A DNA stretch of 30,351 nucleotides from a virus: IMG/VR virus record IMGVR_UViG_3300007514_000048, positions 1-30,351 of that record; one strand, 5' to 3'. Below the pieces are notes generated by a model, which was given only the letters and a program-made list of their open reading frames with translations, was not told the DNA's origin and made no database searches. How positions within the stretch are numbered: the stretch's first letter is position 1; each line of letters opens with the position of its first letter. The position numbers and the translations under genes were made by a program. Positions 1 to 30,351 of the stretch are shown here, one piece after another.

Positions 1-1664
1 TTTGTAAACCTATCAAACAATATATCTCCTTTATGGGATATAATAAAGATATTTTCTTTTGTTAAATCTTTTAATATCTTAAAGAAATCATCTGTACCTT
101 GACCATCTAAACTTGAATCAAATATCTCATCTAATACTAGTAGATTGGTGTTGGTACTATTTTTCATTTTTGCAATTGCTCTCCAAGTAAATAACAATGC
201 AAGGTCTATTCTCATCTTTTCTCCTTCACTAAAGTTATTATAATCAAAAGTATCTCTATGTCTGCTTTTAACCGTTTCTTTAAACTCTTCATCTAAATGG
301 AATGATACGAAAAAATCCATTGATTGTAAATACTGGTTAATTAAAGTATTCATAATAGGTATATACTTTTTAATAATCTTTGATTTAGCACCTTTATCAT
401 TTAATATTTCTCTTATAATATCTACATATTTCTTTTCTTCAACAACTTGTTCTAAATTTGTTTCAGCTATCTTTATTTCTTTTCTCATTTCTTCAAGGTC
501 TGATTCAATTGATTGACTATCATTTTTATATTGTTCTAGGTCTGTAATCTCTTCGTGTATCTGGTCACTATGTTGTTTAATACCTTCTAGTGATGTTTCT
601 ATCTTGGATATTTCAATATTTAAATCTCTAATCTTTTGTGATACAGCATTATATTCATTGACTTGCGTTTCTGTTTTAACTATCTCACTTAATAAATCTT
701 TCAGTCCAGTATCCAATGTGTTAATTTTGTGCCCGATTTGTGCCATCTTCTCCGTCTTAAATTCTTTATCAATATCCTGTGTACAAGTAGGACAAGTTTC
801 ATTTTCTTGGAGAAATTCCAATGTTCTTTTATTGTTTAATAAGTTTGTCTCTATCTTCGCTTCTAGTTTTGCCAATTTATTTACCTTTGAATCAACCTTG
901 TCTCTATCTTTTATACAATCCTGTGCTTTAATTATCTCTTCATTGTGTTCTTTGATTTTCTTATGGTAATTTACACTAGCTGCGTTGTTTTTTTCTATCA
1001 TTTCTTGTTTACGTGTCTGGTCACCAATATTACGCTGTTGGAGAGACTTTAGATGTTTTGCTTCTGTTTCGTACTTAGCCTTTATCATTTCGCATTGGTG
1101 GCGCACCTCGGTAACTTTTTTTTGTAAATCACTTTGTTGCGACCTTAAAATTAAGTCCATCAGCCCAAAAACTCTTATATCTAAAATTTCTTCCACTACT
1201 TCTCTTCTGTATCTTGGTTTCATCTTCATAAATGGCTCATAAGAAGAAGAGCCTAAAATAACCACCTGTATAAATGACCTGTAATTACATTTCATTATAT
1301 TCTTTTCTAGGTATTTTTGATAATCTATGGTTGAAGCGTGTTGATTAAGTAATTCACCATTTTGGTAAATTTCAAATTTGTTTGGTTTAATTCCTCTTAT
1401 AATCTTATAGCTCTTTGTACCAACATCAAACTCTATTTCTATTTCAGAATCACCATTGTTGATGGTGTTTACCATTTGTTCTTTCTTTATCATTCTGAAA
1501 GGTCTATTAAACAATCCATAACATAAAGCATCCAATAAGGTAGACTTACCACTACCATTGGCACCTATAATTAATGTAGTATTAGATTTTCTTAAATCTA
1601 TTTCTATTGGAGTATTACCTGTAGATAAAAAATTCTTCCATCTTATCTTCTTAAATGTTATCAC
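1..1664 (-). CDS. 46: Recombination endonuclease subunit gp46 (Rad50/SbcC-like ATPase), 3' end cut off
   Basis: ATPase partner of the gp47 nuclease; the Mre11/Rad50-type complex resects DNA ends for recombination-dependent replication. My translation of the minus strand gives 554 residues running off the left edge. Visible are Walker A GANGSGKS (residues 34-41), a long charged coiled-coil, the zinc hook CPTC (291-294), the ABC signature FSEGEKMRIDLAL, Walker B LLVLDEIFD and a terminal ISHK switch motif. T4 gp46 is about 560 residues, so only a short tail should be missing. The start is GTG at 1664, directly abutting the TAA of the preceding oxygenase gene (TAAGTG), with AAAGGA about six bases upstream. 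An ATG four bases earlier is in another frame. Unlike T4, an oxygenase gene separates it from gene 47. Confidence 0.96.
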   Translation of the reverse strand, partial: MITFKKIRWKNFLSTGNTPIEIDLRKSNTTLIIGANGSGKSTLLDALCYGLFNRPFRMIKKEQMVNTINNGDSEIEIEFDVGTKSYKIIRGIKPNKFEIYQNGELLNQHASTIDYQKYLEKNIMKCNYRSFIQVVILGSSSYEPFMKMKPRYRREVVEEILDIRVFGLMDLILRSQQSDLQKKVTEVRHQCEMIKAKYETEAKHLKSLQQRNIGDQTRKQEMIEKNNAASVNYHKKIKEHNEEIIKAQDCIKDRDKVDSKVNKLAKLEAKIETNLLNNKRTLEFLQENETCPTCTQDIDKEFKTEKMAQIGHKINTLDTGLKDLLSEIVKTETQVNEYNAVSQKIRDLNIEISKIETSLEGIKQHSDQIHEEITDLEQYKNDSQSIESDLEEMRKEIKIAETNLEQVVEEKKYVDIIREILNDKGAKSKIIKKYIPIMNTLINQYLQSMDFFVSFHLDEEFKETVKSRHRDTFDYNNFSEGEKMRIDLALLFTWRAIAKMKNSTNTNLLVLDEIFDSSLDGQGTDDFFKILKDLTKENIFIISHKGDILFDRFT

Positions 1665-2351
1665 TTACCATCCTTTAAAACTAACTTCACCTAATAATTC
1701 TATATTGCCTGATACGGACACCCTTGTACCTGGACTTTTAAATGGTGGTACCGAGTGTCTTAATTTTCCAGGAAAAATAAACATCATACCTTTTTCTGGC
1801 ATAAAATGATGTTCAGTTCTAACTAATTTCTGCCACTCTCCATAATAAAATGCAATAGCACCTGGACCTGTACCAACTCCTTTATATTTTTTCTCTTCAT
1901 CTAACATATCTTCTGGTATATCCAAATATAATACAAATGAAAAATCAGCACCGTGTGTATGTGGTGGATTAAACTCACCTGCTTTCATAAAGTTTACCCA
2001 TAAACTCATTATATTAATGCCTGTTATTTTTTTATAACCGTGGTTACCATCTGGTTCCACCATTCTTTCAAATGTTTCAAAATAAGGATTAAAATATGGT
2101 TTAAAGTTTTTTATAAACCAATCTATATCTGGTTTTTCAAATGAATTTTCTACCTTTATATGACCTGCCAAGTTTTCGCTATTATCTATATGTGTTTTTT
2201 TAGCTCTTCTTAATAGTTCATCACAAAGTTTATGGTCTACCATTGTCTTTGCTAATATAGGACCAAAAGGAAAATATCTATGTATGATTTGACCTTCTTT
2301 TTGTTCTTCCTCTTTACCTGTAATTGCTGAGCCTGGATTTAATTCTGCCAT
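1665..2351 (-). CDS. 2OG-Fe(II) oxygenase-like protein between genes 47 and 46
   Basis: A 228-residue protein resembling the putative 2OG-Fe(II) oxygenases common in T4-like marine phages (PF13759-like). It shows HTHGADFSFVLYLD (131-144), a distal His in FPGKLRHSVPP (H199) and Arg210 in TRVSVS. This fits an iron-binding facial triad plus a 2-oxoglutarate-binding Arg in a double-stranded beta-helix. H131/H133 is an HxH arrangement instead of classical HxD, as I recall for this family. The substrate is unknown; phage members are variously suspected of modifying proteins, nucleic acids or small molecules. Its ATG overlaps the gene 47 stop by one base (TAATG) and its stop abuts the gene 46 start. 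It is therefore embedded in the 47-46 operon and should be co-expressed with the recombination nuclease. Confidence 0.8.
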   Translation of the reverse strand: MAELNPGSAITGKEEEQKEGQIIHRYFPFGPILAKTMVDHKLCDELLRRAKKTHIDNSENLAGHIKVENSFEKPDIDWFIKNFKPYFNPYFETFERMVEPDGNHGYKKITGINIMSLWVNFMKAGEFNPPHTHGADFSFVLYLDIPEDMLDEEKKYKGVGTGPGAIAFYYGEWQKLVRTEHHFMPEKGMMFIFPGKLRHSVPPFKSPGTRVSVSGNIELLGEVSFKGW

Positions 2352-3403
2352 TATGTTTCACTCGCCTCATTATAAATTTCACTAACAAATTTTTTCAGTT
2401 TTGGTTTATCTAAATCTGTATTAATTTGGTCAATGTAGTTTTGTAAAAATGTCATAGTATCCTCACCTTGATCTAATATATTTTCTTTAACCGTTTCTGT
2501 AATATCTGTACCACCATCTTCAATAATATTAACTTCGTGTACATTTATTTCATTTTGTAATCTATCAATCATTCTATCAAACATATCTTGGTCTGTACGG
2601 TTGGTTACAAACACTTTAACAAAACAATCTGTATAACTTGTTAAATCTTTTTCATTATAATTTTCTTTTGTATCATCATAATTAATCTTTCTAAAAATTC
2701 TAAATGGATTTGCTACTCGTTCTAGTTCTCTTGTTGATGTATCAAAAATATGAAACCCTTTAGGACAATGGTAATCTGACCACATTATTTCATATTGAGT
2801 ACCTAGATAATAGATATGACCATCACTTGATTTTTTATGAAAGTGTCCTGATATAACCTTTTCAAATCTTTTAAATATTTCTTTTTCAAAACCTTGTTCA
2901 TTAACGTGTCCTCTATGCATTTCAAAACCTTTAACTTCTATATGGCCCATAAGAATCTCAGCAGTAGAATTATCTATCTGGTAATAAGAATCTTCCTCAT
3001 TGTCATCACAAATCCAAGGTACAAATAATATATCAAGACCATCAAAATTAACTTGTTGAGTCCTAGTATAAATTTTTGCGTTTTTGTTAATACTTAAATT
3101 GTTCATAGCATTTACTTCATTGGTATTCTTATAATATGTGTCGTGATTACCAATAATAATATGTGTATCAATACCTAGTTCTTCTAGTTTGTTCCAAAAT
3201 ACTTTTTTAAAATTGTGTGCTGTATTATGATTAATAAACTTTCTTCTATCTACCACATCACCTAAATGTATAAGTGTTTTAATGTTGTGTTCTATTAAAT
3301 ATGGAAAAAATACTTCATCATAAAATTTGTTTTGATATTTAACAAATGCTGGATTATCATTCCTACACCCAAAGTGAGTGTCATTAAGTAGTGCTATTCT
3401 CAT
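2351..3403 (-). CDS. 47: Recombination endonuclease subunit gp47 (Mre11/SbcD-like phosphoesterase)
   Basis: The nuclease half of the gp46/gp47 DNA end-processing complex, 350 residues, close to T4 gp47 (about 340). All metallophosphoesterase motifs are visible in order: DTH (D8, H10), GDVVDRR (D49), GNHD (N86-H87-D88), GHIE (H154) and GHFHK (H187, H189). These residues coordinate the two catalytic metals in the Mre11 family. The C-terminal part (about 230-350) would be the partner- and DNA-binding cap. The ATG overlaps the stop of the upstream oxygenase gene by four bases (ATGA), and the stop overlaps the next oxygenase start by one base. It is thus sandwiched between two 2OG-Fe(II) oxygenase genes in one translationally coupled operon. 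Confidence 0.97.
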   Translation of the reverse strand: MRIALLNDTHFGCRNDNPAFVKYQNKFYDEVFFPYLIEHNIKTLIHLGDVVDRRKFINHNTAHNFKKVFWNKLEELGIDTHIIIGNHDTYYKNTNEVNAMNNLSINKNAKIYTRTQQVNFDGLDILFVPWICDDNEEDSYYQIDNSTAEILMGHIEVKGFEMHRGHVNEQGFEKEIFKRFEKVISGHFHKKSSDGHIYYLGTQYEIMWSDYHCPKGFHIFDTSTRELERVANPFRIFRKINYDDTKENYNEKDLTSYTDCFVKVFVTNRTDQDMFDRMIDRLQNEINVHEVNIIEDGGTDITETVKENILDQGEDTMTFLQNYIDQINTDLDKPKLKKFVSEIYNEASET

Positions 3404-4035
3404 TTAGGTACCTCTGGTACATTTATAATTGACATCTTACCACCATCTAAAGGCACATAATAAAAATGTGTTATGGAAAATCTTCCTAATTGTTGACCTT
3501 TATCCTCTTCTTTCATATGTACCGTATCAACACTATGAGTTGCAAAGGATGGAAAGAATACAACACGATTATTTTTACACTCAATCGTATCTCCTATATC
3601 TTCTAAATGTAAATCTCCACCTGTAAATTTTTTTGGTTCTTTATATAAAAATACTATCTTCGTATAAACAGAAAAGTCCCAATGTCCTTTATAAAAATCT
3701 CCATCTTCATAGTAGTTTAATAGTACGGTACTAAAATTTAAATTTCTCATATATCTAAAATGTATATCTTTTGTTAGATAAAGTTCTTTTGGGTCTGCTA
3801 CTCTAAATAATTTTTTAGAACACCAATGATAATCAATTGGTTCGTCTGTTATAAAACGACCTGTATTTTTACCTACAACTCCAGTATCATCAATTGCTCT
3901 TGATGTTTCTTCTGGACTTAATAAGTTTCTTCCTAATCTTCTTATGTCAGGCCAGATATGACTTAATTCTGGTGGTGTAAAGTAGTTGTCTATAACAAAA
4001 TAAGAAAACTCTTTTTTATAAAATTTTATATCCAT
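3400..4035 (-). CDS. 2OG-Fe(II) oxygenase, prolyl-4-hydroxylase-like
   Basis: A classical iron/2-oxoglutarate dioxygenase core is visible: GHWD (His-x-Asp), distal His in FPSFATHSVD, and Arg in LGRFSITHF, preceded by NYYEDGDFYKGH, typical of prolyl-4-hydroxylase-like enzymes. Numbered from the longest frame (TTG at 4077), these are H132, D134, H181 and R199. The likely substrate is a protein or small molecule and cannot be read from sequence. The start is uncertain: no clear Shine-Dalgarno precedes the TTG, an ATG at 4059 or the ATG at 4035. I choose 4035 (211 residues) because it overlaps the end of a small membrane ORF by only ten bases and leaves the fold intact. It overlaps gene 47 by four bases. 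Confidence 0.83.
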   Translation of the reverse strand: MDIKFYKKEFSYFVIDNYFTPPELSHIWPDIRRLGRNLLSPEETSRAIDDTGVVGKNTGRFITDEPIDYHWCSKKLFRVADPKELYLTKDIHFRYMRNLNFSTVLLNYYEDGDFYKGHWDFSVYTKIVFLYKEPKKFTGGDLHLEDIGDTIECKNNRVVFFPSFATHSVDTVHMKEEDKGQQLGRFSITHFYYVPLDGGKMSIINVPEVPK

Positions 4036-4121
4036 ATCATTAATACTATCATTATGCATAGTAAGGCTATTAACCAAGGCAGGCTATCCATAAACAATTC
4101 TTTAATCCAAATCCACCACAT
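4026..4121 (-). CDS. Possible 31-residue single-span membrane peptide
   Basis: A small frame begins with ATG two bases after the TAA of the preceding oxygenase gene (TAATATG) and ends in TAA inside the start region of the next one. The product starts MWWIWIKELFMDSLPW and continues as an unbroken hydrophobic run (LIALLCIMIVLMIWI). This gives an aromatic amphipathic head followed by one predicted transmembrane helix. No good Shine-Dalgarno is present, but the tight fit between two genes suggests translational coupling. Small hydrophobic phage peptides can be membrane effectors or lysis-timing factors; no function is assigned. It could also be chance in AT-rich DNA, where hydrophobic codons are frequent. 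Confidence 0.45.
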   Translation of the reverse strand: MWWIWIKELFMDSLPWLIALLCIMIVLMIWI

Positions 4122-4122
4122 A

Positions 4123-4719
4123 TTAAAAATAATTTATTTGTATGTTTAATCTTTGTTGTTTGTCTGAACAACTTGTACTACAATGTTTTAATCCAGGATC
4201 AAACATTACAGCTCTGTTTGCAACACTTTCAATTTTTTGTGTTCCTAATTTTGTATAACCATCATTGGAGTTTAAGTGATATAAACAACCTCTATGTGGC
4301 CAAGGATAATCATTATGTATAGCGTGTTCTTCTACACCTCTTCCTGGTTGAGACCCTACATTAATAAACATATTTACCTTAACTCTAATTAATGCTCTTG
4401 GTTGTATCTTATCTAACAATGGATAACATACTTTAAAAAATGTTTGGTCTATATGCATTGAAGATTGATTATATAAAAGATTACCCAATAACATAAAAGG
4501 TGGGTCTGATGGTTTTTGATCTGCTGTAACCACAGGATTAAAATACCAAGGAAATATTTTTGACCCAATAACTTCTTGCATTTCCTTATGATGGTGTGGT
4601 TCAAGAAAGTCATCTATAATAACCACCTCACCTGTTTTTATTTCTATATGTTTGTCTAATCTTTCGTCTCTATGCCAAGGTTCTTTACCTTGCATTTGTT
4701 CTTTGGTAACATCAACCAT
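4123..4719 (-). CDS. 2OG-Fe(II) oxygenase-like protein
   Basis: 198 residues with a recognisable dioxygenase core: HNDY (H135, D137, the HxD motif), a following PWPHRGCLYHLN beta-strand region, a distal His in FDPGLKHCST (H179) and Arg190 in QQRLNIQINY. The N-terminal half is family-specific. Family knowledge supports Fe(II)/2-oxoglutarate-dependent oxidation; the substrate is unknown. It overlaps the late sigma factor gene 55 by eight bases and so is probably translated from the same mRNA. It is one of four distinct oxygenases of this fold here; their surrounding sequences differ too much for recent tandem duplication to be obvious. Confidence 0.78.
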   Translation of the reverse strand: MVDVTKEQMQGKEPWHRDERLDKHIEIKTGEVVIIDDFLEPHHHKEMQEVIGSKIFPWYFNPVVTADQKPSDPPFMLLGNLLYNQSSMHIDQTFFKVCYPLLDKIQPRALIRVKVNMFINVGSQPGRGVEEHAIHNDYPWPHRGCLYHLNSNDGYTKLGTQKIESVANRAVMFDPGLKHCSTSCSDKQQRLNIQINYF

Positions 4720-5278
4720 TCTTTAATCCCATAAAGTAGTCTAGTTTACCAGTTCGTTGTCTTCGTTTTTTCGGTTTCGGTTTTGTTCTATCTTTCTTTT
4801 CTGGTTCATCTACTACTATATTCTTTTGTAAAAATTCAGTAAATTGATTCTTAAATTCTCTATCATCACCTGGTTGTAATGTCATATCATCATAATTAGC
4901 TGATGATATTAATTTATGTTTAATTGTTGTTTGTTTTTTTTCTTTTTGAATTCGTCTCACAAAAGCATAATATATAATTTGTGTAAAATAAGCAAATGGA
5001 TTATTTGATTTTTCTGAATTAAAATTGTCCAAATATTGTAAACAATTCTCTATACCATCACTTATCATATCGTCTCTAAATGTATAATTAATAAAGTTAG
5101 GTCTATAAGATAAGTGGTTTGCAATCTTTAGAAAACACTCACCAATATAATCGGTTACTGGTGGTTTCTCCAATTTCTTTCTTTTTGCTGATCTACAAGA
5201 TTTTTTATACTCGATCATTGCCAATAAAAATTCTTTGTTATTAACGTAATGTTCGGGTTTTTTGTTTGATTTAGTCAT
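4712..5278 (-). CDS. 55: Late-transcription sigma factor gp55
   Basis: Phage sigma70-family factor that directs host RNA polymerase to TATAAATA late promoters, 188 residues (T4 gp55 is 185). The region-2-like core is recognisable at 57-115 (SYRPNFINYTFRDDMISDG, then NPFAYFTQIIYYAFVRRIQKEKK). It includes the aromatic/basic helix that contacts the -10 element and core polymerase. The C-terminus, LDYFMGLKNG (179-188), is a short hydrophobic/acidic tail like the T4 gp55 sliding-clamp-binding tail. A basic KPKPKKRRQR stretch precedes it. The six late promoters found here are its expected targets. A sigma70-like promoter ends so close to the ATG that the transcript is predicted to be leaderless. 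It overlaps the next gene by eight bases. Confidence 0.95.
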   Translation of the reverse strand: MTKSNKKPEHYVNNKEFLLAMIEYKKSCRSAKRKKLEKPPVTDYIGECFLKIANHLSYRPNFINYTFRDDMISDGIENCLQYLDNFNSEKSNNPFAYFTQIIYYAFVRRIQKEKKQTTIKHKLISSANYDDMTLQPGDDREFKNQFTEFLQKNIVVDEPEKKDRTKPKPKKRRQRTGKLDYFMGLKNG

Positions 5279-5284
5279 AATAAT

Positions 5285-5313
5285 ATAATACTCTATTTTG
5301 TCTTAAAAGTCAA
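5285..5313 (-). promoter_or_regulatory. Sigma70-like promoter of gene 55
   Basis: On the minus strand, TTGACT (5313-5308) is followed by a 17-base spacer and TATTAT (5290-5285). Five of six bases match the consensus in each box, with ideal spacing. The predicted start site, about seven bases beyond the -10 box, falls on or next to the A of the gene 55 ATG (5278). This implies a leaderless or near-leaderless mRNA. The -35 box is one arm of the dyad AAGTC-N10-GACTT (5307-5326) shared with the rightward promoter. Confidence 0.7.
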
Positions 5314-5324
5314 TGCTTGGAGAC

Positions 5325-5352
5325 TTGACAAATAAATCTCCTCGTATATAAT
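5325..5352 (+). promoter_or_regulatory. Consensus sigma70 promoter firing rightward, antisense to the genes
   Basis: Perfect TTGACA (5325-5330), 16-base spacer and perfect TATAAT (5347-5352) on the plus strand. The predicted start is near 5358-5360. No plus-strand gene follows, so the transcript would be antisense to the 3' end of the Sm-like gene and possibly uvsW. It is back-to-back with the gene 55 promoter; the two -35 boxes are 11 bases apart. Chance occurrence in AT-rich DNA cannot be excluded, but its intergenic position favours function. Confidence 0.55.
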
Positions 5353-5367
5353 AGGGGTGTTCCCCCT
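5353..5367. repeat. Small GC-rich hairpin after the Sm-like gene
   Basis: AGGGG-TGTTC-CCCCT is a perfect 5-bp-stem inverted repeat just past the stop of the Sm-like gene. It also lies at the predicted start of the rightward transcript. No U-run follows on either strand, so it is a weak terminator candidate; it could instead protect an mRNA 3' end or form the 5' hairpin of an antisense RNA. Confidence 0.4.
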
Positions 5368-5377
5368 TTAGAGAAAC

Positions 5378-5851
5378 CTAATGGAGAGTCCTTTTACCTG
5401 GGGCGATAGGCATATCAAATTCTTCTTCAAATATCTCATTTAATCTGGCAGATTCTTCGTCTGTCAGTCTTCTTCGTTCATCTTTCTTTTTTGATGGAAT
5501 GTCTAATTTATTATAATCAACAACCAATTTTTTATATGAGCTTAACATATCAGGCGTGGCGTTTGTTATAGTCATTATCTTATCTTTTGGAATTGTAACC
5601 ACGTGGTCGTTAGAATAACCTGTCCATTTAATTAAGGCTATATAATCTTTAACCCCCATAGGCGTTAATTGGGGAACATATCTTATCTGTAATGGTTTAA
5701 CTATTCTTAATAAACTATTAGCTTCAGGCAATTGGTTTTTACCTATAGGCAAATCACACACAATATCATCACCATTAATTAGTTTGATTATTTTAGTTTG
5801 TACCTCAATTTTGACTTTAGTTTGAGGTTGTGGTTTTTGTTCCTGTTCCAT
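5378..5851 (-). CDS. Conserved phage protein with Sm-like N-terminal region
   Basis: 157 residues, function not assigned. The N-terminal half reads like an Sm/LSm beta-barrel: KIIKLINGDDIVCDLP (about 21-36), then LLRIVKPLQIRYVPQ and YIALIKWTGYS, then IPKDKIMTITNAT. The strand pattern and the G-D/E-x-I and nPl-type positions recall Sm1/Sm2. The C-terminal third is charged and helical, with LTDEESARLNEIFEEEFDM. A similar protein sits between uvsW and 55 in other T4-like marine phages, from memory. An RNA-binding role would be inference from the fold alone. The ATG overlaps the end of uvsW by 35 bases, so the true start could be slightly downstream, but no better ATG is seen. Confidence 0.7.
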   Translation of the reverse strand: MEQEQKPQPQTKVKIEVQTKIIKLINGDDIVCDLPIGKNQLPEANSLLRIVKPLQIRYVPQLTPMGVKDYIALIKWTGYSNDHVVTIPKDKIMTITNATPDMLSSYKKLVVDYNKLDIPSKKKDERRRLTDEESARLNEIFEEEFDMPIAPGKRTLH

Positions 5852-7325
5852 TTAATTCTACCTTATGTATTTCATAATTAAACTCTTCACCATTGTATAT
5901 ATTTATCCTTTCACGAAAATGTTGTAACGTATAATTCTCCTTTTCGTTATATGTTAAATCATCTGCTATATCATATAACGTAGCGGTGGATCGGTTGTCC
6001 TTCAACCGTAATCCTCTACCTATACTTTGTAGATTTCTTATACGAGATTTACTAGGGCTACTAAAAATAATATTGTGTAAATTACGGATATTAATACCAG
6101 TAGAGAACGTCCCATAAGAAGCGATAATAATGGCGTTATCAGACTTTTCTGTAATAGACCTAATACGTTCCCTCTCATCAGCTTCAACTCCTCCATAGAC
6201 ATAAAAAATTTTCTTTCCTTCGGCTTTCTCTTCTATCATTTGCTTAAGTATGGCACCGTGTTTCTCAACATACTGAAACAAGCAAAGAGTGTTTCCATTT
6301 AATTGTGTTGCTAAATTTCGGACAAATTTATTACGTGGTTCATTTGAAACCAAATAATCCATTTCTTCCTGATAGGATTTATCCTTCAAGAAATGTCTAG
6401 CATTAGGTGGGTGTTGTAAGACTAAACAAAATATTTTTAAGTCTGCTAAATGTTTATCCTCTTGTAGTTTAGTTGTAGTGGTAACCTTTTCAACGGCACC
6501 AAAAAGACCTTCTAATACTAATTTATGCGTCTTTGTACCATCTAAAGTACCTGTCATACCAATTCTATATTTACAATCTTCTAGCTTAGTTAGTATCTTT
6601 GTTAATGATACTGCTTTAAATAAGTGTGCTTCGTCACCAACAACCATACCAAATTGTTTAAACCATTTTTTTGGCATATTATAAACAGACTGCCAAGTAG
6701 ATATAACAACTCTTTTATCTGTATCTTTACCCATACCACCATAAATTCTATGTACATTAGCTAATGGATTCCAACCATAATCTTTAAAGTCTTTAAATAA
6801 TTGTTCTACTAGTGATGTGGTTGGTACTATAATTAATACTTTATTGTTAACCTTTTCTCTTATTCTCAATAGATTAAATCTCACCAATAGATATGTAATG
6901 ATTGATTTACCACTTGCTGTTGGAGATAATAATAGGCACCGACTTTTCTTTAATGACCAGACAAAGGCTTCTTTTTGATAGTCTCTTATTTCTAAAGGTA
7001 TGTTTAATGCGTCTATAAAACCATCAATCTTTTTTAAATCTAATTCTGTATCTTTAATCTTTGTGGCATCCACCACTTCCACTTTATTATCTTTACACCA
7101 TTGTAATATATAAGGGTAGAGACCAGCATATATTTGACCATTTGCATATGAAAATAATCTGATTTTTCCGTCCCATACTCGGTTACGGAATTGTGGCATA
7201 AACTTAAATCCTGGTACCTCAAACGTAAAAAATTCTCCAAGCTCTCTTCTAATATCAGCTTCAGCTTCTATTGTAAGATAAACTTCGTTCTTTTTATTAA
7301 TGATAAGGTATCGGACAGGGGTCAT
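5817..7325 (-). CDS. uvsW: RNA-DNA / recombination helicase UvsW
   Basis: Superfamily 2 helicase that in T4 unwinds R-loops and branch-migrates forks and Holliday junctions, shutting off origin-dependent replication. 502 residues, the same size as T4 UvsW (about 503). An N-terminal DNA-binding domain (1-100) precedes Q-motif-like IRDYQKEA (113-120), Walker A SPTASGKS (134-141), VPTTSLVEQ, motif II DEAH (231-234) and motif III GMTGTLDG. The second RecA domain ends with motif VI QSIGRGLRLKDN. The ATG overlaps the uvsY stop by one base (TAATG), so the two are translationally coupled. The end overlaps the Sm-like gene by 35 bases. Confidence 0.96.
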   Translation of the reverse strand: MTPVRYLIINKKNEVYLTIEAEADIRRELGEFFTFEVPGFKFMPQFRNRVWDGKIRLFSYANGQIYAGLYPYILQWCKDNKVEVVDATKIKDTELDLKKIDGFIDALNIPLEIRDYQKEAFVWSLKKSRCLLLSPTASGKSIITYLLVRFNLLRIREKVNNKVLIIVPTTSLVEQLFKDFKDYGWNPLANVHRIYGGMGKDTDKRVVISTWQSVYNMPKKWFKQFGMVVGDEAHLFKAVSLTKILTKLEDCKYRIGMTGTLDGTKTHKLVLEGLFGAVEKVTTTTKLQEDKHLADLKIFCLVLQHPPNARHFLKDKSYQEEMDYLVSNEPRNKFVRNLATQLNGNTLCLFQYVEKHGAILKQMIEEKAEGKKIFYVYGGVEADERERIRSITEKSDNAIIIASYGTFSTGINIRNLHNIIFSSPSKSRIRNLQSIGRGLRLKDNRSTATLYDIADDLTYNEKENYTLQHFRERINIYNGEEFNYEIHKVELNGTGTKTTTSN

Positions 7326-7753
7326 TAGACAGCACCAGAAGTAAATTTACGCCAATCAATTGCGTTCTTAATTGTGAACGTTCTGTTGGTAATTTGCCTC
7401 AAGGTTCTATCCAAAAATTCTACTACTGCTTCAAGGTATTTGACTTTAGAAATTGCTCTTATTAAGTCATCATCAGCTTCAAGATATTTGTCTATATCAG
7501 TTTTTAAAATTTTTAAATCAAATGGCTGTTCAGCGTAAACCTTTGGGTCTGCTTTACCAGTATAATACTCCCATTTAATACGTTTCAATACTCTATAATC
7601 ACTATCAGCTTTCGTTAATAGTAATTTAAATTTAGTTAGTTCTTTTAAATATTTGTTGTGTAATTGTGGTGTTTTAAGTGATTCTAAATCCAATTCAGTA
7701 TCATTGATTTTTAAATCCTTATCAGCCAATTCTTGTAATTCTTCTAGTGTCAT
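7325..7753 (-). CDS. uvsY: Recombination mediator UvsY
   Basis: 142 residues against 137 in T4. UvsY loads UvsX recombinase onto single-stranded DNA coated with gp32. The match is by overall pattern: an N-terminal MTLEELQELADKDLKIND, a central VLKRIKWEYYTGKADPK (T4 has a similar LDYYSGRGD segment) and a C-terminal ITNRTFTIKNAIDWRKFTSG resembling T4 SRGFAIKHIQDMRAFEAG. The position just before uvsW supports it. It is preceded by its own sigma70-like promoter, and GGAGATATT lies just before the ATG. It is the first gene of the non-structural block after the tail-tube-like gene. Confidence 0.93.
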   Translation of the reverse strand: MTLEELQELADKDLKINDTELDLESLKTPQLHNKYLKELTKFKLLLTKADSDYRVLKRIKWEYYTGKADPKVYAEQPFDLKILKTDIDKYLEADDDLIRAISKVKYLEAVVEFLDRTLRQITNRTFTIKNAIDWRKFTSGAV

Positions 7754-7762
7754 AATATCTCC

Positions 7763-7791
7763 ATAATAACATAAAATGCTTTAAATGTAAA
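7763..7791 (-). promoter_or_regulatory. Sigma70-like promoter of uvsY-uvsW
   Basis: On the minus strand, TTTACA (7791-7786), a 17-base spacer and TATTAT (7768-7763) precede uvsY. The start site would fall a few bases before the GGAGAT ribosome site. A perfect hairpin, GCTTTA-AATG-TAAAGC (7778-7793), covers the -35 box; it may be an operator or a weak terminator for the upstream gene. The same promoter style precedes gene 55 and differs from the late TATAAATA boxes. Confidence 0.6.
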
Positions 7792-7796
7792 GCTTT

Positions 7797-8423
7797 TTAC
7801 GAGGTAGTTGTAGTAGTCTTTGAAGCGCCAGTTTCAGCAAATTCGTATAGTTTATATCCAAACACAACGTCGCAAGTAAGATAATCTACATCCGCTGCCT
7901 GTTGGTTATAACTCAAAGAGCTTAATGAAATAGGAAATATATCACTAAATCTAACCTCTACTATAGAGTTATTTTTAGCAGATAATACTGATAAAGTAGC
8001 ATCCGAATATATAGCACCAACATTTGGTGGTGGAGCAGTAACCTTACCAGCGTCTCCAACATAATCTCTTGTCTTTGATGTAGGAAATCTATCTTGTCCA
8101 CCTCTTAATAATGTACCAAATTGATTATGGTCTTGAGGAAATCCTAAACCTACCATCCAACCGTGCAACTCTCTAAAGTTTTCAAGGTATTCATCACACA
8201 AAAATGTCATTGTAAGGTTTGAGTATGTTAGCTTATCACCTGGTACTGGTATATTTTTTAAAGGTGTTGGTTGTGATGTTTCACCTAATTCGATACCAGG
8301 TATTGTAGCTGCTGTACAAAAATATTCAACTTTAGGTAATTTGATTATACTAAACTTGAATTGCGTTGGACTTGCATAGTCCAATTTTGTAGGTTGTCTT
8401 GATAATGTGTTTATTGTGGTCAT
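7797..8423 (-). CDS. Tail-tube-fold structural protein after gene 23 (gp3 or gp54 candidate)
   Basis: 208 residues from the ATG MTTINTLSRQPTKLDY. The pattern (FKFSIIKLPKVEYFCTAATIPGIELGE, split around residues 22-48; then NIPVPGDKLTYSNLTMTF and LHGWMVGLGFP) is shared by tail-tube-related proteins. PGI...E followed by a pro-rich PxPGDKL loop resembles gp19-type tube subunits. In related marine phages the gene following 23 is often called gp3-like, but a gp54-type tube initiator is also possible; I do not choose. A longer frame from TTG 8441 is rejected because it would start upstream of the late promoter at 8429-8436. That promoter lies only five bases before the ATG, so translation is probably leaderless. 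The Thr/Ser-rich tail may be flexible. Confidence 0.68.
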   Translation of the reverse strand: MTTINTLSRQPTKLDYASPTQFKFSIIKLPKVEYFCTAATIPGIELGETSQPTPLKNIPVPGDKLTYSNLTMTFLCDEYLENFRELHGWMVGLGFPQDHNQFGTLLRGGQDRFPTSKTRDYVGDAGKVTAPPPNVGAIYSDATLSVLSAKNNSIVEVRFSDIFPISLSSLSYNQQAADVDYLTCDVVFGYKLYEFAETGASKTTTTTS

Positions 8424-8428
8424 ATGGA

Positions 8429-8436
8429 TATTTATA
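8429..8436 (-). promoter_or_regulatory. Late promoter TATAAATA (tail-tube-like gene)
   Basis: Exact T4-type late octamer on the minus strand (context CTTATAAATATCC), five bases upstream of the ATG at 8423. It sits immediately downstream of the gene 23 terminator, so this gene has an independent late transcript. The predicted start site coincides with the ATG. Confidence 0.85.
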
Positions 8437-8452
8437 AGCAAAAAAGGCTAAA

Positions 8453-8480
8453 AAAAAGGGGACCCGAAAGCCCCCTTTTT
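8453..8480 (-). terminator. Rho-independent terminator after gene 23
   Basis: On the minus strand the stem AAAAAGGGG pairs with CCCCTTTTT around a loop reading GCTTTCGGGT, ending in an eight-T run. The sequence is also A-rich on the other side, so it could act in both directions. It isolates abundant gene 23 transcription from the next gene. Confidence 0.9.
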
Positions 8481-8509
8481 AATTTTATTATATAAGCCTG
8501 TATAACAGA

Positions 8510-9841
8510 TTACATAAGATTAGCAACTTGTACTTTTCTGTAGTATCTGTTTGCGTTAGCCGAACCTGAACCGTTAATTACAGCTGCGTCACCAGTACCT
8601 GCTTCAGCAAAAGGATTTGCTTGTAAGCCGTATCTAGTTTTAAAGCCGATTTTCGGTTGGAAAGTGTCTTGACCAACAGCTCTAACCATTTGTAATGGTA
8701 CATATGGGCAGTAGAATATACCAGCGTCATATGGTGATGTACCTTTGTATCCTACAACGAAATACTGCTTAGCAGCATTGTTCGCTGAATATGGATCAAT
8801 GTACACTTTATATTTACCATTAAGAACACCTGCAAAAGTATTGCCTGTGTCATCAACAGATAGATTGTTGTTAAGTGCTGGAGCGTAATCTAACACACCT
8901 GCCATTTGAAGTGCCGAAGCAACGTCAGATGAACAGATAATTATATTACCTCTTCCTCTTCTTGTTCTTTGAGCGATTACATTAGCTTCACGTTCAACTT
9001 GGAACATTAAACCTTTGAATCTTTCAACAGACCATCTACCGTTAGAGTCAGTATCTAAATCAAAGATACCTGCAGTTGTAGTATTAACACCTGCTCCTTT
9101 TTCGGAGTTAATGTAAATAGTTCTAACTACTTCTCTATTGATCTCAGCAAGTATTTCACTTGATAAGATGTTAGCTAGTTCTGTTTCAGCGTCTAAACCG
9201 TGGATTGCTTTTAAATCTTGAGCAAGTTCCATAGTATATTCCGCTTTAAGAGCTCTTGACTTGGCAGTCACCGTAGATTTCTCTATTGAGAAAGCCATTT
9301 CAGCAAAAGCATTACCACTTGCGTCTCCCAATGCTTCAGCAGCAGCTGTAGTCATTGCAGTACCAGCAGTATATGTTCCTGGTGAGCTATCATTAAGAAC
9401 GCTTGGATTTGTTCCAGCGTGTGCTGTAGATGAATAACCATCAACAGATGAACCAGCAGCATTTCTACCAGAGAAATCAGTATCAGCTTCATCAAATAAA
9501 GCTTCTGTTCCTGCTTGTGTAGCGTATCTGCTTCTCATTGCAAATATCAAGCCAGTTGGACCTGTCATAGGTTGAACACCAGCAATATCATAAGCAATTA
9601 AATTAGGCATAGCTCTTCTAACCAATGAGATTAGAATTGGGTCCCAATTTGCAATACTAGCGCCAGTAGCGTTAGTAGGTGCAGCTTCTGATAAAAAGGC
9701 GTTGTCTTCCTTTGCAGCTCTTTCCTGGTTTTCTAGGATAGTTGCGGTAACGGCACGTTTGTAAGTATCTTCAATCTTTGGAAGATCTGGATGCTCCAAA
9801 ACAGGCTGCCATTTTTTTTCGTAAGTTTCTGATAAAAACAT
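8510..9841 (-). CDS. 23: Major capsid protein gp23
   Basis: 443-residue T4-type HK97-fold major head protein (T4 gp23 is 521; marine phages are usually shorter). Hallmarks include the N-terminal SIANWDPILISLVRRAMPNL, DIAGVQPMTGPTGLIFAMRS, the central GRGNIIICSSDVASAL and the C-terminal FQPKIGFKTRYGLQANPFAEAG. Prohead protease gp21 of T4 cleaves after (I/L)xE; here LSE|AAP at residues 50-53 is the probable maturation site, giving a mature chain from A53. A strong ribosome site, AAAGAGGGAGAG, precedes the ATG. It follows gene 22 closely and is probably transcribed from the gene 22 late promoter. A strong terminator follows. Confidence 0.98.
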   Translation of the reverse strand: MFLSETYEKKWQPVLEHPDLPKIEDTYKRAVTATILENQERAAKEDNAFLSEAAPTNATGASIANWDPILISLVRRAMPNLIAYDIAGVQPMTGPTGLIFAMRSRYATQAGTEALFDEADTDFSGRNAAGSSVDGYSSTAHAGTNPSVLNDSSPGTYTAGTAMTTAAAEALGDASGNAFAEMAFSIEKSTVTAKSRALKAEYTMELAQDLKAIHGLDAETELANILSSEILAEINREVVRTIYINSEKGAGVNTTTAGIFDLDTDSNGRWSVERFKGLMFQVEREANVIAQRTRRGRGNIIICSSDVASALQMAGVLDYAPALNNNLSVDDTGNTFAGVLNGKYKVYIDPYSANNAAKQYFVVGYKGTSPYDAGIFYCPYVPLQMVRAVGQDTFQPKIGFKTRYGLQANPFAEAGTGDAAVINGSGSANANRYYRKVQVANLM

Positions 9842-9865
9842 TTTTATCTCTCCCTCTTTATTATA

Positions 9866-11161
9866 TTATTTAACACCAATTTTGATGTCTTTTGTTTTAC
9901 TAATAGCGGCCGTATAAGCAGCCATTGCATTAGACAGATCGGGGTTAACCTCACCGTCAGTTGCCGCTACATTATCTAGTTCACCTGCTTCTTTCTTTTG
10001 TCCGAAGTAAGACTCTTTTACCGTCTTAACTTTCTTTCTAAAGTCTTCAGCATTTGTGTATTCAATTTCTTCTGAAAGTTTGTTAAACTTTTCTTTGGCT
10101 GTGTCAGCTAAATCAGCAGACTCTTCTTTACGAATTTTATCTGCCATTAAACCACCACTTTCTTTATTAAGTTCAACATTCTTGTCAATTTCTTCATTGA
10201 GTTTTTTCTCTAACTCTTCAATCTTATTGCTTTGGTCTTCAAGTACATCATATTTTTCGTCTGGCACATCTATGTAATGTTCTTCAAATAATTTTTTGAG
10301 ACCATTAATAAAGTCCTCAGCGATTTCGCCCTTGATACCTCTTTCAATAGCAATCTTGTTTTCTTTCATCCATTCCTCAACAACATAGTTAAGATATGAA
10401 TCTACTTTTTCAACAAGACCGTTTTTGATTTCGTTAGTGTCTGACTCAAGTTTTTCTTTATATTCTGCTTCCATTTCTTCTGCCATTGCTTTTACTTTTG
10501 ATGTATAAGCAGCTTCGAAAACGGTAACAGCTTTATCCTTAAATTCCTCGGATAAAGAATCCTCTCCTGAAAGCAAAGCGTCCACGTGTTCTTTCGCTTC
10601 TTTTTTCATAGCGTCTTTAAGTTTATCGTGGTTAGATTTTTCTACTTCTTTTGCAGTAGCGTCCTCTTTTTTAGTCTCAGCCTTCTCGTCTTTTTTATCT
10701 CCATCTTTTTTATCAATGAATTTTTTTAGACCAGCAGGCATTTCGCCTTCGGAAATTTCTTTATCGCCATCTACTTCGGCACTCTCAACCGTTTTGCTTT
10801 GACCAGGATGGCTCACTTTGGTAACTTTTCCGTCTGTATCGGATTTACCACTAGCGTCGCCAGCAATAGCCTTAGCATTCGTTTGATCTTGTGCTTGCTT
10901 AGATTTTTTAGTAGCGTCAGGATTATCCTGTCCAACTGGTTTTACAACCGCTGGGCCTAAATCTTCTGCGTCATTTTTCAGATGAGTTGGCTCAGATGGA
11001 ACAGCATTCTTTTTAGGAGCACTAGCTTGAGGATTAACGGCGTTTGCTTCTTTAACTGCAGGCGCTTTTACAGGCTCTGCAACTTTTTTAGCAACGTCGG
11101 TTTTCTTCTCGCCTTCTTGCTCTTTCTTGACTTCTACTCTTTTATCGTCTGTATCGGCCAT
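9866..11161 (-). CDS. 22: Prohead core scaffolding protein gp22, enlarged
   Basis: Scaffold that fills the prohead core and is degraded by gp21 during maturation. Identified by position between 21 and 23 and by composition: a highly charged Lys/Glu/Asp-rich chain with long coiled-coils (about 175-385). It has a VVEEWMKENKIAIERGIKGE segment typical of gp22 C-terminal halves, and ends in LSNAMAAYTAAISKTKDIK. At 431 residues it is far longer than T4 gp22 (269). The extra length is a low-complexity Ala/Pro/Lys/Asp N-terminal part (1-170) that looks disordered. A ribosome site (AAAGAGGGAG) and its own late promoter precede it. Confidence 0.88.
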   Translation of the reverse strand: MADTDDKRVEVKKEQEGEKKTDVAKKVAEPVKAPAVKEANAVNPQASAPKKNAVPSEPTHLKNDAEDLGPAVVKPVGQDNPDATKKSKQAQDQTNAKAIAGDASGKSDTDGKVTKVSHPGQSKTVESAEVDGDKEISEGEMPAGLKKFIDKKDGDKKDEKAETKKEDATAKEVEKSNHDKLKDAMKKEAKEHVDALLSGEDSLSEEFKDKAVTVFEAAYTSKVKAMAEEMEAEYKEKLESDTNEIKNGLVEKVDSYLNYVVEEWMKENKIAIERGIKGEIAEDFINGLKKLFEEHYIDVPDEKYDVLEDQSNKIEELEKKLNEEIDKNVELNKESGGLMADKIRKEESADLADTAKEKFNKLSEEIEYTNAEDFRKKVKTVKESYFGQKKEAGELDNVAATDGEVNPDLSNAMAAYTAAISKTKDIKIGVK

Positions 11162-11186
11162 TGAGAATTCTCCCTCTTTGTTTGTT

Positions 11187-11202
11187 AAAATAAATTTATT
11201 TT
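11187..11202. repeat. Perfect 16-bp palindrome in the gene 22 leader
   Basis: AAAATAAATTTATTTT lies between the late promoter at 11218-11225 and gene 22. A second, 10-bp palindrome (GAGAATTCTC, 11163-11172) lies between the ribosome site and the ATG. They could form small mRNA hairpins affecting translation or stability of the abundant 22-23 transcript. Confidence 0.5.
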
Positions 11203-11217
11203 ACTTTCGTTAATAGA

Positions 11218-11225
11218 TATTTATA
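11218..11225 (-). promoter_or_regulatory. Late promoter TATAAATA (genes 22-23)
   Basis: Exact late octamer on the minus strand (context TTTTATAAATATC) between the gene 21 stop and gene 22. It leaves a leader of about 50 bases. It should drive the scaffold and major capsid genes up to the terminator at 8453-8480. Confidence 0.88.
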
Positions 11226-11228
11226 AAA

Positions 11229-11873
11229 TTATAGATTTTGAAGCAACTTTTTGAACGCCATTGCTTTAGTTTCAGCAAGTCTTGTTCTATGTTCTTTCTC
11301 TAAAACTCTCTTCCATCCATCAACGCTTTGTTCACGTAATGCACCATTGTCCCATACCCACTCTTTTCCTTCCATAATACCTTCTACGAAAGCGTCTGGA
11401 GCAGATGGATCGGCAACAATGTCAGCAGCGGTTGCTAAATAAAAATCAGATTTCACATAGTTTGCGCCACCTTTATTTTCTAAAGTACCCATACCTCTTG
11501 AAGATACGCCCAATTGAGCGCCTTCGTCAATAAGACCTTTAACAATCTTACCATATGGGGTGTTCATTACTTTAGCTTCACCAATAAAATTCTTACCATC
11601 TGGATATAATTTTTTAACCATATGTGATACTCTTTCGAGGTTCACAACTGGTCCGTCAGGATGTCCTAACTCTCCAAATGCACGATTCTTATTAATAAAT
11701 TCTCTATTGTATCTTGAAACTTCTCTTTCCAAAATGTCTTTTGGATAAACTCTACCATTACGGTTCTTAATATCTGATTGTAAGAATATACCTTTAATCT
11801 TATATTCTTTTTGACCGTTCTTTTGTTCTACTAAGCATTGTGCGTTAGTTATCTCTTCTGATATAAGTTTCAT
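11229..11873 (-). CDS. 21: Prohead core protease gp21
   Basis: Serine protease of the T4 prohead (herpesvirus-assemblin-like fold, MEROPS S77) that removes the core and trims gp23. 214 residues (T4 212). Visible hallmarks are GIFLQSDIKNRNGRVYPK (29-46), a GELGHP segment with H71 and VSHM with H84 as candidate catalytic histidines, LGVSSRGMGT (121-130) with the nucleophilic serine, and DIVADPSAPDAFVEGIMEG (151-169). A late promoter and a GA-rich ribosome site (AGAAGAGAGAGAC) precede the ATG. Its substrates gp22 and gp23 follow directly in transcription order. Confidence 0.96.
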   Translation of the reverse strand: MKLISEEITNAQCLVEQKNGQKEYKIKGIFLQSDIKNRNGRVYPKDILEREVSRYNREFINKNRAFGELGHPDGPVVNLERVSHMVKKLYPDGKNFIGEAKVMNTPYGKIVKGLIDEGAQLGVSSRGMGTLENKGGANYVKSDFYLATAADIVADPSAPDAFVEGIMEGKEWVWDNGALREQSVDGWKRVLEKEHRTRLAETKAMAFKKLLQNL

Positions 11874-11892
11874 TTGTCTCTCTCTTCTTTAC

Positions 11893-11900
11893 TATTTATA
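11893..11900 (-). promoter_or_regulatory. Late promoter TATAAATA (gene 21)
   Basis: Exact late octamer on the minus strand (context TCTTATAAATAGTAAAG), 19 bases upstream of the gene 21 ATG, in the gap after the beta-rich structural protein gene. Confidence 0.87.
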
Positions 11901-11907
11901 AGATTTA

Positions 11908-12300
11908 TTATCTAAATTCAACAATTATTGCGTAATTGTCACCAACTGCAAAGTTTTTAGTAGAAAACAACACATCTCCCGTAGGTGTTGTAGCGTTGTT
12001 AGGGATTGAATTACCGTCAGTCCTAAAATCCATAACTCCATTTCCACTTAAAAACAATGCTGTCGAGTTTGTAGCGCCTGCCCAAACTATCTCTACACCA
12101 CTTTTATTATTAGCGGTGTTAATTGAATAGTAAACTCTTGCTATAGTTCTATTACCATCTTCGGTCATAAAAGTTGTGCCTGAAGCGTCAACTTTAGATA
12201 CCAAAGTTTCACCTGTACCGTCTGAAAAGTTTGTAAACTTAGCTACATACTTTACTCCAGATGTATCTGTAATTACCTGTGAGGTTACTGCGTCTGCCAT
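11908..12300 (-). CDS. Putative virion structural protein, beta-rich
   Basis: 130 residues, not assigned to a named family. It starts MADAVTSQVITDTSGVKYV and alternates short hydrophobic strands with Gly/Thr/Asn turns, ending in DNYAIIVEFR. This predicts an all-beta domain without a signal peptide or membrane helix. Its position in the head-gene region, immediately upstream of gene 21 and its promoter, suggests a head decoration or accessory virion protein; that is inference. The ATG shares one base with the stop of the preceding membrane protein gene (TAATG). Confidence 0.72.
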   Translation of the reverse strand: MADAVTSQVITDTSGVKYVAKFTNFSDGTGETLVSKVDASGTTFMTEDGNRTIARVYYSINTANNKSGVEIVWAGATNSTALFLSGNGVMDFRTDGNSIPNNATTPTGDVLFSTKNFAVGDNYAIIVEFR

Positions 12301-12800
12301 TATTCTTCCTTCTTATGCTTTCCTAAAATTTCAACAATCTCCCAACTGCCGTCATTATAATGATGTACGTGAGCATCCACCAAATCACACATAAAAGCTA
12401 AACTCTCACCATCTATCTTATAAGTGATACCGTTTATTTCCACACTATCCATTTCCTGTGATTTATTTCTCCACTTTTTCTCAACCTCTCTTTTAGTCTT
12501 TAAGCAATCGCTCATACTATTTGCACCTTTATGGTCAATTAATGTACCATCAGCAAATACACAAACGGCAAAAACTACTTCCGATTTATGCTCTTCCTGA
12601 GCTGCTTGTTCTTCTTCGGTTAGATTACAACTATTAGTATGATTGTCTTCTCCACAACCATTGCAATTAGCTTCTGCTCTTTGTGAGTATAATAAAATAC
12701 CAAATACAAATGCAATTAAAAATATACCTGATAAAATACCAGCTAACCATTTAGTATCGCCGTTTCTAAATCCGATTTTTTCTATAAGTTCTTTAAACAT
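12300..12800 (-). CDS. Membrane-anchored Cys-rich protein with DCLK-x-KRE domain
   Basis: 166 residues. A short basic N-terminus is followed by one strong transmembrane helix (about 19-39, WLAGILSGIFLIAFVFGILL), then RAEANCNGCGEDNHTNSC, a cysteine cluster just outside the membrane. The C-terminal domain has VVFAVCVFADGTLID, SDCLKTKREVEKKWR and FMCDLVDAHVHHYNDGSWE. Paired cysteines suggest a disulfide-containing periplasmic domain if exported N-in. The DCLK-x-KR-x-x-EK motif recurs in the gene at 13847-14149, on the other side of the AapJ-like gene. The function is unknown. It begins eight bases after the AapJ-like gene with a good AGGAC ribosome site. Confidence 0.75.
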   Translation of the reverse strand: MFKELIEKIGFRNGDTKWLAGILSGIFLIAFVFGILLYSQRAEANCNGCGEDNHTNSCNLTEEEQAAQEEHKSEVVFAVCVFADGTLIDHKGANSMSDCLKTKREVEKKWRNKSQEMDSVEINGITYKIDGESLAFMCDLVDAHVHHYNDGSWEIVEILGKHKKEE

Positions 12801-12807
12801 ATTTGTC

Positions 12808-13842
12808 CTATCTTATTGGCGGAACATACATTACGCCACCGTTCTTCCAAAGATTATTTAAACCTCTTTCTAAAGCAAGTGGTGTTTGTGGTCCCACATT
12901 TCTTTCAAACGATTCTCCATAGTTACCAACTTGTTTAATAATATTGTATCCGAATTTCATACCAACTCCTAACATAGGACCGATATAACCTTCTTCACCC
13001 AAAATTCTTAAAACTTCTTTATTCTTACTATCTAACATACTATCTACATTGTACATTGTGATACCTGCCTCTTCAGCATTTATCATAATGAAATGTGTCC
13101 ATCTTATTATATCTTCCCACTCCTGGTCACCTTGTCTTACAAGTGGACCTAATGGTTCTTTAGATATAATTTCTGGCAATACCATCCATTTACTAGGGTC
13201 TTCGGCACCAGCTCTTGCTGAAGCTAAACCTGAAGCGTCTGTAGTAAACACATCACAATCGCCAGCAAATAGTTTTGCTTTTGCGTCTTTATTACCTTCA
13301 ACATAAATTGGTTTATATTGCATATTATTTTCTGCAAAGTAATCATTTAAGTTTAATTCACTTGTGGTTTCTTTTGTAATACATACAAACGCACCATCTA
13401 ATTCTTTTGCACTCTTAATATCCAATTCGGTTGGTATTAAAAATCCTTGACCGTCATAGTAATTAACACCTGCAAATTCGAACATCAAGTTAACATCACG
13501 ACTAATTGTCCAAGTAGTATTTCTTGCAAGTACATCAATTTCTTTTGACGCTAATGTTGGAAATCTTTGAGCTGCATTTAAACCTACAAACTCAACTTTA
13601 CTAGAGTCTCCAAATACACCAGCTGCAACTGCTTTACAGAAGTCAACATCTAAACCACTCCAATTTCCTGCGTCATCTTGAGCAGAAAATCCAGGTAGAC
13701 CTGCATTAACTCCACAGATTAAATAACCTCTTTCTTGTACGGTTTTTAAGAGACCGACTTCTTGTTCTATTTTAATACTCTTTGTTGTATTACAACCTAC
13801 TAAAAATAAAGCAACGAATAAACTCATTAATATTTTTTTCAT
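12808..13842 (-). CDS. aapJ: AapJ-like amino-acid ABC transporter substrate-binding lipoprotein
   Basis: Periplasmic solute-binding protein of the general L-amino-acid (AapJ/YhdW) type, 344 residues, full family length. The N-terminus is a lipoprotein signal peptide, MKKILMSLFVALFLVGC, with lipobox LVGC and lipidated Cys17; Asn at +2 predicts no inner-membrane retention. Family hallmarks include ICGVNAGLPGFSAQDDAG (42-59), WSGLDVDFCKAVAAGVFGD (61-79), the ligand-pocket segment LARNTTWTISRD (105-116), FAGVNYYDGQGF and TTDASGLASARA. No permease or ATPase gene is present, so it would have to serve a host transporter or another role. It sits in a late structural operon between genes 20 and 21. 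Host ABC binding proteins such as PstS are known phage cargo; an AapJ-like one is unusual. Binding-lobe motifs are intact. Confidence 0.92.
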   Translation of the reverse strand: MKKILMSLFVALFLVGCNTTKSIKIEQEVGLLKTVQERGYLICGVNAGLPGFSAQDDAGNWSGLDVDFCKAVAAGVFGDSSKVEFVGLNAAQRFPTLASKEIDVLARNTTWTISRDVNLMFEFAGVNYYDGQGFLIPTELDIKSAKELDGAFVCITKETTSELNLNDYFAENNMQYKPIYVEGNKDAKAKLFAGDCDVFTTDASGLASARAGAEDPSKWMVLPEIISKEPLGPLVRQGDQEWEDIIRWTHFIMINAEEAGITMYNVDSMLDSKNKEVLRILGEEGYIGPMLGVGMKFGYNIIKQVGNYGESFERNVGPQTPLALERGLNNLWKNGGVMYVPPIR

Positions 13843-13846
13843 ATAA

Positions 13847-14149
13847 TTAATCCTGTGTTAACACTTCTGTTTGTTTTTTCTTTTTCTTTTCAGTAAGCGA
13901 CTTCGCTGTACCACCTAATTTTAAACTACCTGATTGGTCAGGCATTTTATTTTTAATACTAATAATGTTACCATCAGCGTCTATTTCTGCCATAGACGGA
14001 CCACAAATAACTCTACGGCCGTCTTTTAATTTCTCTATTGCTCGTTTATCTTTCAAGCAATCCATTAATCCATCATACTTGATAAACTCGCTAGAAGTAT
14101 TGGTCACAACAAACATTGTGATAATGGTAACTAAAGTAGTTGCGTCCAT
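13847..14149 (-). CDS. Small secreted or membrane protein with DCLK-x-KR motif
   Basis: 100 residues, unassigned. A hydrophobic N-terminal segment (TTLVTIITMFVVTNTSS, about 4-20) could be a signal sequence or anchor. It is followed by DGLMDCLKDKRAIEKLKDG and RRVICGPSMAEID, giving two cysteines that could pair. The tail is Lys-rich (EKKKKKQTE). The DCLK motif matches one in the larger membrane protein at 12300-12800, so the two share a small domain and flank the AapJ-like gene. The ATG follows a clear AGGAG site, and the stop is four bases from the AapJ-like ATG. Co-expression with the binding protein is expected. Confidence 0.7.
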   Translation of the reverse strand: MDATTLVTIITMFVVTNTSSEFIKYDGLMDCLKDKRAIEKLKDGRRVICGPSMAEIDADGNIISIKNKMPDQSGSLKLGGTAKSLTEKKKKKQTEVLTQD

Positions 14150-14152
14150 ATC

Positions 14153-14602
14153 TTATTCTCCTGTTTTATATCCGTTCTTGGCTTCTCTAATTTTGTCCTT
14201 TAATTCCTCAATATCGGCTAAAGCCTTATCCATATCTTTTTGCAATCTTTCAATGTTAACTGCATTGTTCATCATATTCTGTAAATCTTTTTGAATTGCT
14301 TCCACTTGGCCACTCAAAAACTCAATTAGCATAAATTGCTCAGAATCCGCTGGCAAGGAACCCATATCCCCTCTTGGCCATTTGATTCTAAATTCGTTGT
14401 TCTTTTCTATATCTACTCCAAGCGCTTCTTCTGCTTGTTCTAAATCTTTTGTAAGTAATGTTGTATTAGTTTCCAATTTATTTAACCGCTCAATTACCCC
14501 GAAATATGCCCACACTCCGACAGCCACAGCCGAAATTATGGCAAGCAGGTTTTTCATTGGCATACTTACTGCCGATTCACTTGATATATCCAATCGTTTC
14601 AT
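14153..14602 (-). CDS. Membrane-anchored coiled-coil protein
   Basis: 149 residues. The N-terminal MKRLDISSESAVSMPMKN is followed by one transmembrane helix (about 19-38, LLAIISAVAVGVWAYFGVI). Two heptad-repeat coiled-coils follow (about 40-65 and 100-143), separated by RIKWPRGDMGSLPADSEQFM. This central motif looks strongly constrained, and I recall similar proteins in other T4-like marine phages without a function. A holin, spanin or virion membrane role is conceivable but unproven: it has a single span, unlike most holins, and no lipobox. A ribosome site AAGAAGG precedes the ATG. It ends three bases before the next gene. Confidence 0.75.
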   Translation of the reverse strand: MKRLDISSESAVSMPMKNLLAIISAVAVGVWAYFGVIERLNKLETNTTLLTKDLEQAEEALGVDIEKNNEFRIKWPRGDMGSLPADSEQFMLIEFLSGQVEAIQKDLQNMMNNAVNIERLQKDMDKALADIEELKDKIREAKNGYKTGE

Positions 14603-14621
14603 AAAGCCTTCTTATTAATTT

Positions 14622-14870
14622 TTAACTTCTTGGTGATCCTACAGCGCTAGCATTGCTTGTACCACAAGTAATTTTATCGGAAGGTGCCTTCTCAATAATT
14701 ACCGTGTCACCATTTTCCAAATAAAATTGACCTAGTTGAGTATCGTCTGTATCTAACACAGCACCAGTCACGTCGGCTGTTGCTGTTATTCTTACAAACT
14801 GAGCAGACCCAATTGTATTAGCACTTGGATTTGCAACTACATCACCTTTTACTATAAATGTTTGTGCCAT
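14622..14870 (-). CDS. Small beta-rich putative structural protein
   Basis: 82 residues, unassigned. It begins MAQTFIVKGDVVANPSANT and contains FVRITATADVTGAVL and GQFYLENGDTVIIEKAPSDK, a strand-turn pattern suggesting a compact beta barrel or sandwich. There is no signal peptide or membrane segment. A GGAGA ribosome site precedes the ATG. Its place among genes after 20 suggests a small virion or head accessory protein; this is inference from context. Confidence 0.68.
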   Translation of the reverse strand: MAQTFIVKGDVVANPSANTIGSAQFVRITATADVTGAVLDTDDTQLGQFYLENGDTVIIEKAPSDKITCGTSNASAVGSPRS

Positions 14871-14879
14871 CTTTTTCTC

Positions 14880-15191
14880 CTAATTTCCTATTCTCTTTTC
14901 GATTACTTTATCTAATCGACCTTTAATGTTAAACAAACTTAAATTTTCGTCAAGTTCTTCATCAAGATATTCCCATATAGCATATTCATCACAATCAAAA
15001 GCCTTAGCAGCTTTCTTTACTGCTTCCTCAAAGTCTTTAACAACCGAACCAAGTCTAATTGATTCGTCTCTATATTCAAAGTCTTCAAATATATCCCTTA
15101 CGGCAGCTTTATATTTTGGTGAAAGATTACTATAAGCATTAGAATCAAAAAGATTCTTTCTTTCAAATATATTACTGACCTTCAGGTTCAT
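14880..15191 (-). CDS. Small acidic helical protein, possible prohead core component
   Basis: 103 residues from the ATG MNLKVSNIFERKNLF. It is mostly charged and helical (KAAVRDIFEDFEYRDESIR, EYAIWEYLDEELDEN). In T4 the interval between genes 20 and 21 holds the small core genes 67 and 68, and this gene and its predecessor occupy that place; homology is not established. A longer frame starts with TTG at 15218 and would overlap the previous gene by 47 bases. The ATG at 15191 leaves a 20-base overlap and is preferred, though its ribosome site is weak. Confidence 0.7.
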   Translation of the reverse strand: MNLKVSNIFERKNLFDSNAYSNLSPKYKAAVRDIFEDFEYRDESIRLGSVVKDFEEAVKKAAKAFDCDEYAIWEYLDEELDENLSLFNIKGRLDKVIEKRIGN

Positions 15192-15507
15192 TTGCAGCTT
15201 CTGGTTGTGGTGCTTCAACTGGTTCCGCTGGTGCCTCTTGAGCAGGCGGAGTTGGAGCTTCCAAATTCATTTCTGCGCCAGTAGTATCTACTACTTTATA
15301 TGGATTAGGGTCTGGATCTGCAACAGCTGGTTTCTCATCACTTATTGGCAAAGCCTCTCCTGTAAACATATTAGCAGCTAGATTCTGTCTTGCTGTATCT
15401 AATTGATCTCCTACTTTATCTCTCAAAGCATTTTTAAATGCTTCTCCAGCGTCGGCGTTATCGCCTGATTGTAGTTTATCAATAAAGTTTTTTACATTGT
15501 CTGACAT
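15172..15507 (-). CDS. Small acidic Pro/Ala/Glu-rich protein, gene 67/68-position candidate
   Basis: 111 residues. The N-terminal half (SDNVKNFIDKLQSGDNADAG through LDTARQNLAANMFTGE) looks like a conserved helical domain. The C-terminal half is a disordered acidic Pro/Ala/Glu tail (about 55-111). An acidic protein directly after the portal gene 20 fits the position of T4 prohead core protein gp67, but I cannot show sequence homology. An AGGAGATAA site formed by the end of gene 20 serves its ATG, so it is coupled to portal translation. Confidence 0.7.
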   Translation of the reverse strand: MSDNVKNFIDKLQSGDNADAGEAFKNALRDKVGDQLDTARQNLAANMFTGEALPISDEKPAVADPDPNPYKVVDTTGAEMNLEAPTPPAQEAPAEPVEAPQPEAANEPEGQ

Positions 15508-15515
15508 AATAGTAT

Positions 15516-17066
15516 TTATCTCCTATTCTTATTTTTACTTTCACCAAAGCTTGATGAAGCGTCTGGTGTTTGAGACTGGTCTTCAGGACTTGAAATTACT
15601 CCCTTATCAATCTCTTTCTTAATTTGACGGTCAATGTCTTCCATTTCTCTTTCGTTTTGTTTAAGAACGTGCTTTCTTAAATACTCAACGGAATAGAATT
15701 TACCTATATAATCTCTCATTTCATTTGCTAGAGTAAGTCTTTCTCTCATCATTTCTGATTGTTTCAACTCAGCAAAGTAACCGTCTTGTAAGAAATCATA
15801 ATTAAGATGTGGTACTATCATTAACCAATCATCTTCATTGCATACAGCTTTAAGTACCAATTGTGTATGTAGTAAATCGTTAAATAATTCAGTAAATTTC
15901 TTTCTTAATCTTTGAACAAATTTAGTAAATTTAACTTCGTCTCTTGATATTTCAGCAGTTCGTCCTAAATTAAAACCACTAGAAGCTTCTAATCTACTTA
16001 CTGGTACATTTAAACTTCTATAAAGTTTTCTTTGGAAGTAATCTAAATCTCCTATTTCTCCTAGATTTTGACCACCTGGTAAAGTTTCAATATTTGTTCC
16101 TCTACCACCTTCTCTACTTGGTAACCAAAAGTCTTCAAGCATAGACATATAATTTCTATCGTCTCTAATCTCTCCTGTACTTGCGTCATAGACAAGTTTA
16201 TTTCTATATCTTGCCATAACATCACGGAGATATTGCTCTGCTTTTACCTTCGGTAAATTACCAACATCAATTTTAAAAATTCTTCTTTCAGGTGCTCTTG
16301 CTATTCTGTATATAACAACAGCGTCCTCAATCATACGTAACTGATTGACAGGCTTAATTGCCTTATGTAAATATGATAAGACTATATTTTTATTTTGGTC
16401 TACAAGTCCTGATGGACAAAATGCAATAGCATCCGTTGCTATTTTTAGACCGCCTGTAGTTTGATTAACAACACCTTTTTCATTGAATATAAAATACTCT
16501 TCAAACTCATCTATAACACTTAATCCAAATGGTGTTGGACCGTCTGGTCTTTTCTTTCTGACTTCACGAATCTTTTTAATTTTTCGTGGGTCAATATATC
16601 TTAATTCTGTTATACCTTTGATAGGTGAATCTCTATCAATTATTTTATGATAATATATTCTACCATCAACATACCAACGTCTGTATATATCGTGTCCTTT
16701 GGTATGAAAATTCATAAGACGGAGAATTTCTTTAAATTCATCCTCTATCTTACGTCTTACTTCACTTCCAAATGGGATATTATCCAGATTTAATCTTACT
16801 GGATCTTTTAGCTCGTTTGCTACGATAGATTCATTGATGATATCCTCAATCGCCATATCACACTCGGGGTGTAGGGCAATTTCTCTATATCTTCGTATTA
16901 GTTCCTGCTCACTTTTGGCAGTACCTTCCATATCAAGGTACTGGCCAAAATAACCACCAGCGGAGATAACTTGTGTGCCATCATCCGCTTGTGGTACCGT
17001 GAAGCTTTGTTTTGGATCTGCTGTCGGTTTTAACCGTTCTATCTTAAACCCAAATAATTCAGCCAT
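15516..17066 (-). CDS. 20: Portal vertex protein gp20
   Basis: 516-residue portal subunit (T4 524); twelve copies form the DNA entry channel and the head-tail connector. Recognised by PQADDGTQVISAGGYFGQYLD, ELIRRYREIALHPECDMAIE, DIINESIVANE, the LRYIDPRKIKKIREV segment, RIARAPERRIFKIDVGNLPK, the GGRGTNIETLPGGQNLGEI loop and YFQRKLYRSLNVPVSRLE. These are stretches conserved in T4-like portals and used for environmental gene 20 surveys. AAAGGAG precedes the ATG, and a late promoter lies 28 bases before it. It heads the run of small and accessory genes down to gene 21. Confidence 0.98.
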   Translation of the reverse strand: MAELFGFKIERLKPTADPKQSFTVPQADDGTQVISAGGYFGQYLDMEGTAKSEQELIRRYREIALHPECDMAIEDIINESIVANELKDPVRLNLDNIPFGSEVRRKIEDEFKEILRLMNFHTKGHDIYRRWYVDGRIYYHKIIDRDSPIKGITELRYIDPRKIKKIREVRKKRPDGPTPFGLSVIDEFEEYFIFNEKGVVNQTTGGLKIATDAIAFCPSGLVDQNKNIVLSYLHKAIKPVNQLRMIEDAVVIYRIARAPERRIFKIDVGNLPKVKAEQYLRDVMARYRNKLVYDASTGEIRDDRNYMSMLEDFWLPSREGGRGTNIETLPGGQNLGEIGDLDYFQRKLYRSLNVPVSRLEASSGFNLGRTAEISRDEVKFTKFVQRLRKKFTELFNDLLHTQLVLKAVCNEDDWLMIVPHLNYDFLQDGYFAELKQSEMMRERLTLANEMRDYIGKFYSVEYLRKHVLKQNEREMEDIDRQIKKEIDKGVISSPEDQSQTPDASSSFGESKNKNRR

Positions 17067-17094
17067 AATTTAGTTCTCCTTTAAATTCTCCTAA

Positions 17095-17102
17095 TATTTA
17101 TA
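17095..17102 (-). promoter_or_regulatory. Late promoter TATAAATA (gene 20 operon)
   Basis: Exact late octamer on the minus strand (context TTCTATAAATATTAGG) in the 43-base gap between genes 19 and 20. It should drive gene 20 and probably the accessory block that includes the AapJ-like gene. Confidence 0.88.
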
Positions 17103-17109
17103 GAAGATA

Positions 17110-17637
17110 TTAAGTAGTTGTATTCGATTCAAAGAATTGGTATCCTAGAGTTACCGTGAATGTCTCAATCTCATCTGCCTGAGCATATGATAATTCAGTC
17201 ACCCCTATTACCGTAGGAAACACTCCTCTTAAAGTATAAGATTTAATCGTTGCACCGTTTCTATCTAAATGATCAACAAAAGCGTCAACTTGATAATCAG
17301 CAGGATTTGTTAATCCTTCGTTATCAGTCATATTGTTCATACCATTGTTCCATCTTTCAAACGCATTACGCAATTTGAAATTGGTATCATTTAGTACCGT
17401 TATTGTCCAATCTTCGAACGTTCTGTCACCAGCTAAAAATATGTTTCTGCCTCTAAAAGGTACTGCTACCTTTGATACCGTCATTGCAGGTATTTGAGCA
17501 GCTGAACATAAAAATGCCAGTTCTTCTATTTCTCCACCAACTTGTGCAAAACCAGGAAAAGGCATTACTACCTTATACTGATTCGGTCTAGCGCCACCGC
17601 CAGCAAGTTTAGCTTTGAAGTCATTAATGTTTGCCAT
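17110..17637 (-). CDS. 19: Tail tube protein gp19
   Basis: 175-residue subunit of the inner tail tube (T4 163). The N-terminal MANINDFKAKLAGGGARPNQ and YKVVMPFPGF, the CSAAQIPAMTVSKVAVPFRGR stretch (split around 43-63), IFLAGDRTFEDWTITVLND and the C-terminal LSYAQADEIETFTVTLGYQ are characteristic of gp19 in marine T4-like phages. It follows the sheath gene after 21 bases with an AAAGGAG ribosome site. Together they form the contractile tail pair. Confidence 0.96.
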   Translation of the reverse strand: MANINDFKAKLAGGGARPNQYKVVMPFPGFAQVGGEIEELAFLCSAAQIPAMTVSKVAVPFRGRNIFLAGDRTFEDWTITVLNDTNFKLRNAFERWNNGMNNMTDNEGLTNPADYQVDAFVDHLDRNGATIKSYTLRGVFPTVIGVTELSYAQADEIETFTVTLGYQFFESNTTT

Positions 17638-17658
17638 TGTTATTCTCCTTTTCTATCC

Positions 17659-19563
17659 TTACCCAGCGATTTCCTCAAACGATACGCCAGTTCTTGTCGC
17701 AACGAATGATAACGTTATGAAGTTAATGCTTCTAGCAGGTTTAACATAAATCTCTGCTTTGAATTCATTTCTATCTATAACGTCGCCTGTGTTGTTAGTT
17801 TCATCACACACTACTAAAAAGTCTGTGATACCTCGTCTGCCTTGTACTTCTCTTAAAAACGGTTCTACTATATTTCTAAAGTTAGCTCTTGTAAATTCAT
17901 CATTGAATTCAAAGAGTTGGAATTTAGAAGCAGTTGAAATCGCCTTTTCTAAAGTAATAAACAAACGTCTTACATTTATTCTATCAAATGCACTCGGTGC
18001 TGAAAGTCCAGTTTTGTCTCCGAACAATACCGTGCCTTGACCTGGGAAGGTCGCAACAGGATTTACTCTTGCTCTGTACAAATCGTCTCTTTCAGTTTTA
18101 GTTGGATTATATGCCAATTTAATAGCGCCTCTAATTTGACCTCTATTCAGACCAGCTGGTGAATACCAACTATCTGCAATCAAATCAGTTCTCGCTGCCA
18201 AACCTGCAATATCTCCGTTCAAAGGTACGAATCTATTGACATCAGCATATCTATCGTACATATATTTGTATCCTGAATCGAATACTATGTAAGATGATGA
18301 TGAGATTCCGTCAAAAAATCCTTTTACGTTTGAAGTTTGAGTCACACTTGAAGCTATGTTTACTACGTCTGATCTTTCAGGTGAAGCAAATACTACACAA
18401 TCTTTTCTATTCTCAGCTATTGTGATAAGATTATCTATATGTGTAGCGTCGCCTGAACCTGCAATTATAAGTCCTACGTCAGTTGTGTCTGCATCCTGGA
18501 ATTTTTCATAAGCAGTTTTCTTTTGACCAACCGTAACCGCCGAACCATTAGCACCATTTGATAATGATGTTAATGTTGGTGTTGTTACGTCTGTAAAAGT
18601 TAAACTAGCTACCGCTGATCCCCAGTTTGTACCTGAAGAGTTGTGGTCCATCCAGTAAATATGACTTGATTTATTGTAAATCACATCTGGATAGTAATTA
18701 GTATCTCCTTGAGGATTTTTTGCGTCTGAAGCTTTTGATACTGAATCATAAACTTCTAAAACTTCCCCTGGAGTACCTGAAATATCTCCATCTTCGTCAA
18801 TGACTACTATATGCATTTCGTCATTAACACCGCTTCTTGCTGAAGCATATGGTGATGTTCCTGGAGCGCCTGACACTTGATCATAATATCTCCAACGTCT
18901 TCGTACATTTCCACCGTTAGTAGGAACGGAGTGTAAACCACCTGTTCCTGTCTCTTTACGGACAAATGTAATGTCGTTGGTACTTTTACTGGTTACTCGG
19001 TATTCATACCCTCCAGTTTCAGCAAAGTTTATAATATCTCCAACATTAATGTTAGTTCCGCTAGTTACCGTTACCGTAGTATCGCCAACTGCCATACCTG
19101 CGTCATTGATTGTTGTTACCGCTGTTTGTTCGTATGCTGTACTTGAAGGACATATAGACACCAATAAACTATTACCCCAAGCGCCTGCTGTTCTAGCAGC
19201 CCACTCGCCTACAGAACCTTGTCCTGTGGAGTAATTGTTGGAATAATCAGTAGTATTCTTAATAACAAACGTACTGCCTGAAGCAGTAGCATTCGATATT
19301 GAAGTGTTTTGAGCTCGTACAACTCTTAAAGCATTAGAATATTGTAGGAAGTTTGCAGCCGAAAACCAATCTTCAAAATTTGAAGTGTTTGGTTTACCGA
19401 ACAAACTAACTAATTCATTTTCACTTGAAACTGATACAACTTCATCTAAAGGACCTTGAGCAAATTCTCCTGCAAAAGCACCTGTAGCTGTTGAAACAGC
19501 TGGGATTATTCTTGTTAAATCCCTTTCTTGTACGAGAACACCTGGTGATACTTGAAATGCCAT
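17659..19563 (-). CDS. 18: Contractile tail sheath protein gp18
   Basis: 634 residues (T4 659). The N-terminal FQVSPGVLVQERDLTRIIPA and the C-terminal FEFNDEFTRANFRNIVEPFL, EVQGRRGITDFLVVCDETNN and FKAEIYVKPARSINFITLSF are the conserved core of phage sheath proteins. The C-terminal part forms the inner interlocking domain. The middle (about 130-350) is a Thr/Ser/Gly-rich, variable, surface-exposed region. The start is supported by TTAGGAGAAC before the ATG. A late promoter about 90 bases upstream leaves an unusual gap that holds a small ORF. Confidence 0.97.
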   Translation of the reverse strand: MAFQVSPGVLVQERDLTRIIPAVSTATGAFAGEFAQGPLDEVVSVSSENELVSLFGKPNTSNFEDWFSAANFLQYSNALRVVRAQNTSISNATASGSTFVIKNTTDYSNNYSTGQGSVGEWAARTAGAWGNSLLVSICPSSTAYEQTAVTTINDAGMAVGDTTVTVTSGTNINVGDIINFAETGGYEYRVTSKSTNDITFVRKETGTGGLHSVPTNGGNVRRRWRYYDQVSGAPGTSPYASARSGVNDEMHIVVIDEDGDISGTPGEVLEVYDSVSKASDAKNPQGDTNYYPDVIYNKSSHIYWMDHNSSGTNWGSAVASLTFTDVTTPTLTSLSNGANGSAVTVGQKKTAYEKFQDADTTDVGLIIAGSGDATHIDNLITIAENRKDCVVFASPERSDVVNIASSVTQTSNVKGFFDGISSSSYIVFDSGYKYMYDRYADVNRFVPLNGDIAGLAARTDLIADSWYSPAGLNRGQIRGAIKLAYNPTKTERDDLYRARVNPVATFPGQGTVLFGDKTGLSAPSAFDRINVRRLFITLEKAISTASKFQLFEFNDEFTRANFRNIVEPFLREVQGRRGITDFLVVCDETNNTGDVIDRNEFKAEIYVKPARSINFITLSFVATRTGVSFEEIAG

Positions 19564-19573
19564 TTTTGTTCTC

Positions 19574-19648
19574 CTAATTAATTAATTTTAATGTTAACAT
19601 TTTCTCAAAAATCGTATTATTCATACGCCCATAATCAAATTCTTTCAT
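19574..19648 (-). CDS. Possible 24-residue leader ORF before gene 18
   Basis: A small frame begins at an ATG six bases after a late promoter box and ends at a TAG that is part of the gene 18 ribosome site (TTAGGAG). The product begins MKEFDYGRMNNTIFEKM and is mildly charged, with no membrane segment. The start lies at the predicted transcription start, so it would be read from a leaderless mRNA. It could be a leader peptide coupled to sheath translation, or chance in an untranslated leader. I do not recognise it. Confidence 0.35.
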   Translation of the reverse strand: MKEFDYGRMNNTIFEKMLTLKLIN

Positions 19649-19654
19649 TGCTTA

Positions 19655-19662
19655 TATTTATA
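19655..19662 (-). promoter_or_regulatory. Late promoter TATAAATA (genes 18-19)
   Basis: Exact late octamer on the minus strand (context TTTATAAATATAAGCAATG), between the gene 17 stop and gene 18. It leaves a leader of about 85 bases, the longest of the six, which contains the 24-residue ORF. Confidence 0.88.
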
Positions 19663-19673
19663 AAATACTTAAA

Positions 19674-21314
19674 TTACAACCCTTTTCTAACAACTGGATG
19701 CCAAACGGTACCATATTCATCTACTTGACTTTTAGGATCTGGCTCATTTACTCCGTCATCTACAAAACCAAAAGGTGCCATATCTTGCTCAATTAAATTC
19801 TTCTGCTCTTCATATAGCTGAGCTCTGACATTTAAGTCCGTCATTTCTTTAAAGAATTGTTGATTAGATAACCAACCAAATAGTATTAAACAAGTCATCA
19901 AGTCATCATTACAACCTTCTTCAGCCATCCAGGAATTACCCTTTCTAGCAAAAGTGGACATTTCTTCTATGATATTAAAAGAATTGATGATTAATTTGCG
20001 ACTTTCTATAATGTCTTTGATATTAGAACAACCAATTTTCTTTACTTGTTTAGTCATACGGACACCTAATGATGTACCTCTTTGACTAAATCCAATACCT
20101 AATATTTGGCCTGCTCTTCCTCTTTGAGTTGTCATTAATATATTATCATATTCAATTTCATAATGTAATGTTTCCGAAATTTGTTGACCAAGGTCGTTAG
20201 TCTCTACAAGTAAGTGTGCTTTATTATATGCCTTGGCAGTTTGTTCAATAATGTTAGGAAAAACAAATGGTTTAATTTCATTGTTTTTATATTGTGCAAC
20301 TACTTTATATGGGACTTTTGTAATATCTATTATTAAAAATGCTGAATAATCTTTTACTACACCTCTAGCAACATCAACCGTACAAACATATTGGTGACCT
20401 TTAATAGGTTTTTCAAACATTTGTAAACCTGATTGATTTTGTAATGGTGTCATATATGGAGTTGACTTAATAATACTAGGTGAAATTAAAGTATCTACAG
20501 AACCTAAAAACTCACACTCAAACTCCGATTGGAATTGTTCAGCTGATGTATTTCTTATTGTTTGTTCTTTCCATTTTTCGTCTCTACCTGGTACCTCACT
20601 CCAATGTACTTCAATAGGTACATAATCATTTTGTTTATTTTCAGCGTCCGTCCATAACTTATAATACATATTCATTCCGTGAGGAGTAGAAACTATAATC
20701 ATCTTTGTACTTGAACCAGATGATATGGTAGGATAAACTGAACTAAAAAATTGTTCGGCAATATTAGCAGGTACGAAAGCAAACTCGTCAAGGAATATTA
20801 TGTTATATGAACCACCTCGAATAGCACTTGATGATGTTGCAGCTGCTATGATGGTCGATTTGTTTTCCAATTCTATACTACCTTTATTCCAATTAAATAC
20901 TCCTTGTTGTAACCATTTTGGTAAATTTTCATATGCTAATTGTAATCTACCTAAAATATCTCTAGCAGTAGATGATTTGTTGGCAAGAATAGCTATATTA
21001 GAATTAGGATTAAATAATGCATAATGCAATAGATAAGAAATAATAGTAACCGATTTACCTGATTGTCTAGGCAATTTGCATATGGTGAATCTATTATTAT
21101 GAATTGTACCTATAATATCTTTTTGGAAATTATACATTTTAAAAGGTATAAGTCCTTCATCAAGGGAAACTATCTTACAATAAGTTTCAATAAAATATGA
21201 TGGATTCTTTTCACACTTTTGGTATTCTAAAATTTGTTCTTTAGTAAATTCCTGTGGTGTGTTAACCTTTTTTAAATTAGGATTACCTAGATATGCTGAA
21301 TTCTCTTCACGCAT
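19674..21314 (-). CDS. 17: Terminase large subunit gp17 (packaging ATPase/nuclease)
   Basis: Motor and headful nuclease that packages DNA through the portal, 546 residues (T4 610; shorter N-terminus). ATPase motifs: FTICKLPRQSGKSVT (Walker A, K87), NIIFLDEFAFV (Walker B D176, catalytic E177) and KMIIVSTPHG (coupling motif). RNase H-fold nuclease: VDVARG (D314), LLVETNDLG (E371 or D374) and the C-terminal CNDDLMTCLILFGWL acidic pair. The ATG overlaps the preceding ParB-like gene by eight bases. It ends shortly before the gene 18 late promoter. Confidence 0.97.
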   Translation of the reverse strand: MREENSAYLGNPNLKKVNTPQEFTKEQILEYQKCEKNPSYFIETYCKIVSLDEGLIPFKMYNFQKDIIGTIHNNRFTICKLPRQSGKSVTIISYLLHYALFNPNSNIAILANKSSTARDILGRLQLAYENLPKWLQQGVFNWNKGSIELENKSTIIAAATSSSAIRGGSYNIIFLDEFAFVPANIAEQFFSSVYPTISSGSSTKMIIVSTPHGMNMYYKLWTDAENKQNDYVPIEVHWSEVPGRDEKWKEQTIRNTSAEQFQSEFECEFLGSVDTLISPSIIKSTPYMTPLQNQSGLQMFEKPIKGHQYVCTVDVARGVVKDYSAFLIIDITKVPYKVVAQYKNNEIKPFVFPNIIEQTAKAYNKAHLLVETNDLGQQISETLHYEIEYDNILMTTQRGRAGQILGIGFSQRGTSLGVRMTKQVKKIGCSNIKDIIESRKLIINSFNIIEEMSTFARKGNSWMAEEGCNDDLMTCLILFGWLSNQQFFKEMTDLNVRAQLYEEQKNLIEQDMAPFGFVDDGVNEPDPKSQVDEYGTVWHPVVRKGL

Positions 21315-21594
21315 TTAAAACTATCCCCTCTATGTGTGTATAACCTAATGAAATAGCAGCCTGTATTCTTTGACTACCTTTCCATACACTATATTTCTTT
21401 TCAACGTATTCTGCACCGTTAGCACCTTTTCTAGGTGTTTCATTAATATGATGTTGATTAACTTGTATTGGTTCCACCATATGAGCGCCTTTCATTATTT
21501 CAGACAAAGCGGTCATTGTCTTGATGTAAGTTAAATCCTTAATTGCTAGGACTTGTTTCTTTGGGTGGTTGCTTGACGCCTTTAGTATTTTCAT
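21307..21594 (-). CDS. Small ParB/sulfiredoxin-like protein between genes 16 and 17
   Basis: 95 residues. The C-terminal KKYSVWKGSQRIQAAISLGY and the following THIEGIVLN resemble the G-x-x-R-x-x-A-A-x-x-L-G-Y signature of ParB-N/sulfiredoxin-fold proteins, which bind nucleotides in ParB. The rest (MVEPIQVNQHHIN) fits the preceding strand of that fold. Only this half-domain is present. The frame starts at an ATG 56 bases inside gene 16 and ends eight bases into gene 17, so it is wedged between the terminase genes. A shorter start at an in-frame ATG (MTALSEIM) is possible, but I see no better ribosome site. A packaging-related role is inference. Confidence 0.68.
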   Translation of the reverse strand: MKILKASSNHPKKQVLAIKDLTYIKTMTALSEIMKGAHMVEPIQVNQHHINETPRKGANGAEYVEKKYSVWKGSQRIQAAISLGYTHIEGIVLNA

Positions 21595-22012
21595 TTTTTC
21601 CTTTCAACATCTTTTGTAATTCAGCAGTAGAACCTACGAACAATGCATTTTTAATTGTTGCTGTTGTCTTGTTCGGCAATTCTTTTAGGTCTTTTAATTT
21701 CTTTTGTAAGTCTTGTAGTTTATCTACCGTTTGTCCAACTTGACCTATTAATTGTCCTGCTACTTCATAAGCTCTAGGGTGTTGACCTTCTTTTGCAATA
21801 TCTAAAATACCTTGTATTGCTTCTTGTCCTTTTTCAATTAAGTTATAGTAATTTTCTCTACTATAATCATAATCTGTATCAACATCTTCTCCCTTACCAT
21901 TACCTCTTGGTACAGGTGGTTCAAATTTTTTCTCTACTACTTCCTGTTTTGGTTCGCCAGTAGGAATATCTAAACCTAAAATTTCATTTACACTTTTCTC
22001 TAATTTACTCAT
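21539..22012 (-). CDS. 16: Terminase small subunit gp16
   Basis: 157 residues (T4 gp16 164). It forms a ring that regulates gp17 and DNA recognition. A flexible N-terminus (1-45) precedes the conserved helical hairpin DTDYDYSRENYYNLIEKGQE, then EGQHPRAYEVAGQLIGQVGQ and TVDKLQDLQKKLKDLK, the central coiled-coil typical of gp16. The C-terminal tail is basic and Pro-rich. It starts two bases after the gene 15 stop position in transcription order and overlaps the ParB-like gene by 56 bases. Confidence 0.94.
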   Translation of the reverse strand: MSKLEKSVNEILGLDIPTGEPKQEVVEKKFEPPVPRGNGKGEDVDTDYDYSRENYYNLIEKGQEAIQGILDIAKEGQHPRAYEVAGQLIGQVGQTVDKLQDLQKKLKDLKELPNKTTATIKNALFVGSTAELQKMLKGKNENTKGVKQPPKETSPSN

Positions 22013-22014
22013 AA

Positions 22015-22824
22015 TTATTCATCCGTATCCGTTGAAGGATTATATTTTTTTGTGTCATCATAAAAATTTATTGTAGTTGTAAATCCAAAATCATCATCAG
22101 CATCCGCTGTTGTTGGATTTGGTATAACAATAATTCTAGATTCTCTAGCACTTGTTACGTCGGTATCACTATGCATATCAGCTTGTGTTTCTTTAATAAC
22201 GCCAGCTTTGGACATAGGTCCGTATAAGTAAGTTTTTGCCGTAAACCCTAAAGTATATATAACAGCTCTTCTAGTAGTAAAATCACCAGAATAACTATCT
22301 TCATAAGATATATTATTTAAAACTATTGGTACGTCTCTTTTAATATCTAAATCAGGTATCATATTAATTTTTACCGTATAATCTGGTTGAAAGAACGGTA
22401 ATATTTGTTCAACTATCTGTAAACCATTTTCAGCAGTTGCTGTAAAACAAAATAAGTTATAACTTATATTATATGGAACAGGTGTATAATTATAATCTAA
22501 AATTTTTCCACTTGTATCCGTTTTAGTATGTACTTTCTTAAATTTTTCTACTCTTGTTAATTTTCTAGTAGGGTCATATGCCAAACCTGAAATTTCAAAT
22601 CCCAATCTTGGTAAAGTTATTGCAAATTCTCTACTCTCTAAATCAGGTTGTTGTTCTAATCTAACTAAAAACTTTTCTTTAGGCGCATATGCTAAAGGTA
22701 CTTTAACTCTTTTGGTAACAGCACCTGTAGAAGAAGTATTTTGTACTATAATATTATTAAAGATTTGACCAAATGCAATAGTCAATCTTCTTAATCCTTC
22801 GTTATAAAAATATTTACCAAACAT
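22015..22824 (-). CDS. 15: Tail sheath stabiliser / terminator gp15
   Basis: 269 residues (T4 272). Caps the completed tail so it can join the head. Recognised from MFGKYFYNEGLRRLTIAFGQ and IFNNIIVQN at the N-terminus, FLVRLEQQPDLESREFAITL, YNLFCFTATAENGLQIVEQI, LPFFQPDYTVKINMIPD and YEDSYSGDFTTRRAVIYTL, all conserved in gp15 of T4-like phages. The ribosome site CAGGATAATAT overlaps the end of gene 14, so the neck genes are translated as a coupled set. Confidence 0.95.
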   Translation of the reverse strand: MFGKYFYNEGLRRLTIAFGQIFNNIIVQNTSSTGAVTKRVKVPLAYAPKEKFLVRLEQQPDLESREFAITLPRLGFEISGLAYDPTRKLTRVEKFKKVHTKTDTSGKILDYNYTPVPYNISYNLFCFTATAENGLQIVEQILPFFQPDYTVKINMIPDLDIKRDVPIVLNNISYEDSYSGDFTTRRAVIYTLGFTAKTYLYGPMSKAGVIKETQADMHSDTDVTSARESRIIVIPNPTTADADDDFGFTTTINFYDDTKKYNPSTDTDE

Positions 22825-22827
22825 ATA

Positions 22828-23652
22828 TTATCCTGTAAAGTCTACCTCTCCAAATGGGTTTCTTTCTGTAAAGTCCAATATATCATCCGATACTGAAGCA
22901 GTATCAAAGCCTGCTGCTGTATCTAAATCTATATTATCTGCATATGTAGATTGAGTTTGTATTACGGTCTTCACAAAGTCCTCGCTTATAAGGAAACAAG
23001 GTTGACCTGTGTCTGTATCGTGATAATCTTCTAATTGAATTGAACCTCTACCAGTAGCCGCTTCAGTACCAGTTTCTAATTGGAATTGGTAACGCAATTG
23101 GTCTAAAGAGTATTTGTCTTCAGCTGCGTCTATCTCTTCCTGACCAGTATCTATTTGTTCAGAAGAGTATTCAAATCTAGTTACCCTCAATTTATAAACT
23201 GGTAAATTACCTAATTGGAAGAAAGGCTCTTGGTCTTCTACAAACTGAATTTCAAAAAATGAATTCATCAAAGGCATAAAGATAATATCACCTTCGTTTG
23301 GACGACCTTCGGTAATTAATGTATGGCGACTATCAACTTGGTCTTGCCATCTTCTTTTTGAAATGACAAAAGTTGTATCGTCTCTTAATTCTAAACCAAA
23401 CTTATTAATTAATTCTTGTTGACCAGCAAATCCTTCAGTAGTTTCAAAATACATTTCAACCAAATATGAATCATCAAATCTGGAAGATGTATCTTCTCCT
23501 AATACTAGGTCTCTATTGACTAGTTTTCTTGGCAGGTAATATACGTCGTGACCATATATTTTTAAACCTTCAATTATAAGGTCTTCGTATAGTCTCTTTT
23601 CGGCAGTATTACCAATGCCATTTCCTGATTGGAAGTAGTGGTTAACTGGCAT
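22828..23652 (-). CDS. 14: Neck protein gp14
   Basis: 274 residues (T4 256). Head-completion protein of the neck between portal and tail. Conserved sections are MPVNHYFQSGNGIGNTAEKR and LYEDLIIEGLKIYGHDVYYL at the start, EDTSSRFDDSYLVEMYFETT, FVISKRRWQDQV and PNEGDIIFMPLMNSFFEIQF. The acidic C-terminus (DFTERNPFGEVDF) is also typical. It lies between gp13 and gp15 with gaps of a few bases. AGGATAATGCA serves the ATG. Confidence 0.95.
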   Translation of the reverse strand: MPVNHYFQSGNGIGNTAEKRLYEDLIIEGLKIYGHDVYYLPRKLVNRDLVLGEDTSSRFDDSYLVEMYFETTEGFAGQQELINKFGLELRDDTTFVISKRRWQDQVDSRHTLITEGRPNEGDIIFMPLMNSFFEIQFVEDQEPFFQLGNLPVYKLRVTRFEYSSEQIDTGQEEIDAAEDKYSLDQLRYQFQLETGTEAATGRGSIQLEDYHDTDTGQPCFLISEDFVKTVIQTQSTYADNIDLDTAAGFDTASVSDDILDFTERNPFGEVDFTG

Positions 23653-23656
23653 TGCA

Positions 23657-24466
23657 TTATCCTATCATCATTGCTGGATTTAATTCGTATGATGACCTTA
23701 ATTCTGATTCTAATTTGTCTTGTTCTTGTAAAGCTTGTGTATAAATTTCCTCACCTTTTAAGGTAACTCCACCTATCATAGCTACTCCAGCGAATTTACT
23801 TAAATTTGTCCCCCATTGTTTTTTAAATAGAGTAGTTGTATATCTCTTTAACCAAAGGTCATTATAAACATCTGTATAAGTGTTCGGGTCTAATTTTCTA
23901 TATGCTTCGATAACTAGATATTCTCCAACGGCTAAATCATTTTTCCAATCCATATCAACCCACAATTTGTTATCGTGCATATTAAATCTGTATGGTTTTT
24001 CACCTACTAGTACGTGGTCAAGGAAATCCAAATGCCTTAAAACTACATCATAGTTAATAATAGATGTTGATGAAAAATCATATAGGTCGTTTAATCTTAA
24101 TTGGTATCTAACATCAAATAGATTTAAATTTCCTTTATTAGAAAATGGAAAAATATTAATGACAGACATAACCGTTTCAGGTACAATTATATAATTGTTA
24201 CCTTCTTTCCAGTTGGTCACCGTACTATCTTTACCAGTAACCGCTTCTGTACTATCAGCTGTTGCTCTATCTTTATCTGCTTGAGTTAATTGATATTTTA
24301 AATATGTTCTTTTAATACCATCATAGTGATATTGAGACCAATATTGTAATGCTTCGTCCAATCTATCTTCTAGTTGGTCGTCATCAGCATTTATCTCTAT
24401 AACTGGCTTGCCTAAAGACCTCAAGGCATATTGTTTTAAATTTTCTCTGCTTGCTGGTTCTGCCAT
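23657..24466 (-). CDS. 13: Neck protein gp13
   Basis: 269 residues (T4 309). Head-completion protein that binds the portal after packaging. The N-terminal SRENLKQYALRSLGKPVIEI and DQLEDRLDEALQYWSQYHYD are the diagnostic conserved block, followed by YIIVPETVMSVINIFPFSNK, YQLRLNDLYDFSS and LWLKRYTTTLFKKQWGTNLS near the C-terminus. It is the first gene of the late morphogenesis operon 13-17, led by a late promoter 26 bases upstream and a TTAGGAAAC ribosome site. Confidence 0.95.
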   Translation of the reverse strand: MAEPASRENLKQYALRSLGKPVIEINADDDQLEDRLDEALQYWSQYHYDGIKRTYLKYQLTQADKDRATADSTEAVTGKDSTVTNWKEGNNYIIVPETVMSVINIFPFSNKGNLNLFDVRYQLRLNDLYDFSSTSIINYDVVLRHLDFLDHVLVGEKPYRFNMHDNKLWVDMDWKNDLAVGEYLVIEAYRKLDPNTYTDVYNDLWLKRYTTTLFKKQWGTNLSKFAGVAMIGGVTLKGEEIYTQALQEQDKLESELRSSYELNPAMMIG

Positions 24467-24491
24467 AATTGTTTCCTAACTTAACTCCCTA

Positions 24492-24499
24492 TATTTATA
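24492..24499 (-). promoter_or_regulatory. Late promoter TATAAATA (genes 13-17)
   Basis: Exact late octamer on the minus strand (context TTCTTATAAATATAGGG) in the 37-base gap between the bilin reductase gene and gene 13. It marks the boundary between the accessory operon and the conserved structural block. Confidence 0.88.
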
Positions 24500-24503
24500 A
24501 GAA

Positions 24504-25193
24504 TTAAGCAGTTATCTGTATTTTTGGGAACAGATTATCCGTACAGAATAATTTAACATCTGGTTCTGGTAATCCTAGCGATAACATTACTCTAGGAGTA
24601 TGTGGATTTTGTTGTTGGTGCTCACAATAATAGTTTTGAGCCTCTATAACATCTTCCTCTTTTGACCTTCCAGCGTATTTTCCTATTTTTTCCAAGTATT
24701 GTACTAGATTATATGTAGCTAGACCACATACTTTATTCAATTCTTTTTCAGTATTAATGTTACCAGCTGCTATCATACCTTTACTGAATATCTTTTTAGC
24801 CCAATCTGGCAATTCTCTAGGTTTAGTTGGTCTATACCATTCTGTTTCGTTAACAAACCACTCCGTTAATTCGTGGTCTTTCTTTAATAGTGGACTGAAA
24901 TCGTGGAAAGCACCTGTGATTTTATTCTTACCAGCAATAACATCAAAACCATAAATTGGTCCGTCATTATTAAGATTTGGAAATAGACAAATATGGGCCA
25001 TCCAAAGGCCCTTTTGTTTTCTTGCGTCCACTATATCAACGTGGGCTCTTCTACACTCTTTAGTTTTCCAAGTCCTATTAGTCCAAGTATCATTATTAAA
25101 TCTCTCCATACCTGGTTCCGAATATTCGGTACCATACATATTCAAGATTTTTACTATCTCATCTGTAGTTTTTATTAATTTCTCCCAAATCAT
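24504..25193 (-). CDS. pcyX: Ferredoxin-dependent bilin reductase, PcyX-like
   Basis: Reduces biliverdin to a phycobilin using ferredoxin (family PF05996: PcyA, PebS, PcyX). 229 residues, the compact phage size. Conserved blocks: CRRAHVDIVDA (47-57), GLWMAHICLFPNL (62-74), PIYGFDVIAGKN (79-90), FHDFSPLL (96-103) and FCTDNLFPKI (216-225). H67 and D84 are 17 residues apart, like PcyA His88 and Asp105. Retaining this His favours PcyX, the marine-phage enzyme reported to make phycoerythrobilin, over cyanophage PebS, where I recall Asn at the site. The acidic residue near the C-terminus is D219. It overlaps the heme oxygenase gene by four bases, giving coupled substrate supply. The product bilin must be confirmed experimentally. 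Confidence 0.9.
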   Translation of the reverse strand: MIWEKLIKTTDEIVKILNMYGTEYSEPGMERFNNDTWTNRTWKTKECRRAHVDIVDARKQKGLWMAHICLFPNLNNDGPIYGFDVIAGKNKITGAFHDFSPLLKKDHELTEWFVNETEWYRPTKPRELPDWAKKIFSKGMIAAGNINTEKELNKVCGLATYNLVQYLEKIGKYAGRSKEEDVIEAQNYYCEHQQQNPHTPRVMLSLGLPEPDVKLFCTDNLFPKIQITA

Positions 25194-25762
25194 TCCATCA
25201 ACTCTCTAAATAATTGTGTTGCGTAATCAAAACATAATAGCGCTTCATTTACTATATTCATTTGATAAGCATTGTAATAATTATTTATCTGTTCACGAAT
25301 CACTCTTTTACATTCATTTGGATTTTTAAACTTAAACATCATACCAGGTCCAGGTACCTTTTTTCTAAGCATTTGACCACCAGATAAATCACCTAAATGT
25401 CTAACATAAATGTGAGCCATTAGTTTTTCGGGGTCATCTTTAATCTTCTCCATATGCTCTATATACCTTATTGTAGATGGACAAGTATATGGTTTTTCTT
25501 CTCTTTTCCATAATGATTTAAAATCTCTATCAATCCATTCCGCTCTTTCAATACCAGGCATCCATTTAAACAAGCCATTCGCCCTAGCATTTACCTCTAA
25601 AGGCGAATAACATTGTAAATTATTATAAAGAAAAGTAGCGTATAAATCTGGATCGATTTTACCTGACAACATTTCTTTTACAAAGGCTTGACGTTCAGCG
25701 TCTCTATGATGTTTCATAGTTGCTTCTACCAAGCCTTTGACCGTTTTATTTACTTCAACCAC
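25190..25762 (-). CDS. ho1: Heme oxygenase
   Basis: Cleaves heme to biliverdin, CO and Fe2+, 190 residues. The proximal-ligand segment HHRDAE (H19) matches the H-x-x-A-E pattern of heme oxygenases. The distal helix has HLGDLSGGQML (122-132), with the flexible glycines and the water-organising Asp125. The start is GTG at 25762; the next ATG would remove the helix before the heme ligand. The GTG overlaps the DUF454 gene by 13 bases and a GGGAAAAGAG site lies upstream. Electrons would come from ferredoxin. The adjacent bilin reductase uses its product. Confidence 0.95.
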   Translation of the reverse strand: MVEVNKTVKGLVEATMKHHRDAERQAFVKEMLSGKIDPDLYATFLYNNLQCYSPLEVNARANGLFKWMPGIERAEWIDRDFKSLWKREEKPYTCPSTIRYIEHMEKIKDDPEKLMAHIYVRHLGDLSGGQMLRKKVPGPGMMFKFKNPNECKRVIREQINNYYNAYQMNIVNEALLCFDYATQLFRELME

Positions 25763-26181
25763 GCTACTCTTTTCCCTTCATTAATTCTTTGGTCGTGAAT
25801 TTCTTTAGTTGCTGGATATCTCCAAGCCCAAATTGCCACTAACGCCATACTACCACCACTCCATAAAATTGCATTAAGATTATGTGTGCTGTGCCATAGA
25901 ACAGCAACCGTACTTGCCATTACTATGACCATTGACCATTTAGCATAATTTGGAAAAACTCTATACTTCATCCAACCAGTTAAGAAAGGACCAAAGTATT
26001 TGTGATTGTATAACCACTTATGCATTTTTTCTGAACTCTTAGCAAAACAATAAGCCGCAAATACTAAAAAAATACTAAATGGAATCCCTGGAGTAACCAC
26101 ACCTATGTACGCCATACCTAAACTCAACATACCAAGAGTGTACCACATCCATTTTGGAAATCTACTCTTTTTTAATTCCAT
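25750..26181 (-). CDS. DUF454 (YbaN-like) small inner-membrane protein
   Basis: 143 residues from the ATG MELKKSRFPKWMWY. The DUF454 pattern is clear: LGMLSLGMAYIGVVTPGIPF, IFLVFAAYCFAKSSEKMHKW, then LYNHKYFGPFLTGW, followed by two further hydrophobic helices (WSMVIVMASTVAVLW and LWSGGSMALVAIWAW). The predicted topology is about four helices. The function of the family is unknown. The ATG at 26181 is chosen over a frame from 26220 because AGGAGGGG lies nine bases before it. It overlaps the preceding membrane gene by ten bases and the heme oxygenase gene by 13, suggesting a joint role with heme/bilin metabolism; this is inference. Confidence 0.88.
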   Translation of the reverse strand: MELKKSRFPKWMWYTLGMLSLGMAYIGVVTPGIPFSIFLVFAAYCFAKSSEKMHKWLYNHKYFGPFLTGWMKYRVFPNYAKWSMVIVMASTVAVLWHSTHNLNAILWSGGSMALVAIWAWRYPATKEIHDQRINEGKRVAWLK

Positions 26182-27197
26182 AACATTACCCCTCCTATCA
26201 GGATAACCATTGAACACCAAGTTATTAATGTAGTTAAGTAATATTTTAATGGTGTCTTAAAATAACCTTTACCTATCGCCAAGCATTTGTGCATTGGTGA
26301 TAATATATAACCACAAAAATCAACAGCAAAAAACCAAGGTAAGTAAGCAAGTCCATAGACACTTACTAACAATACGGTTATGGCTGCGAACCGTGAGGAA
26401 CTTCCTAATATGAAAGAACCTATAAAACTCATTAAACTAATTAACCAAAATCCTGTAGGTGATGTTATATCTAATCCTGAATTATATAATGTTTCGTGTA
26501 TGAGAGGAGAATAAGCTGTAGCGTAATTTGCCATTACAATAATACCAGCAATAAAACCTAAAAGTTTCCAATCTATATAACTTAATATTTTCTTATAATC
26601 AAAAGTACCTGTTACCGACATATAATATAATGTTAGTAATCCAAATACCCATAAGAAATGGATACCTGCCATAACACCAGCAATACCTAATACATAAGGC
26701 ACCACATATCTGGTTATTCTGCTTATCTTAATTTCTTTTTTAATTCCGTCTAATTCTATTCCATCTTCTTTTACAAAGAAAATTAAATAACCTAAAATAA
26801 AAGCAACCGAAACTGCAAGTAAAGGCCAAATAATTCCAAACCAAGCACCATAAGTTAAACCAAAAGCTGCCATAGGTAATATGACCGTCTTCTCTAATGG
26901 TGACCAAAAATAATAATGATGTGTACTTAAATAATCTATAACACCTAGTTTATGCCGTTCTTTTCCTCTAGGCGCCATACTATCTAATAGGCCTGCTGTT
27001 AAGGTGACTCGTCCTTTAATAGGTAAACAACCTGTTAAAGCACTTACTGAAGCTATTAATGCTTTTTTGGATTTTAATATTTTATGAAAATATCCATAAA
27101 AGTCTCCAAATAATTTATGGTCTTTTACTATACCTGCAATTATCATTATAAATGCCAGTAAGAAAAGATAAACTTGTCCTTGTATAATTAAATTCAT
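26172..27197 (-). CDS. Polytopic membrane protein, DUF401-like permease candidate
   Basis: 341 residues with about nine to ten hydrophobic helices spread through the chain. The first helices contain GQVYLFLLAFIMIIAGIV. The cytosolic-looking loop ALTGCLPIKGRVTLTAGLLD, followed by YLSTHHYYFWSPLEKTVILP, resembles the PIpGG...FRHiwEyfwPlyPg signature I recall for DUF401 integral membrane proteins. That match is from memory and needs a profile search. The substrate is unknown. It overlaps the upstream oxygenase by four bases (ATGA) and the DUF454 gene by ten, so it is part of the coupled operon leading into heme oxygenase. A transport role in heme, iron or bilin handling is a guess. Confidence 0.65.
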   Translation of the reverse strand: MNLIIQGQVYLFLLAFIMIIAGIVKDHKLFGDFYGYFHKILKSKKALIASVSALTGCLPIKGRVTLTAGLLDSMAPRGKERHKLGVIDYLSTHHYYFWSPLEKTVILPMAAFGLTYGAWFGIIWPLLAVSVAFILGYLIFFVKEDGIELDGIKKEIKISRITRYVVPYVLGIAGVMAGIHFLWVFGLLTLYYMSVTGTFDYKKILSYIDWKLLGFIAGIIVMANYATAYSPLIHETLYNSGLDITSPTGFWLISLMSFIGSFILGSSSRFAAITVLLVSVYGLAYLPWFFAVDFCGYILSPMHKCLAIGKGYFKTPLKYYLTTLITWCSMVILIGGVMLWN

Positions 27198-27805
27198 ATG
27201 ACCAACTTTGTTAAATCTGCTTCGGTTCCAATGTCTCCTTTAAAAAATGTATTAAAGGACATTGATACCCTAGGTGTATCAATTTCTGTTGTAGAAACTT
27301 CGTGTAATAATGTAGATGGAAATAAAATCAATCTACCTATTTCAAACTTAATAGCAACCTTTTGAGAATTGTAAGTATTACCTTCTTTGAATGCTGTTAA
27401 GTTTCCAAATACGGTATTAGTATCTCTATAAAATATTGTAGGTTGTCCTTCACCTTGATTGGAAGTACCGTGTACATATAATATAGCACTAATCAAACTA
27501 TTTGGATGGTAATGTGTATGATGTTTGGTAAATTTTCTGTTTATATTAAACCAAGATTGTGTAATATATACTTGGCACTTGTCATCTACACCTAACTCAT
27601 TACAAAATCTGTATAAATGTTTTTTACACCATATTTTTAATTTGGAAAATTGATGTTTGTTTAACATCTTCTTATTAGTAGTTGTGAAATTACCACCGTT
27701 ATTGGGGTGCATATCAATATCATCTAATACTTTTCTTTCCTCTACCGAAAAATCATATAAATCATCTGACTTATATATTGGTGTTGCAAATACATTTTCA
27801 ATCAT
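27194..27805 (-). CDS. 2OG-Fe(II) oxygenase-like protein (PF13759 type)
   Basis: 203 residues. It starts MIENVFATPIY, the usual opening of this phage family. The core has QSWFNINRKFTKHHTHYHPN, SLISAILYVHG, distal LILFPSTLLHEVSTTE (H168) and PRVSMSFNTFF (R179). H98-x-H100 is the likely proximal metal pair, followed by the NS-SaxlYv strand typical of the family. The substrate is unknown. It is coupled to the DUF6065-like gene by a one-base TAATG overlap and to the membrane permease-like gene by ATGA. It most resembles the oxygenase at 1665-2351 in type, but with a different N-terminal region. Confidence 0.82.
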   Translation of the reverse strand: MIENVFATPIYKSDDLYDFSVEERKVLDDIDMHPNNGGNFTTTNKKMLNKHQFSKLKIWCKKHLYRFCNELGVDDKCQVYITQSWFNINRKFTKHHTHYHPNSLISAILYVHGTSNQGEGQPTIFYRDTNTVFGNLTAFKEGNTYNSQKVAIKFEIGRLILFPSTLLHEVSTTEIDTPRVSMSFNTFFKGDIGTEADLTKLVI

Positions 27806-28422
27806 TATTTTTCCTCATCTTGACAAATCATTTCATAACTCTTTTCAGTAAGAGGTACAAGTTGACCTAATGGTGTTCCCGATTTAACGGTATGTTCACC
27901 TTCTAATATATGCCAATCTAATTGTATATTTATCTCTTTGCTTAACGTAGGGTCCAGGATTCCCATAACATTTGAAAACTCAAAGTGGTCTGGATATGTT
28001 ATAGGCAAAAATATAAATTTTAAACCTTTTGGTGCTACAACGTTCCAAGGTGTATGTATCTTAATAATACTCTTTAATGTATTTGGACTCCTTGGTATTA
28101 AACTCATAATATCATTTGTATGTGTATCTATTAAATTTCTAGGACCTATTGTCTCTTTGTTTACTTCCCATTTAAAACCAGGATTATCAGGCATTGTTTT
28201 AATTGTAAAATCAAACCAAGCACGGACAATGTAACCAGTTTTCATTAACTCAAACATTCCTGGACATCTATATGGATGGTCAAAATCTGTAAATAACTCT
28301 TTTACTCTTAAATAATCTTCCTTTGCTTTTTTAGTCCATTCTCTTCCTATTTCTTTTGCCTCTACTATAGGCATTAAATTAGATAGACCTTTTAATTTAG
28401 ATACAAACTTAATTCTTTCCAT
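27805..28422 (-). CDS. DUF6065-like protein next to a tryptophan halogenase
   Basis: 205 residues from the ATG MERIKFVSKLKG; a GTG at 28431 would add three residues. Conserved-looking features are HPYRCPGMFELMKTGYIVRA, KIHTPWNVVAPKGLKFIFLP, GILDPTLSKEINIQLDWHIL and EGEHTVKSGTPLGQLVPLT. I recall this layout from proteins labelled DUF6065 that often neighbour tryptophan halogenases and 2OG oxygenases; this needs a profile search. The second half (paired strands, with GTPLxQxxP like cupin turns) may be a beta barrel. It overlaps the halogenase gene by 14 bases. The function is unknown, but genomic linkage suggests it acts on the same substrate. Confidence 0.75.
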   Translation of the reverse strand: MERIKFVSKLKGLSNLMPIVEAKEIGREWTKKAKEDYLRVKELFTDFDHPYRCPGMFELMKTGYIVRAWFDFTIKTMPDNPGFKWEVNKETIGPRNLIDTHTNDIMSLIPRSPNTLKSIIKIHTPWNVVAPKGLKFIFLPITYPDHFEFSNVMGILDPTLSKEINIQLDWHILEGEHTVKSGTPLGQLVPLTEKSYEMICQDEEK

Positions 28423-29902
28423 ATGATTCACTTAAATATTCATAATGATTTTTAAAAAATAATTTTGCTTGTTCTACTCTATTATATTGATTAGCAATAA
28501 AATATTTGGCATACTTCTCTATTTCATCTGGTAATTTTTTAGAATTAAAACCTCCACCTGCGTGTAGCATTGAAAACCATTGTGTTAAGTTAAACATTGA
28601 GGAACTTCTATAGAAAAAAGCAGTCTTATTAATTTGAATATCATTTATTAATTGTTGAGAAGGTTGTGGTAATTGTCTTTTAGATTGATTTCTAATTTCT
28701 TGCCAAAACGGTGTATCATCTTTTGTACTATAATAATAATGAGAAAATATAAATGCAAGTATCTCATCATTAATTTCATTAAAGTAACCATTAATCATTT
28801 CTTTTGATTGCCAATTATTGTTATTTAATAACTCTACAACTGCTCTAACAATACTAGTAGTCCAAGTAAGATTATTTGCTTCTAAAGGTTCTATAAAACC
28901 TGCAGCTAAACCTACAGCACATACATTTTTTAAAGCTATATGTTTATGTGTACCTGCTTTAATATCAATATGTAATGCTGTAGATTTATCTTCACCAATG
29001 CTGTCTCTCAATTCTTTTTCTGCCTGCTCTGGTGTTATATGTTTACTAGAATAACAATAACCGTTTCCTATTCTTTCATAGGTTGGTATTTGCCATCTCC
29101 AACCAGCGTTCATTGTAATTGCTTTTGTATATGGGTGGCATTCTTCTTTAGGATTTGTATATGATTTTGGCATTGCAACTGCCTTATCACATAATAAAAT
29201 ATCTTTATATGGTATATGTGGTTCTTTTAACGCACCTTCTAAAAGCATACTTTTAAAACCAGAACAATCAATATATAAATCTGCTTTATAAAAATTACCT
29301 TCCTCATCTATTAGTGCTTTTATTCCATTCTCATCTACTTTGTAATCTGTTATTTTTGTTTCAACTAATTTAAATCTATTTGTTGTACTTCTATAATTTA
29401 CACAATGTTTAGCTAATACATCAACTATTTTTAAAGCATTGAAATGTACAGCACCATAACTTCGGTCTGCAATATTAAAATTAGTATCTAACCCATACCA
29501 TTTTGGACTTATATTCTTTTTTGCCATTTGATAAGAAGGTTGAAATCTTGTCCACTCTTCATTACTTTTGGAACCAAAATAATCTGTAATAAGTAAGTGT
29601 TGACTAACTAAAGAATTTTCTGGTGGTTCATTATCAACAAAGTATTTGTTTTTAGTCCAACCATCTAACTCAACACCATATTTAAAAGTAGCATCCGTTG
29701 CCGACATCCAATCAACTGGATGTAATCCACAATCATATAAAAATTGTGCTGTTGCTGGTTGTGTGCCTTCTCCAACTCCGATAGGACCTTGGCGTTTATC
29801 TTCTATTAAAGTAATATTAGTATCTGGCATTAAATTTTTCAACATATAGGCAGCCGTCAGCCAGCCACTCGAACCACCTCCAAGAATTATTATATTTTTC
29901 AT
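28409..29902 (-). CDS. Flavin-dependent tryptophan halogenase family protein
   Basis: 497 residues from the ATG MKNIIILGGGSSGWLTA. A longer frame to 29965 is rejected because this ATG overlaps the preceding stop as TAATG. Motifs: FAD-binding GGGSSG (8-13), IGVGEGTQPAT (41-51), the catalytic-lysine segment ATFKYG (K74, equivalent to PrnA Lys79), IDCSGFKS and the halogenase signature WRWQIP (268-273). Also present is AVGLAAGFIEPLEANNLTWT, the FAD/active-site loop. Such enzymes make HOCl or HOBr from FADH2, O2 and halide and direct it through the lysine to an indole. The natural substrate in phages is unknown; free tryptophan, a peptide or another aromatic compound is possible. No flavin reductase is seen in the window. 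Confidence 0.93.
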   Translation of the reverse strand: MKNIIILGGGSSGWLTAAYMLKNLMPDTNITLIEDKRQGPIGVGEGTQPATAQFLYDCGLHPVDWMSATDATFKYGVELDGWTKNKYFVDNEPPENSLVSQHLLITDYFGSKSNEEWTRFQPSYQMAKKNISPKWYGLDTNFNIADRSYGAVHFNALKIVDVLAKHCVNYRSTTNRFKLVETKITDYKVDENGIKALIDEEGNFYKADLYIDCSGFKSMLLEGALKEPHIPYKDILLCDKAVAMPKSYTNPKEECHPYTKAITMNAGWRWQIPTYERIGNGYCYSSKHITPEQAEKELRDSIGEDKSTALHIDIKAGTHKHIALKNVCAVGLAAGFIEPLEANNLTWTTSIVRAVVELLNNNNWQSKEMINGYFNEINDEILAFIFSHYYYSTKDDTPFWQEIRNQSKRQLPQPSQQLINDIQINKTAFFYRSSSMFNLTQWFSMLHAGGGFNSKKLPDEIEKYAKYFIANQYNRVEQAKLFFKNHYEYLSESYGKN

Positions 29903-30351
29903 TATTGACCTATCCCAAACATTTTCCGATTTTTTTCTAATACAAAGATACCTAACCCATTCCAATAATCAGTTGAATCTTCTATTTTTCCAGTTATCTC
30001 TTCTTTATATAAAACTTTATATCCCATTTTCTTAATACTTTCTAGTGTTGGCACTCTAACATTATCCCAATTCCAATCATCTACTATAAAAACAAATTGG
30101 TTATCCATTGCCGAATCCCATTTAGGTAATATATCATTATGAATACTATGGTCACCATCATAAAATAATATATTAGATTTCCAAGGTAATTGTTTTAAAT
30201 CAAACCCTAGAAAATCTCCTTGATAAATTTTAACCTCACTTTTACCAATATACTTTCTTAAATTCTTTACAAATATTTCCCTATCGTTTCCAACCTCTGC
30301 TTTTATATTCACTTCTGGCCTAGCAGGTGCTGTGTTCTTACCTTGCCAATT
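29902..30351 (-). CDS. SAM-dependent methyltransferase-like protein, 5' end cut off
   Basis: Open to the right edge; 149 residues are seen, starting NWQGKNTAPARPE. The first apparent start inside (GTG 30312) is not convincing because the frame continues past it. Features: EVKIYQGDFLGFD, SNILFYDGDHSIHNDILPKW, FVFIVDDWNWDNVRV and a C-terminal strand GLGIFVLEKN. The DGDH followed by a DDW strand is typical of Methyltransf_24-like class I methyltransferases; the glycine-rich SAM motif would lie beyond the window. It is joined to the halogenase gene by a one-base TAATG overlap. The assignment is moderate because only the C-terminal part is visible. Confidence 0.65.
   Translation of the reverse strand, partial: NWQGKNTAPARPEVNIKAEVGNDREIFVKNLRKYIGKSEVKIYQGDFLGFDLKQLPWKSNILFYDGDHSIHNDILPKWDSAMDNQFVFIVDDWNWDNVRVPTLESIKKMGYKVLYKEEITGKIEDSTDYWNGLGIFVLEKNRKMFGIGQ

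Follow-up and report, generated by a model that had tools for sequence, protein, structure and literature searches.

The window, by which we mean the whole 30,351-nucleotide stretch analyzed here (a 30 kb virus record, IMG/VR IMGVR_UViG_3300007514_000048), encodes an AapJ-like family-3 solute-binding protein (SBP) that is under strong purifying selection. Our preferred reading, which draws on the sequences and a structural model and which we hold with slightly better than even confidence, is that the SBP is a tethered late uptake protein that loads an Aap-type permease of the host. The phage would thus supply, late in infection, a periplasmic binder of amino acids or small gamma-glutamyl peptides that most copies would anchor to a membrane by a lipid. 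The tethered protein would feed the host's own Aap-type ABC permease, and the dying cell may thereby keep, or redirect, its amino-acid uptake during virion building. Direct support comes from the fold, the retained ligand residues, the purifying selection, the position in a late operon, the lipobox, the lack of a phage ABC permease, and descent from one bacterial source with later cassette-borne spread through phages; expression, lipidation, ligand binding, permease docking, and benefit are what we infer. Among the three roles that a first-pass annotation of the sequence had offered (boosting host uptake, competing with host transporters, and display), uptake appears the best supported, by analogy with the PstS of cyanophages, which would act likewise for phosphate.

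An AapJ-like protein among T4-type late genes

The SBP gene is a single open frame of 344 codons on the minus strand (13842→12808), and the extent given in the first-pass annotation for a full-length AapJ-like protein is therefore right. The protein scores 50.2 bits against the PF00497 SBP_bac_3 profile, for which the curated cut-off is 26.4. Its top sequence match is 4z9n, a solved structure of the AapJ type, over residues 31-344; according to its title, this is a Brucella ovis protein solved with glutathione bound. An AlphaFold model made from the phage sequences plus bacterial AapJ has a pLDDT of 86.5, and its top fold match is again 4z9n (VIA Z 41.3, with 51% identity over 316 residues). 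Assignment to the AapJ type follows from this full-length similarity, which includes the C-terminal region, and from the nesting of the protein within the AapJ tree.

Table 1. Features at and around the SBP gene, in window coordinates
Feature	Position	Strand	Evidence
gp21 prohead protease	11229..11873	-	PF03420, phrog_207
hA, resident at the insertion site, found in relatives without the cassette there	11908..12300	-	72% to Mosig, 55% to HTVC008M, 75% to 177 kb contig
hB, membrane-anchored or secreted Cys-containing DCLK-family protein	12300..12800	-	conserved downstream of SBP; alignment with hC and pelagiphage DCLK proteins
AapJ-like family-3 SBP, 344 aa	12808..13842	-	PF00497; 4z9n E 7e-105; AlphaFold model
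E158-T159-T160-S161 codons, ligand turn with both phage-specific substitutions	13360..13371	-	alignment of 66 phage and 184 cellular AapJ
Signal sequence, lipobox LVG-C17, Asn at +2	13792..13842	-	translation; pattern counts; N-terminal dN/dS
hC, small DCLK-family protein, hydrophobic N-terminus, seen only with SBP	13847..14149	-	locus survey; distance correlation; family alignment
hD, N-terminal membrane segment and coiled coil; frequent among pelagiphages, often within lysis regions	14153..14602	-	phrog_20984
hE, hF, hG, small genes after gp20; hG resident in relatives	14622..15507	-	hG 50% to Mosig; phrog_683 weak match
Late-promoter-like site GATAAATA, one mismatch, before hG	15513..15520	-	motif scan
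gp20 portal protein	15516..17066	-	PF07230 3.7e-180; 79% to Pelagibacter phage Mosig
T4-type late promoter element TATAAATA	17095..17102	-	closest exact site upstream of SBP; lies 36 nt ahead of gp20

The placement of the gene between genes 20 and 21 of a late operon, downstream of a late promoter, was also borne out (Table 1): gp20 and gp21 are T4-like by profile, as is gp22, another neighbor of the SBP. We counted the late-promoter word TATAAATA on both strands of the window and in shuffles. All six exact sites fall on the coding strand, each directly upstream of late genes, and the other strand has none. The bare count is not above that in the shuffles (5.6), so the signal rests on position and strand. 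Host contamination, which the first-pass annotation had raised as a possible objection, is ruled out, with T4 core genes flanking the SBP here and dozens of independent phage contigs carrying it beside phage genes. Among cultured phages there is no close homologue (best identity, 27%), and a search of the PMC literature found no report of a phage AapJ, which is weak evidence of absence.

The window also carries other genes. A tryptophan-halogenase-like protein (28409-29965; phrog_2928, E 4e-98) has a homologue in HTVC008M that precedes gp17, three 2OG-Fe(II) oxygenase genes (1665-2351, 3400-4077, and 27194-27805) are spread over the late and replication regions, and a ferredoxin-oxidoreductase-like protein (24504-25193; phrog_7278) lies beside gp13, with a 72% counterpart in the 177 kb relative.

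Ligand pocket, predicted tether, and selection

By alignment to the HisJ/LAO scheme, we take the SBP ligand residues to be N108, T110, R115, T160, and D202. These five never vary among the 66 phage copies and hardly do so among the 184 cellular AapJ; the wider set R107, N108, T109, T110, W111, R115, T159, T160, and D202 is likewise kept in 66/66 phage copies. The earlier description of the pocket motifs as intact holds for these residues but needs qualifying beside the conserved TT turn, which E158 and S161 bracket. At position 158, Gly is invariant in cells and 65 of the 66 phage copies have Glu; at position 161, an equally invariant Thr is Ser in every phage copy. With G120 -> M and P275 -> K, they make up four positions at which the phage proteins depart from (nearly) fixed cellular residues. 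The E158/S161 pair suggests a ligand range retuned since capture. However, the ligand carboxylate is normally held by the very turn in which G158 -> E lies, and this change could make amino-acid binding weaker, a point against the uptake reading.

The N-terminus of the SBP holds the lipobox MKKILMSLFVALFLVGC-N, just as first described (LVGC at residues 14-17, Asn at +2); our pattern was [LVI][ASTVI][GAS]C after a positively charged, hydrophobic leader. It occurs in 35 of the 47 distinct copies from phages but in 0/153 distinct cellular AapJ, in keeping with the earlier statement that AapJ is normally soluble. In most copies, then, the SBP is predicted to be lipid-anchored to a membrane, and its cellular kin are not. 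The 18 of 65 full-length phage copies without a lipobox fall on two tree branches and have a long hydrophobic N-terminus instead, which could serve as an uncleaved anchor, although AVA/VSG sites in these copies could be cleaved. Across 59 distinct phage copies, dN/dS is 0.145 for the mature part versus 0.74 for the first 30 residues. The low value for the mature part indicates that the SBP is in use and not decaying, and it rules out a pseudogene.

Two other roles bear on the anchor. Under the E. coli lipoprotein rule, a +2 residue other than Asp favors the outer membrane, and in the phage copies +2 is never Asp. Taken with the place of the SBP among head genes in the window, this could mean that the lipoprotein ends up on the outer membrane or in virions. 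We consider such display very improbable, given that the cassette has no fixed link to head genes, with most copies lying elsewhere, and that the lipobox is missing from the copies just described. Alternatively, a tethered SBP might crowd or block uptake proteins of the host, whether the Aap permease or others, leaving the cell starved of further uptake or an envelope entry route shut to other phages. The phage-specific surface and pocket changes and the long stem of the phage clade (0.59 changes per site) would fit a competitor or exclusion factor of this kind, and a lipid anchor would concentrate it at the membrane. A plain blocker, however, has no need of ligand residues, yet these are strongly constrained, and Aap components are not known to be phage receptors; we regard this role as improbable.

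The uptake reading depends on a permease from the host. The absence of a phage permease from the window, reported in the first-pass annotation, extends to 16 related phage records: BPD_transp_1 was not found in any of the 17, which include contigs of 177 and 171 kb and most of which are incomplete. The SBP is thus not accompanied by an AapQMP permease/ATPase operon, and we call it AapJ-like rather than part of a complete Aap system. In cells, a permease-like frame, judged by eye, directly follows aapJ at the loci of family A, family B, and SAR11. A phage-borne permease gene of another kind is present on L058 (7618-9057; also on L056, L057, and L060), where the cassette is followed by a full-length TctA (PF01970, E 2e-96). 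TctC- and TctB-like genes near it on the same four contigs were recognized by eye only, and the label TctC for a 380-aa protein of L058 was dropped, as it has no Pfam or PHROG match.

A relocatable cassette and its neighbors

Ninety-one viral-contig loci match the SBP, and the best 80 of these, in which several contigs may be one phage, were surveyed. Most of those that reach far enough have the gene order hD-hC-SBP-hB, and the phages are uncultured and marine. Wherever a contig continues beyond hC, the SBP follows, with no exception. The correlation of distances with those of the SBP is 0.77 for hC, 0.52 for hD, and 0.36 for hB; on these values, which are raw and come from related sequences, hC and the SBP are the tightest pair. 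In an alignment, hC, hB, and the DCLK proteins all have the same pair of invariant cysteines and the same K/R motif. hD is present in 45 phage records, 40 of them named Pelagibacter phages, and its neighbors often include endolysin (HTVC010P, HTVC027P) or, by PHROG, spanins. Both hD and DCLK-type proteins are also found where there is no SBP.

The cassette occupies at least four genomic positions. Among the best 80 of 91 loci, about a dozen have it between gp20 and gp21, 32 after a 107-aa protein with two TM segments, 13 after an Rz/Rz1-like spanin pair, and 4 beside terminase and TctA; 19 could not be placed by context. Between gp20 and gp21, Mosig and HTVC008M have hG and hA but no cassette. 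The 177 kb contig has the order gp20-hG-hA-gp21 with only about 0.5 kb from hG to hA, and its cassette is roughly 100 kb off; in the 171 kb contig, the interval is again without the cassette, which is over 100 kb away. With the same interval empty and the cassette elsewhere in related phages, we conclude that the cassette has moved between positions. The SBP thus belongs to a relocatable cassette of envelope proteins and is not tied to genes 20 and 21.

Other cargo is found at related loci. An OpuAC-type (glycine-betaine) binding protein adjoins hD in loci without the SBP (L208:6299-7309, L309:724-1722), a periplasmic thioredoxin-like protein (PF13098) takes the cargo position at L207:6317-6685, and further hD loci without the SBP have secreted proteins without known identity. 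CsgG/CsgF lie downstream of the SBP cassette in some loci (L181:8936-9922, L394:7487-7951). The region acts as an envelope-cargo site, often close to lysis genes. OpuAC-type proteins, a second and unrelated SBP family at a similar site, were also seen beside hD in L306, L310, and L311.

The strict hC pairing and the frequent lysis-gene neighbors are unexplained by simple uptake, and they make a lysis-linked sensor the most interesting rival. The SBP might work with hC, hB, and hD in an inner-membrane/periplasm apparatus that ends infection, for example as a nutrient sensor tuning the timing of lysis, with hD or hC, not a permease, reading the ligand-induced closure. That hC is never without the SBP and co-varies with it, that hD in pelagiphages belongs to the lysis region, that the Rz/Rz1-like pair directly precedes the 13 loci counted above, and that tethering is phage-specific all speak for such a module. 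Nevertheless, hD and DCLK proteins are widespread without any SBP, which makes the SBP dispensable for lysis; no spanin or endolysin is adjacent to it in the window, and the unrelated cargo at other hD loci (OpuAC, thioredoxin, curli genes) is as expected of a cargo site. We judge a lysis-module role unlikely. Its fuller form, that hD-hC-SBP-hB is a nutrient-sensing envelope module in which a captured receptor, rebuilt as a tethered sensor whose ligand choice has changed, informs hC/hD of periplasmic amino acids and sets lysis timing with no transport, we judge quite unlikely. The SBP is not itself an Rz1-type o-spanin: it is a 344 aa protein with an SBP fold, and the spanin loci have their own o-spanin-like gene.

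Origin, host, and relation to known systems

A maximum-likelihood tree covering 90 proteins groups the phage copies in a single clade (100/100), which sits on the 0.59 stem and is sister (100/96) to the AapJ of family A. These are small-genome alphaproteobacteria (0.9-1.6 Mb), 84 of 110 of which are matched by the phage AapJ profile. The best family A AapJ is 61% identical to the window SBP, compared with 47-53% for SAR11-family AapJ. The first-pass annotation had suggested comparison with SAR11; its AapJ stands elsewhere in the tree, apart from the phage clade, and is ruled out as the source. The SAR11 label, of which we are moderately sure, comes from an exact match to the 16S probe target SAR11-542R (hits in G231 and G321); family A may, at a guess, be HIMB59/AEGEAN-169-like. 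The tree points to a single bacterial origin of the SBP long ago, followed by spread among phages in the cassette.

The phage relatives (Mosig, HTVC008M) and the hD neighbor point to Pelagibacter-type hosts. SAR11 is the presumed host, yet the nearest cellular AapJ comes from another group, so the fit of the SBP to a host permease is putative, which counts against uptake. Either the true host would be a family A-type bacterium, or the gene would have been captured from one before a change of host. The phage pieces gave no tRNAs for host matching and tmRNAs only; two large relatives have permuted tmRNA genes with differing tag peptides (L519:871-1197; L521:3618-3941), which could help name the host.

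Known phage-encoded binding proteins are mainly of the phosphate type (PstS). An amino-acid-type SBP that is probably anchored, of single origin, strongly selected, and shared by uncultured marine T4-like phages suggests that nitrogen and carbon uptake is also seized in ocean infection, and that phages with the SBP may steer the feeding of the dying host. The cassette offers a concrete, testable set: one captured receptor, a strict partner in hC, two diagnostic pocket changes, and alternative OpuAC-type cargo at related hD loci.

Of the known systems, the general L-amino-acid binding protein AapJ of Alphaproteobacteria (4z9n) shares with the SBP its length class, C-terminal extension, fold, and catalogued ligand residues. 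The phages differ in having no permease genes, in the lipobox of most copies, and in E158, S161, M120, and K275, which stand in place of the (nearly) fixed G, T, G, and P of cells. Bug/TTT-type proteins annotated in uncultured Caudovirales (BFVD) are also a phage-borne type II binding-protein fold, but the similarity is remote (about 7-13% identity) and the transporter class differs. The curli genes csgG/csgF of pelagimyophages, discussed as lysis-related (PMC9004378), are likewise envelope-directed cargo in relatives of this phage, although they encode an outer-membrane pore and no binding protein. A parallel in kind, a host-derived binding-protein gene in T4-like marine phages without its permease, is the PstS of cyanophages of the same family (Kyanoviridae), whose carriers are spared the delay of lysis that comes with phosphate starvation (PMC10976474). 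PstS belongs to another SBP family with another solute, and it was acquired twice in marine cyanophages with no conserved synteny (PMC10976474), whereas the SBP described here arose once and stays linked to hC in a conserved block.

Follow-up and report, generated by a model that had tools for sequence, protein, structure and literature searches.

The stretch analysed here (the window; 30,351 nucleotides of the IMG/VR viral record IMGVR_UViG_3300007514_000048) belongs to a T4-like phage related to the pelagiphage Mosig, with genes for a late sigma factor, UvsW, UvsY and neck and sheath proteins. Four genes on its minus strand form an overlapping set. From 5′ to 3′ on that strand they encode a DUF401-like polytopic membrane protein (26172..27197), a DUF454/YbaN inner-membrane protein (25750..26181), a heme oxygenase (HO) with a GTG start (25190..25762) and a PcyX-type ferredoxin-dependent bilin reductase (FDBR; 24504..25193). 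The coordinates and the overlaps of 10, 13 and 4 bases reported in a preliminary description of this DNA were confirmed, the 10-base value applying to a DUF454 gene that starts at the ATG at 26181. The longest DUF454 frame opens at a TTG (26220), but the ATG is the likelier start: it is preceded by a Shine-Dalgarno sequence, AGGAGG, within the 3′ end of the DUF401-like gene, and it coincides with the starts of homologues. The set is not limited to four genes as had been described. The overlapping run goes on 5′ of the DUF401-like gene, still on the minus strand, with a 2OG-Fe(II) oxygenase (27194..27805; 4-base overlap; PF13759, E = 4.6e-20; phrog_81, 3e-35), a protein matching phrog_7084 (27805..28431), a tryptophan-halogenase family flavoprotein (28409..29965; PF04820, 1.6e-87) and another gene, up to the window edge. 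The downstream boundary of the island is the gene for the neck protein gp13 (23657..24466, minus strand; phrog_211, 4e-42).

Between the reductase gene and gene 13 lies the T4-type late promoter octamer TATAAATA (24492-24499, minus strand), where the preliminary description had placed a late promoter. Its count in the AT-rich window does not exceed chance (6 observed versus 7.3 expected), and all six copies are on the coding strand. Near the island only the copy at 24492-24499 and another about 2.2 kb past the window end were found, the latter in a contig that shares 99.97% identity with the window. These positions are compatible with a single long late transcript, which an octamer at chance frequency does not prove. 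Oxygenase-like genes are found at four places in the window (1665-2351, 3400-4077, 4123-4719 and 27194-27805); they match phrog_81, phrog_61 (2OG-Fe(II) oxygenase) or phrog_274, which is named DNA endonuclease V, yet is grouped here with the 2OG oxygenases.

The reductase matched Fe_bilin_red (PF05996, E = 1.2e-18) and aligned over residues 1-225 with the solved PcyX structure 5OWG (PcyX_EBK42635) at 357 bits (E = 3e-106), against at most 54 bits for PcyA. The residues H67 and D84, which had been put forward as the His/Asp pair of PcyA and as an argument against PebS, are invariant in the aligned reductases. Asp55 of 5OWG and Glu76 of PcyA correspond to D53 in the alignment; this position is Asp in the window enzyme and in all phage PcyX rows and Glu in the PcyA rows, and Asp55 is described as PcyX-specific in PMC11480375. 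In a tree with long outgroup branches the window enzyme was placed inside the phage PcyX clade together with 5OWG and Mosig (SH-aLRT 97), and PebS of P-SSM2 was a distant outgroup row. PcyA was ruled out by the Asp at the position equivalent to Glu76, by the bit scores and by the tree, and PebS by the distant placement of the cyanophage enzyme. From its sequence the window reductase is thus a PcyX, as first proposed, with a predicted activity converting biliverdin to phycoerythrobilin (PEB); PEB is the product of a characterised homologue (5OWG; PMC11480375).

The adjacent gene encodes, by homology, an HO-1-type heme oxygenase with predicted activity (PF01126, Heme_oxygenase, E = 4.8e-24). It aligns with human HO-2 and HO-1 and with bacterial heme oxygenases and contains the proximal His19 and the distal-helix motif GDLSGG (124-129), of which G124, D125, G128 and G129 are invariant across phage heme oxygenases, as is H19. 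The occurrence of this enzyme with PcyX in marine phages, mentioned in the preliminary description, is already known from the pelagiphage Mosig and from PMC11480375.

The families named for the two membrane proteins were also recovered, by different routes. DUF454 was well above its cut-off (PF04304, E = 2e-26, 92.7 bits versus 35.1). The window DUF401-like protein, a member of phrog_14035 (2e-69), gave by itself CitMHS at E = 0.015 as its best match and no DUF401 (PF04165) match above the Pfam cut-off, whereas DUF401 was recognised in 28 of the 33 members of its phage family (best 1.7e-12). Its DUF401 assignment, based on profiles, holds at the family level and not for the window protein alone. 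Its AlphaFold model (pLDDT 87, pTM 0.86) retrieved VcINDY with Foldseek (E = 5e-6, TM 0.71), as well as TRAP membrane subunits (TRAP-M) and ArsB, and on this model the protein is predicted to be a carrier of the IT superfamily with a VcINDY-type fold. A PDB sequence search with the family profile gave no meaningful match, and cellular relatives of the phage protein were found in one MAG contig only. SNT motifs are the substrate motifs of DASS carriers. They are absent from the DUF401-like alignment, where the equivalent positions are occupied by the invariant, SP-containing motifs HHYYFWSPLE and SPMHKC. Because this fold class carries small anions, di/tricarboxylates or a metal-carboxylate are more likely substrates for the modelled fold than bilins; a carboxylate would also suit the adjacent 2OG oxygenases.

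The preliminary description had linked both membrane genes to phage PcyX. We examined gene neighbourhoods in IMG/VR contigs, which are fragments with many near-copies, using simple longest-ORF gene calls; the trees were built from quick searches and some of their forks are open. For the DUF401-like gene the link stands: in many marine phage contigs it lies directly 5′ of the HO-PcyX pair. In a second group of contigs it is 1-2 kb upstream of the pair, with genes for DUF2490, Hsp20 and ClpS also present. The order in this second context (L101, L104, L106, L107, L110, L114, L115 and L134) is GMP reductase, DUF401-like, DUF2490 in some, Hsp20, ClpS, HO and PcyX, and the PcyX is about 50% identical to that of the window. 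Among contigs fetched by gp13 alone that extended 2.5 kb or more upstream, both HO and the DUF401-like gene were present in 11, HO only in 16, the DUF401-like gene only in none and neither in 23 (p = 4e-4 by Fisher's test). Mapped onto the gp13 tree, the presence of HO requires a single change and that of the DUF401-like gene three, which represents very few independent events; the statistical association in this set is confounded by clade and largely disappears when clade is taken into account. We therefore dropped any strong statistical claim for the DUF401-like gene with HO, the independent pairs being too few. The HO label requires six changes on the DUF401-like tree, and the DUF401-like label five on the PcyX tree, so that HO-linked DUF401-like genes pair with PcyX of several branches. 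The adjacency to HO-PcyX is maintained down to about 57% identity among DUF401-like proteins. Many phage DUF401-like genes, including those of cyanophages, have no HO nearby. The linkage is real in the sense that it is repeated, and it is not exclusive. Between PcyX and gp13, several relatives encode a secreted protein of 340-358 residues (L036:8706-9764, L068:8695-9768, L087:4537-5556 and others), probably an outer-membrane barrel judging from a signal peptide and a C-terminal Phe; it had no Pfam or PDB sequence match, and its identity as a porin is unsupported.

DUF454 gave a different picture. Beside HO it was found in one phage population only, consisting of the window and one contig 99.97% identical to it, which speaks against a general PcyX cassette of phages that includes DUF454; this half of the earlier proposal is not supported as it was stated. 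Phage DUF454 genes are found instead beside genes for 5-aminolevulinate (ALA) synthase (ALAS) and porphobilinogen (PBG) synthase, which we identified by TIGR01821, PF00490 and NCBIfam. Within 6 kb of DUF454, 20 of the phage loci anchored on it had ALA synthase and 8 had PBG synthase, in some cases directly adjoining it. Conversely, in the best 80 loci retrieved with ALA synthase as the only anchor, a sample that favours close relatives, DUF454 lay within 6 kb in 45 and abutted on the same strand in 31, usually following ALA synthase and in some cases preceding it. It was also present in 9 of the 42 PBG-synthase loci. None of DUF454, ALA synthase and PBG synthase was found in 157 control loci anchored on gp13 or on the DUF401-like gene. 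On the ALAS tree the presence or absence of DUF454 accounts for two changes and its arrangement for six, showing that the co-occurrence is kept while the gene order varies. The DUF454 proteins encoded beside PBG synthase are those most similar to the window protein (73-75%). In an alignment of 32 phage homologues H67, W69 and H73 of an H-x-W-(x)3-H loop are invariant, while bacterial members retain mainly the second His; a fold search of the PDB with DUF454 gave no match. Relatives of the phage ALA synthase are encoded in at least 564 stretches of IMG/VR viral contigs, and porphobilinogen synthase (HemB) genes are present in at least 42 viral contigs (among them L359-L397). One 177-kb contig, IMGVR_UViG_3300008952_000005 (L023, L386), has ALA synthase, PBG synthase, HO and PcyX together, without DUF454.

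In bacteria, YbaN follows heme oxygenase directly in a T11SS/TonB locus of Acinetobacter, and on a hemoglobin-receptor plasmid the two are separated by one gene. Two of our entries, L348 and L349, appear in the phage collection under the name Acinetobacter phage MD-2021a and resemble bacterial chromosome contigs. DUF454 and haem oxygenase have both been reported to co-occur with cluster-1 T11SS haemophore loci (PMC12282271), ybaN of E. coli belongs to the Fur regulon (PMC7157518, PMC10164565), and DUF454 of Avibacterium rises under iron restriction (PMC7970244). Other bacterial DUF454 genes often have no heme neighbour, and the Pfam heme oxygenase was absent from 21 DUF454-bearing genomes of one large-genome phylum. 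The repeated gene associations indicate that DUF454 is most likely an inner-membrane protein linked to tetrapyrroles or iron. A more specific role, as a dedicated handler of tetrapyrrole or heme iron that phages would pair, as a movable membrane component, with whichever of ALA synthase, PBG synthase or heme oxygenase they encode, is a tentative proposal to which we give slightly less than an even chance.

The two membrane proteins are thus separable, the DUF401-like protein recurring beside PcyX and DUF454 beside heme-synthesis genes. For the set as a whole we propose, at roughly even odds of being right, an auxiliary operon for heme turnover, with DUF454 handling tetrapyrrole or iron and the DUF401-like protein carrying a small anion. 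In this Mosig-like marine phage of the T4 type, the operon would occupy the variable island that precedes gene 13. The enzyme assigned as HO would open host heme to biliverdin, CO and Fe(II), and the one assigned as PcyX would reduce biliverdin to phycoerythrobilin with electrons from ferredoxin. DUF454 would act on tetrapyrrole or iron at the inner membrane beside whatever heme enzyme the phage carries, a role suggested by its gene linkage; it might handle heme or porphyrin, handle iron, or serve as an anchor. The DUF401-like protein, with its predicted fold, would be an IT-superfamily secondary carrier, for which a di/tricarboxylate or a metal-carboxylate seems likelier than a bilin. The net effect would be recovery of iron and/or removal of heme in the infected cell, and the bilin would be a disposed product.

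Three other explanations were weighed against the heme-turnover operon. The membrane genes could be passengers, HO-PcyX, DUF401-like and DUF454 having entered the same insertion hot spot ahead of gp13 and being read from one late transcript without acting together. The presence of the DUF401-like gene in similar tail-to-neck islands of phages without HO fits such a history, as do the few independent events on the gp13 tree and the Fe/2OG oxygenases, halogenase and other genes of the same overlapping run. However, none of the gp13-anchored contigs carried the DUF401-like gene in the absence of HO, against 11 that carried both, its adjacency survives large divergence and several PcyX branches, and the DUF454-ALAS linkage recurs in quite different genome regions and with reversed order; we regard the passenger explanation as doubtful, though the most credible of the three. 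It is less probable, and in our opinion unlikely, that the DUF401-like protein supports the 2OG-Fe(II) oxygenases encoded nearby by importing 2-oxoglutarate or citrate or exporting succinate, with HO providing their Fe(II). Its nearest folds are indeed the dicarboxylate symporter VcINDY and TRAP-M/ArsB, and 2OG oxygenases flank the DUF401-like gene in many loci with or without HO, the window included; but these oxygenases are generally abundant in such phages, which makes the neighbourhood weak evidence, and HHYYFWSPLE and SPMHKC replace the SNT motifs expected of a DASS carrier.

That the bilin itself is the purpose, with PEB or biliverdin acting as a host chromophore or signal that a membrane protein secretes or imports, appears very unlikely. 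The product made by the characterised PcyX homologue and the predicted outer-membrane protein after PcyX in some relatives would agree with it. Against it, the relative Mosig infects Pelagibacter, which is not known to have phycobiliproteins, the annotated genes of the window include no phytochrome or bilin lyase, and the fold class of the DUF401-like protein transports small anions. HO-PcyX in phages of non-photosynthetic bacteria has so far had no accepted purpose. A recurring carrier, and a DUF454 protein common to phage heme synthesis and bacterial heme uptake, suggest heme or iron management rather than light harvesting, and the heme-turnover reading would offer a directly testable role for DUF454 (ybaN in E. 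coli), a conserved family to which no function is assigned.

Several known systems resemble parts of this locus. The window reductase keeps the equivalents of the Asp55, His and Asp residues of PcyX_EBK42635 (PDB 5OWG), from which about one third of its residues differ. Its pairing with HO is that of the marine phage hemO-pcyX cassette in PMC11480375, where valaS is the third tetrapyrrole gene in a three-gene cassette of related phages and the text does not mention membrane genes beside hemO-pcyX; no ALA synthase of the valaS cassette was found in the window, which is an incomplete genome. In Mosig (EXVC030M, MT647606) HO and PcyX (52% and 67% identical to those of the window, respectively) likewise overlap and lie after 2OG oxygenase genes and immediately before the neck gene, but the locus has no DUF401-like or DUF454 gene between. 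Mosig also differs in carrying a ferredoxin and a gene annotated as ferrochelatase; no ferredoxin (Fer2) was found in the 49-kb sister contig of the window. The Mosig "ferrochelatase" (L002:3357-4127) matches no NCBIfam family, and its annotation is doubtful. The Acinetobacter hemO cluster and hemoglobin-receptor plasmid (L349, L350) share with the window an HO with YbaN/DUF454 adjacent or one gene off, but they are bacterial heme-uptake loci with TonB receptors and without a bilin reductase, and their DUF454 is about 30% identical. Finally, the predicted fold of the DUF401-like protein resembles that of VcINDY and the DASS/IT-superfamily carriers, from which this protein of 341 residues differs by its low identity (about 13%) and by conserving HH and HKC motifs in place of SNT.

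Follow-up and report, generated by a model that had tools for sequence, protein, structure and literature searches.

Papers have described tryptophan-halogenase genes in T4-like cyanophages for years (PMC3037559, PMC2984593, PMC10452541), and these genes are a long-standing puzzle. For one cyanophage enzyme of this kind, VirX1, both a characterisation and a solved structure are available (PMC8407142; PDB 6qgm). Its active site is large and open, has no substrate lid and admits bulky substrates (PMC8407142, PMC7948982). In vitro the enzyme halogenates a variety of small aromatics (PMC8407142), and it is in use as a biocatalyst. A different accessory set, the hemO-pcyX tetrapyrrole cassette, is established in the pelagimyophage Mosig and its relatives (PMC11480375). 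Searches on halogenases and tail fibres, on fibre modification and on DUF6065 returned no paper making such a link, and no paper was found that pairs phage halogenase or 2-oxoglutarate (2OG) oxygenase genes with DUF6065-like, U32-methyltransferase or fibre-tip genes; subscription journals were mostly outside the coverage. Viral halogenases are already known, and their linkage to fibre tips is absent from the literature searched. A preliminary description of the locus reported here implied that its halogenase set was an orphan, which does not stand, since cyanophage halogenase genes are published and VirX1 is characterised.

The window is the whole stretch of viral DNA analysed (30,351 nucleotides). 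For sequence upstream of it, a 49.4-kb version of the contig was used. The terminase large subunit (TerL) is 77.1% identical to that of Pelagibacter phage Mosig EXVC030M and 65.4% identical to that of HTVC008M, the tail fibre matches that of Mosig with 754 bits, and T4-like structural genes are present. By these comparisons the virus belongs to the Mosig-like pelagimyophages (Kyanoviridae, T4-like), and its host belongs to the SAR11-type ocean bacteria. The tail fibre carries CBM5/12 carbohydrate-binding repeats.

Four open reading frames, all on the minus strand and oriented in the late, structural-gene direction, form the core of the locus. They are a U32-peptidase-like/methyltransferase fusion (29902-30351, the 3' part, cut by the window edge), a halogenase of 497 aa (28409-29902, ATG at 29902), a DUF6065-like protein (27805-28422, ATG at 28422, with GTG at 28431 also possible) and a 2OG-Fe(II) oxygenase (27194-27805). 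On the extended contig the whole fusion gene occupies 29902-31599 and encodes 565 aa. The sequence bears out exactly the 1-, 14- and 1-base overlaps by which the preliminary description held the four genes to be translationally coupled: TAATG joins the fusion stop to the halogenase start at 29902, the halogenase and DUF6065-like genes share 28409-28422, and TAATG recurs at 27805 between the DUF6065-like and 2OG oxygenase genes. The limits set for the cluster were too narrow at both ends, as the fusion gene continues upstream and the overlapping run goes on through a bilin reductase. Past 27194 the 2OG oxygenase overlaps by ATGA (4 bases) with a membrane permease-like gene (26172-27197, minus strand; phrog_14035, recurrent in the locus, weak CitMHS match at E = 0.015). 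A DUF454 membrane protein (25750-26181; PF04304, 1.5e-26), a heme oxygenase (25190-25762; PF01126, 4.8e-24) of the known phage hemO/bilin reductase cassette and a PcyA/PcyX-like ferredoxin-dependent bilin reductase (24504-25193; PF05996, 1.2e-18) then overlap in turn, also on the minus strand.

The conserved downstream border is a homologue of the neck protein gp13 (23657-24466, minus strand). It is matched by a gp13 profile and is collinear with the annotated gp13 of HTVC008M, S-RIM44 and Mosig. Just before it, at the end of the overlapping run, lies a T4-type late-promoter-like TATAAATA (24492-24499, minus strand). Six such sites occur in the window, all on the minus strand; their number is not above chance and only their strand and position are, so they support late expression weakly. 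Neither a peptide synthetase nor any other scaffold for biosynthesis was found in the window, as the preliminary description had said, or in the upstream extension.

The halogenase matches PF04820, the flavin-dependent (tryptophan-type) family, over profile positions 1-443 of 458 (E = 1.3e-87), a full-length family match, and phrog_2928 at 6e-98. Its PDB relatives include the Trp 5-halogenase 8fov, VirX1 (6qgm) and PrnA. The FAD motif GxGxxG (GGGSSGW, residues 8-14), the WxWxIP motif (WRWQIP) and the catalytic Lys74 are intact, as first described, and Glu341, the Glu of the EPLE motif, is kept besides; 124 of 126 phage halogenases have K and E in these two columns. The protein likely belongs to the flavin-dependent halogenase chemistry class, and the earlier view that it is probably active fits the motifs and catalytic residues retained. 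The loop after the catalytic Glu reads EANNL, a form seen in 1 of the 126 phage halogenases, where ESNGL and ESTGL are usual. Against solved Trp halogenases, the best alignments stop before the substrate-binding lid region. In the tree, the window halogenase clusters with 15 other U32-methyltransferase-linked halogenases in a separate, strongly supported clade, and VirX1 groups apart from it with cyanophage-type halogenases. The U32 locus hosts different halogenase lineages, and the closest relatives of the U32-methyltransferase (61-67% identity) have no halogenase beside them, which indicates that the halogenase is dispensable.

The fusion protein matches phrog_1458. What had been called a methyltransferase does contain a methyltransferase domain, which makes up only the C-terminal part of the 565-aa protein: Methyltransf_24 was matched in 21/23 relatives (best 8.7e-11), and in the predicted structure this part aligns with O-methyltransferases (Z 16.6). 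The N-terminal model (residues 1-275) superposes on the U32 peptidase 5d88 (Mk0906) with Z 15.2 over 208 aa at 3.7 A. Methyltransferases filled the Foldseek matches shown for the fusion, so no U32 match appeared among them, and it was a second aligner that found it. PF01136 gave no match at E<=1. Seven Cys are invariant across 23 fusion sequences.

The DUF6065-like protein matches phrog_7084 (3.1e-39). Its label came from the preliminary description and is plausible but remote: PF19541 matches 5 of 49 relatives (best 1.6e-4) and not the window protein itself. The AlphaFold2 model (pLDDT 95.2) has a predicted dUTPase fold; all matches listed for it by Foldseek and VIA are dUTPases, the best VIA match with Z 10.5 over 120 aa at 2.6 A. 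Foldseek E values of about 1e-3 make this likeness remote. A stretch resembling dUTPase motifs 3/4, GILDP...GTPLxQ, is aligned, and one Asp in it is almost invariant; motifs 1, 2 (PRSS-like) and 5 (C-terminal glycine-rich) were not identified by eye in a sequence alignment. The neighbouring 2OG oxygenase matches PF13759 over positions 1-101 of 101 (4.6e-20) and phrog_81 (3e-35).

Linkage was counted across phages at loci picked irrespective of their neighbours. Single-protein searches of viral_contigs matched the window contig alone, and the counts rest on profile searches. A DUF6065-like profile search of IMG/VR gave 43 distinct loci. A halogenase lay within 3 kb of the DUF6065-like gene in 31 of them, always on the same strand, and a U32-methyltransferase was near it in 26; one or both stood beside it in 42/43, and a 2OG oxygenase was likewise near in 42/43. 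The U32-methyltransferase was counted at the 50 loci with enough upstream sequence. The C295 family was just upstream of it in 50/50, a putative fibre-tip family upstream in 48/50 and the C261 family in 45/50. The reverse search from the fibre tip, built on an alignment of 6 close sequences since a set of 16 was too diverse, found the U32-methyltransferase downstream in 25/25. The 50/50, 48/50 and 25/25 counts amount to obligate synteny with fibre-tip genes, the arrangement proposed for a tail-fibre modification locus. The overlap-coupled order of U32-methyltransferase, halogenase, 2OG oxygenase and DUF6065-like genes recurs, and the gene order is found in dozens of diverged phages. The conserved unit that follows the tail fibre and putative tip consists of the U32-methyltransferase, an optional halogenase, the DUF6065-like gene and at least one 2OG oxygenase. 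Judged from these neighbourhoods, the association of the cluster genes goes far beyond chance. The preliminary description had asked for such a comparison, with a lack of conserved neighbourhoods counting against its cluster; the association proved strongly conserved.

A second architecture occurs in cyanophages. Here annotated tail-fibre/adhesin genes (phrog_863, phrog_6202) are followed by a small gene, one or more halogenases, the DUF6065-like gene and a series of 2OG oxygenases. Halogenases outside both architectures show a partial link to fibre genes and have 2OG oxygenases more commonly as neighbours. A scan of genome_contigs gave two matches. One is a Prochlorococcus single-cell contig; the other, under the label Nonlabens, shows the gene block of P-TIM40 at identical coordinates and probably represents phage or contaminating sequence.

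We read the locus, tentatively and at somewhat less than even chance, as a tail-fibre-tip locus whose late-expressed enzymes would modify the phage's own fibre tip; the phage fibre is a plausible target. The tip is putatively the 472-aa protein (phrog_1417). The neighbourhood favours a phage product, one of the three targets first suggested, over a host metabolite or free tryptophan. The fibre-tip block of the contig matches cyanophages Syn33/S-H25 and the fibre shaft matches Mosig, which suggests that tip and enzymes travel together. The substrate of the enzymes, late in infection, would be freshly synthesised fibre-tip (adhesin) protein. With O2, halide (plentiful in seawater) and FAD reduced by flavin reductases of the host, the halogenase would form HOX; guided by Lys74, this would attach Br, I or Cl to the side chain of an exposed aromatic residue. 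Side-chain hydroxylation may be the part of the 2OG oxygenases, the U32-methyltransferase could carry out a methylation and an oxidation that depends on Fe-S, and the DUF6065-like protein would use its dUTPase-type fold as a binding or docking partner, not as a dUTPase. VirX1 and dUTPases both form trimers, and so do fibres. Receptor binding or particle stability would change as a result. One prediction of substrate failed: fibre tips of halogenase-carrying phages are not enriched in aromatics (Trp 2.26% with halogenase vs 2.28% without; Tyr 5.19% vs 6.03%). A post-hoc lead is the conserved end of the tip protein, ...SSGHCxWRx, whose terminal Trp is present in 17/21 tips with a DUF6065-like gene and 1/9 without (Fisher p = 6e-4, uncorrected for shared ancestry).

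An alternative that we regard as possible and rather doubtful is that these are auxiliary metabolism genes in a fibre-neck insertion hot spot, acting on 2-oxoglutarate levels or on a host metabolite such as tryptophan, indole, phenolics or a signal or antimicrobial compound. Adjacency to fibre genes can also come from a hot spot, the overlapping run includes the hemO and bilin reductase cassette (PMC11480375) and the permease-like gene, and the HTVC008M halogenase sits between terminase genes. Phage prnA has been treated as a metabolic gene (PMC10452541) and as antibiotic protection, called speculative there (PMC2984593), 2OG oxygenases have been placed in nitrogen/2OG control (PMC3037559), and the in vitro range of VirX1 (PMC8407142) fits as well. 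However, no pathway or scaffold gene lies near the locus in the window or its extension, and a mere hot spot predicts neither the obligate pairing of U32-methyltransferase and fibre tip nor the recurring overlap-coupled gene order.

The enzymes could instead modify the host surface, a receptor or a glycan late in infection, blocking superinfection or reducing the sticking of released particles to debris, so that the fibre linkage would reflect a matched adhesin and receptor-modifying pair. Linkage to adhesin genes is equally expected here, and the carbohydrate-binding repeats and a joint exchange of tip and enzymes would fit; nothing in the analysis indicates a surface substrate, however, and known members of the halogenase, 2OG and U32 families work in the cytoplasm. 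This explanation is improbable. We give still less weight to the DUF6065-like protein and the U32-methyltransferase being non-catalytic factors of fibre assembly or chaperones, with only the 2OG oxygenase and halogenase as enzymes acting elsewhere. Assembly chaperones typically show obligate linkage to fibre-tip genes, and in tailed viruses of haloarchaea, too, relatives of the DUF6065-like protein adjoin adhesin/tail-fibre genes without a halogenase, but the invariant Cys and the methyltransferase domain of the fusion suit an enzyme. That the genes are chance neighbours or decaying cargo without common function is very improbable. Halogenase presence does differ among close relatives; against this, the genes are all intact and overlapping, their order repeats in dozens of diverged phages, and the linkage counts already contradict such an origin.

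If the fibre-tip modification reading is true, phage halogenases such as VirX1 would naturally act on the phage fibre, not on a secondary metabolite. To our knowledge, the fibre would be the first halogenated structural protein of a virus. This reading would also explain the many 2OG oxygenases beside tail genes in T4-like marine phages and give context to the conserved 'hypothetical' families phrog_7084, phrog_1458, phrog_1417 and phrog_1409. More broadly, and with a confidence well short of even, marine T4-like phages may own a dedicated fibre-tip modification module that combines a VirX1-kind halogenase, 2OG oxygenases, a U32-methyltransferase and a repurposed dUTPase-fold docking protein.

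Compared with known systems, the heme oxygenase and bilin reductase lie immediately before gp13, as in the hemO-pcyX cassette of Mosig, but here they are the tail end of a longer overlapping run, and no halogenase, DUF6065-like or U32-methyltransferase gene is annotated at the equivalent locus of Mosig. The fusion resembles the U32 peptidase/hydroxylase superfamily in its N-terminal fold and invariant Cys, and differs in its missing PF01136 match and its joined methyltransferase. The DUF6065-like protein shares the predicted fold and motif 3/4-like stretch of the dUTPase family (PF00692), whereas the window protein has no dUTPase Pfam match and its neighbourhood is not nucleotide metabolism. 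T4-like cyanophages and HTVC008M (Kyanoviridae) carry the same prnA/tryptophan halogenase and 2OG-Fe(II) oxygenase families, often in the same genome region, but the literature gives each as a single accessory gene. VirX1, which is CPUG_00131 of cyanophage Syn10 (identical to 6qgm over the alignment compared), shows only ~30% identity to the window halogenase and falls in a separate clade. Both are phage flavin-dependent halogenases, similar over most of their length (E = 3.4e-56) and alike in the catalytic Lys and Glu, and VirX1 holds the equivalent position in Syn10, with tail-fibre genes upstream, a DUF6065-like gene directly behind and 2OG oxygenases downstream.

A longer version of this contig, IMGVR_UViG_3300009104_000031, has 49423 bases, and the window corresponds to its first 30351. 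The terminase shares 77% identity with that of Pelagibacter phage Mosig and 65% with that of HTVC008M; hence, the virus is a pelagimyophage. The four ORFs of the preliminary description are all present and intact, with the overlaps reported there. The halogenase gene (28409-29902) takes its ATG start codon from a TAATG overlap (29902) and shares 14 bases with the DUF6065-like gene (phrog_7084, 27805-28422), which in turn joins the 2OG oxygenase gene (27194-27805) through TAATG. The described coupling stands, but the run does not end at the 2OG gene. An ATGA overlap leads into a permease-like membrane protein gene (26172-27197; phrog_14035, weak CitMHS), which recurs at this locus in pelagi- and cyanophages, and successive overlaps connect permease, DUF454, heme oxygenase, and bilin reductase. 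The heme oxygenase and PcyA/PcyX-like bilin reductase genes (24504-25762) adjoin the neck gene gp13 and are the known pelagimyophage tetrapyrrole cassette. The overlapping run ends 37 bases ahead of gp13, at a late-promoter-like site, TATAAATA (24492). All six such sites in the window (8429, 11218, 11893, 17095, 19655, and 24492) are on the minus strand, as are the genes, and most lie 20-92 bases ahead of structural genes; this strand and placement are as expected of T4-type late promoters.

The methyltransferase was confirmed as a domain but not as a separate complete gene: the upstream contig shows it to be the C-terminal third of a 565-aa fusion protein. Its C-terminus is an O-methyltransferase-type domain, and its N-terminus, which contains seven invariant cysteines, is predicted to adopt a U32-peptidase fold (5d88, Z 15.2); the similarity is remote, with no Pfam match at E<=1 for the U32 part. 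Upstream, the same strand encodes proteins of 261, 295, and 472 aa and a tail fibre of 1300 aa that carries CBM5/12 repeats. Neither a peptide synthetase nor any other scaffold came to light in the extension.

The halogenase clearly belongs to PF04820 and retains the FAD motif, Lys74, and WRWQIP noticed earlier, as well as Glu341. Among 126 aligned phage halogenases, the catalytic Lys is invariant and the Glu occurs in 124; the post-Glu loop of the window protein, EANNL, was found once. The DUF6065-like protein was modelled with a mean pLDDT of 95. Its structural neighbours are dUTPases (best Z 10.5, 120 aa, 2.6 A), and its GILDP...GTPLxQ stretch aligns to dUTPase motifs 3 and 4. Two further 2OG-oxygenase-like genes lie amid structural genes (1665-2351 and 4123-4719). 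The labels 'DNA endonuclease V' (phrog_274) and 'ferrochelatase' (phrog_3531), carried in PHROG/GenBank by 2OG-oxygenase-like genes at 27194-27805 and related loci, are probably misannotations.

Loci were collected from IMG/VR with one gene per search, so neighbours were not selected for. The DUF6065-like search gave 80 loci, 43 of them distinct at 90%. A halogenase lay within 3 kb in 31 of the 43, the fusion protein was present in 26, either or both in 42, and a 2OG oxygenase within 4 kb in 42. The fusion-protein search gave 79 further loci, 50 of which had at least 3.5 kb upstream. Just upstream of the fusion gene were the 295-aa (50/50), 472-aa (48/50), and 261-aa (45/50) families, with a halogenase (26/50) and a DUF6065-like gene (29/50) downstream; the reverse search from the 472-aa family recovered the fusion protein in 25 of 25 loci with 4 kb of room, these counts and those of the fusion-protein search including some near-identical contigs and the window's own without de-duplication. 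Many members nevertheless share no more than 43-50% identity with the protein of the window. Synteny of the fusion protein with the putative fibre-tip genes is obligate. A contig labelled Nonlabens xiamenensis has a P-TIM40-like block of halogenase and DUF6065-like genes at identical coordinates and is likely phage sequence or a contaminant of its assembly.

Two architectures were seen. Type I, that of this contig, runs fibre shaft, 472-aa tip, 295-aa, 261-aa, fusion protein, and optional halogenase, then 2OG oxygenase(s), DUF6065-like, permease, hemO, bilin reductase, and gp13. Type II (Syn9, Syn10, S-RIM44, S-CREM1, P-TIM40, Sf-FP1, and Sf-FR1) places glycine-rich adhesin genes (phrog_863, phrog_6202) and then a small gene ahead of one or two halogenases, which precede DUF6065-like and a 2OG series, in several cases with gp13 next. 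In the haloarchaeal tailed viruses HF1 and HCTV-8, DUF6065-like genes likewise have baseplate and adhesin/tail-fibre genes as neighbours, but no halogenase. The 472-aa/295-aa/261-aa/fusion block is related to that of cyanophages Syn33 and S-H25, and the fibre shaft matches that of Mosig; the enzyme therefore appears to travel with the tip block.

Gene content, coupling, fold assignments, and motifs are established, and their best reading is that the enzyme set modifies the phage's own fibre tip. The genes would be expressed late, and each enzyme would act on the 472-aa protein by its own chemistry step. Position and composition suggest that this protein, whose PHROG has no assigned function, is the tip. 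Modification of the tip is favoured because two unrelated fibre-tip types share the same partner genes, and because the active site of VirX1, the flavin-dependent halogenase of cyanophage Syn10 (PDB 6qgm), is open and lid-free and accepts bulky substrates (PMC8407142, PMC7948982). Against it count the presence of a metabolic cassette within the run and the lack of Trp/Tyr excess in tips of halogenase-carrying phages. The 472-aa family (5122-6537 of the upstream piece L002; contig 33357-34775) ends in a conserved ...SSGHCxWRx. In a post-hoc comparison, its terminal Trp occurred in 17 of 21 members with a DUF6065-like gene versus 1 of 9 without, and did not track the halogenase.

A tree of 128 halogenases places the window enzyme among 16 that form a well-supported group, and all of these lie beside the fusion protein. 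Further lineages also sit at this locus; hence, halogenases appear to have been recruited to it on more than one occasion. The closest fusion-protein relatives (61-67%) are mostly coupled directly to the DUF6065-like gene, frequently through a 4-base overlap and without an intervening halogenase, which marks the halogenase as an optional insert.

VirX1 (CPUG_00131), the only characterised phage halogenase that we found, comes second among the halogenases at the Syn10 locus, immediately ahead of the DUF6065-like gene (CPUG_00130), and is labelled 'hypothetical protein' in the Syn10 record (L010:4416-6780). It and the window halogenase belong to separate groups in the tree. Phage halogenases, phage 2OG oxygenases, and the hemO-bilin reductase cassette were already known; in the literature that could be searched, none of these is connected with DUF6065-like and U32-methyltransferase genes or with fibre tips. 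What is new is the conserved fibre-tip module; the enzyme families themselves are old.
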